Assembly (NCBI GenBank): GCA_022452035.1
Contig: JAKURV010000010.1
Location: 1 to 64,000 of the forward strand
Source of the DNA: Acidimicrobiales bacterium
GTDB lineage: Bacteria > Actinomycetota > Acidimicrobiia > Acidimicrobiales > MedAcidi-G1
Length of the DNA stretch: 64,000 bases
Direction of reading: 5' to 3'
Under the pieces are notes generated by a model. It had not been told where the DNA came from and ran no database searches. It saw nothing but the letters and a program-made list of their open reading frames with translations. This document shows, one piece after another, positions 1 through 64,000 of this stretch. How positions within the stretch are numbered: position 1 is the stretch's first letter; each line of letters begins with the position of its first letter. The translations under genes and the position numbers were made by a program.

Positions 1-728
1 ATGACCGGACGACCCTCTTCGACGACCACGGCCGCTGTGATCACCGACACCGTGGGTACCGGAGCATCAGCGACTGACACGGCGGCAGCCACGGCCATCG
101 CGGACGCCGCCTGGTTCCCCTGGCCGTCAAGCGGGTCGGGCAGGGCCGGACCGATGCGCACCGACACGGCGTTGACCGGTCCAACCGTGTAGCCGGCCGG
201 GTTCTGCTGGAGCGAGCCGGTCACCACCTCGTTGACCTCTGTGGTCGAGCCGGCATAGCCATGGTCGGCCTGCCAGGCAGCCAGTCCCGACCGGGTCTCC
301 TCGGTGTAGAGGCCGTCCACCACGCCAACCACATAGCCGCCGCCGTCTAGGACCTGTTCCAGTTGATGGACGTCATGTCCCTCGGAACCGACATCCAACT
401 GGCGGTAGAAGGCGAAGTCCCCGGCTACGGCAACGGTCTGCCGGCCGTCAATGGTGAACAGGGGGTCACCGGCATTCACTGTCTGGCCGTCCTCTACCGC
501 GATACCGCTGACCTGGCCGGCGGTGGCCGACGTGATCGTCTGCAACAGGTCGCGTCGCAGTTCCCCGCGCACCGTGATCTCGTCAGTCAGGGTCCGCACA
601 CTCACCGTCTCGGCGATGGCCCGGTCTACGCCGGGACCCGTCGGTGCCTCGTCGGCCCACGGCTGCCAGACGACTAGGCCGGCGGCCGCGCCACCGACCA
701 GGATGAGCAGGGTCAGGATCTTTTTCAT
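1..728 (-). CDS. HlyD-like periplasmic adaptor with peptidoglycan-binding-like domain (3' end beyond window)
   Basis: The gene is open from an ATG at 728 to the window edge (242 codons). A Shine-Dalgarno GGAGAGG lies about 6 nt upstream. Residues 1-20 (MKKILTLLILVGGAAAGLVV) form a signal or anchor helix. Residues 65-100 look like half of a barrel-sandwich/lipoyl hybrid (TAGQVSGIAVEDGQTVNAGDPLF). A stretch near residues 125-160 (HQLEQVLDGGGYVVGVVDG, then TRSGLAAWQADHGY) resembles PG_binding_1. This is the layout of actinobacterial adaptors that pair with MacB-type ABC transporters; the partners would lie past the left edge. It follows two lipoproteins by 61 nt on the same strand, so one operon is likely. 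Function is inferred from architecture. Confidence 0.75.
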   Translation of the reverse strand, partial: MKKILTLLILVGGAAAGLVVWQPWADEAPTGPGVDRAIAETVSVRTLTDEITVRGELRRDLLQTITSATAGQVSGIAVEDGQTVNAGDPLFTIDGRQTVAVAGDFAFYRQLDVGSEGHDVHQLEQVLDGGGYVVGVVDGLYTEETRSGLAAWQADHGYAGSTTEVNEVVTGSLQQNPAGYTVGPVNAVSVRIGPALPDPLDGQGNQAASAMAVAAAVSVADAPVPTVSVITAAVVVEEGRPV

Positions 729-789
729 GCGCGGCCTCTCCGAGGGGAGTGGAGGGGGCCGTCAAAGCGGCACCCCGATCGGTAGGTAG

Positions 790-1548
790 TCACTGGTCGT
801 CGTTCAGGCTTAGCTCGCTGATGCAATCTCGGATGTCACCCATGTCTAAGTCGCCGTCCGGCCCCCGGAAGTCGTCGCCGGGACCCAGCGAGCCTTCCTC
901 GTCGGGCACCGGGTCACTCACAACCCAACCCTTCTGGCGGAGGCACCCCAACATGGCAATGAACTGCTCGTTGTCCTCCCGGATCTGGTCTGGTGTGCGG
1001 CCCGTCCGCGAGGTCTGGAACTCCTGCATGGCGGCAAGGATGCCCGACCGTCCCGCGCACAGCACTAGCGCATCGATGTAGGCGGGTTGGTTGACGGGGT
1101 CACCGGCTCCGAGTTCCGGGTTGGGTTGTCCGATGAAGGCAACGCCCTCGTCGGACAGGCAACCGTTGAACTCCTCTACAGCGTCCATCATCCGGATCCC
1201 CGGGTGGATTTCGTCTTCGGCCAGGGGGATCGTCTCCTTGGCCGGCTCCACTGTGGTCGTAGTAGTGGTCTCAACTGCCGGTTCCTCAGCAACACTCGTC
1301 TCCGAAGCCGTGGCCTCCTCAGCAACACTCGTCTCCGAAGCCGTGGCCTCCTCAGCTACCTCGATGGTCGTCGGAGCCACTGTCGTCGTGGTGGTCGTGG
1401 TCGTCGTTGTGGTGGTGCTAACCACGATCTCTGTGGGACCGTCCTCGGCAAGAAGGGTCACCGTCTGGGCCGTCTCACCGCCCCCACCGCAACCCGCGGC
1501 CACGAGGAGAAGGACGACCGGGGTCGACCACCGCTTGCAGTTCCTCAC
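790..1548 (-). CDS. Lipoprotein with Thr-rich linker and Cys4 C-terminal domain (paralogue B)
   Basis: 252 aa, GTG start. GTG at 1548 overlaps the TGA of the upstream gene (GTGA), and GGAG lies 8-9 nt before it; this fixes the start although the frame stays open further upstream. The signal peptide ends in lipobox VAAGC with Cys20 as lipidation site. A linker with a run of 12 Thr and two exact EEATASETSVA repeats follows. The C-terminal ~140 residues match the neighbouring paralogue: FNGCL, ALVLC, MLGCLR and IRDC hold four shared cysteines. No known family was recognised. It probably sits on the outer face of the membrane and may work with the adjacent adaptor (inference). Confidence 0.8.
   Translation of the reverse strand: MRNCKRWSTPVVLLLVAAGCGGGGETAQTVTLLAEDGPTEIVVSTTTTTTTTTTTTVAPTTIEVAEEATASETSVAEEATASETSVAEEPAVETTTTTTVEPAKETIPLAEDEIHPGIRMMDAVEEFNGCLSDEGVAFIGQPNPELGAGDPVNQPAYIDALVLCAGRSGILAAMQEFQTSRTGRTPDQIREDNEQFIAMLGCLRQKGWVVSDPVPDEEGSLGPGDDFRGPDGDLDMGDIRDCISELSLNDDQ
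1283..1348 (-). repeat. Two tandem 33-bp units in the lipoprotein linker
   Basis: Positions 1283-1315 and 1316-1348 are identical 33-bp units in frame. They encode the repeated EEATASETSVA linker element and look like a recent slippage duplication. Confidence 0.9.
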
Positions 1549-2456
1549 GATCCATTCTCCTGTTCTCCGGCCAGCGAAGTCTCGCTGACGCAGTCCCTGA
1601 TCTCCCCGGTATCGACGTCTCCGTCGGCGCTGGAGAACTGGTCGCCGGGATTGAGTAGACCATTCTCGTCGGGTGAAAGCTCCCCGATGAGCCATCCCTT
1701 GGACCGCAGGCAGTCGGCCAAGAGGATGAAATTCTCGTTCTCTTGGCGGATCTCCTCCGGTGTCAGGTCGGACCGGGACGTCTGGAATTCCTGGAAGGCC
1801 TGGGAGATTCCGGTACGGGAGTTGCAGAACTGGAGGGCCTGGAGGTACGCGGGCTGGTTGACCGGGTCGTTGGCGCCGAGGTCGGGATTGGGAAATCCCA
1901 TCCACTCGTAGCCCTCGGTAGCCAGGCAGGAGTTGAAGTCGTCAAGAGCTCCCATGAGTTTCACGCCCGGATTGATGTTCTCCTCGGCCAGGGGAACGGT
2001 CTCCTTAGTCGGGGTGACGGTCGTCGTAGTCGTCGTAGTTGTCGTGGTTGTCGTCGGGGCGACGGCCGTCGTGGACGTCACCTGAGCTTCGGCAGTAGTC
2101 GTAGGGGCGGGGGTTTCAGCCGCTGTCTCCGTGGATTCGTCACCGACTGACCGGTCGCCGTCGCTATCCGTCGCGTCGGTTCTGGCGGCCTCCGTAGGGG
2201 GCGCCGCGTCAGACGCGCTATCGGTCTCCTCGGAGGCTGGGGTTGCGATGACCGTCGTCGGGGTTACGGCCGCGATGGTCGAGGCAACTGGAACGGTGGT
2301 CGTGGCAGCACCGAACCCTGCCGGGACCACGATCTCGGTGGCCTGGTCAGCCGACAGGACGACCACGGACCGGGCCTTCTCGTGCGCTGGCCCATCGGCC
2401 GCGCAGGCCGCGAGGACCAGGAGCAGGCCGCAGGACGACCAGGCAAGGTGTTGCAT
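1545..2456 (-). CDS. Lipoprotein with Thr-rich linker and Cys4 C-terminal domain (paralogue A)
   Basis: 303 aa, ATG start. The N-terminus MQHLAWSSCGLLLVLAAC is a lipoprotein signal with Cys18 as modified residue. Residues ~45-150 are low-complexity Thr/Ala/Glu with a run of Thr. The C-terminal domain begins near ETVPLAEENINPG and aligns along its whole length with the downstream lipoprotein, including NPDLGANDPVNQPAYL, EFQTSR and four cysteines (FNSCL, LQFC, LADCLR, IRDC). The stop overlaps the next GTG. It is the first gene of the lipoprotein-lipoprotein-adaptor set. A -10 hexamer TAGCGT lies 8 nt before the ATG. No function could be assigned by recognition. Confidence 0.85.
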   Translation of the reverse strand: MQHLAWSSCGLLLVLAACAADGPAHEKARSVVVLSADQATEIVVPAGFGAATTTVPVASTIAAVTPTTVIATPASEETDSASDAAPPTEAARTDATDSDGDRSVGDESTETAAETPAPTTTAEAQVTSTTAVAPTTTTTTTTTTTTVTPTKETVPLAEENINPGVKLMGALDDFNSCLATEGYEWMGFPNPDLGANDPVNQPAYLQALQFCNSRTGISQAFQEFQTSRSDLTPEEIRQENENFILLADCLRSKGWLIGELSPDENGLLNPGDQFSSADGDVDTGEIRDCVSETSLAGEQENGS

Positions 2457-2464
2457 CCGAGGGA

Positions 2465-2470
2465 ACGCTA
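2465..2470 (-). promoter_or_regulatory. -10 element TAGCGT for the lipoprotein operon
   Basis: TAGCGT on the minus strand, 8 nt before the ATG at 2456, consistent with a leaderless or nearly leaderless transcript. Confidence 0.5.
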
Positions 2471-2621
2471 ACGACGCCCGAACGGATGTCAGGTATTGGC
2501 CTAGTGAGGATCACTAAGAACATTCTCAGGGACCCGTGGTAGGGCGATGTTGGGGACCAAGGACGATTCCATTAGGTGCCGCCACGGGAGATAAGAGAAA
2601 CGAAAGACCGAGCGTGGCCCG

Positions 2622-2643
2622 GGAGGGTAAGCCCTCCTAGCCT
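2622..2643 (+). promoter_or_regulatory. gpgS promoter: palindrome next to -10 TAGCCT
   Basis: GGAGGG (2622-2627), TAAG, CCCTCC (2632-2637) form a perfect inverted repeat directly followed by TAGCCT (2638-2643). Six bases separate the hexamer from the GTG at 2650, so the mRNA is probably leaderless and the palindrome sits in the promoter spacer as a possible operator. The GGAGG inside it is too far upstream to serve as a ribosome site. Confidence 0.55.
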
Positions 2644-2649
2644 CGGCCC

Positions 2650-3879
2650 GTGGCCGACTTCTTCCAGAACGGGGTGATCGCCACCCTGCACGACCTTGGT
2701 CGCCGGACAACGGCGGACCTGGAGCAGGACCTGAAGGCGTGGAGCGACGACCGCCCAATGTCCCTGGTTATCCCGTGCCTGGTCTCCGACCTTGACGGCT
2801 CCGCCCTCGAGCGGATTCTCGACGAGTTGGCTGCCGTGCCGTACCTCGAGGAGGTGGTCGTCGGGCTGGACCAGGCCCACGCTGAGGACTTTGCCCGGGC
2901 CCGGAACCTCTTCTCACGACTCCCCCAGCACCACAGAATTCTCTGGAACGACGGGCCGCGCCTCCAAGCGTTGCAGGCCGAGCTCGCGGACCACGACCTC
3001 CCCCCGGGCCCGCCCGGAAAGGGGCGGAACGTCTGGTCCTGCCTTGGCTACTTCCTGGCCACCGGACGCGGAGAGATTGTGGCCCTCCATGACGCTGACA
3101 TCCGTGACTACGACCGGTCCCTCCCAGCCCGCCTCCTCACACCGATTGCCCACCCGTCAAGGCGGTTCGGCTTTGCCAAGGGCTACTACCACCGGATATC
3201 GCGGGGGGCGGGCCCCGACGACCACCTATACGGGCGGGTGACGCGGTTGTTCGTCACTCCCCTAGTCCGCGCCCTGGCCGTCACCCTCGGCAACCGCCGC
3301 TATCTGAACTACCTGGACAGCTTCCGCTATCCGCTGGCCGGCGAGTGCGCCATGTCAATGGACGTGGCCGAAACGCTCCGGGTGCCGTCGGACTGGGGCT
3401 TCGAGATCGGGGTGCTGGCCGAGGTCTACCGCCGCCTCCCTGCCGGCCGGATCTGCCAGGTGGAGATGTCCGGGGCCTACGACCACAAGCACCGCGACCT
3501 CTCCTCCCACAACCCGGACAGTGGCCTCCACCGGATGAGCGTCGACATTGCCCGGGCTGTCTACCGGACGCTCGCCACCTCCGGGGTGGTGCTAACCGCC
3601 GAGGGATTCCGATCACTGGAGGCGGCCTACGACCGGACGGCGGTCGACCTCGTGGACCGCTACGAGGCCGATGCGGTGTTCAACGGCCTGGCCTTCGACC
3701 GGCACGCCGAGGAAGCGGCCATCCAGGTGTTCGCCGGGGCTGTGGTCCGGGCCGGTGAGGAGTTCCTGGAGGACCCGCTGGAGACCTCCTTCCTTCCCAG
3801 CTGGTCCCGGGTCCGGTCCGAGCTCCCCGACCTGCCGGACCGCCTGGTGGCCGCCGTGGAAGCCGACAACCGGACTTAG
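2650..3879 (+). CDS. gpgS: Glucosyl-3-phosphoglycerate synthase-like glycosyltransferase
   Basis: 409 aa, GTG start. It resembles the bacterial GT81-type enzymes that transfer glucose from an NDP-sugar to 3-phosphoglycerate, the first step to glucosylglycerate (compatible solute or methylglucose lipopolysaccharide primer). The N-terminal MADFFQNGV is typical of the ~400-residue form. Residues 35-80 give the Rossmann-like GT-A start (SLVIPCLVSDLDG). HDAD at 147-150 is the DxD-like metal and nucleotide site. GAYDHKH near residue 276 resembles the conserved C-terminal His motif. The gene stands alone, with a palindrome in its promoter and a terminator hairpin after it. The acceptor could also be another glycerate derivative. 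Confidence 0.8.
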   Translation: MADFFQNGVIATLHDLGRRTTADLEQDLKAWSDDRPMSLVIPCLVSDLDGSALERILDELAAVPYLEEVVVGLDQAHAEDFARARNLFSRLPQHHRILWNDGPRLQALQAELADHDLPPGPPGKGRNVWSCLGYFLATGRGEIVALHDADIRDYDRSLPARLLTPIAHPSRRFGFAKGYYHRISRGAGPDDHLYGRVTRLFVTPLVRALAVTLGNRRYLNYLDSFRYPLAGECAMSMDVAETLRVPSDWGFEIGVLAEVYRRLPAGRICQVEMSGAYDHKHRDLSSHNPDSGLHRMSVDIARAVYRTLATSGVVLTAEGFRSLEAAYDRTAVDLVDRYEADAVFNGLAFDRHAEEAAIQVFAGAVVRAGEEFLEDPLETSFLPSWSRVRSELPDLPDRLVAAVEADNRT

Positions 3880-3900
3880 GCCCTCGTGCCGAACGCGAGC

Positions 3901-3924
3901 CGGCCCGCCGGTTTCGGCGGGCCG
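3901..3924. terminator. Bidirectional hairpin terminator between gpgS and tRNA-Ala
   Basis: CGGCCCGCCG and CGGCGGGCCG form a perfect 10-bp stem with loop GTTT. There is no T-run, as is common in actinobacteria. It lies between convergent gpgS and the 3' end of the tRNA. Confidence 0.7.
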
Positions 3925-3933
3925 ATGCTGCGG

Positions 3934-4007
3934 TGGAGGTGATGAGAATCGAACTCACGACCTCTACGTTGCGAACGTAGCGCTCTAGCCAACTGAGCTA
4001 CACCCCC
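3934..4007 (-). tRNA. tRNA-Ala (CGC)
   Basis: Full cloverleaf on the minus strand. Acceptor GGGGGTG pairs with CACCTCC and contains the G3-U70 wobble that marks alanine tRNA. The anticodon stem CTACG/CGTAG encloses TTCGCAA, anticodon CGC. The T arm has TTCGATT. The discriminator is A and the 3' CCA is not encoded (ACCG follows). Confidence 0.95.
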
Positions 4008-4067
4008 GCGAACGGGACGATCGTAGCGGGACGCCCTGTCGGACCGGCCGGGGCGCCGGGAGGGTCC

Positions 4068-4526
4068 TCAGTTGGCCTGTCGGCTCAGGACAGCCTCGTC
4101 GCGCATGGCCACCGAGCCGCTGTGGCCGACCACCAAGGGGCCGGCGGAGCGGAAGGGAACCACGGTAGCCGCCCGTTCGGCCTCCAACTGGTGTCGTTGA
4201 GTGACCAGCACCGCGTAAACCACGAGGACCACATCCACCAGGAAGTGCACCACCCAGACGGCGCCACCTACCGCTACGCCACCGAGGAAAGTGAAGACGG
4301 CTATACCGGCCATAGCCAAGAGGAGGTCACGTCGCCGGCGGCGAGCCGAGCCGACGTTGCCGGGCACCGAGGTAGCGGCCCTCCGCACAGACCGGAGCCG
4401 GCGGCCGTCGATGCGTCCAGCGGCCACAAGGGCCACCACCGGACGTCCGAGGCGGTGACGGTGTCTGACGACCTGCGGCCCGAGCACCGCCGCCCACAGC
4501 ACTCCGAGCCCCAGCAGGATTAGCAC
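4068..4526 (-). CDS. Three-helix membrane protein, SepX/GlpR-like
   Basis: 152 aa from GTG 4526, chosen because GAGGG lies 9 nt upstream and because it places the first membrane helix at the N-terminus (VLILLGLGVLWAAVLGPQVV). An Arg-rich cytoplasmic stretch follows, then helices at ~67-85 and ~87-108 and a short tail starting QRHQLEAERAA. This layout (N-terminal helix, basic loop, central helix pair, EAER-type tail) matches my knowledge of the actinobacterial cell-division proteins SepX (Streptomyces) and GlpR (Corynebacterium), whose partner Glp is a MoeA homologue. Here a moeA lies three genes upstream on the same strand. The assignment is inference from topology and context. Confidence 0.55.
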   Translation of the reverse strand: MLILLGLGVLWAAVLGPQVVRHRHRLGRPVVALVAAGRIDGRRLRSVRRAATSVPGNVGSARRRRRDLLLAMAGIAVFTFLGGVAVGGAVWVVHFLVDVVLVVYAVLVTQRHQLEAERAATVVPFRSAGPLVVGHSGSVAMRDEAVLSRQAN

Positions 4527-4602
4527 CGGATTCTTCCCTCTCCGCCATCCGTGACGTACAGAGGCACCGTACCGCTCGACCCCTGTCAGATGGTGGATTT
4601 CC

Positions 4603-4640
4603 ACGCGCGTAGAGCGCGACAATTCGCGCATAGCGCGCGT
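4603..4640. promoter_or_regulatory. Imperfect 16-bp inverted repeat upstream of the sepX/glpR-like gene
   Basis: Left arm ACGCGCGTAGAGCGCG (4603-4618) and right arm CGCGCATAGCGCGCGT (4625-4640) are inverted copies with four central mismatches, separated by ACAATT. It lies in the 155-bp gap between moaC and the membrane protein gene. It could be an operator or a moaC terminator; there is no T-run. Confidence 0.5.
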
Positions 4641-4681
4641 AAGCGGCGGGGCGGGACCTAGTTGGCGGTGGGCATTGACGG

Positions 4682-5161
4682 TCAGGCCGGGCGGTGCCAG
4701 TCGCCGGAGCGGCCTCCCGACTTCTCCACGAGGCCCAACGCCTCCACCTGCATGGCCCGGTCGCGGGCCTTGCACATGTCGTAGACGGTCAGGGCGGCCA
4801 CCGAGCAGGCCGTCAACGCCTCCATCTCCACGCCGGTCCGGTCCACCGTCTCGGCCGTGGCCTCGATGTCTACCCATGAAGGGCCGGGGGTCAGGTCGAC
4901 CTGCACTGAGCTCAACATCAGCGGATGGCAGAGCGGGATCAACTCGGAGGTCCGCTTGGCCGCCTGAATCCCGGCCACTCGGGCCACGGCCAGCACGTCG
5001 CCCTTAGCCACCGTGCCGTCGGCCAGGGCCTGGGCCGTCTCCTCCTGCATGGTCACCCTCGCCCGGGCCACGGCACGGCGTTGGGTGACCTCCTTGCCGC
5101 CCACGTCGACCATCCGGGCCCGCCCCTCGGAGTCCAGATGGGTGAAGCCCTCGTCGCTCAC
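4682..5161 (-). CDS. moaC: Cyclic pyranopterin monophosphate synthase
   Basis: 159 aa, GTG start 5 nt after the moaA stop, the usual MoaC length. With MoaA it converts GTP to cyclic pyranopterin monophosphate, the first step of molybdenum cofactor synthesis, in the cytoplasm. Visible hallmarks are [16 protein letters not shown] at the start, the active-site [19 protein letters not shown] and [10 protein letters not shown], which carries the catalytic Lys. It follows moaA in an operon-like array with moeA further upstream. Confidence 0.95.
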
Positions 5162-5166
5162 CGGAC

Positions 5167-6150
<984 letters not shown>

Positions 6151-6156
6151 GGGGCC

Positions 6157-6162
6157 AGCGTA
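6157..6162 (-). promoter_or_regulatory. -10 TACGCT for moaA
   Basis: Six-base gap (GGCCCC) to the GTG start: leaderless pattern. Confidence 0.55.
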
Positions 6163-6201
6163 CGGCGCCGCATCGACGCCCGTTGTGGCCGGGCCACCGG
6201 G

Positions 6202-7401
6202 TCAACCCAGCAGCAGGACCTCCACCTCGTCGCCGTCCGTCACGCCGTCACCGTCGGGGAGCACGGCAAGGCCGGTCGCTGCGGCCATGGCCGTGAGCTG
6301 GTGGGAGCCTTGCCCCCCGGCCGAAGAGATGTAGGTCATGTCGTCACGGGTTGACACCACCACACGGGCGAAGTGGACCTTGCCGTCGGGCCGGCGCCGG
6401 AGGTCACCCTCGACGACGGCTCGAACCCGGGGGCGGTCCAAATCGCGACGGCCCGCCATGGCCCGCAGCGCCGGTCGGGCGAACAACTCGAAGGAGACCA
6501 TCGAAGAGACCGGGTTACCGGGCAGGCCGAAGACCGGCACTCCGTCTACCAGACCGAAGGCCAGCGGCTTGGCGGGCTTGATGGCCACCTGCATCCATCG
6601 CATGTCGCCGATCCGGTCCAGCACGACCTTCACGTAGTCGAAGTCGCCCATGGATACGCCTCCTGAGGTGAGCACGGCATCGCACGTCGAGACGCCACCG
6701 CGTAATGCCGCCTCGATGGCCTCCTCGTCGTCGGCCACCCGGCCCAGGTCTACGCCGGTCACCCCCATCTCGTCTAGGAGCCCCAGCAGGGAGGGTCGGT
6801 TTGCATCGCGGATCTGTCCGATCTCCAGGGGGCCCACCCCGTCGACCAACTCATCTCCGGTCGAAAGCACACCGACCCGCGGTCGCCGCCAGGCGGCCAC
6901 CCGGTCAACACCGATGCTGGCCAGCACGCCCAGGTGACCCGGCCCCAGTACGGTGCCTGCCGAGAAGACCGGATCACCGGGCTGGAGGTCTTCCCCGGCG
7001 GCTCGAATGTGGTTTCCCCCTGGCACCTCCACCTCGACCAGCACCGCATCGCCGTCTCCGACGGACTGTGTCCGCTCGACCATCACCACAGCGTCAGCCC
7101 CTACCGGCAGGGGGGCGCCGGTCATGATGCGCACGGCACAGCCCGGACCCACCTCCACGTCCGGAGCTGATCCGGCGGCCACCGTCCCGACGACACGTAG
7201 CTCGACCGGAGCGCCCACCGTGTCGGCCGCCCGGAGGGCGAAACCGTCCATCGCCGAGTTGGCAAACGGTGGCACGGCTTCGGGAGCTTCCACGGACGCT
7301 GAGATGGCTAGGCCGCGCGCCTCGACCAACGGCACCTCAGCGGCCACCGGACCAGGGCATCGGTCCAGCACGTGGGCCCGGGCGTCGGTCAATGAGATCA
7401 C
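6202..7401 (-). CDS. moeA: Molybdopterin molybdenumtransferase / gephyrin-like protein
   Basis: 399 aa, GTG start. MoeA inserts molybdate into adenylylated molybdopterin. Domain II motif PPFANSAMDGFA (near residue 44), the MoCF-binding SGGVSMGDFDYVK (near 254) and PGNPVSSMVSFE (near 302) are intact, followed by the C-terminal beta domain. Actinobacteria also use a MoeA homologue, Glp, as a cell-division scaffold; the nearby SepX/GlpR-like gene makes that role possible for this copy. Being next to moaA and moaC equally supports cofactor synthesis. -10 TATCCT is six bases upstream of the GTG, squeezed against the plsY stop. Confidence 0.93.
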   Translation of the reverse strand: MISLTDARAHVLDRCPGPVAAEVPLVEARGLAISASVEAPEAVPPFANSAMDGFALRAADTVGAPVELRVVGTVAAGSAPDVEVGPGCAVRIMTGAPLPVGADAVVMVERTQSVGDGDAVLVEVEVPGGNHIRAAGEDLQPGDPVFSAGTVLGPGHLGVLASIGVDRVAAWRRPRVGVLSTGDELVDGVGPLEIGQIRDANRPSLLGLLDEMGVTGVDLGRVADDEEAIEAALRGGVSTCDAVLTSGGVSMGDFDYVKVVLDRIGDMRWMQVAIKPAKPLAFGLVDGVPVFGLPGNPVSSMVSFELFARPALRAMAGRRDLDRPRVRAVVEGDLRRRPDGKVHFARVVVSTRDDMTYISSAGGQGSHQLTAMAAATGLAVLPDGDGVTDGDEVEVLLLG

Positions 7402-7407
7402 TGGCCG

Positions 7408-7413
7408 AGGATA
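7408..7413 (-). promoter_or_regulatory. -10 TATCCT for moeA
   Basis: Six-base gap to GTG 7401, inside the 13-bp plsY-moeA gap. moeA may thus be transcribed apart from plsY. Confidence 0.5.
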
Positions 7414-7414
7414 C

Positions 7415-7990
7415 TCAGAGGTTCCAGGAGCCTTCCTCGCCGGCCACTAGCCGGCGGATATTGGCCACGTGGCGTAACAGCACCAGGGCGCAGATACCCA
7501 CCGCCACCAACACCTCGTCCAGACCCCTTCCTGTGGCCGCAACGGCGACCGGGAGAGCCACGGCGATGGTGATTGAACCCAGCGAAGCTTTTCCTGTTGT
7601 CCGGGCCATCAGGCCGAATAGAACGAAGGTGCCCGCAGCCACCACGGGGAACAAGACCAACGACCCGCCGCCTGCCGTAGCCACGCCCTTGCCTCCTCGG
7701 AACCGGCGGGTCACCGGGAGCACATGACCCAGCGTCGCCGCCGCCCAGCAGGCCAGACCCAGAGGCCGTCCACCGACCAGCAGGCCCAGGGTGGCAGCCC
7801 CCGCCCCCTTGCCGGCGTCGGCAAGGAACACGGCTAGACCGGCCCAACGGCCCGCCGTTCGATAAACGTTGGTGGCGCCGGGGTTCCCCGAACCGGCCGT
7901 CGTCGGATCTACCCCCTGACGTCCGGCGACCACTAGGGCTGACGGCAATGTCCCGAGCAGGTATGCCAGGACCACCAGGACGACGGGCAT
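7415..7990 (-). CDS. plsY: Acyl-phosphate:glycerol-3-phosphate acyltransferase
   Basis: 191 aa, ATG start. An integral membrane enzyme that makes lysophosphatidate from acyl-phosphate and glycerol-3-phosphate, the first step of phospholipid synthesis. The three conserved cytosolic motifs are present: SGNPGATNVYRTAG, the DAGKG segment and RFRGGKGVAT, between about five hydrophobic helices. It has normal family length. AATGCT six bases before the ATG may be a weak -10. Confidence 0.93.
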   Translation of the reverse strand: MPVVLVVLAYLLGTLPSALVVAGRQGVDPTTAGSGNPGATNVYRTAGRWAGLAVFLADAGKGAGAATLGLLVGGRPLGLACWAAATLGHVLPVTRRFRGGKGVATAGGGSLVLFPVVAAGTFVLFGLMARTTGKASLGSITIAVALPVAVAATGRGLDEVLVAVGICALVLLRHVANIRRLVAGEEGSWNL

Positions 7991-8096
7991 ATGACCAGCA
8001 TTCCCGACGGGAGACCGGGCGGGGCGGACCGCCGGTAGGATTCACGCCCGTTGCCGCCGTATGGACGACCGTTCCCCGGCGCGACGGCCAGCCACC

Positions 8097-8456
8097 ATGC
8101 CGACCTACCAGTACCGCTGTAAGTCCTGCCAGAGCGAGTTTGAGGTGCGTCAGTCGTTCGCCGACGACGCTCTCTCCACCTGTCCGGACTCCGACTGCGG
8201 GGGTGCGGTAAGCAAGGTATTCAGTGGGGTGGGGATCTCGTTCAGGGGCGATGGTTTCTACAAGAACGATCACGGCTCCTCGGCCAAAGATCGCGGCGGC
8301 GACGCCGGTTCGACTACCAAGCCGGCGTCAGACTCCGGGTCGTCCGACAGCGGCACCAGTGACTCCTCCTCCGGCTCCACTGCCGAACCAAAGGGAACTG
8401 GCACGTCGGACTCGGGCGGTTCAACCGAAAAGGCCCCGGCGGCCACTTCCGGCTGA
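8097..8456 (+). CDS. FmdB-family zinc ribbon protein
   Basis: 119 aa from ATG 8097, chosen because the family begins MPTYQYRC. The ribbon residues are CKSC and, after the first 20 residues, CPDSDC; VSKVFSGVGISFRGDGFYKND is the usual extension. The last ~60 residues are Ser/Gly/Thr/Asp-rich and probably disordered. FmdB proteins are thought to be small regulators, but the function is not settled. A TAGGAT near 8036 could be its -10 with a leader of about 50 nt. Confidence 0.85.
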   Translation: MPTYQYRCKSCQSEFEVRQSFADDALSTCPDSDCGGAVSKVFSGVGISFRGDGFYKNDHGSSAKDRGGDAGSTTKPASDSGSSDSGTSDSSSGSTAEPKGTGTSDSGGSTEKAPAATSG

Positions 8457-8488
8457 CCACCCCGCCTTAACCTCGAGGACGCCGAAAC

Positions 8489-9310
8489 TCACCGCAACGG
8501 TGTCGCTAGAAGGGCCAGCACCGTGAGGCCAGCCACCACGCGGTAGGCGGCGATCCCCCCGAAGCCCACCCGCACGACGAGGCGCAACACGAGGTGGACG
8601 GCCCACCAACCACTGACCGCCGCGGCCAGGGTGCCGACGGCGAACGGAGCCCACCAACCGGTGGGAACCGACAGGTCGAGAGCCGACACCAGCCCAGCTC
8701 CGGCAATCACCGGCAGGCTCATCAGGAACGCCAATCGGGCCGCCGCCTCCCGCTCCAGGTGCAGGCCCCGGGCCACCGACAGGACGGCTCCGGACCGTGA
8801 CACCCCGGGCTGGAAGGCCAGGCCCTGGGCGACGCCCAGGAAGACCGCCTCGCCGAAGCTCAGGTCGGCGATCCCCCGGTCGCCCGGTCGGCGGTCAGCC
8901 AGCCACAGCACCACCCCGAAGGCGAGGAGGCACACGGCCACCAGCCAGGTGCGATCGCCCAGGTCGGTGGTCGTCCAGAGCACCCCGAGGCCCAGCAGGC
9001 CGGTGGGGACCGCTGTGGCGACCAGCAGGGCCGCCGTGCGACCGTCGCCGGCCAGCGGCCCCCGGACGACCAGCCACCGCAGGCCAGCCCTCCCATAGCG
9101 GACCACGTCGGCGCGCAGGTAGGCCACGGCCCCGACCAGGGTCCCCAGGTGGAGGGCTACATCGAAGGCGTTTTCCAAAGCGTCGTCGCCTCCGAAGTGG
9201 TCCCACCCAAATAACCATTGGACGAGGGCCAGATGCCCGCTGGACGACACGGGGAGGAACTCGGTCAGGCCTTGGACTAGGCCCAGAAGGATGGCGTGGA
9301 GAATCGGCAT
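8489..9310 (-). CDS. uppP: Undecaprenyl-diphosphate phosphatase
   Basis: 273 aa from ATG 9310 (MPILHAILLGLVQGLTEF). An integral membrane phosphatase that regenerates undecaprenyl phosphate for peptidoglycan and confers bacitracin resistance in other bacteria. The two active-site repeats are seen: GLTEFLPVSSSGHL near residue 13 and GLAFQPGVSRSG near 175. About eight hydrophobic segments. It lies 14 nt after pmbA on the same strand, so co-transcription is likely. Confidence 0.95.
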   Translation of the reverse strand: MPILHAILLGLVQGLTEFLPVSSSGHLALVQWLFGWDHFGGDDALENAFDVALHLGTLVGAVAYLRADVVRYGRAGLRWLVVRGPLAGDGRTAALLVATAVPTGLLGLGVLWTTTDLGDRTWLVAVCLLAFGVVLWLADRRPGDRGIADLSFGEAVFLGVAQGLAFQPGVSRSGAVLSVARGLHLEREAAARLAFLMSLPVIAGAGLVSALDLSVPTGWWAPFAVGTLAAAVSGWWAVHLVLRLVVRVGFGGIAAYRVVAGLTVLALLATPLR

Positions 9311-9324
9311 CCGGGTTGACGCAC

Positions 9325-10665
9325 CTACATCCCGGAGACCGTGAGCTCGCCGATAACCAGAGTCACCCCGGCGGCTCGCATGGGCAGCCACCGGACGTCG
9401 TCCCCGATGGCCAACACGTCCAGGAGCATCTTCTGAATGGTCGAGGCGATCGTGAACTCCCGGACCGGCTCGGCCAGCGCTCCGCCACGGATGCGCAGGC
9501 CCTCGGCGCCGGTCGAGAAGTCGCCGCTAACCGCGTTGACCCCCGAGTGAAGGCCGGTGACCCCTTGGACCAGCAGACCGTCGTCAATCGCGGCGATCAG
9601 TTCGGCCGGCGGGCGGTCGCCCCCCGCCACGGCCACCGCCCGGACACCCACGCCGGGCGTCGACGAGTAGCCCCGAACCGCCGAACCAGTGGACACTGTC
9701 CCGGCCCGCCGGGCCGTCTCGCTGTTGTGAACGAACCGCTCCAGACGACCATCGGCCATCAGCACGTTTCGGCGGGTGGCCAGACCCTCGCCGTCGCTCC
9801 CGGTGGCCGTGTGGGCCGCCGAGTCGGTCGGGTCGTCCACCAAGGTCAGCAACGGAGCAGCGACGTCCTCGCCCAACCGGTCGGCAAACAGCGACCGACC
9901 CTTCTGCACCGCCTCGCCGCTGAGGGTTCCTCCCACGATTCCCAGGAACTGGGCACTGACCCACGGATCCAGCACCACAGTCATCCGACCGGAGGGCGGC
10001 TTCACGGCCCCCAGCATCCGGGTGGATCGCTCAGCCGCGTCGGCGGCGGCCTCCTCCACATCGAGGTCAGCCGGCTCCCGCCCCAACGAGAACCCGAAGC
10101 CGGTCTGCGTCTCGCCATCCTGTTCAGCCAACGCATAGGACGACAGGAAGCATCCGGTCTCCCGGCCTGTCACCAGGATCCCGGTCGTGGTGGCCACGGC
10201 GCTCTCCGAGATGGAGTCCGAGTAATCGGCTGACTCCACGCCGCTGATGCGAGGGTCGGCGGCCCGGGTCCGGCGTTCCAGATCCAGGGCCAGAGCCACC
10301 TTGGCCTCGGTCGGGTGGTCAACCAGCGTCGCCCGGTAGAGGTCCAGCTCAGCGGCCTCCACGCCGTCCGGCTCAGCCAAGGCGCAGTGCTCGTCCGGTG
10401 TGGCGAACGTCAAGTTGTCCCTGGCCTCGGCCAGAACCTCGGCCAGGGCGTCTGGATCTAGAGTCCCCGCGTAGGCGAAGCCCTGGCGGCCGTCGCGGAC
10501 TACCCGGACGCCGACCCCCTGGGACTCGGCCGAGGTCAGCGACTCGACCTCACCCTCATAGGCGCGTACCTCGGTCTCCCGCTCGTGGACGACCACCGCC
10601 TCCACCTGCTCGCCCTCGTCGGCCCAGCCGACGATTCGCTCCGCCAGGTCCAACAGCTCGGGCAC
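9325..10665 (-). CDS. pmbA: TldE/PmbA, metalloprotease partner subunit
   Basis: 446 aa if started at GTG 10665, one base after the tldD stop; an in-frame GTG at 10683 would add six residues and overlap tldD. TldD and TldE form a cytosolic protease that degrades unfolded or modified peptides and matures some RiPPs. This subunit has the family fold but no HExxxH motif, as expected for TldE. The C-terminal GVTGLHSGVNAVSGDFSTGAEG is the hallmark. tldD is directly upstream. Confidence 0.92.
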   Translation of the reverse strand: MPELLDLAERIVGWADEGEQVEAVVVHERETEVRAYEGEVESLTSAESQGVGVRVVRDGRQGFAYAGTLDPDALAEVLAEARDNLTFATPDEHCALAEPDGVEAAELDLYRATLVDHPTEAKVALALDLERRTRAADPRISGVESADYSDSISESAVATTTGILVTGRETGCFLSSYALAEQDGETQTGFGFSLGREPADLDVEEAAADAAERSTRMLGAVKPPSGRMTVVLDPWVSAQFLGIVGGTLSGEAVQKGRSLFADRLGEDVAAPLLTLVDDPTDSAAHTATGSDGEGLATRRNVLMADGRLERFVHNSETARRAGTVSTGSAVRGYSSTPGVGVRAVAVAGGDRPPAELIAAIDDGLLVQGVTGLHSGVNAVSGDFSTGAEGLRIRGGALAEPVREFTIASTIQKMLLDVLAIGDDVRWLPMRAAGVTLVIGELTVSGM

Positions 10666-10666
10666 C

Positions 10667-12094
10667 TCAGGCCGCCGTCCCACCCACCGTCAGGCGGGAC
10701 ACCCGCAAGGTCGGTGTCCCGTCTCCGACCGGTACGCCCTGCCCGTCTTTGCCGCAGGTCCCGGGCGACCCCATGGCGAAGTCCCCGGCGATGGCGTCGA
10801 TGTCGAGGAGAACCGCCGGGCCGTTGCCGATGAGGTTGCCCTCCCGGATAGGCGCCGTCAGTCGGCCATCTTCGATCAGGTAGGCCTCGGTCATCCCGAA
10901 CACGAAGTCGCCGGTAGCCGTGTTGACCTGGCCACCACCCAGCTGGGCCACGTACACCCCATGGTCGGTTCCAGCCACGATCTCCTCCGGGTCGTCGTCG
11001 CCAGCCTCCAGGTAGGTATTGGTCATACGGACCATCGGGAGGTACCGGTAGCCCTGGCGGCGGCCATTGCCTGAGCTGTGCCGCCCCTCCTTCCGGGCCC
11101 GCAGGCTGTCCCACATGTAGTCGGTCAACTCACCGTCGCTGATCAGCACGTTGCGTTGGGCAGGCCGGCCCTCGTCGTCGACGGCGTAGCAGCCCCACTC
11201 CCCGGTCATGGTGCCGTCGTCCACCAAGCTGACCCCGGGGGCCGCCACCACCTCGCCTCGCCTCCCGGCGAACACCGAGGCAGACTTGGCGATCAGGTCG
11301 GCCTCCAGGCCGTGCCCGCAGGCCTCGTGAAACAGGACGCCGCCGCCGCCCGGGCCAACGACCACCGGCATCTCACCGCTGGGGGCCGGTACGGCATCCA
11401 ACTTGGTCAGGGCCCGCTCGGCCGCCCGGCGGGCCAGGTCTCCCACGTCGACCCGGTCGAACAACTCGAAGCCCACGGTGTGGCCCACCGATTCGCGGCC
11501 GGTCTGGAGGCCCGAGTCGCCGCTGGCTACGCAGGACACCGAGAACAGGGTCCGGACTTGGCGGTCCCCGGTCAGTAGGCCCTCGCTATTGGCGATCTGG
11601 ATTCGTCGTTGACTGTCGGCGTAGCGGGCCGTGACCTGTGTGATGGCACCATCTCGGGCCCGGGCCGCCTCGTTGGCCTCGGCCAGCAACGCCACCTTTC
11701 GGTCCTTGGCCACGTCGGACGGAAGAACCTCCACCACGGCCGATGGCGGACCTGACGGCCTGTCGAGGACCACCTCGCGCACTCCTCCACCCCCACCCCG
11801 TGCAGCGGCTGAGGCAGCCGCCGAGGCGGCCCGCAGGCTGGTCGGCGACAGGTCGGCTGTGTGGGCGAACCCGGTGGTCTCCCCAACCACCACCCGGATC
11901 CCGGCACCCCGGTCCCGGCCACTAGCCATCTCCTCGATGCGGCCGTCGTCGAGGAGCGCCGAGGTTGACCTCCGGTCCTCCACGAACACCTCGGCGAACT
12001 CACCTCCCGTGGCCAGCGCCTCGCCTAAAACGTCCTGCAGTAGTCGGGGGTCCACCATCGGCTCGATCCCCGCCCCAGCGATCCGGTCCTTCAT
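10667..12094 (-). CDS. tldD: TldD zinc metalloprotease
   Basis: 475 aa, ATG start with GGAGG five bases upstream. The catalytic subunit of TldD-TldE. HEACGH (HExxxH, near residue 258) and the downstream conserved region are intact, and the C-terminal GTCGKDGQGVPV is diagnostic. Residues 95-105 form a Gly/Ala-rich insert. It forms an operon with pmbA and probably uppP. No RiPP precursor or biosynthetic gene is nearby, so housekeeping proteolysis is more likely. Confidence 0.95.
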   Translation of the reverse strand: MKDRIAGAGIEPMVDPRLLQDVLGEALATGGEFAEVFVEDRRSTSALLDDGRIEEMASGRDRGAGIRVVVGETTGFAHTADLSPTSLRAASAAASAAARGGGGGVREVVLDRPSGPPSAVVEVLPSDVAKDRKVALLAEANEAARARDGAITQVTARYADSQRRIQIANSEGLLTGDRQVRTLFSVSCVASGDSGLQTGRESVGHTVGFELFDRVDVGDLARRAAERALTKLDAVPAPSGEMPVVVGPGGGGVLFHEACGHGLEADLIAKSASVFAGRRGEVVAAPGVSLVDDGTMTGEWGCYAVDDEGRPAQRNVLISDGELTDYMWDSLRARKEGRHSSGNGRRQGYRYLPMVRMTNTYLEAGDDDPEEIVAGTDHGVYVAQLGGGQVNTATGDFVFGMTEAYLIEDGRLTAPIREGNLIGNGPAVLLDIDAIAGDFAMGSPGTCGKDGQGVPVGDGTPTLRVSRLTVGGTAA

Positions 12095-12132
12095 CTACGC
12101 CTCCGTCTCATCTCTCCGCCAGCCGGCCGGTC

Positions 12133-12161
12133 TTCACCGACTCAGGGCGGATGCGTAGGGT
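12133..12161 (+). promoter_or_regulatory. Promoter TTCACC-17-TAGGGT for the hot-dog thioesterase
   Basis: -35-like TTCACC (12133-12138), 17-bp spacer, -10 TAGGGT (12156-12161), then six bases to GTG 12168. One of few cases here with a plausible -35. Confidence 0.55.
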
Positions 12162-12167
12162 ACCGCT

Positions 12168-12557
12168 GTGCCCCCGATGCCTGGGTTGCGCGGCCTGGCC
12201 GTGCTTACCGTCACCGATGCCGACACGGCCGTCGCCCTGCGATCCGGCGAGGTCCCGACACTGGCTACGCCGCGCCTGGTCGCCCTGTTGGAAGAGGCCA
12301 CGGTGTCCGCTCTGGACGGCTACCTCGGCAAGGGAGAGACCAGCGTCGGCATGCGGGTCCACATCGACCATCTGGCCCCGTCGGCCCCCGGCAGCCTGGT
12401 GGACGCCGAAGTCGTGCTGGAGGCCGTGGAGGGCCGACGACTGACATTCGCCGGCACGGCCCGGGTCGGCGACGACGTAGTGGCCAGGGCCACCATCGTC
12501 CGGGTGGTCGTGGAGACCGACCGGTTCCTGGACCGAGTGACCGGTGGGGCCGGCTGA
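12168..12557 (+). CDS. FlK-like hot-dog thioesterase
   Basis: 129 aa, GTG start set by a -10 at six bases; an ATG at 12177 is the alternative. The sequence follows the fluoroacetyl-CoA thioesterase (FlK) family: TPRLVALLEEA helix, GETSVGMRVHIDHLAPSAPG strand region with the conserved His, then a hydrophobic C-terminal beta sheet. The true substrate is an unknown acyl-CoA; the family name does not imply fluoroacetate. The stop overlaps the next gene by 14 nt. Confidence 0.8.
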   Translation: MPPMPGLRGLAVLTVTDADTAVALRSGEVPTLATPRLVALLEEATVSALDGYLGKGETSVGMRVHIDHLAPSAPGSLVDAEVVLEAVEGRRLTFAGTARVGDDVVARATIVRVVVETDRFLDRVTGGAG

Positions 12558-13389
12558 CATCGGGCCCGACGGGCACCGGGTGCTGTCGACCGGACGGTCG
12601 GGCCTCCGCCGGTCCGGAGAACCGGGAACCGGGCTTCACTGGTGGGCCGAGGTGGCCCTCGTCCTGGCCTTCTACGCCGTCTACTCAGCCATCCGGAACC
12701 TCTTCGGTTCCGAATCGGTGGAGCCCGCGGTCGCCCTGGCCAACGCCGAACGGGTCATTGACCTAGAGCGGGCACTGGGCCTCTACAGGGAGCCGGGAAT
12801 CCAGGCTGCCTTCCTGGACCACAAATGGTTCATCCAATTCTGGAACCTCTTCTACGGGACGTTCCACTTCGGGCTGACCATCTTCGCCCTGGTCTGGGTC
12901 TACCGGCGGTTCCCTCACCTGTACGCCCGGCACCGGTCCACCTTCCTGTGCACCACGGGGTTGGCCCTAGTCGGGTTCAGCCTCTTCCCCCTGATGCCGC
13001 CTCGGTTGCTGTCGGACTGCGGGGAGTTCGGGGCCTGCCTGGCGTCCCTCCACCCCTACGTGGACACGGTGGCCGACGTCGGCGGCCTCTGGTCGTTCGA
13101 CTCGGGGACCATGCAACGGGTCTCCAACCAATACGCCGCCATGCCAAGCCTGCACTTCGCCTGGGCTACCTGGTGCATGCTGGCGCTCTGGCCCACTCTG
13201 CGCACCCGGGCCTCTCGGGCCCTGATTGCCGCCTACCCGTTGGCCACCCTCTTCGCCGTGGTGGTGACGGGTAACCACTTCTGGATCGACGCCGTGGGTG
13301 GCCTGGTAGTGCTGGCCGCCGGCCAGGTCCTGTCTGGCCTGCTAGTGGCCGGTTGGCGCCGCTGGCGGTCGGCCGTCGAGGCCCGTTAA
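12544..13389 (+). CDS. PAP2-superfamily membrane phosphatase/transferase (AUR1-like)
   Basis: 281 aa, GTG start overlapping the preceding gene. About six membrane segments. The PAP2 catalytic parts are split as in inositol phosphorylceramide synthase-like enzymes: LFPLMPPRLL, then YAAMPSLHFAWATW (SxH motif) and TGNHFWIDAVGG (HxxxxD). It should dephosphorylate or exchange head groups on a lipid phosphate at the membrane. The substrate is unknown; coupling to a hot-dog thioesterase suggests lipid metabolism. Confidence 0.85.
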   Translation: MGPADIGPDGHRVLSTGRSGLRRSGEPGTGLHWWAEVALVLAFYAVYSAIRNLFGSESVEPAVALANAERVIDLERALGLYREPGIQAAFLDHKWFIQFWNLFYGTFHFGLTIFALVWVYRRFPHLYARHRSTFLCTTGLALVGFSLFPLMPPRLLSDCGEFGACLASLHPYVDTVADVGGLWSFDSGTMQRVSNQYAAMPSLHFAWATWCMLALWPTLRTRASRALIAAYPLATLFAVVVTGNHFWIDAVGGLVVLAAGQVLSGLLVAGWRRWRSAVEAR

Positions 13390-13401
13390 CCGGCTCCCGC
13401 C

Positions 13402-13430
13402 GGGTGTCAACGTGACACCCCGGCTACCGT
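13402..13430 (+). promoter_or_regulatory. dxs promoter: palindromic operator candidate plus -10 TACCGT
   Basis: GGGTGTCA (13402-13409), ACG, TGACACCC (13413-13420) is a perfect 8-bp inverted repeat, 4 nt before TACCGT (13425-13430). That places it in the -35/-10 spacer of a promoter with a ~60-nt leader to the dxs ATG. It may bind a dimeric repressor; it could also act as a terminator for the upstream gene. Confidence 0.5.
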
Positions 13431-13495
13431 GTCCTCCTTGGTTCCGTCCCGGAGCCCCCGTCCCGACCCGGCCCCGCCGATAGGCCTGAGCGCCC

Positions 13496-15328
13496 ATGCG
13501 ACTCGACTCCATACGGACCCCCGCCGACCTCCGCGATCTCGAGCTCGAGGAGCTCACCGGCCTGGCCGCCGAGATCCGGCAGCGGATCGTGGACACTGTG
13601 GGCCAGACCGGAGGCCACCTGGGCTCCAACCTCGGTGTCGTCGAGCTGACCCTGGCCCTCCACCGGGTTTTCAGCAGCCCCCGGGACGCCATCCTCTGGG
13701 ACACCGGGCACCAGACCTATGTCCACAAACTGCTGACCGGTCGGGTCGACCGGTTCGACGGCCTCCGCCAGGCCGGCCGGCTGTCGGGCTACCCGTCACG
13801 CGACGAGTCGGGCCACGACTGGATCGAGAACTCGCACGCCTCGACCGTGCTGTCCTACGCCCACGGCCTTGCTACGGCCCAGGCGGTCACTGGCGGAAAC
13901 CGACGAGTGGTCGCGGTGATCGGCGACGGGTCCATGACCGGGGGCATGGCCTTCGAGGGGCTCAACAACCTGGGTCACAGCGGCCTGAAGGTCACCGTGG
14001 TGCTGAACGACAACGGCCGGTCGTACGCCCCGACTGTGGGCCGCCTATCCGAGAGCCTCATCCGGATCCGCTCCAACCCCATCTACATGCGCCGACAGCG
14101 TCGCCTGGAGGACCTAGCCGAGCACCTCCCGTGGGTCGGTGAGCTAGTCGAGCGGGGAATCAGCGCCACCAAGGCGGCCATCCGGGACATGTTCGAGCCC
14201 ACGGCCTTCTTCGAAGCGCTCGGGGTCCACTACCTGGGCCCCTTCGACGGACACGACATCGCCGAGATGGAGGATGCCCTAGCCAACGCCATCGAGTTCG
14301 ACGGCCCAGTCTTGGTCCATGTGCTGACTCAGAAAGGCCGAGGCCACGGACCGGCAGAGCAGGACCCCATCAAGCACATGCACGACACGGGAGGCGTCAA
14401 GCCGGGTAGTTACACGGCGGCCTTCACCGAGTCGCTCCTCAAGGCCGCCGAGTCGAGGCCCGAGGTGGTGGCCGTCACGGCCGCCATGCCGGACTCCACC
14501 GGCCTCCTGCCGTTCCGCGAGCGGTTCGGCGACCGGTGCTTCGACGTGGGCATCGCAGAGCAGCATGCGGTGACGGCGGCGGCCGGGATGGCCATGGGTG
14601 GGCTCCGCCCTGTGGTGGCCCTCTACGCGACGTTCTTAAGCCGGGCCTTCGACCAGGCCAACCTGGACGTCGGCCTGCATGGCCTGCCCGTGGTGTTCTG
14701 CCTGGATCGGGCGGGGATTACCGGCGACGACGGCCCGTCGCACCACGGCGTGCTGGACATCGTCCTGCTATCCAAGGTCCCCGGCATGACGATCCTGGCG
14801 CCTTCCTCCTACCAGGAGGTCCAGCAGATGCTAGAAGACGCCCTGGCCATCACCGACGGGCCGGTGGCCATCCGTTGGCCCAAGACTCCGGCACCCCACG
14901 TCGGCTGGGACGAGGTGGGTCGTGGCCTGTCGGCCCGCCGAGTGGTCGAGGCCACCGGCGACCGGACGGTGTGTCTGCTAGGAGCCGGCAAGATGCTGGC
15001 CGCTGCCCAACAGGCGGCCGACCTGCTGGCCGCCGAGGGCGTGGACGCCTCGGTTTGGGACCCGCGCTGCGTCTGCCCGTTGGATCCCGAGATGCTGGAA
15101 GACGCGGCGAGACACCGGCTGGTGGTCACCGTCGAGGACGGCTTCCGGGAGGGCGGCTTCGGCTCCGCTGTGCTGGACGACCTGGCCCGACGGTCCCCGA
15201 GCACCGAGGTGGAGGTGCTGGGCGTACCGGTAGCCCACCACGCCCACGGTGCGGCGGACGACCTGCTGGCCTCGTTCGGCCTGAACGGCCCGGGAGTGGC
15301 CGAAAGCGTCCGTAGGCGGCTGGGCTGA
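13496..15328 (+). CDS. dxs: 1-deoxy-D-xylulose-5-phosphate synthase
   Basis: 610 aa, ATG start. A ThDP-dependent condensation of pyruvate and glyceraldehyde-3-phosphate, entry to the MEP isoprenoid pathway. The ThDP/Mg motif is GDGSMTGGMAFEGLNNLG near residue 142, preceded by WIENSHASTVLSYAHG. The transketolase pyrimidine domain (DVGIAEQHAVTAAAGMAMGG) and the C-terminal domain are complete. Slightly shorter than the usual 620-640. Confidence 0.97.
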   Translation: MRLDSIRTPADLRDLELEELTGLAAEIRQRIVDTVGQTGGHLGSNLGVVELTLALHRVFSSPRDAILWDTGHQTYVHKLLTGRVDRFDGLRQAGRLSGYPSRDESGHDWIENSHASTVLSYAHGLATAQAVTGGNRRVVAVIGDGSMTGGMAFEGLNNLGHSGLKVTVVLNDNGRSYAPTVGRLSESLIRIRSNPIYMRRQRRLEDLAEHLPWVGELVERGISATKAAIRDMFEPTAFFEALGVHYLGPFDGHDIAEMEDALANAIEFDGPVLVHVLTQKGRGHGPAEQDPIKHMHDTGGVKPGSYTAAFTESLLKAAESRPEVVAVTAAMPDSTGLLPFRERFGDRCFDVGIAEQHAVTAAAGMAMGGLRPVVALYATFLSRAFDQANLDVGLHGLPVVFCLDRAGITGDDGPSHHGVLDIVLLSKVPGMTILAPSSYQEVQQMLEDALAITDGPVAIRWPKTPAPHVGWDEVGRGLSARRVVEATGDRTVCLLGAGKMLAAAQQAADLLAAEGVDASVWDPRCVCPLDPEMLEDAARHRLVVTVEDGFREGGFGSAVLDDLARRSPSTEVEVLGVPVAHHAHGAADDLLASFGLNGPGVAESVRRRLG

Positions 15329-15330
15329 TC

Positions 15331-15343
15331 CGGTCGTCGACCG
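15331..15343. terminator. Short hairpin between convergent dxs and nfu gene
   Basis: CGGTCG-T-CGACCG palindrome in the 16-bp gap between the two stop codons. Short and without a T-run; a weak bidirectional terminator candidate. Confidence 0.35.
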
Positions 15344-15344
15344 C

Positions 15345-15989
15345 TCAGGTGAAGAAGGGGTTGTCGCCCGCCGCGTGGTCTGTGGCGTCGACCACTTCAG
15401 TGATCTCTGGGATGGCTTCCAGAATGGCCCGTTGAATTCCCTCAGTGAGGGTGGCCTGGCTCATAGCGCATCCCTGGCAGCCGCCGCCCATAGTCACGTA
15501 AGCCGTGTGGCCCTCGACGCCGACCAGGGTGGCGAAACCGCCATGGGAAGCCAGCATCGGGTTGACGTTCTGGTCCAGGAGCTGGGTGATCCGCTCCGGA
15601 ACCTCGCCTTCCAGGACCAGTTCGCCGACGTCGCCCAACGGGTTGGGTCGGTTCGGGTTGCGGATGACCAGGCCGCCCTGCACCGGGTTGCTCGGCAGAT
15701 CGAGGGTGGCCCCGGCCAGCTTCGACTGGCTCTCGTCGCCTACCGCGAACTCCAGGCCGCCGAACTCCCACCGGTGGCAGCCGTCGGGCAACTCAGAGAT
15801 GGGTGTGAAGGCCAGGTCGTAGACATAGTCGACGCCAGACACGCCGGTCACGTCGATCTGTAGGGCCAGGGAGGCCGGCTCGTCCTCGCCGGCACGGACT
15901 TCGAGCACCTTGGCCAGGGCGGCCTCGGTGACCGAGATGACCGGCTCGTCGGTGGACGGTGCGGCGTCGAGAGTGGTCTGGTCGCTCAT
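15345..15989 (-). CDS. nfuA: NfuA-like Fe-S cluster carrier
   Basis: 214 aa, ATG start. The N-terminal ~110 residues are a degenerate A-type scaffold domain (ISVTEAALAKVLEV, ALQIDVTGVSGVDYVYDL). The C-terminal NifU domain carries GGGCQGCAMSQATLTEG, whose CxxC binds a cluster at the dimer interface. It should deliver [4Fe-4S] clusters to apo-enzymes; MoaA and the Cas4-like nuclease in this window are possible clients (inference). -10 TAGCCT is six bases upstream. Confidence 0.9.
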   Translation of the reverse strand: MSDQTTLDAAPSTDEPVISVTEAALAKVLEVRAGEDEPASLALQIDVTGVSGVDYVYDLAFTPISELPDGCHRWEFGGLEFAVGDESQSKLAGATLDLPSNPVQGGLVIRNPNRPNPLGDVGELVLEGEVPERITQLLDQNVNPMLASHGGFATLVGVEGHTAYVTMGGGCQGCAMSQATLTEGIQRAILEAIPEITEVVDATDHAAGDNPFFT

Positions 15990-15995
15990 GTCCTA

Positions 15996-16001
15996 AGGCT
16001 A
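15996..16001 (-). promoter_or_regulatory. -10 TAGCCT for nfuA
   Basis: Six-base gap to ATG 15989. It diverges from the crotonase promoter in a 70-bp gap. Confidence 0.55.
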
Positions 16002-16046
16002 CCGGCTTGTACTGGGCACACTTCGATGGCCCCCACGTTGCACCGG

Positions 16047-16052
16047 TAGGTT
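16047..16052 (+). promoter_or_regulatory. -10 TAGGTT for the crotonase gene
   Basis: Seven-base gap to ATG 16060: leaderless pattern. Confidence 0.55.
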
Positions 16053-16059
16053 CTCGGAT

Positions 16060-16776
16060 ATGACCGACTCCTCCTCCGCCCCTGCCGTGGTCTCCGTCCG
16101 CCGAGACGGGGACGTGGCCATAATCGACCTCGACGACGGCAAGGCGAACGCCCTTGGACACGAGACCATCGCCGCCCTGCTGGCCTCCCTCGACCAGGTG
16201 GAGGCCGACGGAGCTGACGCCGTGGTGCTGGCCGGCCGGCCGGGCCGTTTCTCGGCCGGCTTCGACCTGACCGTGATGCAGGCGGGCCCGGCCGAGGCAC
16301 AGGCAATGCTGAAAGCCGGGGTAGACCTGTTCCTCCGGCTGTATCTGTTTCCCCGGCCCGTGGTGGCGGCCTGCACCGGGCACGCCATCGCCGCCGGCGC
16401 CATCCTCTTGTTGTCGAGTGACGTACGCGTCGGGGCGGCCGGTGAGTTCAAGGTCGGCCTGCCCGAGGTCACCATCGGTATGCCGCTCCCGTTCTTCGCC
16501 ACGGAGTTGGCCCGAGACCGCGTCTCCAAGCGGCACTACGCGCAGGTCATCCTGGGCCGGATGACCGACCCGGCCGCCGCGGTGGACGTCGGGTTCCTCG
16601 ACGAGGTGGTCGATCCCGACGATGTCGTGGAGGTGGCTCTGGACCGGGCTCGGGCCCTGACCGGGGTCAGCCGGGGCGGGCTGGTGCGCACCCGGGTGAC
16701 GTCTCGGGGGGCGGTGGCAGATGCGATCCGTGCCGGCCTGGAGGACGACCTCGCCCATTTCAACGTCGAAGGCTGA
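16060..16776 (+). CDS. Crotonase-fold protein (enoyl-CoA hydratase/isomerase family)
   Basis: 238 aa, ATG start. The oxyanion-hole segments GRPGRFSAGFDLTVMQ and CTGHAIAAGAILLLSSDVRVG are present, so an acyl-CoA thioester is the likely ligand. The first catalytic Glu of hydratases has a counterpart in GLPEVTIGMP. The position of the second (as in SLAMEMVLTG of rat crotonase) falls on non-acidic residues (RHYAQVILG), so ordinary hydratase activity is doubtful; an isomerase or other crotonase reaction is possible. 23 nt upstream of cpfC. Confidence 0.85.
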   Translation: MTDSSSAPAVVSVRRDGDVAIIDLDDGKANALGHETIAALLASLDQVEADGADAVVLAGRPGRFSAGFDLTVMQAGPAEAQAMLKAGVDLFLRLYLFPRPVVAACTGHAIAAGAILLLSSDVRVGAAGEFKVGLPEVTIGMPLPFFATELARDRVSKRHYAQVILGRMTDPAAAVDVGFLDEVVDPDDVVEVALDRARALTGVSRGGLVRTRVTSRGAVADAIRAGLEDDLAHFNVEG

Positions 16777-16799
16777 GCGGTCAGGGCGCAGCACTGACC

Positions 16800-17825
16800 A
16801 TGCCCGAACGTTACGACGGCCTGCTGCTAGTGGCCTTCGGGGGACCTGAGGGACTAGACGACGTCGAACCGTTCCTGGCCCGGGTGACATCCGGCCGCTC
16901 CATCCCGCCCGACCGCCTGGCCGAGGTAGCGGACCGTTACCGATCGGTCGGTGGTCGGTCCCCGTTGAACGGGCGCATGCGGACGCTGCGAGATGCCATC
17001 CGAGCCGAATTGGATCGGCGGGGCCTCGACGTGCCCGTCTTCTGGGGCAACCGGAACGCCGACCCGCTACTGGCCGACGCTGTGGCCGCCATGAGCAACG
17101 CTGGGGTCCGACGGGCCCTGGCCTGGACGGCCTCCCCCTACGCCTCCTACGAGACGTGTCGCCGGTACGGCGAGAACCTGGAAGCGGCCCAGACGGCCGT
17201 CGGTCCGGGAGCGCCAGTAATCGATCGGGTCCGGCGCCACCACGACCATCCGGGCCTCATCAATCCGGCCGCCGACCGATTGGTCGAGGCCCTCGACCGA
17301 CTGCCCGCGAACCGACGGGACCGGGCCCACCTCCTGTTCTCCGCCCATAGCATTCCGACCGCCCTGGCCGACACCTGCGCCTACGTGGCCCAACTCCGCG
17401 ACACGGCACGCCTGGTCGCCGAGCGGGTGGATCCCGAGCATCGGCACGACCACGAGGTGGTCTGGCAGTCCCGTAGTGGCTCGCCGCAGGTCCCGTGGCT
17501 GGAGCCCGACGTAGGCGACCGGATCCAGGCCCTGGCGGCCGCCGGAGTGGACGCCGTGGCCGTCTCCCCCATCGGCTTCCCAGTGGAAAACTTCGAGGTC
17601 GCCTGGGATCTGGACGTGGAGGCATCCGGGCGGGCCGCCGACGCCGGCGTGGCGTTTACCCGGGCCGAAGCAGTAGATGACGATCCTCGCTTCGTCTCCA
17701 TGGTGGTGGACCTCCTTGTCGAGAGACTCGGCCACGATCCCGAACCAATCCGATCGGGCCTCGGATCCCTCGGCGTCCCGGTCGACGCCTGCTCCAAGAC
17801 GTGCTGCCCAGGACCCCGCCCCTGA
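16800..17825 (+). CDS. cpfC: Coproporphyrin III ferrochelatase with [2Fe-2S] cysteines
   Basis: 341 aa, ATG start. Inserts Fe2+ into coproporphyrin III in the actinobacterial/firmicute heme route. LLVAFGGPEG starts the fold, SAHSIP (His183) is the metal-site His, and GFPVENFEVAWDLD carries the opposing Glu. Cys120 and the C-terminal Cys331, Cys335 and Cys336 (ACSKTCCPG) match the cluster ligands known from mycobacterial ferrochelatase. Other heme genes are not in the window. Confidence 0.93.
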   Translation: MPERYDGLLLVAFGGPEGLDDVEPFLARVTSGRSIPPDRLAEVADRYRSVGGRSPLNGRMRTLRDAIRAELDRRGLDVPVFWGNRNADPLLADAVAAMSNAGVRRALAWTASPYASYETCRRYGENLEAAQTAVGPGAPVIDRVRRHHDHPGLINPAADRLVEALDRLPANRRDRAHLLFSAHSIPTALADTCAYVAQLRDTARLVAERVDPEHRHDHEVVWQSRSGSPQVPWLEPDVGDRIQALAAAGVDAVAVSPIGFPVENFEVAWDLDVEASGRAADAGVAFTRAEAVDDDPRFVSMVVDLLVERLGHDPEPIRSGLGSLGVPVDACSKTCCPGPRP

Positions 17826-17886
17826 CCGCCGCCGACCCGCCGAGCATCCCCGAACGCCGGTAGACCGACAGGTAATTTCGGTGGTG

Positions 17887-18201
17887 ATGAACCATGCTCG
17901 TATCGCCTCGGAAGCCCTCCGCTTCCGACTGGGAACGTTCTCTACCCCGATAGGCGGATCCCCGGCGCTGGATCCTGAGGAGGCCGGGGCCATCCTGGTG
18001 GCCTGCGGGGACCCTGGCGTTGACCACGCCCTACGGATGGTCGGTCAGACCTGGCAACAGGCGGGTCTAATCCCCGAGACCATCGAGCAACCCTGGTCGG
18101 CCGGTGATGCGGCACGAATGCGGTCGGTCGGCGGAGTCGCCCTGCTCGACGCCCTAGACGATCTGGTCTCCGGCATCTCCCGCTGCCGCATCCTGTCCTG
18201 A
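17887..18201 (+). CDS. Small hypothetical protein
   Basis: 104 aa from ATG 17887. TAATTT at 17873-17878 lies 8 nt upstream, supporting this start over GTGs at 17881 and 17884. The product (MNHARIASEALRFRLGTF...) has an acidic-hydrophobic helical C-terminus with no signal, membrane segment or recognised motif. It fills the gap between cpfC and parC. It may be a real small gene; no function is offered. Confidence 0.5.
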   Translation: MNHARIASEALRFRLGTFSTPIGGSPALDPEEAGAILVACGDPGVDHALRMVGQTWQQAGLIPETIEQPWSAGDAARMRSVGGVALLDALDDLVSGISRCRILS

Positions 18202-18352
18202 GCCCGGCTTTCCAGCGGTCGCCGGGAAGGTGCCGCGGCGGGGACCATGACCCGCAGTACGGTCGCCACGGGGCTCCGGTGGGCGATGTCGCACCCCCAT
18301 GCCATGCTCGCCTTACGGCGCCACGACCGACGACCAGCCACCACCGAGGCCG

Positions 18353-20770
18353 ATGAGTAAGCAGCAGAAACTCCTCCCTGATGACCGGCCCTTCGCCCGT
18401 CAGGTCGTGGAGGTCCCGGTCGCCGACGAGATGAAAGAGTCCTTCCTCGCCTACTCCCTCTCGGTGATTACGGCCCGGGCCATCCCCGACGTTCGGGACG
18501 GCCTCAAGCCGGTTCAGCGGCGCATCCTCTATTCGATGCTGCGTATGGGTGTGCGTCCCGACTCCCCGCACCGAAAGAGCGCACGGGTGGTGGGCGACAC
18601 CATGGGTCGTTACCACCCGCACGGTGATGCAGCGATCTACGACGCCCTGGTGCGCATGGGCCAGACGTTCTCGCGGGGCATGACCCTGATCGACCCGCAG
18701 GGCAACTTCGGTTCGCTGGACGACCCACCAGCCGCCCCCCGTTACACCGAGTGCCGCCTCACCGAGGCAGCCATGGCCATGGTCCGGGAGCTCGACGAGG
18801 ACACGGTGGAGTTCCGTCCAACCTACGACGGGGAGGCCACCGAACCCGTCTCGCTGCCAGCCCTCCTCCCCAACCTGCTGCTGAACGGCACCACGGGGAT
18901 CGCCGTGGGCATGGCCACCAACATGCCCACCCACAACCTGGCTGAGGTCCACGCGGCGGTCGCCCTGGTGATGAAGAAACGTCGCCCGAAACCCACTACC
19001 GACGAGCTGATGGCCGTCCTACCCGGCCCGGACTTCCCCAGTGGGGGAATCCTGGTCGACGACGGCATCCGCGAGGCCTACGAGACGGGCCGGGGGACCA
19101 TCCGGCTTAGGGCCCGGGCCCACGTGGAGGACATTGGTCGGGGCCGACAAGCCATCGTGGTCACCGAACTCCCATACCTGGTGGGGCCGGAGCGCGTGAT
19201 CGCCAAGCTCAAGGAGTTGAACGAGACCGGACGAGTGGCCGGCATCTCGGACTTTAAGAACCTGTCGGACCGCCACACCGGGTTGCGCCTCCAGGTCGCC
19301 GTTAAGCCGGGGCACAACCCGCAGGCCGTACTGGGTGAGCTGTACCGGCTTACCCCGCTGGAGGAGACCTTCGGGATCAACAACGTGGTCCTGGTGGACG
19401 GCGAGCCCCGGACCCTCGGGATCTACGACCTCTGTCGCCACTACATCGACCACCGTTTGGAGGTGGTGGTCCGCCGGACGAACCACCGGCTAGCCCGGGC
19501 CGAGGAACGCCTCCACATCGTGGCTGGCCTCCTGATCGCCCTGGACGCCATCGACGAGGTGGTGGCCATCATCCGCGGCTCGGAGGACGCGGCGACGGCT
19601 CGCGAGGCCCTAATGGACCGCTTCTCGCTGAGCAGGAACCAGACCGACCACATCCTAGATATGCCCCTGAAGCGCCTGACAGCGCTCGAGACCCGGCGTC
19701 TGGAAGAGGAGCGAGAAGAGCTTGAAGCGGCGATCGGGGACTTCAAGCAGCTCCTCAAGTCGGAGACCCGTCGTCGCACCCTCGTAGTGGCCGAGCTGAC
19801 CGAGGCCGTGGAGGCATTCGGTCGGCCGCGACGGACCGAGATCGTCCACCCGGATGACCTTCCCGTGTTCGACACCACGGAGGTGGCCGAGGACGTGGCC
19901 GACGAGCCTTGCGTGGTGACCCTGACCACATCAGGCCAGATTGGCCGGTCACCCGCTGACGGGGCCCGGCGCGCTGCTCCCGGGCGCCACGACGTGCTGG
20001 TCGCCTCCCTCCTGACCCGGACCCCAGCTACCGTCACCGCGGTGACGTCGGAGGGCCGGGCCCTCCAGGTGCTGGCTGCCGAGCTGGCTGACGGCGCTGG
20101 CCGAGCCCGGGGCGCCGGTGCTGCCCAGGCCTTCGGTACCAACCGAGGTGAGTCCATCTACACGGTGGTGGCTGAGGGCGACGAGCACCTGGTGTTGGCG
20201 ACGGCCGGTGGGATGACCAAGCGGCTGACCCTCGACGAGGTCCGCTCCACCCGCAATGGCAAGCCCCTGCTCAAGTTGAAGACCGGCGACCGGGTGACCG
20301 CCGCCTTCACCGCCCCCAACGGTGTGGACGTAGTCCTCGTGGCCTCCGACGGCCAGGTCCTACGGACCCCGGTGGACGGCATCAGCGTGCAAGGGCGCGG
20401 GGCGGCCGGTGTGGCCGGAATGAAGCTCCGGCCCGGTGCGACGGTGGTCGGCGCAGCCGTCATCCTGGGCGAAGACGTCCTCATCACGGTGACCGACGAC
20501 GGCGGAGTCAAAGCCACCCTGGTGTCGGAGTTGGACGCCAAGGGGCGGGGCGGCGTCGGGGTGCGAGCCACCCGGCTGGGAGACGGGACGACCCTGACCT
20601 TGGCCCATGTCGGACCCCCGATGGGCCTTCTGGCCATCATGGCCGCAGACGACGACCCAAAGAAGCCCGATCCGAACCCGGTGCCTCTCGTCCTGGAACC
20701 GACTCGCCGGGACCTGGTGAGCGCACCGTCTGAACGACAGATCCTGGCCATCGGCCCGGCCAGGTGGTGA
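18353..20770 (+). CDS. parC: DNA topoisomerase IV subunit A
   Basis: 805 aa from ATG 18353 (GAGG five bases upstream). A type IIA topoisomerase DNA cleavage subunit. The quinolone-determining region GDTMGRYHPHGDAAIYDALVRM and catalytic Tyr131 (APRYTECRL) are intact; the C-terminal half is a beta-pinwheel. The only GyrA-box-like stretch is AKGRGGVGV, which departs from the canonical gyrase box. Together with the ParE-type partner directly downstream and no dnaA/recF context, this favours topoisomerase IV over gyrase. Confidence 0.85.
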   Translation: MSKQQKLLPDDRPFARQVVEVPVADEMKESFLAYSLSVITARAIPDVRDGLKPVQRRILYSMLRMGVRPDSPHRKSARVVGDTMGRYHPHGDAAIYDALVRMGQTFSRGMTLIDPQGNFGSLDDPPAAPRYTECRLTEAAMAMVRELDEDTVEFRPTYDGEATEPVSLPALLPNLLLNGTTGIAVGMATNMPTHNLAEVHAAVALVMKKRRPKPTTDELMAVLPGPDFPSGGILVDDGIREAYETGRGTIRLRARAHVEDIGRGRQAIVVTELPYLVGPERVIAKLKELNETGRVAGISDFKNLSDRHTGLRLQVAVKPGHNPQAVLGELYRLTPLEETFGINNVVLVDGEPRTLGIYDLCRHYIDHRLEVVVRRTNHRLARAEERLHIVAGLLIALDAIDEVVAIIRGSEDAATAREALMDRFSLSRNQTDHILDMPLKRLTALETRRLEEEREELEAAIGDFKQLLKSETRRRTLVVAELTEAVEAFGRPRRTEIVHPDDLPVFDTTEVAEDVADEPCVVTLTTSGQIGRSPADGARRAAPGRHDVLVASLLTRTPATVTAVTSEGRALQVLAAELADGAGRARGAGAAQAFGTNRGESIYTVVAEGDEHLVLATAGGMTKRLTLDEVRSTRNGKPLLKLKTGDRVTAAFTAPNGVDVVLVASDGQVLRTPVDGISVQGRGAAGVAGMKLRPGATVVGAAVILGEDVLITVTDDGGVKATLVSELDAKGRGGVGVRATRLGDGTTLTLAHVGPPMGLLAIMAADDDPKKPDPNPVPLVLEPTRRDLVSAPSERQILAIGPARW

Positions 20771-22896
20771 CCGTGGCCACCACGGCCAAGAAACCCACCA
20801 CGGCCAAGAAACCCACCACGGCCAAGAAGCCCGCTGCGGCCAAAAAAGGCGGAGCAAAGGGGTCCGGTAACGGTTACGACGCCGACGCCATCCAGACTCT
20901 CGAGGGTCTGGAGGCGGTCCGCAAGCGGCCCGGGATGTACATCGGCGGCACGGGCGCCCCCGGTCTGATGCACCTGGTCTGGGAACTCGTGGACAACGCC
21001 GTCGATGAGGCTTCGGCCGGTTTCGCCGACCGGATCGAGATCACCCTGCACCGCGACCAGTCGGTCGAGGTGGCCGACAACGGCCGGGGCATTCCTATCG
21101 ACCGACACGCCAAGCGCAAGGTCTCGGCCTTGGAGGTCGTGCTGACCGAGCTCCACGCGGGGGGCAAGTTCGGTGGCGGGGCCTACGGGGCCTCGGGGGG
21201 ACTTCACGGGGTCGGTGCCTCGGTGGTCAACGCGCTGTCCAGCAAGCTGGTGGCCCAGGTGGACCGGGACGGCCATACCTACGAGTTGGCCTTCCGGGAG
21301 CGGGTGGCCGGCCAGTTCTCCGGATCCTCGTTCACCGCTGGCCACCAGCTCGCGAAGGTCAAGCGGATCTCCAAGAACAAGACGGGAACGCGTATCCGCT
21401 TCTGGGCTGACCGGGACGTCTTCGACGCCGATGCCCGGGTAGACACCGAAGAAGTCCATCAACGAGTCGTCCAGGCGTGCTTCCTGGTCCCCGGCGTAAA
21501 GATCCGGGTAGTCGACAAACGGGCTGGCGCCTCCTCGGATCCATTCGAGTTCGTGTCCCGGGGAGGCCTGGCCGACCTGGTCGACCACCTCTCCACCGGC
21601 GAGAACGCCTGCGAGGTCATTGCCCTGTCGGGCATAGACACCTTCACCGAACGTGTCCCGGTGGACGGCAAGATGCGCGACGTCGAACGGGAGTGCACCG
21701 TAGAGGTGGCCCTGCGGTGGGTGAAGGGCTACGACACCCGCCTGGAATCGTTCGTCAATACCATCCCCACAGTCCAGGGGGGTACCCACACCGCGGGGTT
21801 CGACCGGGCCCTGACCCGCGCCGTTAACGACGTCCTCCTGAAAGACACCCGGAAGCTGGCCAAGCTGGCCAAGGAGAACAAGCACCGGGCCACCAAGGAG
21901 GACGTGCAAGAGGGCATGGTGGCTGCCTGCAAGGTGGTCTTCCCTGAACCCCAGTTCCGGGGCCAGACCAAGCAGGAGCTGGGCACCCCGGCCATCGAGA
22001 AGATCGTCTACGACGTGGTGAAACAGGGCATCACTGACTGGTTCTCGGGAAGCGGTCCCAAGACCCACATCAATGCGGTGCGAGACAAGCTGGCCAACGC
22101 GGTCATCAACCGTGTGAGCTCCAAGCAACTGCTGGAGACCCGCCGGAAGGCGGCCAGCATGGGGTCCACCGGCATGCCCGACAAGTTGGCCGATTGCCGG
22201 ACCCACGGACCCGACTCGGAGCTGATCATCGTCGAGGGCGACTCGGCGGCCGGGCCAGCTAAGGCGGGGCGCAACGCCGAGTACATGGCCATCCTCCCCC
22301 TACGGGGCAAGGTGGTGAACGCGGGCAAGGCCACCCTCAAGCAGGTACTGGACAACGCCGAGGCCCAGGCGCTCTTCACCGCCGTGGGCGCCGGGTCGGG
22401 TCGGGACTTCGACCTGGAATCGGCCCGGTACGGCCGCATCGTCATCCTGTGTGACGCCGACGTGGACGGGAGCCACATCCGGTGTCTGCTCCTCACTCTC
22501 ATCCACGAGTACATGCGCCCCCTGCTGGAGGCGGGCCGTGTGTACGCCGCGCAACCGCCCCTCTACACCTGCCGGGTCGGCGACACCATCCACCGGGCGT
22601 TCAATGACGAGGAACGGGACGACATCGTAAAGGCGCTGGCCAAAGGGGGTCGTAAGCCCGAGAACCTTAAATGGAACCGCTTCAAGGGCCTGGGCGAGAT
22701 GAACGTCGAAGAACTAGCCGAGTGCGCCCTAGACCCGGAGACCCGGATCCTCCGTCAGCTCACCATGGCCGAGGGCCGGGAAGCCAAGAAGGCTGCAGAA
22801 CTCTTCGACGTCTTGATGGGAGCCGACGTGGGCCGAAGACGCGACTACCTGATTGCCAATAGCAGCCTGCTGGATCCCGACGCCCTCGATATCTAG
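20764..22896 (+). CDS. parE: DNA topoisomerase IV subunit B with Lys-rich N-terminal tail
   Basis: 710 aa. GTG 20764 or 20767 (the latter as GTGA with the parC stop) starts the gene. GHKL ATPase motifs: ELVDNAVDEA, DNGRGIPID, GLHGVGASVVNALS. TOPRIM: EGDSAAG near 490 and CDADVDGSHIRCLLLTL near 565; GAGSGRDFDLESARYG matches actinobacterial ParE rather than GyrB. Unusual is the N-terminal ~30-residue tail with three TTAKKP repeats and further KK/KG pairs, like a histone H1 tail, probably for DNA contact. Translationally coupled to parC. Confidence 0.93.
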   Translation: MVTVATTAKKPTTAKKPTTAKKPAAAKKGGAKGSGNGYDADAIQTLEGLEAVRKRPGMYIGGTGAPGLMHLVWELVDNAVDEASAGFADRIEITLHRDQSVEVADNGRGIPIDRHAKRKVSALEVVLTELHAGGKFGGGAYGASGGLHGVGASVVNALSSKLVAQVDRDGHTYELAFRERVAGQFSGSSFTAGHQLAKVKRISKNKTGTRIRFWADRDVFDADARVDTEEVHQRVVQACFLVPGVKIRVVDKRAGASSDPFEFVSRGGLADLVDHLSTGENACEVIALSGIDTFTERVPVDGKMRDVERECTVEVALRWVKGYDTRLESFVNTIPTVQGGTHTAGFDRALTRAVNDVLLKDTRKLAKLAKENKHRATKEDVQEGMVAACKVVFPEPQFRGQTKQELGTPAIEKIVYDVVKQGITDWFSGSGPKTHINAVRDKLANAVINRVSSKQLLETRRKAASMGSTGMPDKLADCRTHGPDSELIIVEGDSAAGPAKAGRNAEYMAILPLRGKVVNAGKATLKQVLDNAEAQALFTAVGAGSGRDFDLESARYGRIVILCDADVDGSHIRCLLLTLIHEYMRPLLEAGRVYAAQPPLYTCRVGDTIHRAFNDEERDDIVKALAKGGRKPENLKWNRFKGLGEMNVEELAECALDPETRILRQLTMAEGREAKKAAELFDVLMGADVGRRRDYLIANSSLLDPDALDI
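20779..20832 (+). repeat. Three 18-bp repeats encoding TTAKKP in the parE tail
   Basis: Units 20779-20796, 20797-20814 and 20815-20832 are identical apart from a synonymous change in the last (AAA to AAG). They build the basic N-terminal extension. Confidence 0.9.
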
Positions 22897-22906
22897 GACC
22901 TGTCCG

Positions 22907-23734
22907 ATGCCAGACCTCCCGCGCTCCTTCTCGCCCTCGTCGGCCGGCGTCTGGAAGCAGTGCCCACGACGGTGGCGGTACCGCTACGTCGAAAGGCTCC
23001 CCGATCCTCCGGGCATCCCCGCCCTGATAGGCACCTTCGCCCACCGCGTGCTGGAACTCCTGTGCGACGAGCCGGCCGCCGACCGCACGGTGGACCGGGC
23101 CCGGGAACTGGCCGGCCGGGCCTGGCCGGAAACGGCCATCAATCCCGACTTCGTGGCCCTGGGCCTGGACGATCGCCAAGTCCACGACTTCCGCTGGAAG
23201 GCCTGGACGGCCATCGAGGGGCTCTGGGCCCTGGAGGACCCGGCTGGCGTCGAGGTCCGGGCCACCGAGTGCCGGGTAACTGCCACGGTGGGCGGAGTGC
23301 CCTTCTACGGCATCGTGGACCGCCTGGACGGGGACGGTGACGGCCTGGTGATCACCGACTACAAGTCGGGTAAGGCCCCTAGGAGCGCGGACCGACCGAA
23401 GTCCCTTGACCAGGTCCTTCTTTACGCGGCGGCCGTCGAGGACAGCATGGGCGAGCGTCCGGATCGGGCCCGCCTCCTCTATCTGGGCGCCGAGATCCTG
23501 GAGACCGCCGTCTCCGAGGACCTTCTGGCCGACACCACCGGCCGCTTCGCCAAGTCCTGGGACGAGGTCGGTGCGGCCTGCTCCGGCGACCACTTCGAGA
23601 CCCGCCCGGGGCCGCTGTGCGGCTGGTGCCCGTACGTGGACCGTTGCGACGACGGGCGGGCCGAGGTGAAACGGCGGGTGGGCGCCGGGCGGATGCGCGA
23701 GGACGCTCCGGCGCGTGCCCTGCTCGGCCTCTGA
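22907..23734 (+). CDS. RecB/Cas4-like PD-(D/E)XK nuclease with Fe-S cysteines
   Basis: 275 aa from ATG 22907. GTFAHRVLELL gives the motif-I His, GIVDRLDGDGDGLVITDYKSGK the catalytic D...DxK pair, and LDQVLLYAA the QxxxY-like motif. Cys19 with Cys238, Cys241 and Cys247 (CGWCPYVDRC) matches the Fe-S cluster layout of Cas4 and AddB. It should cut single-stranded or end DNA in repair. 10 nt after parE, so probably co-transcribed. No cas1/cas2 or repeats are present, so CRISPR is not implied. Confidence 0.88.
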   Translation: MPDLPRSFSPSSAGVWKQCPRRWRYRYVERLPDPPGIPALIGTFAHRVLELLCDEPAADRTVDRARELAGRAWPETAINPDFVALGLDDRQVHDFRWKAWTAIEGLWALEDPAGVEVRATECRVTATVGGVPFYGIVDRLDGDGDGLVITDYKSGKAPRSADRPKSLDQVLLYAAAVEDSMGERPDRARLLYLGAEILETAVSEDLLADTTGRFAKSWDEVGAACSGDHFETRPGPLCGWCPYVDRCDDGRAEVKRRVGAGRMREDAPARALLGL

Positions 23735-23744
23735 CTGAGGAGGT

Positions 23745-24074
23745 TCAGTCGGCCCGGCGGCGACGTCGCCACAGGGCCAATATCAGGGCCACCAGGGCTA
23801 CCGCCGCCAGCACCCCGAAGCGGTGCAGTAGGTCGGCCCGTTCGTCGGTCATCTCCACTGACGGGGTCTCGAACGGTCGCAGGCCATCGTCCGCCGAATC
23901 GGCCGGCGGTGGATCCCCAACCGTCTCGGTGGCTACCTCAGGACCGACCCCGGCGGAAGCTTCGGATGGGACCGGCCCGTCGCCGACCACCGGAATGGCC
24001 TCCAACAGGCTGTCCACCGGGCTATCGGCAGTGGGACGGGGCCGGGCTCGCTGGGCCTGCGGGTCGTAGGCCAT
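23745..24074 (-). CDS. Tail-anchored acidic small protein coupled to ParA
   Basis: 109 aa from ATG 24074, which overlaps the parA stop (TGATG). Residues 1-80 are Pro/Asp/Glu-rich and likely disordered; 86-102 form one membrane helix (FGVLAAVALVALILALW) followed by RRRRRAD, so the bulk should face the cytoplasm. No homology was recognised. The tight coupling suggests that it works with the ParA ATPase, perhaps as a membrane anchor or cargo (inference). Confidence 0.7.
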   Translation of the reverse strand: MAYDPQAQRARPRPTADSPVDSLLEAIPVVGDGPVPSEASAGVGPEVATETVGDPPPADSADDGLRPFETPSVEMTDERADLLHRFGVLAAVALVALILALWRRRRRAD

Positions 24075-24892
24075 CAGGCCACAGCCTCGACCGGAGTACC
24101 GGCCAGTCCGTCGGAGAGCGGTAACCGGTCTAGGAGGGCATCGAACTCGGCTGCCGCCTCGGCCGCCCCGGGTCGTCGCCCCAGAGCATGGATTGGAAGG
24201 GACCGGGCCGCCGCCTCGGTGACGGCGGCTCGGAGATGAACAGGCGGCAGACACCGTCCCGGGTACGCCTCACCCAGCTGTTCATGCCAGTACCGACCGT
24301 CCCGGGTCCGACCCAAACGGTTCACGGAAATCCCGACAAGGTCGGGTCGACCGTCGGGACGTCGCAGACGAATGCGGTCGATGGTCTGGACCATCCGGGC
24401 TACACCGTCCACAGCCCACGCACCCGGTTCGGTCACCAGGAGCACCGCGTCAACGGCGAACAGGGCGTTGACGGTGAGCAGGCCCAGCGAGGGCGGGCAG
24501 TCAACGAGGACCAGGTCGTGGCCGGTCCCGACCCCGCCCCGGAGAGCCAGGGCCAACCGGTCCTGAGCTCCCAGGGGGTCGGTGGCCAACTGCGGCTCGC
24601 GTACGGCCAGATCAGGCGAAGAGGCCACTAGATCGGGCACCGGGCCGAGATCAGATGGCCACCCGCTGGGCTCCACCTCCGACGCCAGGCCACCGGGACG
24701 CTCTTCGGCCAGCACCCGGTCCACCCCGGGACCGGGTTCGAACACCCCGAGGCCCGTGGTGGCGTTACCTTGCGGGTCCAAGTCCACGACGAGGACGGCC
24801 AGGCCTCGAGCCGAGGCAGCCGAAGCCAGTCCCAGCACCACGGTGGTCTTTCCGACCCCGCCCTTCTGGTTCACTACGGCCACCGCGACCAT
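24074..24892 (-). CDS. Orphan ParA/Soj-family ATPase
   Basis: 272 aa, ATG start with -10 TAGGTT six bases upstream. The deviant Walker A KGGVGKTT is at 10-17 with the ParA signature Lys10; LVVDLDPQGNATTGLG is Walker A' and LVLVDCPPSLGLLTVNAL Walker B. Such ATPases position chromosomes, plasmids or protein complexes by cycling on DNA. No parB or parS-like gene lies nearby, and the co-transcribed gene encodes a tail-anchored protein, so it is probably not the chromosomal segregation ParA. Confidence 0.9.
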   Translation of the reverse strand: MVAVAVVNQKGGVGKTTVVLGLASAASARGLAVLVVDLDPQGNATTGLGVFEPGPGVDRVLAEERPGGLASEVEPSGWPSDLGPVPDLVASSPDLAVREPQLATDPLGAQDRLALALRGGVGTGHDLVLVDCPPSLGLLTVNALFAVDAVLLVTEPGAWAVDGVARMVQTIDRIRLRRPDGRPDLVGISVNRLGRTRDGRYWHEQLGEAYPGRCLPPVHLRAAVTEAAARSLPIHALGRRPGAAEAAAEFDALLDRLPLSDGLAGTPVEAVA

Positions 24893-24898
24893 GGCGGC

Positions 24899-24904
24899 AA
24901 CCTA
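24899..24904 (-). promoter_or_regulatory. -10 TAGGTT for the ParA gene
   Basis: Six-base gap to ATG 24892; divergent from mutM. Confidence 0.55.
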
Positions 24905-24978
24905 ACCCACGGCACCCGGTCTGCCGGGTCCCCTCGGACCCAGTGACTGGTCCTCCGGAGCGGCCTGTCAGCCGCCGG

Positions 24979-24984
24979 TACGCT
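24979..24984 (+). promoter_or_regulatory. -10 TACGCT for mutM
   Basis: Six-base gap to GTG 24991. This sets the mutM start, since the frame is open further upstream. Confidence 0.6.
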
Positions 24985-24990
24985 GCGACG

Positions 24991-25812
24991 GTGCCCGAGC
25001 TCCCCGAGGTCGAGACGGTACGCCGGCAACTCGATCCGCTGATCCGGGGGGCCGTAGTGGTCGCCGGGCGGGCCCACCCCTCGGCCAAGTTCGCCTCGGG
25101 CCCGGACGCCGTCGGCCACCGGTTCTCTAGCGTGGACCGTCGGGGCAAGTACCTGCTGTTGGGCCTAGAACCGGTCACCTCCCCGAGTGGGGCGCCGCTG
25201 GAACTGGTCGTCCACCTCGGGATGACCGGAGCTCTCTACGTAGACCCCTCCCCACCCGTCGACCCTTATGCACGGGCCGAATGGGAACTGGACGATGGTC
25301 GCTGGCTCTGGTTTCGGGACGTCCGACGGTTCGGGCGCACGGTGGTGGTCCTACGGGGCGACCACCGGTTGTTGCCCACTCTCCGGGATCTGGGACCAGA
25401 ACCCTTCGACCCGGCCCTGACCGGGGCGTCCTTCCACCGGGCCCTGGTCGGCAGCCGTCGCCGGGTCAAGACGCAACTCCTGTCCCAGCGCCTCGTTGCC
25501 GGAGTCGGCAACATCTACGCAGACGAGGCCCTCTGGCGGGCCGGCATCAACCCCGGAACCCGACGGGTCGGGCCCGAACGCGCTACCCGCCTCCTCAACC
25601 ACCTCCGGGACGTTCTGGCCGAGGCGCTGGACCACGGGGGAACCACCCTGCGCGACTACCGGACCCCGGACCGGTCAACCGGATCGAACCAGCACCGGTT
25701 GGATTGCTACGGACGTTCCGGTCTCCCCTGCCGAGAATGCGGTGGACTGCTGACCAGTCGGCCGATCGATCAGCGGACTACCACCTGGTGTCCCACCTGC
25801 CAGGCCCGGTGA
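24991..25812 (+). CDS. mutM: Formamidopyrimidine-DNA glycosylase
   Basis: 273 aa from GTG 24991; after Met removal the N-terminal Pro of PELPEVETVRRQ is the catalytic nucleophile, which confirms the start. Removes 8-oxoguanine and FaPy lesions and nicks the strand. RGKYLLLGL holds the beta-turn Lys, VAGVGNIYADEALW the helix-two-turn-helix, and CRECGGLL...TTTWCPTCQ the zinc finger. Complete and canonical. Confidence 0.97.
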   Translation: MPELPEVETVRRQLDPLIRGAVVVAGRAHPSAKFASGPDAVGHRFSSVDRRGKYLLLGLEPVTSPSGAPLELVVHLGMTGALYVDPSPPVDPYARAEWELDDGRWLWFRDVRRFGRTVVVLRGDHRLLPTLRDLGPEPFDPALTGASFHRALVGSRRRVKTQLLSQRLVAGVGNIYADEALWRAGINPGTRRVGPERATRLLNHLRDVLAEALDHGGTTLRDYRTPDRSTGSNQHRLDCYGRSGLPCRECGGLLTSRPIDQRTTTWCPTCQAR

Positions 25813-25872
25813 TCGGCAAGAAATACGGCCTCGGACCCCCCGGGGTGCCCCGACCGCCGAGCAGTCGACCTC

Positions 25873-25878
25873 TACGCT
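25873..25878 (+). promoter_or_regulatory. -10 TACGCT for the DUF3048 gene
   Basis: Seven-base gap to GTG 25886: leaderless pattern. Confidence 0.55.
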
Positions 25879-25885
25879 CAACCCC

Positions 25886-27598
25886 GTGGACGCCGCCCCC
25901 CGACGCCAACTCCGGGCGGTACTCCCCCTCGCCCTGGCCGTAGTAGCCCTGGCCGCCGTCCCGGCCCTGGCCGGTGCATTCGACGAGGAGATCGCTGCCC
26001 TCCGAGACGACATTGCCGACCACCACGACCTCATCGGCGACCAGGAAGACCTCATCGAGGACCACCACGACCTCATCGGCGACCAGGAAGACCTCATCGA
26101 GGACCACCACGATCGAATCGCCGAGCTGGAGGGCGATCTGGTTGATCTGGACCACCAGATTGCCGAGACCGACGAACTGATCGGCGACGAGGCCACTGAG
26201 CTGCGGATCCTGGAGGTGCGTCTCGAGCTGCTGGCCGACCGGTTCGCCCGGATCCTGACTTCCCGAGACGAGCCGGCCTTCCTCCATCGAACCATGGCGG
26301 TCGACGCCTACTTGCAGAACAACGAGCGGATGAACGCCGTGCTCACCCAATCGGCCCACCTCGCCAACGACGCCCTAGAGGGCGTTCGGGACCAGATAAT
26401 TTACGACTCGGTGATCGAGGAGGCCCAGAACCGCCTCGACCTCGTAGACGCTGAACTCCGGCTCGCCGCCGATTCGGTCCGGGGCCTCCATGCCCTGAAA
26501 GCGGAGGCCGAGCAACGGCGGGTCCAGGCCATGTCTTCTCGCTCCGCGACAGAGGACGCTAAGCCGGCCGTCCGGGAGGCCATCGGGCGGGTCTACGACG
26601 ACATCGCCGACGCCCGATCGACCATCGCCGACCTGGAGACCCGGATCCTGGAACAGGAGGCCCAGATCCCGGAACTGGAGGCCCAGATCCAGGAACTGGA
26701 AGCCCAAATCCAGGAATTTGAACGCCTGGACGTCACCCGGACGTGGGCTGGCCTACAGGGGAACGACATCCCACGGCCCGCCCTGGCCGTCAAAATCGAC
26801 AACGTGACTCGAGCCCACCCGCAGTCGGGGGTGAACCAAGCTGACGTCGTCTACGAGGAACTGGTGGAGGGTGGAGTGACGCGGCTGGTGGCCGTGTTCC
26901 AATCCACCTCTGCTGAGACGGTGGGACCGATCCGGTCGGCCCGGACGTCGGATCCGCAACTGCTGTCCGGCTTCGACCGGCCCCTGTTCGCCTACTCGGG
27001 AGCTAACCGGGGAACCCGTCAGGAACTGGCCACCTCGTCGATGGTCGACGTCGGTTACAGCGCCCTCACCGACGACTACTGGCGAGATAAGTCCCGTCGG
27101 CCGCCCCACAACCTCTACGTCTCGCCCGACACCCTCTGGGCCCACCACACCGACCGGACCGGGGTTCCCCCTGCACCGTTCCTTTACCGACATGTGGGCC
27201 AGGCTCATCACCCGGACGCCGAGGAAGCCGCCGGGGTGAACATCGACTTCGGCCTCACCGAGGTCGACTACGAGTGGGACGGCACCGGCTGGGCCCGCAC
27301 GCACGGTGGTAACCCCCACGTGGACCACTCCGGAACCCGGGTTGCGCCAGCCAACGTCGTGGTGCAGTTCATCTCCTATGGCTGGTCCAAAGCCGACTCC
27401 CGCTCCCCAGAGGCCCGTACCACAGGCTCGGGAGAGGCCTGGGTGTTCACCGACGGCCACGTAGTTCGAGGCCAGTGGAGCCGACCCGACGAGGCCCTCC
27501 CGGCCGTGTTCACAGCCGACGGGAAGCCCGTCCGGCTAACCCCGGGCAATACATGGGTCGCCCTTGCCAAGTCGGGAACCGCCGATTGGTGGGACTGA
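25886..27598 (+). CDS. Secreted coiled-coil protein with C-terminal DUF3048 (YerB-like)
   Basis: 570 aa, GTG start. Residues 1-30 are a signal peptide (AVLPLALAVVALAAVPALAGA). Residues 31-285 are almost all coiled coil, beginning with Asp/His-rich heptad-like repeats (HHDLIGDQEDLIED in tandem) and ending with EAQIPELEAQIQELEAQIQ. Residues ~300-570 are DUF3048: PALAVKIDNVTRAHPQSGVNQADVVYEELVEGG, VGPIRSAR and an extended beta region. DUF3048 proteins such as YerB are extracytoplasmic with unclear function. The long coiled coil resembles cell-wall hydrolase regulators (PcsB/RipA type) and suggests a cell-envelope role (inference). Confidence 0.85.
   Translation: MDAAPRRQLRAVLPLALAVVALAAVPALAGAFDEEIAALRDDIADHHDLIGDQEDLIEDHHDLIGDQEDLIEDHHDRIAELEGDLVDLDHQIAETDELIGDEATELRILEVRLELLADRFARILTSRDEPAFLHRTMAVDAYLQNNERMNAVLTQSAHLANDALEGVRDQIIYDSVIEEAQNRLDLVDAELRLAADSVRGLHALKAEAEQRRVQAMSSRSATEDAKPAVREAIGRVYDDIADARSTIADLETRILEQEAQIPELEAQIQELEAQIQEFERLDVTRTWAGLQGNDIPRPALAVKIDNVTRAHPQSGVNQADVVYEELVEGGVTRLVAVFQSTSAETVGPIRSARTSDPQLLSGFDRPLFAYSGANRGTRQELATSSMVDVGYSALTDDYWRDKSRRPPHNLYVSPDTLWAHHTDRTGVPPAPFLYRHVGQAHHPDAEEAAGVNIDFGLTEVDYEWDGTGWARTHGGNPHVDHSGTRVAPANVVVQFISYGWSKADSRSPEARTTGSGEAWVFTDGHVVRGQWSRPDEALPAVFTADGKPVRLTPGNTWVALAKSGTADWWD
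26018..26101 (+). repeat. Tandem 42-bp repeat in the coiled-coil region
   Basis: 26018-26059 and 26060-26101 are identical 42-bp units, each encoding 14 residues (DHHDLIGDQEDLIE), with a partial third unit after them. 14 residues equal four helical turns, so copy-number change keeps the coiled-coil register. Confidence 0.85.
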
Positions 27599-27638
27599 GC
27601 CCCGCCGAACCTCCAGGTCGGTTGGGTCAGGCCGGGGC
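27599..27638. terminator. Nested stem-loop between convergent DUF3048 gene and map
   Basis: Outer arms GCCCCG (27599-27604) and CGGGGC (27633-27638); inner hairpin CCGA-a-CC/GG-TCGG at 27605-27621. It starts right after the TGA of the upstream gene and runs into the end of map. No T-run. Confidence 0.4.
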
Positions 27639-28568
27639 GGCGACGGCGAACACGTCGGCCGGCACTGTGCCGTCCGCCGTCATCGTCAGCACTCGGATCC
27701 CGTCCTCGGTGACGAGCACCGTGTGCTCAAACTGGGCCGTTCGGCGACCATCCAAGGTGACCGCCGTCCAGTCGTCGTCCCATAGCCCGCACGCCGGATC
27801 TCCCAGGGTCAGCATGGGCTCGACGGTGAAGGTCATACCCGGAACCAGGATCGTCTGGGCACGCGGATCGTGGTAGTGCGGGATCTGCAGGCCGCTATGG
27901 AACTCGGTGCCAATTCCATGTCCGATGAACTCACGCACCACCCCCAGTCCGTGGCGGTTGGCGTGTCGTTCTATGGCCCGGCCGATGGCGTGGACTGGTT
28001 GCCCGGGCCCGGCCGCTGAGATCCCGAGTTCCATGGCGGCCCGGGTCTCAGCGATGAGACGCAGGTCGTGGTCGCTGACCTCGCCCACTGGAAAGGTGAC
28101 CGAGGTGTCCCCGTGGACGCCGTCCAGGTAGATGGTGACGTCAACGTTCACGATGTCGCCGTCGGCCAGCGGCCGACTGTCGGGTATCCCGTGGCAGATC
28201 ACCTCGTTGACTGAGGTACAGACCGACTTGGGGTAGCCGCGGTAGTTCAGTGGGCTGGGGTAGCCGCCGCGGGCCACCGTGGCTGCGTGCACGACCTCGT
28301 CCAGGTGGTCGGTAGTCACGCCGGGTACCACGTGGGGCCCCACCTCGAGCAGGATCCCAGCAGCTGCCTCACCGGCCCGACGCATCCGCTCCACCTCCTC
28401 GGGTGTACGCACTGACGACGAGGTCGACGGCCCGGGATCCCCGGAAAGGGCGTATGGGGGGCGTCCAATTCCGGCCGGTACAGGTCGGGTGGGGCTCTGG
28501 AGCCCCGGTCGGACCGGGGGTTCGGACCGGGGGACTAGGGGTGCTGGACGGCGCTTCCGCTTGGTCAC
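27627..28568 (-). CDS. map: Methionine aminopeptidase, type I with N-terminal extension
   Basis: 313 aa, GTG start. Removes the initiator Met. Metal ligands are visible: VNVDVTIYLDG and HGDTSVTFP (two Asp), GHGIGTEFHSG (His), FTVEPML and QFEHTVLV (two Glu). Residues 1-55 are a basic, Pro-rich extension (MTKRKRRPAP) as in mycobacterial MetAP1c. -10 TAGCAT lies six bases before the GTG. Confidence 0.95.
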   Translation of the reverse strand: MTKRKRRPAPLVPRSEPPVRPGLQSPTRPVPAGIGRPPYALSGDPGPSTSSSVRTPEEVERMRRAGEAAAGILLEVGPHVVPGVTTDHLDEVVHAATVARGGYPSPLNYRGYPKSVCTSVNEVICHGIPDSRPLADGDIVNVDVTIYLDGVHGDTSVTFPVGEVSDHDLRLIAETRAAMELGISAAGPGQPVHAIGRAIERHANRHGLGVVREFIGHGIGTEFHSGLQIPHYHDPRAQTILVPGMTFTVEPMLTLGDPACGLWDDDWTAVTLDGRRTAQFEHTVLVTEDGIRVLTMTADGTVPADVFAVAAPA

Positions 28569-28574
28569 CTGCCG

Positions 28575-28580
28575 ATGCTA
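28575..28580 (-). promoter_or_regulatory. -10 TAGCAT for map
   Basis: Six-base gap to GTG 28568, within the 43-bp maoC-map gap. Confidence 0.55.
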
Positions 28581-28611
28581 CCGGCGTCTGTCGTAGGGGG
28601 CCGCCGGACGG

Positions 28612-29067
28612 TCAGCGTAAGAAGCGGCTGACGCTGTCCACCACGCAGGCCGGACGATCGCTGCCCTCAACCTCCACGGTCACCCGGATCACGGCCTGGT
28701 AGCCCCCCGATACCTCGTCCACCGAAATCAGCTCCGCACCGCCCCGGACCCGCGAATCCACCAGGACGGGCGACGGAAACCGGACCTTCTCCGTTCCGTA
28801 GTTGATGCCCATGGAGATCCCGTCCACCCGGATCAGGTCGGGAAGCATCTTGTTGGTCAGCGAGAGGGTCAGGTAGCCGTGGGCGATGGTGGTGCCGAAC
28901 GGCCCGGCAGCGGCCCGTTCACGGTCCACGTGGATCCACTGGTGATCACCAGTGGCCTCAGCGAACAGGTCAATCCGGGTCTGGTCGACCTCCATCCAGT
29001 CGGTGTAGCCCAGGTGGGTTCCCACAGCGGCCGGTAGGTCATCGGGGCTATCAAAGACGGTGGGCAT
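28612..29067 (-). CDS. MaoC-family (R)-specific enoyl-CoA hydratase
   Basis: 151 aa from ATG 29067 with GGAGG four bases upstream. A hot-dog hydratase: ATGDHQWIHVD holds the catalytic Asp and His, and PFGTTIAHGYLTLSL is the conserved helix start. It should hydrate trans-2-enoyl-CoA to (R)-3-hydroxyacyl-CoA. The frame is open far upstream, but the RBS and family length support this start. Confidence 0.9.
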   Translation of the reverse strand: MPTVFDSPDDLPAAVGTHLGYTDWMEVDQTRIDLFAEATGDHQWIHVDRERAAAGPFGTTIAHGYLTLSLTNKMLPDLIRVDGISMGINYGTEKVRFPSPVLVDSRVRGGAELISVDEVSGGYQAVIRVTVEVEGSDRPACVVDSVSRFLR

Positions 29068-29182
29068 GGGTCCTCCGGTTGGTGGTCGGAATCGAAGGTC
29101 GGGCGGCGGTCCGTTGGTGGCGCCGACACTACGCTCCCGGTCAGCCGGAAGGCCCGGCGGGCCTTGTGACTCGGGAGGTGCC

Positions 29183-30091
29183 ATGGCTGCGTCGGGAAGC
29201 AGGAAGGCCATCATGGCCGCCCTGATCGCCAACTCCGGCATCGCCGTGGCCAAGTTCCTGGGGTTCCTGGTCACACAGTCGTCGGCCATGCTGGCCGAGG
29301 CCGTCCACTCGGTGGCCGACGTGTCGAACCAAGGCCTGCTCCTGCTCGGCGGCCGTCGGTCCCGCCGCGAACCCACTGCGACCCACCCGTTCGGGTACGG
29401 ACGGGAGCGCTACTTCTGGTCGTTCGTGGTCTCCGTAGTGCTGTTCTCGCTCGGTTCGGCCTTCGCCGTCTACGAAGGCATCGAGAAGGTCCGCCACCCT
29501 CACGAAATCCACAGCGTCGGCTTGGCGCTGGCCATCCTGGGCACCGGCATCGTTCTGGAGTCGTGGTCGTTCCGCACAGCCATTGTGGCGGCATCGCCGG
29601 AACGGCGAGGCCTGTCGTGGCGGAAGTTCATCCTTCAGACTCGCAACCCGGAGCTGCCCGTGATCCTGCTGGAAGACGCCGGGGCACTATTCGGTCTGGT
29701 AATCGCCGCAGCCTCCGTAAGTCTGTCGGCGGCCACCGACCAGCCCCGGTGGGACGGGGTGGGGACCATCCTCATCGGCCTGCTGTTGGGGGTCATCGCT
29801 GCCGTCTTGGCCCGGGAGATGAAGAGCCTCCTGATCGGCGAGTCGGCCGACGATGGCGACCGGAAAGCCATCCTTGCCGCCATCGGGGAGACCCCGGGCG
29901 TCTCGTCGGTGGTCCACCTCCGGACTCAGCACTTGGGTCCGGACGAGATCCTGGTCGGAGCACGGGTCGCCTTTGACCCCGGCCTTGACGTGGCCGCAGT
30001 GGCCGCCGCAGTGGATGAAGTTGAGGAGCGGGTCCGGGCCGTCGTACCGGCGGCCCACCCCATCTACGTCGAACCGGCGAATCCGGCGTAA
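29183..30091 (+). CDS. Cation diffusion facilitator, ZnT9-like subfamily
   Basis: 302 aa from ATG 29183 (GGGAGG before it). Five to six membrane helices and a C-terminal cytosolic domain. The TM2 metal motif is AEAVHSVADVSNQGLLL (HSxxD). In TM5 the usual HxxxD is replaced by LLEDAGALFGLV, as I recall for SLC30A9/ZnT9-like proteins. It should export Zn2+ or related divalent ions, or act as a modified transporter. Divergent from maoC. Confidence 0.88.
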   Translation: MAASGSRKAIMAALIANSGIAVAKFLGFLVTQSSAMLAEAVHSVADVSNQGLLLLGGRRSRREPTATHPFGYGRERYFWSFVVSVVLFSLGSAFAVYEGIEKVRHPHEIHSVGLALAILGTGIVLESWSFRTAIVAASPERRGLSWRKFILQTRNPELPVILLEDAGALFGLVIAAASVSLSAATDQPRWDGVGTILIGLLLGVIAAVLAREMKSLLIGESADDGDRKAILAAIGETPGVSSVVHLRTQHLGPDEILVGARVAFDPGLDVAAVAAAVDEVEERVRAVVPAAHPIYVEPANPA

Positions 30092-30112
30092 CGGCACCGC
30101 ACCTGCTGAAGC

Positions 30113-30832
30113 TCAGCCCACCGAGGCCCCCAGGATCCCTCCGATCCAGTAGGTGGCCATGCAGGCCCCCCCGGCCACCAGCATCTGGCGGATGGCCGTC
30201 CTGACCACCGAGCGCTCGGTGAGCCGGGCCAGCATTCCGCCGACGGTCGCCGTGGCACCGACCCCGAGAAGGGCTGACGCCCAGACGGCGCCCGTTCCCG
30301 ACCCTCCCAGCCAAGGGATCAGCGGCACGAAGGCCCCGAGGGCGAAGGCCAGGAAACTGGCCGTGGCCGCGGCCAGCGGGCTGCCCAGCTGGGTGGGGTC
30401 GACGCCCAGTTCCTCTCGGGCATGGACGTCGAGGGCCACCTCGGGATCCGACATCAGCTCAGCAGCTACCACCTTGGCCTGCTCGGGCGTTAGACCCCGT
30501 TCCACGTAGATAGCGGCCAGCTCGGCCGTCTCGGCCTCCGGGTTCTCGGCGATGGACGCCCGCTCGATGGCCAGCTCCCGTTCCACCAGCTCGGCCTGGG
30601 CCTTCAGCGACACGTACTCGCCAGCCGCCATGGAGATCGCCCCGGCCAGAAGACCTGTAACTCCGGCCACCCGGACGAAGGTGGGATCGGTGCTGGCACC
30701 TGCGATGCCCAAGATGAGGGCCACGTTGGAAACCAACCCGTCGCTCACCCCGAAGACGGCGGCCCGAGCCGTGCCGCCCTGAACGTTCCGATGTCTATGC
30801 ACCATCCCCGTGGGCCCGAGTCCTCCTGACAT
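30113..30832 (-). CDS. VIT1/CCC1-family iron/manganese transporter
   Basis: 239 aa, ATG start (an ATG nine codons later is possible). The family signature is present: ARAAVFGVSDGLVSNVALILG and LLAGAISMAAGEYVSLKAQ, then a Glu-rich cytosolic metal-binding domain (residues ~85-145) and three C-terminal helices. It moves Fe2+/Mn2+ out of the cytoplasm. It converges on the CDF transporter 21 bp away, so two metal exporters sit end to end. Confidence 0.9.
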   Translation of the reverse strand: MSGGLGPTGMVHRHRNVQGGTARAAVFGVSDGLVSNVALILGIAGASTDPTFVRVAGVTGLLAGAISMAAGEYVSLKAQAELVERELAIERASIAENPEAETAELAAIYVERGLTPEQAKVVAAELMSDPEVALDVHAREELGVDPTQLGSPLAAATASFLAFALGAFVPLIPWLGGSGTGAVWASALLGVGATATVGGMLARLTERSVVRTAIRQMLVAGGACMATYWIGGILGASVG

Positions 30833-30839
30833 GGCACCG

Positions 30840-30845
30840 ACCGTA
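30840..30845 (-). promoter_or_regulatory. -10 TACGGT for the VIT1-family gene
   Basis: Seven-base gap to ATG 30832. Confidence 0.5.
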
Positions 30846-30925
30846 GCGGGGCACCCGACTGCCGTCGGCCCTCTTCCCGGACCACGATCATGGACCGCTC
30901 CCCCGTCCCCTACTGTTCGGCGGAC

Positions 30926-32035
30926 ATGTCCACCCCTCTTTCCCCGCGTGCCCTGATCATCGGCGGGACCGGCCCCACCGGTCCAGCCATCGTGCGCGGG
31001 CTGGAAGAACGGGGCCTAAACGTCACGCTGTTCCACACGGGACGACACGAGGTGGACGAGGTGGCCCACGTCGAACACCTCCACGGAGACCCGTTCTCAG
31101 CCGAGGGGGTGGCTGCGGCCCTGACCGGACGCTCGTTCGACGTGGTGGTGGCCTGCTATGGGCGCCTACGAACCATCGCAGAGGTGCTATCCGGACGGTG
31201 CGACCGGTTCGTGAGCGTGGGTGGCACCCCGGCCTACCGGGGCTACTTCGACCCGACCCGGTTTGATCCCCCCGGCCTGCCCATCCCGACCGCCGAGAAC
31301 GCCCCACGGTCCAGCGAGGACGACGACGGCAAGAGCTACCGGGTGGCCCGCACCGAGGACCTCCTGTTCGAGTACCAGCCGTCGGCCATCCACCTCCGGT
31401 ACCCGTTCGTCTACGGCCCCCGGCAGATCGCCCCGTTGGACTGGTGCATCGTGCGACGGGTCTTAGACCGCCGCCCGGCCATCATCCTTCCCGAGGGGGG
31501 CCTGGCCGCCGAGACCCGGTCGTTCAGCGAGAACGCGGCGCACACTGTCCTGCTGGCCGTGGACCACTCGGACGCTGGTGGCCGGGCCTTCAATGTCGGC
31601 GACGAGGAGGCGCTCACCGCCGCCCAGCGGGTCCAGCTGATCTGCCGGGAGCTGGGACACGAGATGGAGATCGTGGGAATGCCTACAGACCTGGCCATAC
31701 CGGCCCGCCCGCTCATGATGCAGGACGAGCCGGGACACCGGATCCTGGACCTGTCAGCCACGCGGGACGTTCTCGGTTACCGGGATCTCGTTCCGGCCCG
31801 GGTGGCAACGGCCCAGTCGGCCCGCTGGCTGTCTGATAATCCGCTGAAGCCAGATGGGTCGGCTGAGCGGGTGCTGGAGGATCCATTCGACTACGACCGC
31901 GAGGACCACCTGCTGGACTGGTGGCGATCGGCCACCTCCGACCCGCCGAATCTGGACTACCCGGTCGAGCCGGGCTACGGCGTGTACTACAGCGGCCCGG
32001 GCACCAGTCGTCGACGTTCCGACACCCGCATCTGA
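30926..32035 (+). CDS. NAD-dependent epimerase/dehydratase-like protein
   Basis: 369 aa from ATG 30926. TACTGT at 30911-30916 is nine bases upstream. Residues 7-18 give the Rossmann motif ALIIGGTGPTGPAIV; SVGGTPAYRGYF and SYRVARTEDLLFEY occupy the catalytic region. The Tyr is followed by Arg rather than the usual Lys (YxxxR), which questions standard extended-SDR chemistry. YPFVYGPRQIAPLDW and the substrate domain follow. The substrate is unknown; no sugar or lipid cluster surrounds it. Confidence 0.82.
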   Translation: MSTPLSPRALIIGGTGPTGPAIVRGLEERGLNVTLFHTGRHEVDEVAHVEHLHGDPFSAEGVAAALTGRSFDVVVACYGRLRTIAEVLSGRCDRFVSVGGTPAYRGYFDPTRFDPPGLPIPTAENAPRSSEDDDGKSYRVARTEDLLFEYQPSAIHLRYPFVYGPRQIAPLDWCIVRRVLDRRPAIILPEGGLAAETRSFSENAAHTVLLAVDHSDAGGRAFNVGDEEALTAAQRVQLICRELGHEMEIVGMPTDLAIPARPLMMQDEPGHRILDLSATRDVLGYRDLVPARVATAQSARWLSDNPLKPDGSAERVLEDPFDYDREDHLLDWWRSATSDPPNLDYPVEPGYGVYYSGPGTSRRRSDTRI

Positions 32036-32051
32036 CCCCTGAGGGGCGCTG

Positions 32052-32960
32052 TCAGGATCCAGCCCTGGTGGTCAGCCAGGCTCCGGCGACCAGCACGACG
32101 GCACCGGCGACCTCCCATGGGCCCAGGACCTCGCCCAGCACCCCGACTCCCAGCACGGCGGCCACCACCGGGATCACGTAGGTCACGGCCGACATACGGA
32201 CCGGTCCGACCCGGCCGATCAGGGTGGCAGCAGCGACGTAGGCGATCCCGGTGCCCCCCACCCCGACGGCCACGTTGGCGGCTGCCGCCGACCATGTGAA
32301 CGACGACCGGGCCAGGCCGAACAGGCCCCACGGTGTGGTGGCTACAGCGGCGACGCCCAGGACTCGTATCAGTACGGCCGGCGAGCCGTACCGCCGTTGG
32401 AGGGGCCCAGCGATGTTCGCCGCCACGCCGTAGCAGCTGACGGCCAGCACCACCAGGACGACACCCACCGCTCCGGTGTCTCCCATGCTCGCAGTAGACA
32501 AACCGATCATGAGCATGCCCAGGATGCCCACAACCACCCCGGCCACCTGGACCCGGTGGGTGGACACCCCGAACAGGACCGCCCCGGCCACCAGGGTCAT
32601 GACCGGCATACCGCTGTTCAACATCCCGGTGACTGAGGAGTCAATCCAGGTCTGGGCCAGGGGGAAAAGGCTGAGTGGAAGGGCCATCCAGAGGATGCCC
32701 AGCAGGGCGATGGCGGGCCGGTCGGCTGCGTCCACCGGCCGACGGGCCGACGGGACGAGCGCCAGGAAGCACAGGCCCAGCACGGGGCGGAGCCAGGCCA
32801 CCAGGCCGGGATGCTCGGCCTCCAGAGCTACCTCCATGAACAGGAACGACGACCCCCAGATTCCAGCTGCGGTGCACATCAGCAGCCAGTCGAAGGCCGC
32901 CATCGGCGACTCCCCGGCCCCGACCTCCCCGGGACCGGTCGGCGGTCCGGCCTCGTTCAT
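32052..32960 (-). CDS. EamA/DMT-family exporter
   Basis: 302 aa, ATG start. Ten hydrophobic helices in two EamA repeats; the first opens with AAGIWGSSFLFMEVAL, the second near VLVVLAVSCYGVAANI. Substrate unknown (often amino acids or metabolites). -10 TAGCGT lies six bases upstream. Confidence 0.88.
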   Translation of the reverse strand: MNEAGPPTGPGEVGAGESPMAAFDWLLMCTAAGIWGSSFLFMEVALEAEHPGLVAWLRPVLGLCFLALVPSARRPVDAADRPAIALLGILWMALPLSLFPLAQTWIDSSVTGMLNSGMPVMTLVAGAVLFGVSTHRVQVAGVVVGILGMLMIGLSTASMGDTGAVGVVLVVLAVSCYGVAANIAGPLQRRYGSPAVLIRVLGVAAVATTPWGLFGLARSSFTWSAAAANVAVGVGGTGIAYVAAATLIGRVGPVRMSAVTYVIPVVAAVLGVGVLGEVLGPWEVAGAVVLVAGAWLTTRAGS

Positions 32961-32966
32961 CGCCGC

Positions 32967-32972
32967 ACGCTA
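32967..32972 (-). promoter_or_regulatory. -10 TAGCGT for the EamA gene
   Basis: Six-base gap to ATG 32960. Confidence 0.55.
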
Positions 32973-33009
32973 CCGGCGGCCCCGGACTGGCATCCCGGTT
33001 GGAGACGGC

Positions 33010-33666
33010 TCAACTGGCGGTCGGGAATAGGGCCCGGAGGAGGGCGACGGCCACTCCCACCCCGACCACCTGCATGAGAATGAACATTGGCGCACAGGTC
33101 GGGTCGATACCAGCGAACGTGTCCGAGAGGGTCCGCCCGATGGTGACCGCCGGGTTGGCGAAGCTTGTGGAGGAAGTGAAGTAGTAGGCCCCTCCGATGT
33201 AGGCCCCAACCACGTAAGGAAGGTGGGCTGTGCGGGAGGTGCAAACGAGGCTGAATACCACGAGCAGGAGGCCCACGGTGGCCACCACCTCGCCCAGCCA
33301 AAGGGGTCCGCCGGTCCGACTGGTCGTGGACCAGTCCACGGCCGGTAGGTCGAACATCAGGTTGGCCAATACTGTTCCGGCGACCGCCCCAACCACCTGG
33401 GCGATGATCATGAACGGGACGTCACGGCCGGCCCGGTGCCCGAGTGCCCAGGCGGCCAGGGTGACCGCCGGGTTGAAGTCAGCTGAGATGGTGCCGAAGA
33501 CGGCGATCACGGCGATTAGGACGCAGGCGGTAGCCACCGCGTTCTGGAACAGTTGGAGGCCCTCGTCGGTGGGGCTGAGCCGGGCGGCCATGATTCCCGA
33601 CCCGACCACCCCGACCAGTAAGAAGAGGGTCCCGGTCCCCTCAGCCAGTAGGCGCCGGGCGCTCAC
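33010..33666 (-). CDS. Aquaporin-family channel (MIP, arsenic-operon type)
   Basis: 218 aa from GTG 33666, four bases after the cimA stop; longer starts would run deep into cimA. Six helices with both NPA motifs, DFNPAVTLAAW (65-67) and SFANPAVTIGRTLSDTFAGI (171-173). The sequence style (GSGIMAARLS, NPAVTIGRTLSDTFAGI) is that of MIPs found in ars operons, but here it is the last gene of the branched-chain amino acid array. It may conduct small neutral solutes such as water, glycerol or arsenite. Confidence 0.88.
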   Translation of the reverse strand: MSARRLLAEGTGTLFLLVGVVGSGIMAARLSPTDEGLQLFQNAVATACVLIAVIAVFGTISADFNPAVTLAAWALGHRAGRDVPFMIIAQVVGAVAGTVLANLMFDLPAVDWSTTSRTGGPLWLGEVVATVGLLLVVFSLVCTSRTAHLPYVVGAYIGGAYYFTSSTSFANPAVTIGRTLSDTFAGIDPTCAPMFILMQVVGVGVAVALLRALFPTAS

Positions 33667-33670
33667 CTGC

Positions 33671-35290
33671 TCAGGCCGGAGTGTGAAGGATGCCGTAGAC
33701 CAGCGAGTCGACCAGGGCCTGCCAGGAGGCCTCGATGATGTTCTCCGACACCCCGATGGTGGTCCAGGTCCTCTCACCGTTGGTGGTGTCGATGAGCACC
33801 CTGGTCACCGCGGCCGTGCCCTGGCGGGTCTCTAGGACTCGAACCTTGAAGTCAGTCAGGTGCAGGCGGTCCAGCTGGGGGAACCTGCCCTCCAGGACTG
33901 AGCGCAGGGCAGCGTCCAGGGCGTTGACCGGGCCATTTCCCCGGCCGGTGGCCTCCAACCGCTCGTCGCCCACCTGGACCTTCACCGTGGCCTCGGTCTC
34001 AACCTCGACGGCCACCTCGTTCCACGCCCGGCTGCCACTTCCCGACCGGTGGCCCACGTTGACCGAGAAGGACTCCAGGGTGAAGTAGTCCTGGGTCCAG
34101 CCGGCAGCGGCCCGCATCAGGAGCTCTAGGGAGGCGTCGGCCACCTCGAAGTGGTAGCCGGCGTACTCCAGTTCCTTGAGGGTCTCCACAATCTCACCCA
34201 AGGTGTCGCCGTCCATCTCGATCCCCAACTGGTCGGCCTTCAACTCAATGGTGGACCGCCCCGACATCTCCGAGACCAGGAAGCGAGTGCCGTTGCCAAC
34301 CGACTCCGGATCTACGTGCTCGTAGGCATCGCGACGTCGGGCGATGGCGCTGGTATGAAGACCCGCCTTATGAGCGAACGCCGTGGTCCCCACGTAGGGC
34401 TGCTGGGGATCAGCCGCAAAATTGACCAGCTCGGCCACGTGGTGGGCCACCGGCGTCAGTTTGGCCAAGCGGCCCTCGGGCAGCGTCTCCACGCCCATCT
34501 TGAGGCTGAGGTTGGCCACGATGGGCACCAGGTCGCAGTTGCCGACCCGCTCGCCGTAACCGTTGATGGTCCCCTGAACCTGCGTGGCTCCAGCGGCCAC
34601 GCCGGCCAGGGCGTTGGCCACCCCGCAGCCGGTGTCGTTGTGGAGGTGCACACCGACCTCACAGTCCACGGCAGACACCACGTCGCGGACCGTGGCCCCC
34701 ACCTGGTCGGGCAGAGAGCCGCCGTTCGTATCGCACAGCACGAGGCAGTCGGCGCCTGCCTCGGCAGCCCCCTGTAGGACCTGCATGGAGAATTCCGGGT
34801 TGTCGCGGTAGCCGTCGAAGAAGTGCTCGGCGTCGAAGAACACCCGACGACCACGGGACTTCAAGAAGCGGACGGAGTCGGCCACCATGGCTACGCCCTC
34901 GTCGAGGCTGGTCCGCAGGGCCTCTGTCACGTGGTATGCCGAGGCCTTGCCAACGATGCACACCACGTCGGTCTCGGCGGCCAGAAGGTTGGCCAGCGTG
35001 GCGTCCTCGGCGGCGTCGCCACCCACCCGCCGGGTGGACCCGAAGGCCACCAGGGTGGACCGCTCGAGGGCCAGCTCGGTACGGGCCCGGGTGAAGAACT
35101 CCTCGTCCTTGGGGTTGGCTCCCGGCCAGCCCCCTTCGATGTAGTGAACGCCGAGGCGGTCGAGCTGCTCGGCGATGCGCAGCTTGTCGTCGACGGTCAG
35201 AGAAATTCCCTCTAACTGGGCGCCGTCGCGCAGCGTGGTGTCGTAAATCTCGACAGCGGCCGGCAGCCCGGTGGCGTCAGGCGCTGACAT
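33671..35290 (-). CDS. cimA: (R)-citramalate synthase
   Basis: 539 aa, ATG start overlapping the ilvE stop by 14 nt. Condenses pyruvate and acetyl-CoA to citramalate, the threonine-independent entry to isoleucine. IYDTTLRDGAQLEGISL starts the HMGL barrel, HLHNDTGCGVANAL carries metal-binding His residues, and the C-terminal ~130 residues are the LeuA_dimer allosteric domain. Length and the GGWPGANPKD segment fit the CimA branch rather than 2-isopropylmalate synthase. Confidence 0.95.
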   Translation of the reverse strand: MSAPDATGLPAAVEIYDTTLRDGAQLEGISLTVDDKLRIAEQLDRLGVHYIEGGWPGANPKDEEFFTRARTELALERSTLVAFGSTRRVGGDAAEDATLANLLAAETDVVCIVGKASAYHVTEALRTSLDEGVAMVADSVRFLKSRGRRVFFDAEHFFDGYRDNPEFSMQVLQGAAEAGADCLVLCDTNGGSLPDQVGATVRDVVSAVDCEVGVHLHNDTGCGVANALAGVAAGATQVQGTINGYGERVGNCDLVPIVANLSLKMGVETLPEGRLAKLTPVAHHVAELVNFAADPQQPYVGTTAFAHKAGLHTSAIARRRDAYEHVDPESVGNGTRFLVSEMSGRSTIELKADQLGIEMDGDTLGEIVETLKELEYAGYHFEVADASLELLMRAAAGWTQDYFTLESFSVNVGHRSGSGSRAWNEVAVEVETEATVKVQVGDERLEATGRGNGPVNALDAALRSVLEGRFPQLDRLHLTDFKVRVLETRQGTAAVTRVLIDTTNGERTWTTIGVSENIIEASWQALVDSLVYGILHTPA

Positions 35291-36197
35291 GCTCGTTCCA
35301 CCCCGCGTACTCGGGACGTTCCCCGCGAACGGCCTGGAAGAAAACCTCTTGGACCTGGCGTGTGACGGGGCCGGGGTCGCCTATGACCCGGTCGTCGACC
35401 GACCGGATGGGCACCACTTCGGCGGCCGTCCCAGACAGGAACGCCTCGTCGGCCGTGTAGAGGTCGCTGCGCAGGATGTTGCCCTGCTCGTATGGGATCC
35501 CGAGGTCACTGGCGATGCAGCGCACCGAGTCCTGGGTGATGCCCTCCAGGGCTCCGGCGCTGGCCGGCGGGGTAACGATGGTGCCGTCGCGAACCACGAA
35601 CAGGTTCTCGCCGGTGCATTCGGACACGTGGCCCTGGGGCGACAGCAGGATGGCCTCGTCATAGCCGGCCTTGACGGCCTGGACCTTGGCCATCTGCGAG
35701 TTGATGTAGTGACCACACCCCTTGGCGGCGGGCGGCATGGAGTTTGGGTCGTGGCGCTGCCACGACGAGATCATCATGTCCACGCCCTCGGCGATTCCCT
35801 CTTCGCCGAGGTAGGACCCCCACGGCCAGCTTGCAATGGAGACGTCGACGGTGCACGAGAGGGGGTTGAGGCCCATCTCGCCGTAGCCGAGGTACACGAG
35901 CGGCCGGATGTAGCAGGACTGGTGCCCGTTTGCCCGGACGGTGTCCAGCGTGGCGGTGACCAGGTCGTCGACGGTGTACGGGATCTCGAGGAACAGGATC
36001 TTGGCCGAGCGGAAGAGGCGCTCGATGTGATCGCGGAGACGGAACACGGCCGGCCCGTTAGCCGTCTCGTAGGCGCGAATGCCCTCGAACACACCGTTGC
36101 CGTAGTGCAGAGTGTGGGTAAGTACGTGGATCGTGGCGTCGCCCCAGTCGACAAGCTCCCCATTCATCCAGATCTTGGACGATTCCTGGATCGGCAT
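35277..36197 (-). CDS. ilvE: Branched-chain amino acid aminotransferase
   Basis: 306 aa, ATG start. A fold-type IV PLP enzyme for the last step of Ile, Leu and Val synthesis. THTLHYGNGVFEGIRAY begins the N-domain; INSQMAKVQAVKAGYDEAIL carries the PLP Lys; VSECTGENLFVV and LSGTAAEVVPI are the cofactor-phosphate motifs. It sits between leuB (42 bp upstream) and cimA (overlapping). Confidence 0.96.
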   Translation of the reverse strand: MPIQESSKIWMNGELVDWGDATIHVLTHTLHYGNGVFEGIRAYETANGPAVFRLRDHIERLFRSAKILFLEIPYTVDDLVTATLDTVRANGHQSCYIRPLVYLGYGEMGLNPLSCTVDVSIASWPWGSYLGEEGIAEGVDMMISSWQRHDPNSMPPAAKGCGHYINSQMAKVQAVKAGYDEAILLSPQGHVSECTGENLFVVRDGTIVTPPASAGALEGITQDSVRCIASDLGIPYEQGNILRSDLYTADEAFLSGTAAEVVPIRSVDDRVIGDPGPVTRQVQEVFFQAVRGERPEYAGWNEHVSA

Positions 36198-36239
36198 CTC
36201 GGTTCCCTTCTCGTTCGTGTTTCGTTCGTTCAGCGAGCC

Positions 36240-37220
36240 TCAGGCCACCAGAGCGGCGACAGCGTCGCCGATGGCCTTCGTGCCCTCGACCTCGGTGGAC
36301 GGGTCAGCACAGGCCGCCTCCACCCTGGCTGCGGCGTCGGACTCCCCGAGGAAGTCCAGCATCATCGCCCCCGACAGGATGGCCGCCTTGGGGTTAGCGA
36401 TGCCCTGTCCAGCGATGTCGGGCGCCGAGCCGTGGACCGGCTCGAACATGGACGGGCCGGTCCGGTCGGGGTTCAGGTTGGCCGAGGAGGCCAGCCCGAT
36501 GCCACCCGACACGGCGCCGCCCAGATCGGTGAGGATGTCCCCGAACAGGTTGTCGGTAACGATGACGTCGTACTGCTGGGGTGAATGCACGAAGTAGATG
36601 CAGGCGGCGTCGACGTGGTTGTAAGCCGTCTCGACCTCAGGGTATTCGGCGGCTACCTCGTTAAAGGTGCGCTCCCAGAGGTCGCCAGCGAAGGTCAGCA
36701 CGTTGGTCTTGTGGACCAGGGTGAGGTGCTTCCGGCGAGTCATGGCTAGCTCGAACGAGTAGCGGACGGCCCGCTCTACGCCGTGGCGCGTGTTGACCGA
36801 TCCCTGGGTGGCGATCTCGAACGGCGTACCCCGGCGGAGGAACCCGCCCTCGCCGGCGTAGGTGCCTTCGGTGTTTTCGCGCACCACCCGGAAGTCGATG
36901 TCGTCGGCCGGGTACACGAAGGGCCGGAGGTTCACGTAGAGGTCCAGGGCGAAACGCATCTTCAGTAGGAGGCCCCGCTCGATCACCCCGGGCGGCACCT
37001 CCGGCGTGCCGACGGCCCCGAGGTAGAGGGCGTCGAGGTCCCGCCACTCCTCCAGGACCTCGTCGGGCAGCACCGTGCCGTCGCGTCCGTAGCGGGCGCC
37101 CCCAAGGTCGTAGTCGACCGTCTCGAGAGACACCCCGGCCGCGTCAATGACCTTGAGGCCCTCGGCGATGACCTCTGGGCCGATGCCGTCGCCGCCGATG
37201 ATGCCGATCCGATGGGTCAC
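36240..37220 (-). CDS. leuB: 3-isopropylmalate dehydrogenase
   Basis: 326 aa from GTG 37220, supported by AGGAG about 10 nt upstream. Oxidatively decarboxylates 3-isopropylmalate and also 3-methylmalate in the citramalate route, so it serves both Leu and Ile. [17 protein letters not shown], the substrate Arg segment and [25 protein letters not shown] are conserved. First structural gene after the leader-peptide attenuator. Confidence 0.95.
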
Positions 37221-37252
37221 GACTCTGGTCTCCTGGGAAATGGGTGGGGAAC

Positions 37253-37280
37253 AAAAAAACCGCCCACCGAGGTGGACGGT
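37253..37280 (-). terminator. Attenuator terminator upstream of leuB
   Basis: On the minus strand ACCGTCCACC and GGTGGGCGGT pair (10 bp, one G-U), with the last stem base leading into a run of seven T. A textbook intrinsic terminator lying before, not after, the operon. Its GGGCGG can instead pair with CCGCCC in the loop region of the preceding hairpin, a possible antiterminator. Confidence 0.8.
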
Positions 37281-37283
37281 TGG

Positions 37284-37306
37284 GCGCACACCGGGCGGGT
37301 GTGCGC
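37284..37306 (-). promoter_or_regulatory. Pause-type hairpin after the leader peptide
   Basis: GCGCACACC and GGTGTGCGC pair perfectly over 9 bp with loop CGCCC. The 5' arm begins at the last base of the leader stop codon, within reach of a ribosome stalled on the Ile codons. Confidence 0.75.
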
Positions 37307-37341
37307 TAGCAAATGATGATCACCTGGTGCCGGAATTCCAC
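37306..37341 (-). CDS. Leader peptide [11 protein letters not shown] of the leuB-ilvE-cimA operon
   Basis: An 11-codon ORF: GTG start at 37341, TAG stop at 37306. Four of its last five codons are Val-Ile-Ile-Ile (GTG ATC ATC ATT), then Cys. The start lies six bases after -10 TACACT, so it is probably translated from a leaderless transcript, as reported for other actinobacterial amino acid leaders. Ribosome stalling on the Ile codons would decide between the following hairpins. Too short for ordinary gene finding. Confidence 0.75.
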
Positions 37342-37347
37342 CGAGCA

Positions 37348-37378
37348 AGTGTACCAAGCACCCTGAGACGCTGGTCAA
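37348..37378 (-). promoter_or_regulatory. Promoter of the branched-chain operon: TTGACC-19-TACACT
   Basis: -35 TTGACC (37373-37378), 19-bp spacer, -10 TACACT (37348-37353), then six bases to the leader GTG. The best -35/-10 pair seen in the window. Confidence 0.7.
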
Positions 37379-37429
37379 CCGGGTTTCGACGTTGCCAGGT
37401 CCGACACCCCGACCGCCAGATTCCGTCGT

Positions 37430-37435
37430 TACCCT
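37430..37435 (+). promoter_or_regulatory. -10 TACCCT for greA
   Basis: Six-base gap (CAGGGT) to ATG 37442; divergent from the leu leader promoter. Confidence 0.55.
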
Positions 37436-37441
37436 CAGGGT

Positions 37442-37912
37442 ATGGCTGACGTACAGCAGTTCTCCCAGGAGGCCCACGACCGGCTCGTCGCCGAGTTGGA
37501 GGACCTCACCACTCGGGGGCGTATCGACCTCGCCCGCAAGATTGAGGTGGCCCGTGAACTCGGCGACCTGTCCGAGAACGGCGACTATCACGCGGCCAAG
37601 GAGGAGAAGGGAAAGATGGAGGGCCGGATCCTCCACCTCGAGAGCCTCCTGGAGAAGGCCGAGATCGTGGAACAGGTCAAGACCTCCGACGTGGTTGCCC
37701 CCGGAACGGTGGTGGCTGTGGTCTACGACGGAGACGACGAGCCGGAGCGGATGCTGGTCGGCTCCATCGAGGAGCAGCGCGACGATGTGGGTGTGGTGTC
37801 CCCCGGGTCCCCGCTTGGCGAGGCGCTGCTGGGTGCGACGGTGGGCGACACGGTGTCCTTTGAGGCGCCGAGCGGCTCGCTCTCCGTCAGGATCGTCGCT
37901 ATCGAGCGGTGA
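37442..37912 (+). CDS. greA: Transcript cleavage factor GreA
   Basis: 156 aa, ATG start. Rescues backtracked RNA polymerase by stimulating transcript cleavage. N-terminal coiled coil with the acidic tip LGDLSENGDYHAAKEE (the two catalytic acidic residues lie here) and C-terminal FKBP-like domain (VVSPGSPLGEALLGATVGDTVSFEAPSG). Its stop overlaps a further small ORF. Confidence 0.96.
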   Translation: MADVQQFSQEAHDRLVAELEDLTTRGRIDLARKIEVARELGDLSENGDYHAAKEEKGKMEGRILHLESLLEKAEIVEQVKTSDVVAPGTVVAVVYDGDDEPERMLVGSIEEQRDDVGVVSPGSPLGEALLGATVGDTVSFEAPSGSLSVRIVAIER

Positions 37913-38031
37913 TAGCCGGCGCGCCCCCTTGGCGCCAGGTCGGCCTTCCGGGGCTGGAACCCCTCCACGTGCGGGACTCGGGTCCTCCGGAGGCCGTCGA
38001 CGAGGCCGTAACGGCCCCGGTCGGGCGATGA
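37909..38031 (+). CDS. Possible 40-aa ORF coupled to greA
   Basis: GTG 37909 overlaps the greA TGA (GTGA). The product begins MIAGAPPWRQVGLPGLEPLH and has no recognised motif. Its TGA overlaps ATG 38028 of an 11-codon ORF (ATGA), whose TGA in turn overlaps ATG 38063 of the next small protein. The chain of overlaps is the main support. Confidence 0.35.
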   Translation: MIAGAPPWRQVGLPGLEPLHVRDSGPPEAVDEAVTAPVGR

Positions 38032-38062
38032 CCAACGACGCGCTCCCCTCAGGGCCTTCCTG

Positions 38063-38215
38063 ATGACCGGAGATCGGGGGCCCTCCGGCCGGTCAATGCC
38101 CGGATGGTGGAAGGCCCTTCTGGTGGCCGGAGCTGTGTTGCTGGCCGGCGGTTTGGTGGTGGGTGCGTGGCCAGACGACCCCGGCCCGCCTCCAATTAGT
38201 GGCGTCGCTGACTGA
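38063..38215 (+). CDS. Small single-helix membrane protein
   Basis: 50 aa from ATG 38063, overlapping an upstream mini-ORF stop (TGATG). Residues 1-15 are polar and basic, WWKALLVAGAVLLAGGLVVG (15-34) is a good membrane helix, and the tail is DDPGPPPISGVAD. Such 50-residue membrane peptides are often missed. It and the preceding small ORFs fill the 312-bp stretch between greA and the convergent gene. Function unknown. Confidence 0.5.
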   Translation: MTGDRGPSGRSMPGWWKALLVAGAVLLAGGLVVGAWPDDPGPPPISGVAD

Positions 38216-38224
38216 TCGGGCCGG

Positions 38225-39691
38225 TCAGCCGAAGCGGCGCTGACAGGCGTTTCCCGCCCACATCAGGAGGACCCGACCGGCATCGGTGGTGTTGCCCACT
38301 GCTCCTAGGATCCCGTCGCCCAGGATCGGCTCGGTGTCGAACCATCCGGCCGGATCGCGGTCCAAGGGCTGTTCGAGGGAGAGGCTGGTCCCGTGAGCTG
38401 CCCTCAGGTCGGCCACCGTGGAGCCCACCCCGATCCGCTCCAAGGTCCACAACGACGAGACGGAGGCGTCGTCCCCAGACACGAACCACTGGGCCATCCG
38501 GGATGGCCACTCGACGGCGTCCCGGGCTAGGACGACCTCCAGGTCGCCCCACACCAGTCGTCGAACCTCGGCCGGGGTACATAGTCCATCGCTGGCCCAT
38601 CCGGTATCCCCCACCGGTTCGCCGAGCACGGTGACCAGGTCGGCTAGCACTAGGTCGCCGTCGTCGCCTAGGGCTAGTAGTCGTTCGTCGTCCGTGGTGG
38701 CATCCGCGGTGAGGCCCACCCCGGACAGCGTCACCGTGCCCAGCTGGGGCGGCAAGGTGGTCGTCGTAGGTGTCACGTCCCCACCCTCGCCGGGTTGCTC
38801 CTCCGTCGCCGGTACTTCCGTGGGAACCGGGCCTGGGGGAAGGGTTTCGCCGGTCACCGGGTCTACGGCCAATAGGGGTTCCTCGTTGGCCGGCGGGAGG
38901 GCGGTGGTGGTCGGGGCGGTCGTGGGCACGGCAATCGTGGTGGACGGCACGGTGGTGGGCGCCAAGGCTGTCGCAGGGGCCACCGTCGTGACGACTGGCA
39001 CCGTGGTGGCCGGAGCCGTTGTGGCCGGGAAGGGTTCCGGGGGCGGAGCGATAGCCCGGTCGTCGTCGGGAAGCACCAGTAGCACGATCAAGACCCCCAG
39101 CACCACCACGACCAGCGCCCCCAGCAGCGGGAGGGGCAGCATCCGCCGTCGCCGGACGGCACCGGCCTCCTCCTCAAACACGGTCCGCGGTCCGACAGCT
39201 ACCACCGACGGGGCTGGGGGCAGGCGCTCAGGTCGGCCGGCGTCCACGCCGAGGTCTTCTCGGGTGACGATGGGCTTGGGACCGGTCGGGGCGTCGCCCC
39301 GGCGGTGCCAAAAGATCCCTCCGAGGGCGGGCGCCAACATCGGATCCACCCCCGTAGGACCGTGGGCGGCCAGGGCAGCCACGGCCCGGAGTTCCTCCAG
39401 GACCACGGGCACTGGGACACGCGCCCGTCGGGCCGCCTCGCCCAGTAGGGCATCGTCAACGCCACCACCGGGTCGGACGACCACCAACTCGTCGGGGACG
39501 GCGTCGACGACCCGAAGACACCGGGCCTGGGCTGTGGCCAGGACTCGGACCAGACCCGGCCCGTCAGTGGGCGCCGGCGCCGGGAGGTGCATGCTCTGGT
39601 CGTCGAGGGCCAGGACATCGATCCGGCCTCCGATGGCAACGGCGGCGTGCACGGTGGAGCCGCCGAGGTGGATAGCGAGGACGGTCGGCAT
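38225..39691 (-). CDS. Membrane protein with reduced Hsp70-like N-terminus and extracytoplasmic domain
   Basis: 488 aa from ATG 39691; the frame stays open far upstream over a LysR gene, so this ATG is chosen by content. Residues 4-28 (VLAIHLGGSTVHAAVAIGGRIDVLAL) resemble the first beta hairpin of actin/Hsp70 ATPases (xGIDxGTT...), and residues 65-110 (PDELVVVRPGGGVDDALLGEAARRA, then VVLEELRAVAALAA) resemble the later subdomain-IA stretch, with the rest of the ATPase missing. One helix spans 184-207; a Thr/Pro-rich linker (208-320) and a ~165-residue outer domain follow. A trimmed pseudo-ATPase sensor is possible (inference). Alternatives are unrelated. Confidence 0.6.
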   Translation of the reverse strand: MPTVLAIHLGGSTVHAAVAIGGRIDVLALDDQSMHLPAPAPTDGPGLVRVLATAQARCLRVVDAVPDELVVVRPGGGVDDALLGEAARRARVPVPVVLEELRAVAALAAHGPTGVDPMLAPALGGIFWHRRGDAPTGPKPIVTREDLGVDAGRPERLPPAPSVVAVGPRTVFEEEAGAVRRRRMLPLPLLGALVVVVLGVLIVLLVLPDDDRAIAPPPEPFPATTAPATTVPVVTTVAPATALAPTTVPSTTIAVPTTAPTTTALPPANEEPLLAVDPVTGETLPPGPVPTEVPATEEQPGEGGDVTPTTTTLPPQLGTVTLSGVGLTADATTDDERLLALGDDGDLVLADLVTVLGEPVGDTGWASDGLCTPAEVRRLVWGDLEVVLARDAVEWPSRMAQWFVSGDDASVSSLWTLERIGVGSTVADLRAAHGTSLSLEQPLDRDPAGWFDTEPILGDGILGAVGNTTDAGRVLLMWAGNACQRRFG

Positions 39692-39833
39692 GGAAGGGGT
39701 CGGTCGCGTGGTCCGGTCGGGGGCGTGCGTCGCCGACGACCCTACGGCCTCCGATCCCTGACCGGGGGCCACCTCCCTGGTCGCCCTCCATCCTCGACGC
39801 GTATGGCACTCCACCGTGGCATCCTTCTGAGCG

Positions 39834-40751
39834 ATGGACCTGCGCCAGCTCAACCACCTCATAGCGGTCGCTGAACACCAAAGCTTCTCGGCCGCCGCCC
39901 GTGCCCTCCACACTGTGCAGTCCAACGTGTCGACCCACGTTGCGAAGCTGGAGAAGGAGCTCGGCGCGGCGCTAATCGACCGGCACACCATGCAACCCAC
40001 CGCCGAAGGGCGGGCCGTCCTCGAGCGGGCCCGAAGAATCCGAACCGAGCTCCAGGCCATCAACGACGACATTGTGTCCATGCGCCACGAGGTGGCCGGC
40101 GAAGTCCGCATCGGTTGCATCGGCACCACCGGCCGGTGGATGGCCAGTCCGCTGCTCGGCCGCCTGGCCGAACGCCATCCGGCCTTGCGTCCCGTGCTGG
40201 TCGAGGCCACGACGACTTCGCTGACCCCGCGGGTATTGGACGGCGACCTGGACATGGCCATCGTGAACACGCCGGTGGTCGAGGCCGGCCTGGAGTCCGA
40301 GCCGCTGTTTGACGAGGAGCGGATCATTGTCGCCCCCGCTGACCATTCGCTAGCCGATCGGGGAACCATCGACGTGGCCGACCTGGCCGAGCACCCAGTG
40401 ATGCTCACCCCGCGAGGTACCACCTTCCGAGATGCCATCGACCAGGAACTGGCCGCCGCCGGGGTTCGTCTGACAGCAGCCGCCGAGGTGGACGGCCTGC
40501 GCCTCCTGGCCTCACTGGCCTACCAGGGCTACGCACCGGCCCTGCTCCCAGCCAGTGCCGTCTCTGGGTACCCAGACGGCAACTGGTCCCTAGTGCATGT
40601 CGAGGGACTGGCCCGTCGCTCGGTGGGCCTGGTCCGCAACCGGCGCACCACCCCCTCGATGCCCATCCGGGCCGCCCGGGAAGTCGTCCTGGACGTGATC
40701 CGCGAGATCGCACCCCGACAGCCCGGAATCCATGTCACGCTGGACGGGTGA
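39834..40751 (+). CDS. LysR-family transcription regulator
   Basis: 305 aa, ATG start. N-terminal winged helix MDLRQLNHLIAVAEHQSFSAAARALHTVQSNVSTHVAKLEKELGA (residues 1-45 region) and a periplasmic-binding-like effector domain. Its stop overlaps the start of the carboxyltransferase gene (GTGA), so it probably regulates its own operon, an unusual co-directional layout for LysR. CATCCT eight bases upstream may be its -10. Confidence 0.92.
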   Translation: MDLRQLNHLIAVAEHQSFSAAARALHTVQSNVSTHVAKLEKELGAALIDRHTMQPTAEGRAVLERARRIRTELQAINDDIVSMRHEVAGEVRIGCIGTTGRWMASPLLGRLAERHPALRPVLVEATTTSLTPRVLDGDLDMAIVNTPVVEAGLESEPLFDEERIIVAPADHSLADRGTIDVADLAEHPVMLTPRGTTFRDAIDQELAAAGVRLTAAAEVDGLRLLASLAYQGYAPALLPASAVSGYPDGNWSLVHVEGLARRSVGLVRNRRTTPSMPIRAAREVVLDVIREIAPRQPGIHVTLDG

Positions 40752-42097
40752 CTGCCGTGCCTGACCTGGGCTTACGCACCCGCACTGGGGGCTCGGTGAC
40801 CTTCGCCGTTCGCCAACTGGGCGACCGGCGGGTGATGGTCGTCGAGGTGGAGGGCGAGGACCGAGGAGCCCTGCGCCCGGCCGATGGTGAGAACCTGGCC
40901 ATCGCCGCCCGCACGGCACGCGACCAGCGCCTCCCGCTGGTTTGCTTCATGGCCTCCAGCGGCGCCGCCATCGACGAGGGTGTGGGAGCCGTTCACGGGT
41001 GGGGTACGGCGGCCCGGGAGTTCGTGGCCTGCTCGGGGGTCGTGCCTACCATCTTCTGCGTAACCGGGCCCACGGTCTCCGGTCCAGCGCTGCTGCTGGG
41101 CCTAGCCGACCTGGTGGTAATGGTGGATGACACCTACGCCTTCGTGAGCGGACCCAACATGGTCCGCCAGTTCACTGGCGAGGACCTCTCCAATGAGGGT
41201 TTGGGCGGAACGACGATGCACGAGCGGACGTCCGGCGTAGCCCACTTTACGGTGGCCGACCGGGCCGAGGCCGACGACCTGGTCACCGAACTGCTCTCGT
41301 TCCTCCCGGACCACAACGATCAGATCCCCGCTGGCTGGGCGTGTGCCGACCCGGTGGAGCGCCTCACGCCCGAGGCAGGCGACCTCATCCCTGATACGCC
41401 GACCGGAAGTTACGACGTCCGCGACGTCCTGGCCTGCCTGGTCGACGACGGCCACTTGTTGGAACCCCGGGCCCAGTGGGCCCCCAACCTGGTCACGGCC
41501 TTCGCCTCCATCGGCGGCCGTCCGGTCGGCCTGGTGGCCAACCAGCCCCAGTCGGTAGCCGGAACGTTGGACATCGCGGCCTCCCAGAAGGGCGGGCGAT
41601 TCGTGGCCTTCTGCGATGCGTTCAACCTGCCGCTGGTGACCTTCGTGGACACCTCCGGCTTCTATCCGGGCAAGGACCTGGAGTGGCGGGGCATGATCCG
41701 CTACGGGGCCCAGATGGCGTTCGCCTATGCCCGGGCCACCGTGCCCCGGGTATGCGTCACGCTCCGGAAGTCCTACGGGGGCGCATACATCGTCATGGAC
41801 TCCCGGTACATGGGCAACGACCTAATGCTGGCCTGGCCATCGGCCGAGATCGCTGTGATGGGCGCCAAGGGGGCGGTGGAGATCCTGCACCGCGACGCCG
41901 ACGAGGACGAGCGGGCCGGGCTGGTGGCCGCCTACGAGGAGCGGCTCCTAAACCCCTACATCGCCGCCGAACGAGGTTCCGTGGACCGGGTCATTGAGCC
42001 GGCAGATACCCGCTCCGAGTTGGCCGCAGCGCTGGACGTCCTGGCCGGGAAGCGGGAACGCCTACCTCGTCGGCGCCACGACAACAGCCCCCTCTGA
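40748..42097 (+). CDS. Acyl-CoA carboxylase carboxyltransferase (beta) subunit, short form
   Basis: 449 aa, GTG start overlapping the lysR stop. Two crotonase-like halves: GPNMVRQFTGEDLSNEGLGG in the N-half, and WRGMIRYGAQMAFAYA, LRKSYGGAYIVMDS and WPSAEIAVMGAKGAVEIL in the C-half. It transfers CO2 from carboxybiotin to acetyl-, propionyl- or similar acyl-CoA. It is about 70 residues shorter than PccB/AccD5, lacking much of the usual N-terminus, and no biotin-bearing alpha subunit is in the window. Confidence 0.88.
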   Translation: MTAVPDLGLRTRTGGSVTFAVRQLGDRRVMVVEVEGEDRGALRPADGENLAIAARTARDQRLPLVCFMASSGAAIDEGVGAVHGWGTAAREFVACSGVVPTIFCVTGPTVSGPALLLGLADLVVMVDDTYAFVSGPNMVRQFTGEDLSNEGLGGTTMHERTSGVAHFTVADRAEADDLVTELLSFLPDHNDQIPAGWACADPVERLTPEAGDLIPDTPTGSYDVRDVLACLVDDGHLLEPRAQWAPNLVTAFASIGGRPVGLVANQPQSVAGTLDIAASQKGGRFVAFCDAFNLPLVTFVDTSGFYPGKDLEWRGMIRYGAQMAFAYARATVPRVCVTLRKSYGGAYIVMDSRYMGNDLMLAWPSAEIAVMGAKGAVEILHRDADEDERAGLVAAYEERLLNPYIAAERGSVDRVIEPADTRSELAAALDVLAGKRERLPRRRHDNSPL

Positions 42098-42108
42098 CCG
42101 GTCGCCCG

Positions 42109-42135
42109 CCCCGGGCCGGGTCCGCCCGGACGGGG
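42109..42135 (+). terminator. GC-rich stem-loop after the carboxyltransferase gene
   Basis: CCCCG (42109-42113) pairs with CGGGG (42131-42135), and CCGGG (42116-42120) with CCCGG (42125-42129), loop TCCG. It starts 12 nt after the stop; no T-run. The following 42136-42349 is non-coding leader for gltA with TACCGT at 42232-42237 as a possible -10. Confidence 0.5.
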
Positions 42136-42349
42136 TCAGTACGCCCTCGAAACAGGTCGCCAAGCGGTTGAAATCCGAAATTGTCACGTTTCTTTGAGCC
42201 TGCCTCGGGCGACGCGGCCCCATTCGGCCGATACCGTCGGAAACCACATAAGGGATTCGGATGTCGACGAGGACCCCCGAACCGACCGCAACCGCAACCG
42301 GGGTAACCGTGCGGAGCGCGGGCCGGCACGTCACAGGAGGGACCGCAAC

Positions 42350-43618
42350 GTGGCCGACAGCATAACGATCACCGACAACCGGACCGGCCGGACAGTCGAG
42401 GTCCCGCTCGTCGACGGCACCGTGTCGGCCAAGACCTGGAGTTCGCTGTTGCCCGGGGTCTGGTTCGACGACCCGTCCTTCAGCGCCACTTCAGGCGCCG
42501 ATAGCGCCATCACCTTCCTGGACGGAGGGGCGGGCCTCCTTCGCTATCGGGGCTACCCGATCGAGCAGTTGGCTGAGCGGGCCACGTTCCTCGAGGTGGC
42601 CCATCTGCTGGTTCGCGACGAGCTCCCGACGGCATCCCAACTGAAGGACTGGCAGGGCGAGATCGCCGAGGCGGCGCCCATCCACGAGAACTTCCACAAG
42701 CGGATCTTCGAGGGCTTCCGCGACGACGCTCACGCCATGGGGGTCCTGGTCTCCACCATTGCCGCCATGTCCACCTTCTGGCCGGACAGCAAGGACATCG
42801 AGAACCCCGACCAGCGACGGGCTGAGATCGTCCGTCTCATCGCAAAAATGCCGACCGTGGCAGCCGGTGCCTATCGCCGCAACGTGGGCCTGCCCTACGT
42901 CTTCCCCGACCCGGAACTCGACTACACGTCGAACTTCCTGGCCATGATGTTCAAGATGGGTGACTCACCGTACGAGGTGGACCCCGTCCTGCGAGACGCC
43001 CTGGACATGCTCTTCGTCCTGCATGCCGACCACGAGCAGAACTGCTCCACAACGACAGCCCGCGTGGTGGGCAGTTCCCACGCCGACCCGTACGTCACGG
43101 TGGCGTCGGCGGCCGCCGCCCTCTACGGCCCCCGCCACGGCGGTGCCAACGAGGCGGTGTTGCGGATGCTCGAGGGGATCGGCGACTACTCGAACGTCGA
43201 CAACTTCATCACCGAAGTGAAGGCCGGCGAGCAGAAGCTCATGGGATTCGGCCACCGGGTCTACAAGAACTACGACCCTCGGGCCAGGATCCTGAAGGAC
43301 ACTGCCCACCGAGTGTTCGAGGTGACAGGCACCAACCCACTGCTAGACGTCGCTCTGAAACTCGAGGAGGTGGCGTTGGCTGACGAGTACTTCGTGGAGC
43401 GGAGCCTCTACCCGAACGTCGACTTCTACTCGGGCCTCATCTACCAGTCCATGGGGTTCCCGGCCGAGATGTTCACCGTGCTGTTCGCCATTGGTCGTAC
43501 GCCAGGATGGCTGGCCCACTGGGACGAGATGCTCTCCCGCAACTCGCGCATCGCTCGTCCCCGTCAGCGCTACATCGGCCCCGCCGATCGGGACGTGCCA
43601 GACATAGACGGCCGCTAA
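42350..43618 (+). CDS. gltA: Citrate synthase
   Basis: 422 aa from GTG 42350 with a strong AGGAGGG eight bases upstream, chosen over longer reading. Condenses oxaloacetate and acetyl-CoA. LHADHEQNCSTTTAR, YGPRHGGANEAVLRML (catalytic His) and MGFGHRVYKNYDPRA are diagnostic. Unlike most leading genes here it has a leader of about 100 nt and a classical ribosome site. Confidence 0.95.
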   Translation: MADSITITDNRTGRTVEVPLVDGTVSAKTWSSLLPGVWFDDPSFSATSGADSAITFLDGGAGLLRYRGYPIEQLAERATFLEVAHLLVRDELPTASQLKDWQGEIAEAAPIHENFHKRIFEGFRDDAHAMGVLVSTIAAMSTFWPDSKDIENPDQRRAEIVRLIAKMPTVAAGAYRRNVGLPYVFPDPELDYTSNFLAMMFKMGDSPYEVDPVLRDALDMLFVLHADHEQNCSTTTARVVGSSHADPYVTVASAAAALYGPRHGGANEAVLRMLEGIGDYSNVDNFITEVKAGEQKLMGFGHRVYKNYDPRARILKDTAHRVFEVTGTNPLLDVALKLEEVALADEYFVERSLYPNVDFYSGLIYQSMGFPAEMFTVLFAIGRTPGWLAHWDEMLSRNSRIARPRQRYIGPADRDVPDIDGR

Positions 43619-43640
43619 CCAGTCGAGAAGACGACCAGGC

Positions 43641-44624
43641 TCAGGAAGCGACCACGTCCAGGGCGATCTTTCCCACGCTGGCGTTGGTCTCCATGTAGGC
43701 GTGGGCCTCGGCGATGTCGGCCAGGGGGTACCGTCGATCCACCACCACTTCCAGCCGACCGTCCTCGAAGCCGGGAACGACCCGGTCTTCGAAGGCCCGG
43801 CTGACGGACACCTTCTCGTCCAGGGACCGCGCCCGCAGGGTGGTCCCGACCAGGGTGGCCCGCCGGAACAGCATCTTGCCCAGGCCGAAGGTGGCCGATC
43901 CGCCGCCCATGACCCCCACCTGGACGATGGTCCCGCCGACGGCCAGGGCATCAAGGTTGCGGTCTAGGTAGTCAGCGCCGACGACGTCAAGAACGACGTC
44001 AACCCCGCGTCCCTCGGTGTGGTCGGCCACCGCAGCCACCCAGTCCTCAGACGCGTAGTCGACGGCCCGGGTCGCGCCCAGAGACAGGCACCGATCGACT
44101 TTGCCCGCCGAGGCGGTAACGAGGACCTCGGCGCCAGCCATCCGACAGAGCTGGATGGCCGCCGTCCCCACCCCTGAGGCGCCGGCGTGCACCAGGGCCG
44201 TGTCCCCGGCTGACAGCCCGCCCTGCAGGACTAGGGCATCCCAGGCGGTGAGGAAAACCTCCGGTAGGGCACCGGCCACGGTCAGGTCCATGCCTCGGGG
44301 CACCCGAACGGCCTGGTCCTGGTGGACCACCAGCCGTTCGGCATGGCCACCGCCGGCCGTGATCCCCATCACCGAGTCTCCGGAACCCCACCGGGTGACC
44401 CCGTCTCCTGTGGCAACCACCCGGCCGGCGAACTCCAGGCCCGGCACCTCGGGGTCCATGGGTGGACCCGGGTAAAGACCCATGCGCTGCAGCAGGTCGG
44501 CCCGATTCAGCGCGCTGGCCACCACGTCGACCAGCACCTCGGCCGAGCCAGGGACGGGCTCCGGTACGTCGGCCACACGGAGCACCTCGGGCCCGCCGTG
44601 GGCGGTGATGACAGCGGCCCGCAT
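43641..44624 (-). CDS. Zinc-free quinone oxidoreductase (MDR family, PIG3-like)
   Basis: 327 aa, ATG start overlapping the acyl-CoA dehydrogenase stop (TGATG). GroES-like N-domain (ALNRADLLQRMGLYPGPP) and NADPH-binding Rossmann part (LVHAGASGVGTAAIQLCRMAGAEV). No structural or catalytic Zn ligands. It should reduce quinones or enones. Coupling to the dehydrogenase suggests a shared catabolic or detoxification role. Confidence 0.9.
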   Translation of the reverse strand: MRAAVITAHGGPEVLRVADVPEPVPGSAEVLVDVVASALNRADLLQRMGLYPGPPMDPEVPGLEFAGRVVATGDGVTRWGSGDSVMGITAGGGHAERLVVHQDQAVRVPRGMDLTVAGALPEVFLTAWDALVLQGGLSAGDTALVHAGASGVGTAAIQLCRMAGAEVLVTASAGKVDRCLSLGATRAVDYASEDWVAAVADHTEGRGVDVVLDVVGADYLDRNLDALAVGGTIVQVGVMGGGSATFGLGKMLFRRATLVGTTLRARSLDEKVSVSRAFEDRVVPGFEDGRLEVVVDRRYPLADIAEAHAYMETNASVGKIALDVVAS

Positions 44625-45811
44625 CAGTGGCTCTTCTTCAGGTCGGAGAACGGAACGCCCTTGTCGACCCGCGGTTCACCGGGAAGGCCCAGTATGCGCT
44701 CCCCGACGATGTTGCGCTGTACCTCGTCGGTCCCGCCTCGGATGGACATAGAAGGGGCGGTCAGGAACTCCAGGTGGCCCGCCGTCTCCGACAGCATCCC
44801 GGCGGCGCCTGCCAAAGCCTTGCCCAAGTAGGCCCGCTCCTTGAAGGCGGCAACGCTGCGTAACTTGGCTGCCGAGCCCGCCGGGCCGGGAGCGCTCCCG
44901 GCGGCCGACGCTGCGACTCGGGCCACCGCCATCTGGTTCACCCGGTACAAGATGAAGGCCCGCATGGCGGCCTGCCGGGCCACCGGGTCGTCCAACCATC
45001 CGCCAGCCCGCCATTCCTCCAACCACGACGGTAGACCGACCTCCTCGGAATCCCCGCCGCCGAAGGCCCGGCCCCCGATTGTGGCCCGCTCGTGGGCCAG
45101 GGTCTCCACAGTGATCCCCCACCCTGCCCCGAGGTCGCCGATCCGGTCGGTGTCGGGGACGCGAACGTCGGTCACGAACACCTCGGTGAAGTGCCGATCG
45201 CCGTTGATCTGCTCCAGGGTCCGCACCTCCACACCGGGGTCCCCCATGTCCACGGCAAACATGGTCAGGCCCCGGTGCTTGGCCACTGAGACGTCGGTCC
45301 GGGCCAGGCACATCCCCCAATGGGCGTAGGCACCGCGGGAGGTCCACACCTTGGAGCCATTCAGTACCCACTCGTCGCCGTCACGTTCGGCCCGCATGCC
45401 AGCGTTAGCCAGATCGGAGCCGGCGTCAGGCTCAGAGAACATCTGGCACCAGATCTCCGAACCGTCGGCGATGGCCCGCAACCAGCGGTCCTGCTGGCCG
45501 ACCGAACCCTGGTCCAACAGGACCGGCCCCACGAGGCTCAGCCCAACCCCGTACGGGTAGAGATCGGCTGCCTCGTAGTCGGTCAGAGCGGTGTCGATTC
45601 GGGCTGCCTCGTCGCCGTCGGCGTCTCGCCCGCCGAATCGAGAGGGCCAGGTGGGCACCATCCACCCGCCCCTGACGAGGCGTTCCAGGTACCGGCGACC
45701 GGCCGCCAGGTCGTCACTGCCTGCCCCTAGGACTGTCGACGGGGCATCTGGGTGGCGACGTTCCAGTAGGTCAGACAGTGCGGCGTGGATCGTCTGGAGA
45801 TCGGTGGACAC
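44624..45811 (-). CDS. Acyl-CoA dehydrogenase
   Basis: 395 aa from GTG 45811, set by CAGACT at six bases. A FAD-dependent alpha,beta-dehydrogenase: CQMFSEPDAGSDLANAGMRAERDG is the FAD/substrate loop, LNGSKVWTSRGAYAHWGM the middle domain, and SIRGGTDEVQRNIVGERILGLP the C-terminal signature. The catalytic base could not be fixed by eye. Electrons would go to Etf; a fused EtfB-EtfA gene lies 7 kb away. Confidence 0.92.
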   Translation of the reverse strand: MSTDLQTIHAALSDLLERRHPDAPSTVLGAGSDDLAAGRRYLERLVRGGWMVPTWPSRFGGRDADGDEAARIDTALTDYEAADLYPYGVGLSLVGPVLLDQGSVGQQDRWLRAIADGSEIWCQMFSEPDAGSDLANAGMRAERDGDEWVLNGSKVWTSRGAYAHWGMCLARTDVSVAKHRGLTMFAVDMGDPGVEVRTLEQINGDRHFTEVFVTDVRVPDTDRIGDLGAGWGITVETLAHERATIGGRAFGGGDSEEVGLPSWLEEWRAGGWLDDPVARQAAMRAFILYRVNQMAVARVAASAAGSAPGPAGSAAKLRSVAAFKERAYLGKALAGAAGMLSETAGHLEFLTAPSMSIRGGTDEVQRNIVGERILGLPGEPRVDKGVPFSDLKKSH

Positions 45812-45817
45812 TGCCGC

Positions 45818-45823
45818 AGTCTG
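45818..45823 (-). promoter_or_regulatory. -10 CAGACT for the acyl-CoA dehydrogenase
   Basis: Six-base gap to GTG 45811; matches the ANNNT part of the pattern. It diverges from the M20 gene. Confidence 0.4.
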
Positions 45824-45863
45824 CCCGGTGGCCCCAGCACCTGTGTACCCGGCTCCGTTCGGC

Positions 45864-45869
45864 CATGAT
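45864..45869 (+). promoter_or_regulatory. -10 CATGAT for the M20 amidohydrolase
   Basis: Six-base gap to ATG 45876. Confidence 0.4.
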
Positions 45870-45875
45870 GGCTCC

Positions 45876-47069
45876 ATGACCGATCTGGACAACCCCCGGG
45901 GAATCGCAACGGAGATCATCGACGACGTAGTGGCCCTTCGTCGCGACATCCACCGCCACCCCGAGTTGGGCCTAGATAACCCGGACACCCGGGACCGGGT
46001 GCTGGCCGCTCTGGATGACCTCCCCCTGGACGTCCGGTTGGGTGTGGCCTGCACGTCGGTGGTGGCCGACCTGGCCGGGACTACTGATGGGCCGACTGTG
46101 CTCCTGCGAGCTGACACAGATGCCCTGCCCATGACCGAGAACACCGATCTGGACTTCCGGTCAACGGTGGACGGCCGCGCCCACGCCTGCGGCCACGACG
46201 CCCACACAGCAATGCTGGTCGGGGCTGCGAAGGTACTAGCCGCCCGACGAGGAGAGATTGCCGGTCGGGTCCGCTTCATGTTCCAGCCTGGCGAGGAGGG
46301 GTTTGCCGGTGCCCGCCTGATGATCGACGAGGGAGCGCTGGATGGCGTTGACCGGGCCTTCGCCCTGCACATCAGCCCTAACCAGCGAGTGGGCACCGCG
46401 TCGTCCCGACCTGGGCCCCTCATGGCCGGCGATACCTCGATAACCGTCACCGTCCGGGGGCGTGGTGGACATGCCTCGGCCCCCCACTACGCCACCGACC
46501 CGATCCCGGCTACAGCAGCGATCATCACCGCCCTCCAGACCGCAGTCACCCGGGAGGTCGACGTCTTCGACCCGGCAGTCCTCACCATCGCCCATGTAGT
46601 GGCGGGTACCACGACCAACGTCATTCCGGAGACGGCCTTCTTCGAGGGAACCATCCGCTGCGTCTCCGAGCACACGCGGGCGCGGATTCGTGAGGCAGTG
46701 ACCCGGACGGTCCAAGGGGTGGCTGAGGCCCACGGCTGCACAGCCGAGCTCGAGCTCGTGGACGGCTACCCGGTCACGTACAACGACGAGACCGAGGCCG
46801 CCCGGTTCGCCGAGGTGTGTCGAACCACACTCGGCGAGAAGGGCCACCGCGTCCTTCCGGCGCCGGCCATGGGCGGTGAGGACTTCTCCTACGTGACCCA
46901 GCAGGTGCCCGGGATGATGGCATTTCTCGGTGTGTGTCCGGCAACCGAACCTGATCCACGGTCTGCACCTCCTCTCCATTCCAACCGCATGGTCCTCGAC
47001 GAGGATGGGCTGGCCCACGGCGTCGCCCTCCATGTCGCCATGGCCATTCACCGGTTCGCGGACGAGTAG
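45876..47069 (+). CDS. M20-family amidohydrolase
   Basis: 397 aa from ATG 45876. A dinuclear-metal amidase of the hippurate/IAA-amino acid hydrolase type. ALRRDIHRHPELG, GRAHACGHDAHTAMLVGAA, MFQPGEEGFAGARLMIDEG and PAMGGEDFSYV carry the metal ligands and catalytic Glu. The dimerisation lid is at ~180-290. The substrate is an N-acyl amino acid or similar. Two bases upstream of the thioesterase start. Confidence 0.92.
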   Translation: MTDLDNPRGIATEIIDDVVALRRDIHRHPELGLDNPDTRDRVLAALDDLPLDVRLGVACTSVVADLAGTTDGPTVLLRADTDALPMTENTDLDFRSTVDGRAHACGHDAHTAMLVGAAKVLAARRGEIAGRVRFMFQPGEEGFAGARLMIDEGALDGVDRAFALHISPNQRVGTASSRPGPLMAGDTSITVTVRGRGGHASAPHYATDPIPATAAIITALQTAVTREVDVFDPAVLTIAHVVAGTTTNVIPETAFFEGTIRCVSEHTRARIREAVTRTVQGVAEAHGCTAELELVDGYPVTYNDETEAARFAEVCRTTLGEKGHRVLPAPAMGGEDFSYVTQQVPGMMAFLGVCPATEPDPRSAPPLHSNRMVLDEDGLAHGVALHVAMAIHRFADE

Positions 47070-47071
47070 CC

Positions 47072-47881
47072 GTGGCCTGGCAGGTCGACGGCTTCGCCAC
47101 CCTTATGGCGCTCGAAGCCCACGGCCCCGACGTCTACGTGGGGGTCAGCCCGGAGTATCCGTGGGGCCGGGTATACGGCGGCCAGGTGGTGGCACAGGGC
47201 CTCCGGGCCGCCCAGGCCACCGTGGACGACGACCACCACGTCCACTCCCTTCACGCCTACTTCATCAGAGGGGGCGCCAGCGACGAGCCCATCCGCTACG
47301 AGGTGGACCGGATCCGCAACGGGCGGTCCTTCGTGACGAGACGGGTGGTGGCCCGTCAGTCCGAAGGAGCCATCCTCAACCTCTCGTGCTCGTTCCAGAT
47401 CCGAGAGGACCAAGCCGAGGTCCAGGAGTCCTCCCTGCCCGATGACGTGGGCGATCCGGGCTCGGGCTCCGTGGAGGACTGGGATCTCCTCGGCCGGCGG
47501 GTAGCCCACCGTTCGGCGGGTCGCTCGGCCATCTGGCTCCGGGTCCTGGACGACATAGGCGACGATCCGGCAATGCAGGCCTGCGCCCTGGCCTACACAT
47601 CGGACGACATCCCAACCAACGCAGTGGGCAGCACCCACCCGCGGATCGCCGAGGTGGCGGACGGGGAGATCCCCTACGGCGACATCTTCGTGGGCGCCAG
47701 CTTGGACCACGCCATCTGGTTCCACCGTCCACTGCCCGCCAACGAGTGGCTGCTGCACGACCACCGCTCACACGGCCTGGCCAGCGCACGCGGGCTGGCT
47801 GTGGGTGAGGTGTTCGCCCCCAGCGGGATCCACGTGGCCACCGTGGCCCAGGAGATCCTGATCCGGGAGCGAACTCGCTGA
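47072..47881 (+). CDS. Acyl-CoA thioesterase II (TesB type)
   Basis: 269 aa, GTG start two bases after the M20 stop. Double hot-dog: YPWGRVYGGQVVAQGLRAAQ in the first half, SLDHAIWFHRPLPANEWLLHD with the conserved Asp and HxP in the second. Hydrolyses medium and long acyl-CoAs. Probably one transcript with the amidohydrolase. Confidence 0.93.
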   Translation: MAWQVDGFATLMALEAHGPDVYVGVSPEYPWGRVYGGQVVAQGLRAAQATVDDDHHVHSLHAYFIRGGASDEPIRYEVDRIRNGRSFVTRRVVARQSEGAILNLSCSFQIREDQAEVQESSLPDDVGDPGSGSVEDWDLLGRRVAHRSAGRSAIWLRVLDDIGDDPAMQACALAYTSDDIPTNAVGSTHPRIAEVADGEIPYGDIFVGASLDHAIWFHRPLPANEWLLHDHRSHGLASARGLAVGEVFAPSGIHVATVAQEILIRERTR

Positions 47882-47971
47882 ACCGACGGCCTGGCAACCG
47901 GGACTGACCGGGATTCCGGCCACGGACGCTGCTCTTCGCCCCCGCCGGGACCCCGGCACCCACCACACCCC

Positions 47972-48943
47972 GTGACAGACTCGGCAGCGATGGCTGAGTC
48001 AGGAAACGCCACCCCCGTCCTCGTCCACCTGGTGGGCAACCACTTCCCCACTCCGGACATCAGGGAACGGTTTCCTAAGGTGGAGTTTGTCCCTGTCCCA
48101 ACCGACGGGCCAGTGGGCGACGGCGTCTGGGGGGAGGCGTGCCTCACTCAGGCGGCCCACACCGAGAACTTCGCCGAGGTGATCCAGCATGGAGTGCGGT
48201 GGATCCACGCCCTCGGCCACGGCGTGGATCACTTTCCGTTCGAGCTGCTGGGCGACCGGACCCTGACGTGTGCCCGGGGAGTCAACGCCGTCCCCATCGC
48301 CGAGTGGGTGGTGGCCATGCTGCTCACCGCGGTCAAGCAGCTCCCGGACCGGTGGGTGACCGAACCACCGCGCCACTGGGTACTGGCCGACCTCGGGTCC
48401 CTTTCCGACGCCACCGTGGCCCTGGTGGGCCTGGGCTCGATCAACCAAGCCGTCGCCGAACGCCTGAGCCCCTTCGGGTGTCGGATGGTGGCCGCCACCC
48501 GGTCTGGTGCGCCCAGCCCAGTACCCGGAGTGGAGGTCACGACCGACATCCGTGCTGCGCTGGGCAACGCCGACCACGTGGTGGTCGCAGCTCCCCTGAC
48601 CCCGGAGACCGACCTCATGTTCGACGACGGGTTGCTGGGAGCGCTCCGGCCCGGCGCCCACTTCGTGAACGTGTCCCGGGGACGGCTAGTGGACCAGGAG
48701 GCCCTCCGCAGGGCCCTGGACGACGGACCGCTGGGCCTGGCATCCCTCGACGTCTGTGAACCGGAACCCCTGCCGGCTGGCCACTGGCTGTACGAACATC
48801 CGCAGGTACGGCTCAGCGCCCACGTCTCGTGGGCCGGCCCCGGGGCCATCGACCGCCTCCACGCCGCCTTCACCGACAACCTCCAGCGGTGGCTGGACGA
48901 CGAGCCGCTAGCCAACGTGGTCGATCCGGCCGCCGGATACTGA
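47972..48943 (+). CDS. D-isomer 2-hydroxyacid dehydrogenase family protein
   Basis: 323 aa, GTG 47972 or ATG 47990. VALVGLGSINQAVAERL is the NAD-binding loop (GxGxxN/G variant). Catalytic residues are visible: Arg in NVSRGRLVDQEAL, Glu in DVCEPEPLPAGHWLY, His in LSAHVSWAG. Substrate unknown; the closest types are glyoxylate/phosphoglycerate-like dehydrogenases. It precedes the cyclase gene by 21 nt. Confidence 0.88.
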   Translation: MTDSAAMAESGNATPVLVHLVGNHFPTPDIRERFPKVEFVPVPTDGPVGDGVWGEACLTQAAHTENFAEVIQHGVRWIHALGHGVDHFPFELLGDRTLTCARGVNAVPIAEWVVAMLLTAVKQLPDRWVTEPPRHWVLADLGSLSDATVALVGLGSINQAVAERLSPFGCRMVAATRSGAPSPVPGVEVTTDIRAALGNADHVVVAAPLTPETDLMFDDGLLGALRPGAHFVNVSRGRLVDQEALRRALDDGPLGLASLDVCEPEPLPAGHWLYEHPQVRLSAHVSWAGPGAIDRLHAAFTDNLQRWLDDEPLANVVDPAAGY

Positions 48944-48964
48944 CCCCGTCCCGGGAGGACCTCC

Positions 48965-49912
48965 ATGCCGCTCTCCGACCAGTTCCAGGAACTCTCCGCC
49001 CAGGTCCGCAATTGGGGGCGTTGGGGCGACGACGACCAACTGGGAACCCTGAACCTGATCTCCCCCGAGGTGGTCCGGAGAGCCGCCGGCTGCATCCGAC
49101 ACGGCCGGACTATCTCGCTGGCCGTCCCCCTGGAGCACGACGGCATCCAGGTCGGGTTCATCCCGGGACGCGACAACCCTGTCCGGACCATGCACGCCGT
49201 CAACGAGGGCATGGACCCCGACGGCGACCCCGCCACGTTCCACACCAGCGACGACCACGTGTCGTTCGGCCTCCAGGCCGGCACCCACTGGGACGGCCTG
49301 GGACACGTCTCGTATTCCGGCCTGCTTTACAACGGCTACGACGCGTCCACCATCACCGCCGAGGACGGCGCCACCCGGTGCGGCATCCAGAACCTGCAGA
49401 GCGTCTGTTCCCGCGGCGTGTTGTTGGATGTGGCTCGGGCCAAGGGCATGGACCTCCTGGACTGCCCGTACGCCATCACGGCCAACGACCTGGACGAGGC
49501 GGCGGAGATGGGCAGTGTGGAGGTCCGGGCGGGCGACATCGTGCTGGTCCGCACCGGTCGGATGTCGCTGTACCACTCGGGGGGAGGCATGGCTTACTGC
49601 CTGGGCCCCAAACAAGACGGATCAAACGCCGGCCTGTCCCTGTCCACCGTGCCTTGGCTCCACGAACACGACGTAGCTGCGGTAGCCAACGACACCCTCG
49701 TCCTGGAGGTCTACCCGTCAGAGGTCGACAACCTGGCCGTGCACATGCTGCACGTGGTCGACATGGGCCTTACCCAGGGGCAGAACTGGGACCTGGAGGC
49801 GCTGTCCGACGACTGCGCAGCCGACGGCGTCTACGAGTTCTTCCTGGCCGCCACGCCCGAGCCGTTCCGAGGTGCGGTCGGCAGCCCCGTGGCCCCAGTG
49901 GCCATCAAGTAG
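48965..49912 (+). CDS. Cyclase-family metal-dependent hydrolase (kynurenine formamidase-like fold)
   Basis: 315 aa, ATG start with GGGAGG before it. LQAGTHWDGLGHVSYSG holds the HxDxxxH-like metal motif of the family; GDIVLVRTGRM and the C-terminal MLHVVDMGLTQGQNWDLEAL are also typical. Members hydrolyse formamides, lactones or carbinolamides. Context with a 2-hydroxyacid dehydrogenase suggests a small catabolic unit (inference). Confidence 0.9.
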   Translation: MPLSDQFQELSAQVRNWGRWGDDDQLGTLNLISPEVVRRAAGCIRHGRTISLAVPLEHDGIQVGFIPGRDNPVRTMHAVNEGMDPDGDPATFHTSDDHVSFGLQAGTHWDGLGHVSYSGLLYNGYDASTITAEDGATRCGIQNLQSVCSRGVLLDVARAKGMDLLDCPYAITANDLDEAAEMGSVEVRAGDIVLVRTGRMSLYHSGGGMAYCLGPKQDGSNAGLSLSTVPWLHEHDVAAVANDTLVLEVYPSEVDNLAVHMLHVVDMGLTQGQNWDLEALSDDCAADGVYEFFLAATPEPFRGAVGSPVAPVAIK

Positions 49913-49986
49913 CCAGCGGCTCGCTCCTCGCGCTGGTGGCCGTCGTGGAGCTGTTGACCAGAACTGCTTCCGGGAGGCGCGGGTGT

Positions 49987-49992
49987 CATGCT
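49987..49992 (+). promoter_or_regulatory. -10 CATGCT for the ribokinase-like gene
   Basis: Six-base gap to GTG 49999; the frame is open far upstream, so this helps fix the start. Confidence 0.4.
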
Positions 49993-49998
49993 GGCCCC

Positions 49999-50907
49999 GT
50001 GGAGCGCGTCCCGACCATCGCCGTCCTGGGGTCGGCCAACCTCGACATCGTCGTACCGGTCCCCCACCACCCGGTGACCGGCGAGACGGTTCTGGGCGGT
50101 GACCACGCCCTGATACCTGGCGGCAAGGGAGCCAACCAGGCTGTGGCAGCAGCTCGCCTCGGTGGCTCGGTGTCTTTCGTGGGACGGGTGGGAGACGACG
50201 ATGCTGGTGAGACGTTGCGCTCCTCGCTGGAGGCCGACGGCGTGGACACAACGCACCTGCGGACCGACTCGGAGGCACCCAGCGGGATCGCCCTGATCGG
50301 CGTCGACGCCGACGGCGACAACGCCATCGTGGTCAGCCCGGGAACCAACGCCCGGGTGGGCCCTGAGGACGTGCAGGCTGCCAAGGCAACTATCGCCGGA
50401 GCCGCAGTCGTCCTCCTGCAACTGGAGGTACCGACCGGAGCGGTGGTCGCCGCGGCCCAGGCGGCCACCGGCACAGTGGTCTTGAACCCTGCACCCGCCA
50501 CGCCCCTACCCGACGGACTGCTGGACCGAGTCGACGTGCTGGTACCCAACGCTCTGGAGCTGGCCCAGCTGGCCGATACCCAACCAGACGCCGCTGTCGA
50601 CGCCCTGATAGCCATGGCCCGCAGCCTCCCCACGGCCACCGTCATAGTGACCCGAGGAGCCCGGGGGGCGCTCCTGGTTACGCCCGACGACCACCGGGAG
50701 GTCGCCGCGCCATCTGTCCGGGTCGCGGACACGACCGGGGCCGGCGACTCGTTCTGCGGTGCGCTGGCCGAGGCCCTGGCCCGGGACACCACCCTCCTCG
50801 AAGCCGTGGAGCGAGCCGTCGTAGCTGGAGCAGTCACGGCCACCCGGCACGGCGCCCAGCCGGCAATGCCCACGGTGGCCGACCTGGTCGCTGTTCCGAG
50901 CACCTGA
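49999..50907 (+). CDS. PfkB-family kinase, ribokinase-like
   Basis: 302 aa from GTG 49999. LGSANLDIVVPVPHHP and GGKGANQAVAAARLG form the substrate site; VADTTGAGDSFCGALAEAL is the C-terminal signature with the catalytic Asp. It probably phosphorylates ribose, matching the nucleoside hydrolase 18 bp downstream that would release ribose. No transporter is nearby. Confidence 0.92.
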   Translation: MERVPTIAVLGSANLDIVVPVPHHPVTGETVLGGDHALIPGGKGANQAVAAARLGGSVSFVGRVGDDDAGETLRSSLEADGVDTTHLRTDSEAPSGIALIGVDADGDNAIVVSPGTNARVGPEDVQAAKATIAGAAVVLLQLEVPTGAVVAAAQAATGTVVLNPAPATPLPDGLLDRVDVLVPNALELAQLADTQPDAAVDALIAMARSLPTATVIVTRGARGALLVTPDDHREVAAPSVRVADTTGAGDSFCGALAEALARDTTLLEAVERAVVAGAVTATRHGAQPAMPTVADLVAVPST

Positions 50908-50912
50908 GAGGG

Positions 50913-50918
50913 CACACT
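50913..50918 (+). promoter_or_regulatory. -10 CACACT for the nucleoside hydrolase
   Basis: Six-base gap to GTG 50925, in the 17-bp gap after the kinase. Confidence 0.4.
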
Positions 50919-50924
50919 CCCCCC

Positions 50925-51866
50925 GTGACCACCACGGCGTCCGGCCGGCCCCGGATCATCCTGGACTGCGATCCCGGCGTGGACGACGCCATGGCGGTGA
51001 TCGCCGCCGCCCGGTGGGCCGACCTGGTGGCCATCACCACGGTGGCCGGCAACGTGCCCCTGGAGCACACGACGGCCAACGCCTGTCGCCTTCGGGAACT
51101 CCTCGGCCTCGACGTGGAGGTCCACGCCGGAGCTGACCAGCCGCTGGTGGGCCTTCAGGGGTTCGCCCGACACGTTCACGGCGAGACCGGCCTGGGCGAC
51201 GTCGTACTCCCCGAGCCGAAGCGGGGACCCGACTCGGAGCGGGCGGTGGAGTTCCTGGTCGAGGCCACGCGTGCCGAGGAGGGATTGCACCTGGTTCCCG
51301 TGGGGCCCCTCACCAACGTGGCCTTGGCGCTCCGGGCCGACCCCGGGCTAGCGAACCGGGTGGCGTCGCTGACCCTGATGGGCGGAAGCGCCCAGGGAGT
51401 GGGCAACGTCACTGCGGCTGCCGAATTCAACGTCTGGGCCGACCCGGAAGCCGCCGACGAAGTCTTCCGATCCGGGGCGCCGCTGACCATGCTGGGCCTG
51501 AACCTCACCCACCAGGTCCGGATGGGACAGGTCCACGCCGACGAGTGCCGGGCCCTAGACACCCCGGTGGCCGAAGCTATGGCCGGGCTGCTGGAGTTCT
51601 ACGCCGTCTTCCACCTGGCCGCCGAGGAGGTGGCCGACGGTCCGGTCCATGACCCGTGCGCCGTGCTGGCTGTTACCCACCCCGACCTGTTCCAGATGGA
51701 GGACCGGCCGGTCCACGTCGAGCTTTCCGGTACCCACACCAGGGGCATGACCCTGGTCGACGAACGGGGGCCCCAAGCCGACACCCCCACTAACTGCCGG
51801 GTGGCCTACAACGTCGCCTCCGGTGCGGTCGTCGACCTCATCATGCAGGCGGTACGGGACGCCTGA
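50925..51866 (+). CDS. Inosine/uridine-preferring nucleoside hydrolase
   Basis: 313 aa, GTG start. Ca2+-dependent ribonucleoside N-glycosidase. LDCDPGVDDAMA is the DxDxxxDD motif; AAEFNVWADPEAAD and GPVHDPCAVLAVTHP supply further ligands. With the adjacent ribokinase-like gene it forms a nucleoside salvage pair. Confidence 0.93.
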   Translation: MTTTASGRPRIILDCDPGVDDAMAVIAAARWADLVAITTVAGNVPLEHTTANACRLRELLGLDVEVHAGADQPLVGLQGFARHVHGETGLGDVVLPEPKRGPDSERAVEFLVEATRAEEGLHLVPVGPLTNVALALRADPGLANRVASLTLMGGSAQGVGNVTAAAEFNVWADPEAADEVFRSGAPLTMLGLNLTHQVRMGQVHADECRALDTPVAEAMAGLLEFYAVFHLAAEEVADGPVHDPCAVLAVTHPDLFQMEDRPVHVELSGTHTRGMTLVDERGPQADTPTNCRVAYNVASGAVVDLIMQAVRDA

Positions 51867-51883
51867 CCGGGTCGTCTGAAGGG

Positions 51884-52366
51884 TCAGCCCTTCGGAGTGT
51901 GCACCCCTACACGCCACCGCCCCTCGACGGGCAACGGACACAACAGCGAGGTGGCCTCCAGAATTAGGACAGCCACCGCCTCACCATCGAAACCAACGGA
52001 CGGGGCTCCGGTCCTTTCCCACACCAGGCCCCGTTTTGGATGGTCCTGGCGGAGTTCCCAGCCCGCCGGGGTATTCACCCCGGCCTCCTTTAGGTGGTCG
52101 CCAGCGCCCCGCCCGGCACCGTGGTCGATACCCACCGACGCCGGCTGACGGCCAGTGGCAGCCACCAGTGTGCCGACCGGCACCTGGGATCCCCGGGCCG
52201 AGAACCAGTTGAAAAGACCTGACACGTCGCTGCGCAGGCTGTCGTCGACGTCCGGCTCGACGTTCAGCCAGGAGCCGGGACGGTCGGCTACCTCGACCAG
52301 GGCATTGACCAGGTCACCATGGTCGTCAGCGGCGACCAGGAAGTTCTCGCTGTCGAAACTCGCCAC
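51884..52366 (-). CDS. Hypothetical soluble protein
   Basis: 160 aa from GTG 52366; TAGCGT seven bases upstream would lie inside a longer reading from 52384, so the shorter start is preferred. No signal or membrane segment. Visible stretches include FLVAADDHGDLVNALVEVAD and LVAATGRQPASVGIDHGAGRGAGDHLKEAGVNTP. No family recognised. It is divergent from the fused Etf gene, with the two -10 hexamers about 40 bp apart. Confidence 0.65.
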   Translation of the reverse strand: MASFDSENFLVAADDHGDLVNALVEVADRPGSWLNVEPDVDDSLRSDVSGLFNWFSARGSQVPVGTLVAATGRQPASVGIDHGAGRGAGDHLKEAGVNTPAGWELRQDHPKRGLVWERTGAPSVGFDGEAVAVLILEATSLLCPLPVEGRWRVGVHTPKG

Positions 52367-52373
52367 GGTGCCA

Positions 52374-52379
52374 ACGCTA
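52374..52379 (-). promoter_or_regulatory. -10 TAGCGT for the hypothetical gene
   Basis: Seven-base gap to GTG 52366; decides the start. Confidence 0.5.
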
Positions 52380-52420
52380 GCCACGCCGGGCCGGCAGACC
52401 GACAGGACGGAACTCGCCGG

Positions 52421-52426
52421 TACGTT
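52421..52426 (+). promoter_or_regulatory. -10 TACGTT for the fused Etf gene
   Basis: Six-base gap (GGCGCC) to ATG 52433. Confidence 0.55.
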
Positions 52427-52432
52427 GGCGCC

Positions 52433-54238
52433 ATGGCCGACCCGCGACCCACCTCTGCCTTGCGGATCGCCGCTCTGGTGAAGCAGATCCCGAAGTTCGA
52501 GGAGATGCGCCTCGGACCGGACGGCCGCCTGGTTCGCGACGGCATGGAGCTACACCTAAACGACTACTGCCGTCGGGCTGTCCGGGCCGGATGCGACCTG
52601 GCTGCCGAAACCGGAGGGTCCTGCACGGCACTGACCCTGGGCCCCCCTTCGGCCGACACCGTGCTGCGGGAGGCCATCCTCTGTGGCTGCGAGGCGGGAC
52701 TCCACGTCTCCGACCCGGCGTTCGCCGGCAGCGACACCCTGGCTACCTCCCGGGCCCTGGCCGCCGCCCTGGAGGCGCACGGTCCATGGGACCTAGTGCT
52801 CTGCGGGCGCAACTCGGTAGACGCCGACACCGGTCAGGTCCCGGCCCAGGTGGCCGAGATCCTCAAGCTCCCCCTACTGACCGGGGCCCGCGAGCTCCGC
52901 CTGGACGGCGGCACGGTGCACGCCCTGCTGGAACACGACGACGAGTGGGTCCGAGCCGAGGTCGACCTCCCGGTCGTGGTCTCCTGCGCCGAGCGGCTCT
53001 GTGAGCCGTGCAAGGTCAAGGAACCGGAAGCCTGGGCCACCGTGAACGAGAACCTCGTCACAGTGATTGGGGCCGCCGCCCTGGGCGACGGTCCGTGGGG
53101 AGCTGACGGCAGCCCAACCACGGTGGGGCCGGTCCGGGTGCTGGAGGTGGACCGGGCCGGCGAACGGCTGAACGGCTCTGGGCCGGAACAGGTGGACCGG
53201 GTACTCCAGGTACTGGACAATCGGGGAGCCTTCGACAGGACGGCTGTCGGGGCAACCAGCGAGGTGGCCCGCCCGGAGGGTCCCGGCGACGGCGGTGAGG
53301 TGGTGGTTCTGGGCGAACCAGACCGCCTGTCCCAGACCGGAGAGCTACTGGGAACGGCGGCCCGCCTGGCCGCCGAGATCGGCGGACGGGCCGCGCTGGC
53401 CGTCGACACGGTGGTCGACTGGGAGAAGCTCAGCAGCCAGGGGGCCGACAAGGTCCTGAGGCACCGTGGCGTGACCGGGGCCGAGGATGTGGCCCACTTG
53501 CTGGCTGACCGGTTCGCCGACCAGCCTCCGTGGGCCGTGCTGGCCCCCAGTACGGCGTGGGGGCGAGAGGCGGCGGCCCGCCTCGCTGCCCGCCTGGGTG
53601 CCGGCCTGACGGGCGACGCTGTCGGCCTGGAGGTCCGCGACGGCCAGCTAGTGGCCCTCAAGCCAGCATTTGGCGGTCGGCTGGTCGCCGAGGTGACCTG
53701 CACCTCCCGCATCCAGATGGCCACTGTCCGACCCGGATCCCTCCCTGGGTACCGTCCCCGTCCCACGGCACCATTCGCCGCTGACCACCTGGCGTCCACC
53801 GGGACTTCTCGGATCCGGGTCCTCGAACAGCGGCGGGACGACGACCGGGACCTGCTGGCTCATGCCGAGGTGGTTGTGGGTGTCGGTCAGGGCGTCGATC
53901 CAGCCGACCTAGCCGAGGTCGAAGCCCATGCCGCGACCCTTGGTGCCGAGCTGTGCGCCACCCGCAAGGTCACCGATGCCGGGTGGATGCCCCGGGCCCG
54001 CCAGGTCGGGATCACCGGCCACTCCATCGCCCCCCGTCTGTACATAGCCGTCGGTATCTCGGGACGGTTTAACCACACGATCGGCGTCCGGGGCGCCGGA
54101 ACCATCGTGGGAATCAACCCCGACCCCGAATGCGAGTTGTGGGCCTGGTGTGACGTCGGCCTGGTAGCTGACTGGCGGGACGGCCTGGCCGCCCTGGTCC
54201 CCGTGCTGGCCGAGCGGTTCTCCTCTCGGTCGTCCTGA
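52433..54238 (+). CDS. Fused electron-transfer flavoprotein, EtfB-EtfA in one chain
   Basis: 601 aa from ATG 52433. Residues 1-~255 are EtfB-like: IAALVKQIPKFEEMRL, LTLGPPSADTVLREAILCGCEAGLHVSD, DLVLCGRNSVDADTGQVPAQVAEIL. After a linker, ~290-600 are EtfA-like: the C-terminal FAD domain ATRKVTDAGWMPRARQVGITG, APRLYIAVGISGRFNHTIG and GTIVGINPDPE. The usual QHLAGM loop reads NHTIGV. No stop or frameshift separates the halves. It should carry electrons from acyl-CoA dehydrogenases to a quinone reductase; the stretch equals two normal subunits. Confidence 0.92.
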   Translation: MADPRPTSALRIAALVKQIPKFEEMRLGPDGRLVRDGMELHLNDYCRRAVRAGCDLAAETGGSCTALTLGPPSADTVLREAILCGCEAGLHVSDPAFAGSDTLATSRALAAALEAHGPWDLVLCGRNSVDADTGQVPAQVAEILKLPLLTGARELRLDGGTVHALLEHDDEWVRAEVDLPVVVSCAERLCEPCKVKEPEAWATVNENLVTVIGAAALGDGPWGADGSPTTVGPVRVLEVDRAGERLNGSGPEQVDRVLQVLDNRGAFDRTAVGATSEVARPEGPGDGGEVVVLGEPDRLSQTGELLGTAARLAAEIGGRAALAVDTVVDWEKLSSQGADKVLRHRGVTGAEDVAHLLADRFADQPPWAVLAPSTAWGREAAARLAARLGAGLTGDAVGLEVRDGQLVALKPAFGGRLVAEVTCTSRIQMATVRPGSLPGYRPRPTAPFAADHLASTGTSRIRVLEQRRDDDRDLLAHAEVVVGVGQGVDPADLAEVEAHAATLGAELCATRKVTDAGWMPRARQVGITGHSIAPRLYIAVGISGRFNHTIGVRGAGTIVGINPDPECELWAWCDVGLVADWRDGLAALVPVLAERFSSRSS

Positions 54239-54262
54239 CGGTTTGGCTCGGCGGGTGGCCAT

Positions 54263-54625
54263 TCAGTCCGGACGGTCCACCCCGGCGGCCCGAAGGGCGT
54301 CAGCGTCCACCCATTCCAGACTCAGGATGTGGGTGGCGGCTAGCAGGACCGGCGGGGCCATGCCCGCCTCGTGGGCTTCCTGCCACCGCGACGCGCACAT
54401 GCACCACCGGTCGCCGGGCTGCAGGCCATCGAACCCGGGGCGTGGGGTGGACAGGTCATTGCCAGCCCGGGCTGAGAAGTCCAGGAACTCGGCGGTGACC
54501 AGGGCGCACACGGTGTGCACCCCGAGGTCGTCGGCGCCCGTGTTGCAACACCCATCCCGGTAGAAGCCGGTAAGGGGGTCAAACCCGCACTCTTGGAGCT
54601 CGGTGCCCAGCACGTTGACGGCCAT
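54263..54625 (-). CDS. DUF2237 protein
   Basis: 120 aa from ATG 54625 overlapping the arsC stop (TGATG). The family pattern is clear: NVLGTELQECGFDPLTGFYRDGCCNTG, GVHTVCALVTAEFLDFSARAGNDLSTPRP, GFDGLQPGDRWCMCASRW. Conserved Cys residues suggest metal binding or redox, but the function is unknown. Coupling to arsC is noteworthy. Confidence 0.9.
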   Translation of the reverse strand: MAVNVLGTELQECGFDPLTGFYRDGCCNTGADDLGVHTVCALVTAEFLDFSARAGNDLSTPRPGFDGLQPGDRWCMCASRWQEAHEAGMAPPVLLAATHILSLEWVDADALRAAGVDRPD

Positions 54626-55038
54626 CAGTTGTCCTCCTCGTCGAGTAGATCCTCGAGCAGTTCCTCGACCAGGGTCTGGATCTCGTCGCGCACACCGCGC
54701 ACCATCTCCATCCCCTGGCCAGCCGGGTCCTCCAGTTGCCAGTCCAGGCGTTGGGTCCCCGGGTAGACCGGGCACTCGTCGCCGCAGCCCATGGACACCA
54801 CGACGTCCACGTCGCGCACCATGGCCTCGGTCCACAGTTGGGGCCGGTTGGACGAGATGTCGACGCCCACTTCGGCCATGGCTTCCACGGCCGTCGGGTT
54901 CACCGTCTCGCTGGGGGACGAACCGGCCGACAGCACCCGGATCCGGTCACCGGCCAGGTGTCGCAGCCAGCCAGCACCAATCTGGGACCGGCCGGCATTG
55001 TGGACGCACAGGAACAGGACCCCAGGCGGACGGCGCAT
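54625..55038 (-). CDS. arsC: Arsenate reductase, LMW-phosphatase type
   Basis: 137 aa, ATG start. Reduces arsenate to arsenite. FLCVHNAGRSQ is the P-loop Cx5R (Cys11, Arg17); Cys85 and Cys89 in SMGCGDECP match the thiol relay of thioredoxin- or mycothiol-linked enzymes. Arsenic efflux genes are absent nearby; an ars-type aquaporin lies 20 kb away. -10 TACCTT is seven bases upstream. Confidence 0.93.
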   Translation of the reverse strand: MRRPPGVLFLCVHNAGRSQIGAGWLRHLAGDRIRVLSAGSSPSETVNPTAVEAMAEVGVDISSNRPQLWTEAMVRDVDVVVSMGCGDECPVYPGTQRLDWQLEDPAGQGMEMVRGVRDEIQTLVEELLEDLLDEEDN

Positions 55039-55045
55039 GGCGCTG

Positions 55046-55051
55046 AAGGTA
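55046..55051 (-). promoter_or_regulatory. -10 TACCTT for arsC-DUF2237
   Basis: Seven-base gap to ATG 55038. Confidence 0.5.
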
Positions 55052-55098
55052 TCCGGCCCCGGGGAGGGGTCCTGCTACACGCAGGTACCCGTCGGTCC

Positions 55099-56931
55099 TC
55101 AGACCCGGGCGTGCTTGAGTTTCTTGACCGTCCGGGCCCGTGCCCCGGCGTCCAACTCCACCTTGCGGAGCCGTACGGCAGCCGGCGTGACCTCCACGCA
55201 CTCGTCGTCGGCTATGTACTCGAGGGCCTGTTCGAGGGAGAGCCTCCGGGGAGGGGTCAGACGGACCGTGTCGTCCGAGGCGGCGGCCCGGACGTTGGTG
55301 AGTTTCTTCTCCCGACAGATGTTGACGTCCATGTCCTCGGCCCGGGGGTTCTCGCCGATAATCATCCCGCCGTAAACCTCCTCGGTCGGCCCAACGAACA
55401 GGGTGGTTCGATCTTGGAGGCCGGTAATGGCGTACGGCGTGGCGACACCCAGACGGTCGGCGACCACGCTTCCGCTCTGGCGGGTCCGGAGCTCTCCCAT
55501 CCACGGCTCCCAGCCTTCAAATACGTGGTGGAGCAAGCCAGTGCCCCTGGTCTCGGTTAGGAACTCGGTCCGGAAGCCGATGAGAGCCCGGGCGGCCACC
55601 ACGTAGTCGAGGCGCACCCACCCGGTGCCGTGGTTGGTCATATCCTCCATCCGGGCCTTGCGCTCACCGAGGAGTTGGGTGACTGCCCCCACGTGCTCCT
55701 CGGGAACGTCGACGGATAGGCGCTCGGTCGGCTCGTGCAGGGTGCCGTCGAGTTCACGGAGGAGAACCTCGGGCTTGCCCACCGTCAACTCGAAGCCCTC
55801 ACGGCGCATGGTCTCAATGAGCACGGCCAACTGCAGCTCGCCTCGCCCCTGAACCTCCCATGTGTCGGGACGTTCGGTGGGCAGGACCCGCAGTGACACG
55901 TTGCCGATCAACTCGGTGTCCAGGCGGGCCTTTACCTGGCGGGCGGTCAGTTTGTCGCCGGTCGCTCCAGCCACCGGTGAGGTGTTCACGCCGATGGCCA
56001 TGGAAAGGGTGGGTTCGTCGACGGTGATGATGGGTAGCGGGCGGGGATCCTCGGGGTCGGCCAGCGTCTCGCCGATGGTGACATCATCGATTCCCGACAC
56101 GTAGACGATCTCGCCCGGTCCCGCCTCCTCGACGTCGACCTGACCGAGTGCCTCGGTGACCGTGATGGTGGCGACGCGGGCTGGCTGGACCGAACCGTCG
56201 GTCCGACACCAGGCCACCGGAGCGCCTCGCCGCAGGGTTCCGCTGTCGATCCGGCAGACGGCGATACGACCGACGTAGGGAGAGGCGTCCAGGTTGGTGA
56301 CGTGGACCCGCAGCGGGGCGTCCTCGTCGTAGACAGGAGGAGGTACGTGGTCGAGGACCACATCGAAGAAGGGCGCCAGGTCGGTTCCGTCGCAGTCGGG
56401 GTCCAGGGTGGCCGTTCCGGCCCGGGCATCGGTGTAGACGATCGGGAACTCGATCTGGTCCTCGGTGGCGCCCAGGTCGAGGAATAGTTCGTAGGTCTCG
56501 TCCACCACCTCGGCCAGGCGGGCGTCGGGACGGTCGACCTTGTTGACGACGAGCACGATGGCCAGGCCGGCCTCCAAAGCCTTGCGGAGGACGAAACGGG
56601 TCTGCGGTCGGGGTCCCTCGGCAGAGTCGACTAGCAGGATGACCCCGTCAACCATGTTCAGGGCTCGTTCGACCTCTCCGCCGAAGTCGGCGTGTCCAGG
56701 GGTGTCCACGATGTTGACCTTTACGTCGCCCCGGTGAACCGCCGTGTTCTTGGCCAAGATGGTGATCCCCTTTTCCCGCTCTAGGTCCATGGAGTCCATA
56801 ACCCGGTCGACCACCTCCTCGTTCGCTCGGAACGCTCCGGACTGGCGTAGGAGGCCGTCGACGAGGGTCGTCTTGCCGTGGTCGACGTGGGCGATGACGG
56901 CGACGTTGCGGAGGTCGGAGCGGGTGGCCAC
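55099..56931 (-). CDS. typA: Ribosome-associated GTPase TypA/BipA
   Basis: 610 aa, GTG start. [15 protein letters not shown] (G1), [13 protein letters not shown] (G2), [16 protein letters not shown] (G3) and [12 protein letters not shown] (G4) are intact, followed by EF-G-like domains II, III, V and the BipA-specific C-terminus. Acts on the ribosome under stress and in 50S assembly. -10 TAGCGT six bases upstream implies a leaderless mRNA. Confidence 0.97.
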
Positions 56932-56937
56932 GGGAAA

Positions 56938-56943
56938 ACGCTA
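56938..56943 (-). promoter_or_regulatory. -10 TAGCGT for typA
   Basis: Six-base gap (TTTCCC) to GTG 56931. Confidence 0.55.
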
Positions 56944-57128
56944 CGGCGGGCCGGGACTCCCGGGGTGGAAGTGTGACCGATGAGCACTGGCCTTCCCGGC
57001 GTTACCGGAACGCTCACGAGCGTCGACCGGGTGCAACGAGTAGGACTAGGTGCACGAATCCCGCCCTGATCAGCCTCGCCCGGGAAGCCCGTCAACAGCC
57101 GGACATCGGGATTCCTCGACCCGGATGG

Positions 57129-57776
57129 TCAGCGTCGACGTCCGGTTTCCAGGCGCCGGCGGGGCGGCTCACCGCCCTTCCGGGAGATGGCCGTGCCTAG
57201 GTCGTCGACGGCGTCGTCCAGCAGTGGCCAGGTCTTGTAGGCCGGGCCGGTAGAGCCCAGCATGGCCAGGCGTTCCACGGCATCGGCCACCAGCAGCGGG
57301 TGTGGGGCCCGTCCGTCCTGCTTGTCGACCTCAGACCGGGTGGTGGCCGCCCAGAGCACCAAGTCGGTGGCCACCGGAATCTGTACGGCGACCAGTGGGG
57401 CCACGCCGCGGGATTTGCGCCCCGCGAACACCTGGACCATCCGGGGGCGGGTCCGTCGCCAGGTCTCGAGGTGCCCGGACAGGGTCCGCGGTGGCACCCC
57501 TAGCCGCTCGGCCAGGTCCTTCAGGCCACCGTCAGGGAGGATGAATCCCACCTGTTCCGGTCGGGCCGTGGCCTCGTCGACCAGATGGGCCCATAGGGCC
57601 CGCTGCTGACGGCTCTTCAGGGGGTTGGAACGTCGGAGGCCTGGAGCCCGGGAGCACCCGGCGGCGATGCCTCGCATGATCGACCGGGGAACGAGGGCGT
57701 CGGGGCTCTTGCCGGTCGCCTCCCGGATGGCCTCGAAGTGGGCCGCGTGGGCCTGGAACGGCGCTGGCGTGCTCAT
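57129..57776 (-). CDS. Putative DNA-binding protein with helix-turn-helix
   Basis: 215 aa from ATG 57776, set by TACCGT seven bases upstream. GGLKDLAERLGVPPRTLSGHLETWRRTRP (residues ~84-112) reads as a winged-helix HTH. Flanks are basic (RSNPLKSRQQRALWAHL) and the tail is Arg-rich (EPPRRRLETGRRR). No replication or phage genes are adjacent. It might be a transcription regulator or a replication-initiator relative; neither can be shown. Confidence 0.7.
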   Translation of the reverse strand: MSTPAPFQAHAAHFEAIREATGKSPDALVPRSIMRGIAAGCSRAPGLRRSNPLKSRQQRALWAHLVDEATARPEQVGFILPDGGLKDLAERLGVPPRTLSGHLETWRRTRPRMVQVFAGRKSRGVAPLVAVQIPVATDLVLWAATTRSEVDKQDGRAPHPLLVADAVERLAMLGSTGPAYKTWPLLDDAVDDLGTAISRKGGEPPRRRLETGRRR

Positions 57777-57783
57777 GGGGAAA

Positions 57784-57789
57784 ACGGTA
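57784..57789 (-). promoter_or_regulatory. -10 TACCGT for the HTH gene
   Basis: Seven-base gap to ATG 57776. Confidence 0.5.
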
Positions 57790-57970
57790 CCGCCGATGAC
57801 GCCGTCGTCCGGTCGGGATGGACCGCACACACAGAACAAGTCCCGTGACCGTTTCGGCGAATCGACACAGGCCTAGGTCCCGTTCTGGGCCTCGCCGAAG
57901 AGGTTCAGACCATCCGGCCTCCATGTTTGGTCCACTTAAGGGCACTCTTGTCATGTAAGGGTCAACGCTC

Positions 57971-58948
57971 GTGTCGTATCGCCTAGTAGCGAGAGGCCAT
58001 CACCCCCGCCACTGCAGGCTCGTAAGGGTGGCCATTTGCCTGGGGATTCTTTCGATGTGTGCCATCGGGGCCGCGTGCAGCGGCGACGCCCCTGCCTCAT
58101 TTGTCTCAACGACGACGGTGCCAGCAACAACGACGGTGCCGGCAGCGGGGCTAACCACTTCCCTCGCTTCTTTAGGAGATGAGAAGGAGCCTGATCTCGA
58201 CGTCGCCGGGAAGAAACAGCTTCGCCGCATCTCCTATGGAGAGAATCCTCTCCAAGCCGGCGATCTCAGGGTTCCTCCGGGGGACGGGCCCTTCCAGGTC
58301 GTAGTTCTCATCCACGGTGGATTCTGGCGGTCGGGTTTTGACAACTCATTGATGACACTTCTGGCTGAAGATGCGACTGCACGGGGAGTTGCGACTTGGA
58401 ACGTCGATTACCGGTCGGTGGGTGATCCAGGAGGGGGCTATCCGGGAACGTTGGATGACATCGCCAGGGCCATCGACCATCTCGCACAAGTAGATGAGCC
58501 GCTCGCGCTCGACGATGTGATCGTGATCGGGCACTCGGCCGGCGGCCACCTTGCGCTCTGGGCGGGGAGCCGAGGCCGGCTCGCTCCTGGTGATCCAGGA
58601 GCGAGTCCTCTCATCGAACCACACACCGTGGTTGCCCAGGCTGCCGTCGTCGACCTGCGGTTGGCCGCCGAGGTGAACCTCGGATGGGGTGCAGTGGAGG
58701 CATTACTTGGCGGAGAACCCGATGAGGTTCCCGAGCGCTACCGGGTCGCCCAACCGGTCTTCGAAGGCCATCGGATCATCGCCGTTCATGGGCGGTATGA
58801 CCAGATTGTGCCCATAAGCCAGAGTGCGCTGATTCCCGGAGCGATTGGGATCTTCTCTGACACCGGCACCCACTTCGACGTGTTGGATCCAAGGCACAAC
58901 CTCTGGCTCCGGACGGTGGCTGAACTCGGTCTCGACAGCCCGAATTGA
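57971..58948 (+). CDS. Lipoprotein alpha/beta hydrolase
   Basis: 325 aa, GTG start with AAGGG upstream. Signal peptide with lipobox IGAAC (Cys36). After a Thr-rich linker, VVVLIHGGFWRSGFDNSL is the oxyanion HGG loop, VIGHSAGGHLALW the nucleophile elbow, AVHGRYDQIVPI carries the Asp and DTGTHFDVLD the His. Related to BD-FAE/kynurenine formamidase-like esterases, anchored outside the membrane. The local DNA looks less GC-rich than its surroundings and uses more AT-ending codons, so acquisition by transfer is possible. Confidence 0.88.
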   Translation: MSYRLVARGHHPRHCRLVRVAICLGILSMCAIGAACSGDAPASFVSTTTVPATTTVPAAGLTTSLASLGDEKEPDLDVAGKKQLRRISYGENPLQAGDLRVPPGDGPFQVVVLIHGGFWRSGFDNSLMTLLAEDATARGVATWNVDYRSVGDPGGGYPGTLDDIARAIDHLAQVDEPLALDDVIVIGHSAGGHLALWAGSRGRLAPGDPGASPLIEPHTVVAQAAVVDLRLAAEVNLGWGAVEALLGGEPDEVPERYRVAQPVFEGHRIIAVHGRYDQIVPISQSALIPGAIGIFSDTGTHFDVLDPRHNLWLRTVAELGLDSPN

Positions 58949-59050
58949 CCTCAACGTTCTGTGAACCGATTCAACGCTCAACGGTGGTTCCCGGGTGCGG
59001 TGTCGCCTGTCCTCGCTGTTGGCTGTCAACTGACCCTGTAAACGAGTAAG

Positions 59051-59076
59051 GCGCACCCGCCTGGAGGCGAATGCGC
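59051..59076. terminator. Stem-loop between hydrolase gene and tRNA-Val
   Basis: GCGCA...TGCGC encloses CGCCT-GG-AGGCG. It lies downstream of both convergent genes; no T-run. Confidence 0.35.
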
Positions 59077-59085
59077 TGGTCAGCG

Positions 59086-59162
59086 TGGTGGGCCGTGAGG
59101 GACTCGAACCCCCGACCCCCTGCGCGTCATGCAGGTGCTCTAGCCAACTGAGCTAACGGCCC
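59086..59162 (-). tRNA. tRNA-Val (GAC)
   Basis: Cloverleaf on the minus strand: acceptor GGGCCGT/ACGGCCC, D arm GCTC...GAGC, anticodon arm CCTGC-ATGACGC-GCAGG with anticodon GAC, T arm with TTCGAGT. The discriminator is A and the 3' CCA is encoded (59086-59088), unlike the other two tRNAs here. Confidence 0.93.
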
Positions 59163-59228
59163 CGGAGAAGATCAGCGTAGCGGTGGCCCCTGATGCGCAC
59201 ACCCGGCGCACGGGCGGTGGGGTTCCGC

Positions 59229-59804
59229 TTAACGGTCGCCGAGCGACCAGCGACCACGGTCCAGCAGGGCACCGCCGAGGAGCAGCACGCCGCCAATGGC
59301 CACCACCGGCAGGCCCGACCCGATCGACCGGTCCAAACTGGACGCGGCGTCAACGGCCCGGATGTCGGAGATCTCTATGCCGGTGACGGCTAGCAGCACT
59401 CCCCCAGCGACCAGGAGGACCAGTTTGTGGACCAGGCCCCGCTGGCCGACCCACAGGGCGCCGGCCACCACGGCGGCCACCAACCCGGTAACCAGCACCA
59501 CTACGGCATCTAACGCCACATCCCAACCGATGAGGCGCTCCACGGTGCCGTCCGGATGGTCGACCACGATCCACGGGAGGAAGGTCCCCATGATGGCCAG
59601 CACCACCCCGATTGTCGACGCCATGGCGGCCAGGCCGTTACCGGCCGGTCGTTCCCGGCGGCGCGGCTCCTCCTCGGCTCCCGGTGGCGTAACCGGTGGT
59701 TCGTCACCCGGGTGGACAGCCTTGATGCCGAACGGCGGGGTGTGGGGCAGCGTCGCCTCCCCCGCTTCATCCGCCGGTTCGATTTCCGGTCCCTCGCTGG
59801 TCAT
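59229..59804 (-). CDS. Four-helix membrane protein, unknown
   Basis: 191 aa from ATG 59804. Residues 1-70 are acidic, Pro-rich and likely disordered. Helices follow at ~79-98 (AAMASTIGVVLAIMGTFLPW), ~110-130, ~137-157 and ~175-187. GTFLPWIVV at the end of helix one resembles small actinobacterial membrane proteins of unknown role. It starts 62 bp after tRNA-Cys on the same strand. Confidence 0.8.
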   Translation of the reverse strand: MTSEGPEIEPADEAGEATLPHTPPFGIKAVHPGDEPPVTPPGAEEEPRRRERPAGNGLAAMASTIGVVLAIMGTFLPWIVVDHPDGTVERLIGWDVALDAVVVLVTGLVAAVVAGALWVGQRGLVHKLVLLVAGGVLLAVTGIEISDIRAVDAASSLDRSIGSGLPVVAIGGVLLLGGALLDRGRWSLGDR

Positions 59805-59865
59805 GGGGTTCCCCCGTTGCTCATCGGCCGCCCCGACCCGCTGTTGCGGATCGCCCGATTTGTCG

Positions 59866-59940
59866 AGCACCGGGCGGGATTTGAACCCGCGGCTTTACGG
59901 CTTTGCAGGCCGTTCCCTTGGTCCGCTCGGGCACCGGTGC
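59866..59940 (-). tRNA. tRNA-Cys (GCA)
   Basis: Acceptor GCACCGG pairs perfectly with CCGGTGC; anticodon arm ACGGC-CTGCAAA-GCCGT gives GCA; T arm GCGGG-TTCAAAT-CCCGC. Discriminator U73 is the cysteine identity base. CCA is not encoded. Confidence 0.95.
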
Positions 59941-60039
59941 ATCGCTCCCACTCGGGGCGGAAGCGGGGCCAATCGTATCGGCGGCCCCGTCCCGCCCATT
60001 CCCTGCTTCGGACCGCCGACGGGCGCCCGATCGGCCGAA

Positions 60040-60486
60040 TCAATCGTCCTTCTCCTCGGCCAGCTTGACCGTGCAGGTGCCCTGGGCCAGGGCGGCTAGG
60101 CGCCCGTCGTTTTCAACCTGGATGGTGACCACAGCCGACCGTCGGGTCATGGACTGGATCTCCGCCACAGCCCGGCAAGTACCACCGCTAACTGGCCGGA
60201 GGTAATTGACCTTGAACTCCGTGGTGGCCGCCCACGAACCAGGCGGCATGACCGGGTAGAGCACCAACCCGAGGCAGTGGTCGCACAGGGCAGCCAGACA
60301 GCCGCCGTGCATGTTCCCGATGAAGGTGAGGTGGTCGTCGAGCACCTCGAACTCGACGACCAGCCGACCGGCTTCCAACTCCACGACCTTAAGCCCCAGG
60401 AAGCCGTCGATGCCGGAATCGGAACGGTGACCCAGGAGGTGGTCAATGAACTTCGGGTGGCGGACCTCGAGGTCGGGTGCGGTCAC
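60040..60486 (-). CDS. PaaI-family hot-dog thioesterase
   Basis: 148 aa, GTG start with GGAGG seven bases upstream. FIGNMHGGCLAALCDHCLGL contains the HGG and catalytic Asp; the C-terminal strand region RAVAEIQSMTRRSAVVTIQVE is typical. Hydrolyses an acyl-CoA, perhaps aromatic. Divergent from the LLM gene, with a palindrome between them. Confidence 0.92.
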   Translation of the reverse strand: MTAPDLEVRHPKFIDHLLGHRSDSGIDGFLGLKVVELEAGRLVVEFEVLDDHLTFIGNMHGGCLAALCDHCLGLVLYPVMPPGSWAATTEFKVNYLRPVSGGTCRAVAEIQSMTRRSAVVTIQVENDGRLAALAQGTCTVKLAEEKDD

Positions 60487-60554
60487 GGGGAAGCCTCCAA
60501 GAATGCGGCGGGCAACAGTCCGTCGGGCGGCCGTGGGGCCACATCGTCGGGTCG

Positions 60555-60571
60555 GTGCGTACGCTACGCAC
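60555..60571. promoter_or_regulatory. Palindrome over the LLM promoter
   Basis: GTGCGTA-CGC-TACGCAC is a perfect 7-bp inverted repeat that contains -10 TACGCT (60560-60565) for the LLM gene, whose ATG is 22 bp further on. It lies between divergent genes and may be a repressor site. Confidence 0.5.
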
Positions 60572-60587
60572 CCTCGGGGGCCAAAAC

Positions 60588-61667
60588 ATGACCGTTATGC
60601 GAACGGCAATTCAGCTAACTGCCGAAAGTGGCGCCTGGCCCGAGCTCGTGACCTACGTAACCGAGGCCGAGCGGCTAGGGGTGGACCACTGCTGGGTGGC
60701 CGAGGCGTGGGGTGGTGACGCCGCCACGCCGATCGCCGCTCTGGCTCAGCACACGGACCGGATGACGTTCGGCTCTGGTGTCTTCCAGGTTGGGGCACGA
60801 TCAGCTGCCAACACGGCGATGACCGCTCTCACCCTGCAGCGCATCACCGACGGTCGGTTCTCCCTTGGCCTTGGTGCCTCCGGGCCGCAGGTGATCGAAG
60901 GCCTCCACGGTGTCCCGTTTGACCGTCCACTCACCCGAATGCGGGAAACCATCGAGGTGGTCCGCATGGCCGAAGCCGGCGAGAAGCTGATTCTGGACGG
61001 CGCTCAGGTCCGACTGCCCCTGCCGGGCGGCGAAGGTAAGGCCCTGAGGCTGTCGCTCCTTCCCGGCGACATTCCATTGGCCGTCTACATCGCCTCCCTG
61101 TCACCGCGGATGCTGGCCCTGACCGGCGAGGTCGCTGACGGCTGGCTAGGCACCAGCTTCGTACCTGAGGGCGCACAGTCGTCGATGGACGCCTTAGCTG
61201 AGGGAGCGGCCCGGTCCGGGCGGACGCTGGCCGACCTCGACCTGTGTCAGGGCGCCGAGGTGGCATTCGCCAGGGACGACGACGACCTGGCCGAGATGGT
61301 CGCGGCCCGCAAGCCTGGCCTGGCATTCAGTCTCGGCGGAATGGGCTCCGCCGACACGAACTTCTACAACGCGGCCTACGCCCGGCAGGGCTTCGCCGAG
61401 GAGGCCGCTGAGTCTCAGGCCCTGTGGCTAGCTGGTCGACGAGACGCTGCGGCTGCCTCAATCCCCGACGCCATGGTCCTGGCCACCACTCTCATAGGCA
61501 ACGAGTCCCAGGTCGCCGACCGCCTTGCCCTCTGGCGTGACGTGGGGATCTCCCACATCCGCCTCTACCCGGCTGGCGACACCCTGGACGAGCGGCTGGC
61601 CACCTTGGGCCGGGCCCTGGACCTCGTCCGAGGGCTGGGATCGTCGCAGCCCGCAGACGGCCCGTAG
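60588..61667 (+). CDS. LLM-class F420-dependent oxidoreductase
   Basis: 359 aa from ATG 60588 (ATG 60597 is possible). A luciferase-like TIM barrel: EAERLGVDHCWVAEAWGGDAATPIAALAQ, FGSGVFQVGARSAANTAMTALTLQRITDGRFSLGLGASGPQV, and LVSP-like IASLSPRMLALTGEVADGWLG. Members use reduced F420 or FMN. The F420-type nitroreductase 10 bp downstream strengthens F420. Substrate unknown. Confidence 0.9.
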   Translation: MTVMRTAIQLTAESGAWPELVTYVTEAERLGVDHCWVAEAWGGDAATPIAALAQHTDRMTFGSGVFQVGARSAANTAMTALTLQRITDGRFSLGLGASGPQVIEGLHGVPFDRPLTRMRETIEVVRMAEAGEKLILDGAQVRLPLPGGEGKALRLSLLPGDIPLAVYIASLSPRMLALTGEVADGWLGTSFVPEGAQSSMDALAEGAARSGRTLADLDLCQGAEVAFARDDDDLAEMVAARKPGLAFSLGGMGSADTNFYNAAYARQGFAEEAAESQALWLAGRRDAAAASIPDAMVLATTLIGNESQVADRLALWRDVGISHIRLYPAGDTLDERLATLGRALDLVRGLGSSQPADGP

Positions 61668-61670
61668 GGT
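61665..61670 (+). promoter_or_regulatory. -10 TAGGGT for the nitroreductase-family gene
   Basis: Six-base gap (CGCACG) to ATG 61677; the hexamer overlaps the end of the LLM gene. Confidence 0.5.
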
Positions 61671-61676
61671 CGCACG

Positions 61677-62108
61677 ATGAGCGATCCCGAGTACGCCCCC
61701 AGCCCCTGGGAACCGGTCGCCGACCACGTGGAGCGCTATCTGGCCACCGATGGCAAGGACGGCTTCGATTTCAACGGGGCCCAGTGCATCATCCTGAGCA
61801 CCACCGGTCGGAAGTCCGGGAAGTTGCGCCGAACTCCGCTGATCCGGGTCCACGACGGGAACGACTACCTGGTCGTGGCCTCCATGGGTGGCGCCCCGAA
61901 CCATCCGGTCTGGTACCTGAACCTGCAGTCCAACCCCGAGGTCACCATCCAGGACCGGGCCGAGGTGCACCACCTGGTGGCCCGCACGGCCCCACCGGAG
62001 GAGAAGGCCGAGCGGTGGCCGGCGGCCATTGCCGCCTGGCCTGACTACGCCAACTACCAGGTCCGGACCGATCGGGACATCCCGTTGGTGGTCTGCGAGC
62101 CCCGCTGA
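61677..62108 (+). CDS. Deazaflavin-dependent nitroreductase (DDN) family protein
   Basis: 143 aa, ATG start. QCIILSTTGRKSGKLRRTPLIRV is the diagnostic F420 phosphate-binding strand, then YLVVASMGGAPNHPVWYLNLQSNPEVTIQ. Split beta-barrel, F420H2-dependent. It may reduce quinones or nitro compounds as in mycobacteria. Confidence 0.93.
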   Translation: MSDPEYAPSPWEPVADHVERYLATDGKDGFDFNGAQCIILSTTGRKSGKLRRTPLIRVHDGNDYLVVASMGGAPNHPVWYLNLQSNPEVTIQDRAEVHHLVARTAPPEEKAERWPAAIAAWPDYANYQVRTDRDIPLVVCEPR

Positions 62109-62129
62109 ACCACCGACCGGCGGACCGGC

Positions 62130-62621
62130 TCAACTTCGGCGGGAGTCGATGACGCCGGTGTCGAACCCGGCCAGGTGCAGCCCACCGTGGAAACGGGCGT
62201 GCTCGACCTTGAGGCAGCGGTCCATGACGAGGTCCAGGCCGGCGTCGAGCACCGTCCGGGCTGCCTCAGGACTCCACAATCCGAACTGCGTCCAGAAGAG
62301 GCGTGCCCCAACGGCCACCGCCTCGTCGGCCACCGCCGGGACGTCCTCCAGTCGACGGAACACGTCAACGCAATCGGGCACGACCGGCAGGTCGGCCAAC
62401 GAGGGAGCGCAGGGTCGACCCAGGACCTCGTCGACCGTCGGGTTCACGAAGTGGACTTCGAAGTCGGTGCCTAGGAGGTAGGTGGCGACGAAGTTGGAGG
62501 GACGGGCAGGGTTGGCTGACACTCCGACCATGGCCACCGTCCGGATGCTGGCTAGCAGGCGCCGTCGCTCAGCGACCGACGGCGGGCTCCACCCGTCGAT
62601 GCCGGATTGTGGACCAGTCAT
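62130..62621 (-). CDS. CoA-binding domain protein (YccU-like)
   Basis: 163 aa from ATG 62621, overlapping the metY stop (ATGA). TVAMVGVSANPARPSNFVATYL is the Rossmann CoA-binding start; FWTQFGLWSPEAARTVLDAGLDLVMDRCLKVEH is the family end motif. Stand-alone domain of uncertain role, often linked to sulfur or CoA metabolism. Confidence 0.92.
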   Translation of the reverse strand: MTGPQSGIDGWSPPSVAERRRLLASIRTVAMVGVSANPARPSNFVATYLLGTDFEVHFVNPTVDEVLGRPCAPSLADLPVVPDCVDVFRRLEDVPAVADEAVAVGARLFWTQFGLWSPEAARTVLDAGLDLVMDRCLKVEHARFHGGLHLAGFDTGVIDSRRS

Positions 62622-63901
62622 GCCCCGCCTCCCAATGCCTGGTCTAAGTCCCACAGGATGTCGTCGAGGTCCTCCAGCCCGACAGAGAGACGGACCATGT
62701 CGGGGCCCACGCCGCCGGCCGCCAGAGCCTCGTCGGAGAGTTGCTGGTGGGTAGTGGACGCTGGGTGGATAACCAGCGTCCGGGCGTCTCCCACATTGGC
62801 CAGGTGGCTGATCAGCTGTAGTCGCTCGATGAACGCCGCCCCAGCCTCCCGACCACCGACAACTCCGAAGGTGAACACGGCACCCGGACCCTTTGGCATG
62901 TAACGGTCGGCTAGGTCCCGGTAGGGCGAAGCATCCAGGCCGGCGTAGGCCACCCAGCCGACGGCCGTGTGAGCTTCCAGAAAGCCGGCCACCGCCTGGG
63001 CGTTGGCTACGTGCTCTTCCATCCGCTGGGGCAGGGTCTCCAGCCCCTGGAGCAGGAGAAACGCGTTGAACGGCGACAGCGAGGCACCCACGTCACGCAA
63101 CTGCTCGGCCCGGAGCTTCGTGCAGAAGGCCAGCTCACCGAAGTTCTCCCAGAACCGAAGGCCGTTGTAGCCGGCGTTGGGCTCGGTCATCTGCGGGAAC
63201 CGGCCACTCCCCCAGTCGAAACGGCCCGACTCCACGACCACCCCGCCGATCGAGGTGCCGTGGCCTCCGATGAACTTGGTGGCCGAGTGCACGACGATGT
63301 CGGCGCCATGTTCCATGGGACGACAGAGGTAGGGGGTGGCGAACGTGGCGTCCACTACCAGGGGCAGATCGTCGGCGTGAGCGACGTCGGCCAGAGCCTC
63401 CAGGTCGGCCACCGCCCCGGAGGGGTTCCCGATGACCTCCGTATACAGAAACCGTGTCCGGTCGTCGACGGCCGCCGCAAAAGCCTGCGGGTCGTCACCA
63501 TCCACGAAACGGGCCTCGATTCCGAAGCGGCCAAGCGTGTTGTCGAACATGTTGTGGGTGCCGCCGTACAGGGAAGACGACGTCACAAAGTTGGTGCCCT
63601 GCTCGGCTAGGGCGGCGGCGGTCAGGAACTCGGCCGCCTGACCGGACGCCGTGGCCACGGCCCCGATGCCCCCCTCCAAGCTGGCCATCCGTTCCTCGAA
63701 AGCGGCCGTGGTGGGGTTAGAGATCCGGGTGTAAATGGTCCCGTACTTCTGGAGGGCAAATAGGTCGGCGGCGTCGGCCACATCGTCGAACACGAAACTG
63801 GTCGACTGGTAGATAGGGACAGCCCGAGCACCGGTCGTCGGGTCGGGTTGCCCCCCTGCGTGGAGGGCCCGGGTGCGAAACCCCCACGGACGGTCGCTCA
63901 T
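62618..63901 (-). CDS. metY: O-acetylhomoserine sulfhydrylase (aminocarboxypropyltransferase)
   Basis: 427 aa, ATG start. A PLP gamma-replacement enzyme making homocysteine from O-acetylhomoserine and sulfide. [51 protein letters not shown] and [18 protein letters not shown] (PLP Lys) are diagnostic; length matches the sulfhydrylase group. Coupled to a CoA-binding gene; a sulfurtransferase precedes it on the same strand. Confidence 0.95.
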
Positions 63902-63909
63902 GACGGCGA

Positions 63910-63915
63910 AGTGTA
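63910..63915 (-). promoter_or_regulatory. -10 TACACT for metY
   Basis: Eight-base gap to ATG 63901. Confidence 0.5.
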
Positions 63916-63927
63916 GGAGGCGCCTGG

Positions 63928-64000
63928 TCAGGTGTCCCGACCGTCACCGGTGGCGATCGGTCGGTCCGAGGCGCTCCACTGCGACCAGGAGCCGACGAAG
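63928..64000 (-). CDS. Sulfurtransferase C-terminus (5' part beyond window)
   Basis: The last 23 codons read FVGSWSQWSASDRPIATG plus a short tail, then TGA. This matches the end of tandem-rhodanese sulfurtransferases (thiosulfate or 3-mercaptopyruvate), where GSWxEW...PIATG is conserved. It lies 26 bp upstream of metY on the same strand, fitting sulfur metabolism. Only the tail is seen. Confidence 0.75.
   Translation of the reverse strand, partial: FVGSWSQWSASDRPIATGDGRDT

Follow-up and report, generated by a model that had tools for sequence, protein, structure and literature searches.

Matched heptad changes in a predicted coiled-coil hairpin fused to DUF3048 in the Acidimicrobiales

DUF3048 is a widespread domain with one solved structure found (PDB 2PSB), and the accessible part of the literature on the domain states that its function cannot be confidently assigned. 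A gene in a 64,000-nucleotide stretch of Acidimicrobiales DNA (the window, meaning the whole stretch that was analysed) joins this domain to a long, probably secreted coiled coil, which raises the question of what such a coil would do for DUF3048. A first-pass annotation had described the gene as a fusion of these two parts with a 42-bp tandem repeat. We call this type of fusion class A, and its features are given here with their positions in the window.

25886–27598, plus strand: coil-DUF3048 fusion gene (class A), 570 aa, GTG start, stop at 27596–27598
25886–25972, plus strand: Sec-type signal sequence without a lipobox cysteine, residues ~1–30 (from sequence, by eye)
25973–26296, plus strand: coil strand 1, residues 30–137; its 108 residues equal the family minimum of 87 plus 3 heptads (AlphaFold2 helix 33–126)
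26018–26112, plus strand: 42-bp (2 × 21 bp) tandem repeat in strand 1, 2.3 copies, 100% match (Tandem Repeats Finder)
26273–26416, plus strand: hairpin tip, residues 130–177, best-conserved coil section
26297–26314, plus strand: tip motif A-V-D-A-Y-L, residues 138–143, common to coil-M23 hydrolases
26363–26728, plus strand: coil strand 2 helix, residues 160–281 (AlphaFold2 helix)
26633–26716, plus strand: 21-bp tandem repeat in strand 2, 4.0 copies, 87% match (Tandem Repeats Finder)
26774–27151, plus strand: DUF3048 N-terminal domain PF11258, residues 297–422 (Pfam, E 6e-38)
27260–27559, plus strand: DUF3048 C-terminal domain PF17479, residues 459–558 (Pfam, E 3.6e-22)
24952–25812, plus strand: neighbouring gene for formamidopyrimidine-DNA glycosylase, Fpg (Pfam)
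27627–28568, minus strand: neighbouring gene for an M24 peptidase of methionine aminopeptidase (MetAP) type (Pfam)

The reading frame is open as had been claimed, running on the plus strand from a GTG codon for 570 aa, and the fusion of a secreted coiled coil to DUF3048 is upheld by the ORF, the Pfam domains and the AlphaFold2 helices (residues 33–126, 128–154 and 160–281). The coil spans residues ~31–283, and in both arms the strongest hydrophobic period is 3.5 residues. The arms were modelled with ten-residue pLDDT blocks mostly at or above 90; around the tip pLDDT is 50–77 (residues 131–180) and 50–61 for residues 141–170. The scores of PF11258 (130.7 bits) and PF17479 (79.3 bits) both exceed the curated Pfam cut-offs of 25, and these DUF3048 domains alone stand above cut-off, with no NlpC/P60 or M23 hydrolase domain in the protein. 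The class A protein of the source genome has zero cysteine residues, and a lipobox-like pattern was found in 0 of 45 class A sequences over residues 9–45, a few of these sequences being cut at contig ends. The annotated 42-bp tandem repeat is present with a 100% match; its perfect unit consists of two 21-bp units, and Tandem Repeats Finder also reads the array at 26018–26112 as 21 bp × 4.6. The second array, at 26633–26716, had gone unmentioned. The observation itself is confirmed, and the 42-bp repeat is half of a larger two-strand pattern.

This pattern emerges when the two strands are measured across the source family, strand 1 as the stretch between the signal end and the tip motif, strand 2 as the stretch that runs on from the motif to the tryptophan opening DUF3048. 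In the 46 measurable genomes of 48, strand 1 is 87, 94, 101, 108, 115 or 122 residues long and strand 2 is 128, 135, 142, 149, 156 or 163 residues long, the window gene having a tip-to-junction length of 149, or the family minimum of 128 plus 3 heptads. In 45 of these 46 genomes, strand 2 is longer than strand 1 by exactly 41 residues. Permuting the lengths among genomes (10,000 runs of a shuffle that ignores relatedness) gave a mean of 16.0 matches and a maximum of 28. The two unmeasured genomes are G030, in which the coil runs off the contig end, and G016 (72% complete), which yielded no class A gene; for G024 and G004 the measurements come from loci L130 and L127, matched to them by contig or frame length. 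On a tree of the DUF3048 part, built from 41 of the 46 measured sequences plus two outgroups, about six separate matched length changes can be counted by eye: two in genus g5, one at the g2/g3 stem, one in G001 and one or two toward the window's own group. Beyond the source family, both strands of the f7 relative L151 are two heptads shorter. L153 and L155 are consistent with one heptad, a single residue at the N-terminal end being uncertain, and L154, from f80, departs from the exact matched-length rule. The sole breach within the family is G038, at 87/135, possibly through collapse of a 21-bp repeat.

In the G038 bin, two strains each contribute a version of the fusion gene (loci L116 and L106), one having a 94-residue and the other an 87-residue strand 1; the bin's contig coverages are near 1.4–1.5, and the second copy, with the 94-residue strand, is cut.

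Because the strands differ by exactly 41 and change in whole-heptad steps, we read the coil as an antiparallel hairpin that lengthens in both strands. A self-paired hairpin with the tip and DUF3048 at opposite ends needs equal whole-heptad changes, and we see no other simple reason for them. Among the lengthened forms scanned (n = 21), 8 have 21-bp tandem arrays in both strands, 3 in one strand and 10 in neither; an array is also found in 5 of the 23 shortest forms. From these counts, growth by 21-bp duplication is likely in recent cases and is not visible in older ones. The arrays in the two strands of the window gene differ in sequence, so each strand probably grew by its own duplications. 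The first-pass annotation had proposed that the repeat lets the coil change length in register by a 14-residue unit. The change in register holds more strongly than claimed, because the second strand changes to match, while the unit has to be revised: the real step is 7 residues (21 bp).

The tip is the section of the coil with the highest conservation, and P130, A138, D140, Y142, N145, N150, V152, L153, Q155, S156, L164, R168, Y173 and I177 are invariant in 41 sequences. The motif A[IV]D[ASTV]Y[VIL] is found here in 44/44 class A proteins over 300 aa, and has a single occurrence in the 69,570 aa of window ORFs, the class A protein included. The source family has, besides, a secreted peptidase of coil-M23 type, for which 42 of 48 genomes give a long match, and the same motif lies at the turn in 30/30 coil-M23 peptidases of the family. 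Downstream of the shared motif, the tip loop of class A differs from that of hydrolases. All 27 coil-M23 coils measured have strands of 88/139 (30 loci fetched, 3 without a landmark); these 30 loci include none of genus g3, whose matches run up to 2 residues beyond the query span.

Profile-profile comparison by hhalign of 44 class A-type coils with 45 M23/NlpC-P60 hydrolase coils gave a probability of 95.2, an E-value of 2.8e-8 and a score of 60.9, in an alignment that sets tip on tip. As controls, 100 heptad-block permutations scored at most 31.9 (0/100 reached 60.9) and the reversed profile scored 25.0. The diverse hydrolases and f7/f80 members were added to the two sets after the weak result of a first comparison, with only 19 coil-M23 sequences, was known (probability 49.7, E 1.7e-4). 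The class A coil HMM, run over the source genome, reported neither a second gene nor the genome's own coil-M23 at E ≤ 10; the class-wide coil HMM search did match one M23 coil (G358, E 7.1e-5). Against PDB sequences the coil profile yielded generic coils, with no RipA, RipC or EnvC among the best 60 of 86 matches, and phmmer gave a weak match to EnvC (8tzk, E 0.026). The best structural matches of the hairpin model were SMC and chemoreceptor hairpins (Z 13.7–15.4), helical matches of a kind that can be generic, and weaker Foldseek matches were to the RipA N-domain (6ewy, E 0.016) and EnvC (8tzl, E 0.029). The Pfam model CC_PcsB (PF24568) matched 0/1 in the source genome at E ≤ 1 and missed its coil-M23 too, so this model is insensitive here. 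We consider a relationship between the class A hairpin and the docking coil of actinobacterial wall hydrolases likely, if short of proof; the PcsB/RipA-like look that the coil had been credited with stands, on profile-profile similarity with permuted and reversed controls. Given the profile likeness, the tip motif and the fixed 88/139 of coil-M23, DUF3048 seems to have been joined to a coil of wall-hydrolase origin, the length of the coil then becoming variable.

The domain at the other end of the coil appears intact. AlphaFold2 modelled DUF3048 with a pTM of 0.83, and the model matches YerB (2PSB) with a Z-score of 28.0 and an rmsd of 3.0 over 272 aligned residues. Besides 2PSB, none of 993 chains aligned matched at Z ≥ 2, and none of the viral models at E ≤ 0.001, results that fall short of demonstrating a unique fold. 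Two alignments were made for AlphaFold2, one of 36 sequences (leaving out L110, L116, L121, L127, L129, L130, L138 and L139) and one of 39 (leaving out L110, L116, L127, L129 and L130), the exclusions being due to stretches of N, truncated ends or a landmark that was not recognised. The polar residues E324, E328, R333, R350, S351, R353, R400, H408 and N409 are kept in both the family and the phylum sets (29 sequences each), columns that are biased because the filter, passed by 59 of 61 loci, itself requires R-x-x-R. Since these residues are kept, the fused domain is expected to be functional. Its R-S-A-R bears some likeness to the motifs of LytR-CpsA-Psr (LCP) proteins. An identity as an LCP phosphotransferase gained no support from an hhalign comparison with PF03816, which scored barely better than its reversed control (probability 0.5, E 0.12; reversed control E 0.4) and for which only 9 of 30 LCP loci passed the motif filter.

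DUF3048 exceeds the Pfam cut-off in 48/48 genomes of the source family and turned up in 181 of 296 genomes drawn from the phylum, and in Bacillus subtilis among the controls. Among the matches listed, the phylum frames are mostly roughly 340–440 aa long, too short for such a coil. The first-pass reading depended on the coil being conserved: it was found in all 46 measurable class A genes of the source family and in two more families of the order. A coil-only profile matched 12 of 296 class genomes, of which five belong to the source family (source genome included), four to family f7 and one to f80; the remaining two matches are weak, one of them being an M23 peptidase coil. Five translated frames from f7 and f80 resemble coil-DUF3048, with L151, L153 and L154 confirmed by Pfam. 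A coil scan of named records returned 43 loci, titled Acidimicrobiales, Acidimicrobiaceae, Acidimicrobiia, Candidatus Microthrix or Actinomycetota, and including the marine actinobacterium MedAcidi-G1 and MedAcidi-G2B.

The source genome has two DUF3048 genes, the class A fusion and a coil-less form (class B) with a lipobox-like cysteine, identified by eye. Class B lies in the same cluster in 4/4 genomes examined (L078:8761-13539, from C13 of the source genome, L079, L080 and L081). By Pfam, this cluster encodes a CDP-alcohol phosphatidyltransferase, a Lip_A-type acyltransferase and a glycosyltransferase, and by eye it also holds pdxS/yebC/ruvAB-like genes. Such company hints that DUF3048 domains generally act on envelope lipids or lipid-linked sugars.

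The surroundings of the fusion gene were compared over the ten window neighbours. The MetAP gene adjoins the fusion in 37/37 loci long enough to show it, and Fpg is directly upstream in 22 of 38 such loci, being displaced or not found elsewhere; by name, these two are housekeeping genes. In genera g2 and g3 (L124:7160-9870 and L121:7226-9867), two genes stand between fpg and the coil-DUF3048 gene, by eye a hydratase/OB-type protein and a thiolase-like protein. No wall hydrolase gene was found among the examined window neighbours of the fusion (three by Pfam, the others by eye). The suggestion that the protein regulates wall hydrolysis was not borne out, there being no hydrolase domain within it and no wall hydrolases among these neighbours, and the earlier reading of the protein is thus supported in part.

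The source genome encodes an FtsX with an extracellular domain (FtsX_ECD, E 4.6e-18, Pfam on the frame). The ftsEX genes sit on another contig than the fusion gene (L159:9044-10640, from C29 of the source genome), flanked by prfB and a methyltransferase-like frame (by eye); no coil hydrolase gene lies beside ftsEX in this genome, the coil-M23 being on contig C6. We also considered loss of NlpC/P60 as a signal of the partner. NlpC/P60 is absent in 7/7 source-family and 2/2 f7 genomes and present in 7 of the other 8 (n = 17). The signal was rejected as weak: the cases are not phylogenetically independent, only 137 of 296 class genomes have NlpC/P60, and f80 has both NlpC/P60 and coil-DUF3048, which counts against it. 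In the class draw, NlpC/P60 was not found in 159 of 296 genomes, and the 137 positives include none of families f1 and f7.

What, then, might the hairpin do? We give about an even chance to the proposal that a docking hairpin of the hydrolase type has been put to a second use, keeping DUF3048 away from a membrane partner by a distance set in heptads, with FtsX as the first candidate for that partner. The export signal, the hairpin, the matched heptads, the relation of the coil and the intactness of DUF3048 are supported by the sequence comparisons and models above; the partner, the gating and the site of action we infer. The exported protein would form a long hairpin of antiparallel coiled coil whose open end carries DUF3048, and the tip would dock on an extracytoplasmic membrane partner. 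The hairpin would hold DUF3048 away from the membrane, by ~1.04 nm more or less for each heptad step; at 0.148 nm per residue, strand 1 comes to ~12.9–18.1 nm across the source family and 16 nm in the window protein. Matched whole-heptad changes would leave the packing intact and the N-terminus and DUF3048 in the same place relative to each other. In known relatives, the partner is considered to shift or free the domain that the coil bears at its far end, and DUF3048, as the far-end domain, would act on some wall or envelope component.

The choice of candidate follows a precedent. In Mycobacterium tuberculosis RipC, according to the accessible part of the source, the coil tip and its flanks bind the extracellular domain of FtsX, this binding is lost when the tip residues Y111/M112 are mutated, and the opposite end of the coil extends the enzyme toward the wall (PMC10694151). 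FtsX is the first candidate because the source genome encodes an FtsX with an extracellular domain and RipC tip residues bind FtsX. We think it most likely that the class A tip docks on FtsX or a similar membrane protein, DUF3048 being the effector held ~13–18 nm along the coil. Judged by where the motif lies and not by an alignment, Y142 of class A would be the counterpart of RipC Y111.

Several other explanations have to be weighed. A hydrolase-type docking coil could bind a different envelope protein instead of FtsX, as RipA of Corynebacteriales does, a possibility we rate as somewhat unlikely. The accessible text on RipA reports a coil that clamps the enzyme, an autoinhibition relieved by the septal membrane protein Cg1604, and independence of RipA-type coils from FtsX (PMC9897464). 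FtsX may, moreover, be taken already, because the source-family coil-M23 bears the same tip motif and could itself be the partner of FtsX, and the class A tip diverges downstream of that motif. However, no candidate partner gene was found beside the fusion, and the shared motif sits at the tip, which is the FtsX-binding site of RipC. It is less probable still that the coil does without a membrane partner, as a mere spacer or an inhibitory clamp on DUF3048 whose heptad matching follows from hairpin geometry. Class A tolerates length changes, any hairpin requires matched heptads, and RipA and RipC coils also clamp their C-terminal enzyme in the accessible accounts, yet a spacer has no need of a tip and the tip is the best-conserved section of the coil; we regard this explanation as unlikely.

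The likeness to hydrolase coils could also be convergent, an unrelated heptad coil having acquired A-[IV]-D-x-Y at its turn by chance. Coiled coils have composition and period in common, and convergence would fit the generic coils returned by the PDB profile search (best 60 of 86), the failure of the class A HMM to report the coil-M23 of the source genome at E ≤ 10, and the 19-sequence hhalign, which alone is weak (probability 49.7, E 1.7e-4). It is made very improbable by the controls, none of the 100 heptad-block permutations and no reversed profile coming near the score of an alignment that puts tip on tip, by the motif in 44/44 class A and 30/30 coil-M23 proteins, and by the class-wide HMM match to the M23 coil of G358 (E 7.1e-5). 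Lastly, the matched lengths might be an artefact of landmarks or assembly. Assembly can matter, because the discordant G038 comes from a bin of ~1.4–1.5 coverage with a second strain copy that has a longer strand, but an artefact is scarcely credible when three separate landmarks give whole-heptad classes and agreement in 45/46 genomes, and when a second coil measured likewise, that of coil-M23, is invariant in 27/27.

The two arm strands, lengthening together in seven-residue steps, suggest an adjustable ruler for the distance between DUF3048 and a membrane partner, and the natural length series of 87–122 residues would provide a handle on the spacing between effector and membrane. A wall-hydrolase-type coil on DUF3048 directs attention to some step in the wall or envelope that a membrane switch such as FtsX would control. 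From sequence alone, the rule of matched heptads also reveals a self-paired hairpin whose strands have to keep step. More broadly, coils of the FtsEX type may be a reusable module, with DUF3048 as an envelope effector placed and gated by FtsEX or a like partner and its distance tuned in matched heptads. We offer this as a tentative possibility; if true, it would be the first functional handle on DUF3048.

Several known systems come close to this arrangement. With the YerB/DUF3048 lipoproteins (PDB 2PSB), class A has in common PF11258 and PF17479, the fold and the conserved polar residues; one YerB counts among the lipoproteins in the accessible literature, whereas class A has no lipobox and bears a 250-residue hairpin instead. 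Hydrolases of the RipC/RipA/PcsB/CwlO type resemble class A in their secreted N-terminal antiparallel hairpin, with a similar profile and tip motif, but class A has DUF3048 in the C-terminal place and lacks NlpC/P60 and M23. The hairpin of class A varies by matched heptads, in contrast to the coil-M23 peptidase with its fixed 88/139 in 27 measured. EnvC, an adaptor whose coil binds FtsX, likewise has behind its coil hairpin a C-terminal domain which is not necessarily a hydrolase; EnvC ends in a LytM domain and class A in DUF3048. Among the titles and opening lines of abstracts listed on coil length and heptads in PcsB, CwlO and RipA (12 of 19), and on coil hydrolases of Acidimicrobiales, none reports a coil-DUF3048 fusion. 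SMC arms are long antiparallel hairpins like that of class A, and their lengths fall in discrete classes according to the accessible text of PMC5344682; SMC proteins are, however, cytoplasmic ATPases of another family. The cytoplasmic hairpins of chemoreceptors follow the same rule as class A, with a conserved tip and symmetric seven-residue length steps, and symmetric heptad insertions and deletions are described for them in the accessible part of PMC5907407, citing Alexander and Zhulin. Those are cytoplasmic signalling receptors with unrelated domains, whereas class A is extracytoplasmic and carries DUF3048. The components of class A are thus known, and what is new is a docking hairpin, probably of the hydrolase type, that has gained a different partner on its C-terminal side and evolves in length by matched heptads.

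Follow-up and report, generated by a model that had tools for sequence, protein, structure and literature searches.

In Streptomyces lividans, leaderless leader peptides were reported for ilvL, leuL and trpL, where control codons and hairpins lie before biosynthetic operons (PMC8079986). In another member of the Actinobacteria, Mycobacterium tuberculosis, the ilvB1NC attenuator was described as a ribosome-mediated choice between terminator and antiterminator, with branched-chain codons (LVVI) in its leader (PMC13236596). Leaderless Cys-rich short ORFs are found in mycobacteria (PMC4633059), and such poly-Cys ORFs are reported to act as attenuators that answer a single amino acid (Canestrari 2020, as cited in PMC13236596). 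The ilvB-II motif of Corynebacterium consists of an upstream ORF (uORF) rich in branched-chain amino acids and two hairpins, the second of which is a terminator (PMC10272879). Control codons in a leader do not in themselves prove attenuation, since altered codons in the ilvB leader of S. coelicolor left regulation unaffected, as reported in PMC1262725. The leaderless leader peptide, which the initial annotation of the locus described here had regarded as perhaps undescribed, therefore has precedents in S. lividans and in mycobacteria.

The present locus lies in a 64,000-nucleotide stretch of contig JAKURV010000010.1 from an Acidimicrobiales bacterium, and this whole stretch is referred to as the window. 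The attenuator parts sit between leuB, on the minus strand, and the divergent greA (plus strand, start 37442). The names leuB, ilvE and cimA come from profile searches in which each gene scored above the cut-off of the matching family. The sequence statements of the initial annotation were checked base by base on the minus strand and all of them hold. The features are as follows.

37373..37378, minus strand: -35 element TTGACC, read directly; most relatives have a TTGAC-type hexamer in the same place
37348..37353, minus strand: -10 element TACACT, 19 nt past the -35 element; TA-N3-T is retained in most relatives
Between TACACT and GTG, minus strand: promoter-to-ORF gap TGCTCG, 6 nt, read directly
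37306..37341, minus strand: leader peptide ORF of 11 codons, GTG start at 37341-37339 and TAG stop at 37308-37306
37312..37323, minus strand: control codons GTG ATC ATC ATT (Val-Ile-Ile-Ile), the final one at position -2 from the stop
37284..37306, minus strand: hairpin 1, 9 bp, GCGCACACC (37306-37298) and GGTGTGCGC (37292-37284)
37281-37258, minus strand: intrinsic terminator AACCGTCCAC-CTCG-GTGGGCGGTT, 10-bp stem with CTCG loop
37259-37253, minus strand: T-run of the terminator (terminator and T-run together, 37253..37281)
37228..37232, minus strand: AGGAG ribosome-binding site of leuB
36240..37220, minus strand: leuB, 3-isopropylmalate dehydrogenase, GTG start 37220 (NF002898, above cut-off)
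35277..36197, minus strand: ilvE, branched-chain aminotransferase (TIGR01122, above cut-off)
33671..35290, minus strand: cimA, citramalate synthase (TIGR00977, E 7e-196, above cut-off)

CimA makes the committed step of the citramalate route, in which LeuB also acts. LeuB makes leucine as well, and ilvE and leuB together serve valine and leucine synthesis. In the genome of this species, which is 96% complete, no gene reached the family cut-off for threonine deaminase; citramalate is therefore probably its only route to isoleucine.

The arrangement is best read as a ribosome-mediated transcription attenuator that would sense charged tRNA-Ile and control the citramalate route encoded by leuB-ilvE-cimA, a reading to which we assign a probability of about 85% on sequence evidence. 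RNA polymerase would start at or beside the GTG at 37341, and ribosomes would load on the leaderless 11-codon ORF. When isoleucine is ample, the ribosome would clear ATC-ATC-ATT, terminate at TAG and leave; hairpin 1 and the terminator would then form, and transcription would end ahead of leuB. When Ile-tRNA is scarce, the ribosome would wait with the -2 Ile codon in its A site and shield the 5' half of hairpin 1, which would release the 3' arm, GGTGTGCG. Pairing of this arm with the terminator's 5' arm, CGTCCACC, would permit read-through, a step for which partition-function calculations give support in this species.

The leader RNA folds better than 200 of 200 shuffled sequences (z -3.5). 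Hairpin 1 starts at the stop codon, its first G being the G of that codon, and thus lies outside the control codons. In the alignment of relatives, 4 of its 8 counted pairs show changes on both sides and 96% of cells are paired; when both helices are taken together, 98% of cells pair, a proportion that no shuffle or slid control reached. The terminator shows almost no variation, and its intrinsic form with a T-run is retained throughout. The proposed antiterminator (2:3 pairing) joins the 3' arm of hairpin 1 to the 5' arm of the terminator by 7 pairs around a mismatch. This pairing is possible in 91% of cells, against 33-64% in slid controls, and its columns hardly vary. The covariation analysis suggested by the initial annotation revealed compensatory changes in hairpin 1 and was uninformative on the antiterminator. 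Folding energy was tried as further support for the 2:3 pairing and set aside, since its contribution was modest and the pairing was no more stable than in shuffles (mean z +0.2). The predicted antiterminator is the weakest part of the attenuator reading, being short and thermodynamically convincing here but in few relatives. In an Rfam search with gathering and relaxed thresholds, no family, T-box and riboswitches included, reached its gathering score at the leader.

One base of the terminator was also recorded. The U of CCGUCCAC in terminator arm 3, at 37276 (CCGTCCAC), is invariant in 44 leaders, and its partner in the terminator is G (37 leaders) or A (7 leaders). A C in its place would pair better with G, both in the terminator and in the proposed antiterminator.

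In the masking calculations the ribosome was modelled as covering the RNA about 12 nt beyond the A-site codon, so that a stall at -2 masks RNA up to +8; this agrees in size with the 26-nt footprint used for the M. tuberculosis ilvB1 leader (PMC13236596). For this species, the partition function kept the terminator at a probability of 1.0 both on ribosome-free RNA and under a stall at -4; the value was 0.94 for a ribosome on the stop codon and fell to 0.11 for a stall at -2. Only under the -2 stall did the antiterminator appear in the minimum-energy fold. A ribosome further upstream leaves hairpin 1 undisturbed because this hairpin begins at the stop codon, which offers an explanation of why Ile at -2 hardly varies. 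The same result counts against the attenuator model in one respect, as ribosomes stalled at -4, the first Ile codon, would leave hairpin 1 intact and the common Ile at -4 is unaccounted for. A ribosome that lingers at the stop codon likewise occupies the 5' arm, and fast release must therefore be assumed. In the relatives, the mean terminator probability under the -2 mask was 0.89 at equilibrium; the terminator still won in most of them and the fold switched in few, so that the model has to argue from kinetics in these cases. In the interval before arm 4 is synthesised, the -2 stall raised the fraction of terminator arm 3 paired with upstream RNA from 0.06 to 0.57, and a kinetic switch in the relatives is plausible on this modelling.

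It is the read-out that leaves the most room for an alternative. Access of Rho, pausing of RNA polymerase at hairpin 1 or an unidentified factor might take the place of the 2:3 antiterminator; the weakness of the antiterminator in most relatives and the invariant arm-3 U, which neither hairpin needs, would suit such a mechanism. We nevertheless consider it unlikely, though it retains a real share of the probability, since the T-run intrinsic terminator is retained throughout and, in this species, masking at -2 is enough to change the predicted fold.

The identity of the amino acid sensed was approached through two sets of leaders. In a codon-blind set, collected by the hairpin and stop pattern alone, Ile occupied -2 in 55 of 55 unique leaders with synonymous variation between ATT and ATC, which indicates conservation of the amino acid itself. 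In the larger set, Ile stood at -2 in 143 of 147 leuB leaders and in all 32 cimA leaders. The cimA leaders contain runs of three or four Ile codons, and the ilvB leaders contain Val and Leu with some Ile. Over codons -2 to -5, Ile made up 90% in cimA, 54% in leuB and 18% in ilvB leaders, and Val plus Leu reached 71% in the last. Fisher tests of Ile versus Val plus Leu at these positions gave 1e-24 for cimA against ilvB leaders and 4e-9 for leuB against ilvB leaders, values that are only a guide for sequences related by descent. The covariance model was trained on Ile-rich leuB leaders and the larger set is biased toward Ile accordingly, so the Val and Leu codons of the ilvB leaders are more telling. 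The ilvB gene of the same genome, on another contig, has a leader of its own, MRPFPTSPTPEVAVLP, with Val and Leu codons (L308). This ORF appears to be leaderless, its ATG being placed at a promoter-like site, and it has a hairpin at its stop codon, with a terminator as well; model R1 missed it. The importance of isoleucine claimed by the initial annotation is strengthened by these comparisons, in which the codon two before the stop is nearly invariant and codon identity tracks the downstream gene.

A broader signal has also to be weighed, in which the leader ORF senses translation generally or more than one branched-chain amino acid (Val as well as Ile) instead of Ile specifically. Val is found at -5 in 91 and at -4 in 40 of the 147 leuB leaders, and ilvE and leuB have a part in Val and Leu synthesis too. 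This explanation is improbable, as leuB and cimA leaders almost always have Ile at -2, Val and Leu dominate only before ilvB, and Leu is nearly absent from the leuB leaders although leuB makes leucine.

Codon usage at -2 shows a further feature. The Ile codon there is ATT in 118 of 143 leuB and 22 of 32 cimA leaders, and ATC prevails at -4; for comparison, ATT accounts for 13 of the 114 Ile codons in eight genes of the window. The preference could reflect a slower codon or a constraint on the bases.

Isoleucine sensing by this attenuator would begin on a leaderless ORF. The leader GTG lies at the predicted +1, 6 nt past the -10 element, and no Shine-Dalgarno site is visible before it, unlike the situation at leuB. 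The pattern TTGAC-N18..20-TANNNT-N5..8-RTG occurs once in the window, at the leader, against 0.09 expected by chance. In relatives, the start codon is mostly 6-9 nt past a TANNNT-type -10 element and the intervening bases are variable, although the gap statistic is partly circular, since these start codons were chosen with the promoter in the score. The promoter geometry and its conservation fit transcription starting at the leader start codon. That circularity would leave some room for transcription from further upstream and a longer 5' UTR, which is quite improbable given the TTGAC-N17..20-TANNNT arrangement 6-9 nt ahead of an in-frame start in most leaders, with varying bases between, and the missing Shine-Dalgarno site.

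Other gene starts have a similar appearance. The greA gene likewise looks leaderless, with TACCCT, six bases and ATG at 37430-37442 on the plus strand, and the opposite-strand AGGGTA is kept in relatives. In several relatives without a leader before leuB (L071, L085, L095), a -10-like site is present a few bases before leuB begins, which would suit a leaderless leuB there.

The distribution of the attenuator was surveyed with a covariance model built from 44 leuB leaders, which matched 217 of 395 genomes sampled from the class and 130 of 184 genera. Relatives that carry a name are for the most part listed as Acidimicrobiales or Acidimicrobiia. The leader anatomy pointed out in the initial annotation, namely Ile codons, both hairpins and leaderless geometry, is conserved among relatives. 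Every genus mate whose upstream DNA was compared keeps the module; within the family, the element has apparently been lost in one genus, being absent at 5 loci. This conservation, in genus mates and in 217 of the 395 class genomes, is the decisive test that the module is not chance. An ORF arisen by chance ahead of an ordinary terminator between greA and leuB can thus be dismissed: 11-codon ORFs are frequent by chance, but class-wide conservation, the matching of codons to genes and covariation refute it.

Downstream DNA was available for 152 model matches, and translated comparison placed 103 before leuB, 32 before cimA, 15 before ilvB and 2 before none of these, so that 150 of the 152 precede one of the three genes. 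Among 79 named leuB loci, the element is before leuB in 31 and lies 2-3.7 kb downstream of the leuB start in 14. In one of these 14 (L062), the leader comes after leuB, ilvE and a gene on the opposite strand, in that order, and leader types like those of the 14 loci precede cimA in sampled genomes. The attenuator is thus located at cimA where cimA is apart from leuB, which indicates that the element accompanies cimA. Matches outside the class came from few genomes; of the leaders found there, several are before ilvB and one is before leuB. Weak matches in large genomes outside the class (L216, L218, L225) have no such leader ORF and were taken as chance. In another class (L212-L217), ilvB leaders with the same TAGCGC-type hairpin and Val, Leu and Ile codons before the stop were observed, some of them several hundred bases upstream of ilvB.

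A more general proposal can be put forward only tentatively, the odds being somewhat against it: the attenuator may be a portable class-wide scaffold in which only the -2 codon is mechanically coupled, in which a codon swap retargets control between Ile (cimA, leuB) and Val or Leu (ilvB), and which is present wherever cimA has a promoter. What the locus offers is a predicted circuit by which a large class of Actinobacteria, mostly uncultured, would regulate the synthesis of isoleucine through citramalate. It is also a compact natural test of how ribosome stalling on a leaderless ORF is coupled to a terminator. Predictions at the level of single codons, which a simple reporter could test, follow from the near-invariance of the -2 codon and from the exchange of codons between cimA and ilvB leaders.

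The literature searched appears to contain no description of the citramalate target, of the spread through the class or of the fixed position of Ile, and these, together with the codon swap, are the parts worth following. No pairing of citramalate with a leader-peptide attenuator of this kind was found in that literature, judged by titles and abstracts and with subscription papers mostly outside its scope. The abstract and the sections consulted of a comparative study of Actinobacteria list trp, cys, ilvB, leuA and some synthetase genes, and no cimA or leuB operon (PMC1262725). The S. lividans leaders act on ilvBHC, leuA, leuS, trpE and trpS and on no citramalate gene, and IlvL (MRTRILVLGKRVG) is without an Ile codon two before the stop, unlike the leader here (PMC8079986). 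In M. tuberculosis the target is ilvB1NC and no citramalate operon, and a leader sequence of 166 nt precedes ilvB1 (PMC13236596). The mycobacterial poly-Cys ORFs differ in responding to cysteine, and comparative analysis found no conserved terminator hairpin upstream of cys operons, unlike the present locus (PMC1262725). In the ilvB-II motif the uORF spans most of P1 and the target is ilvBNC, whereas hairpin 1 here begins at the stop (PMC10272879). The overall logic is shared with E. coli trpL, which was folded as a yardstick. E. coli trpL is not leaderless. Its Trp codons (-15 and -12 from the stop) are located inside the 5' arm of the 1:2 hairpin, whereas the control codons of the present leader lie outside hairpin 1.
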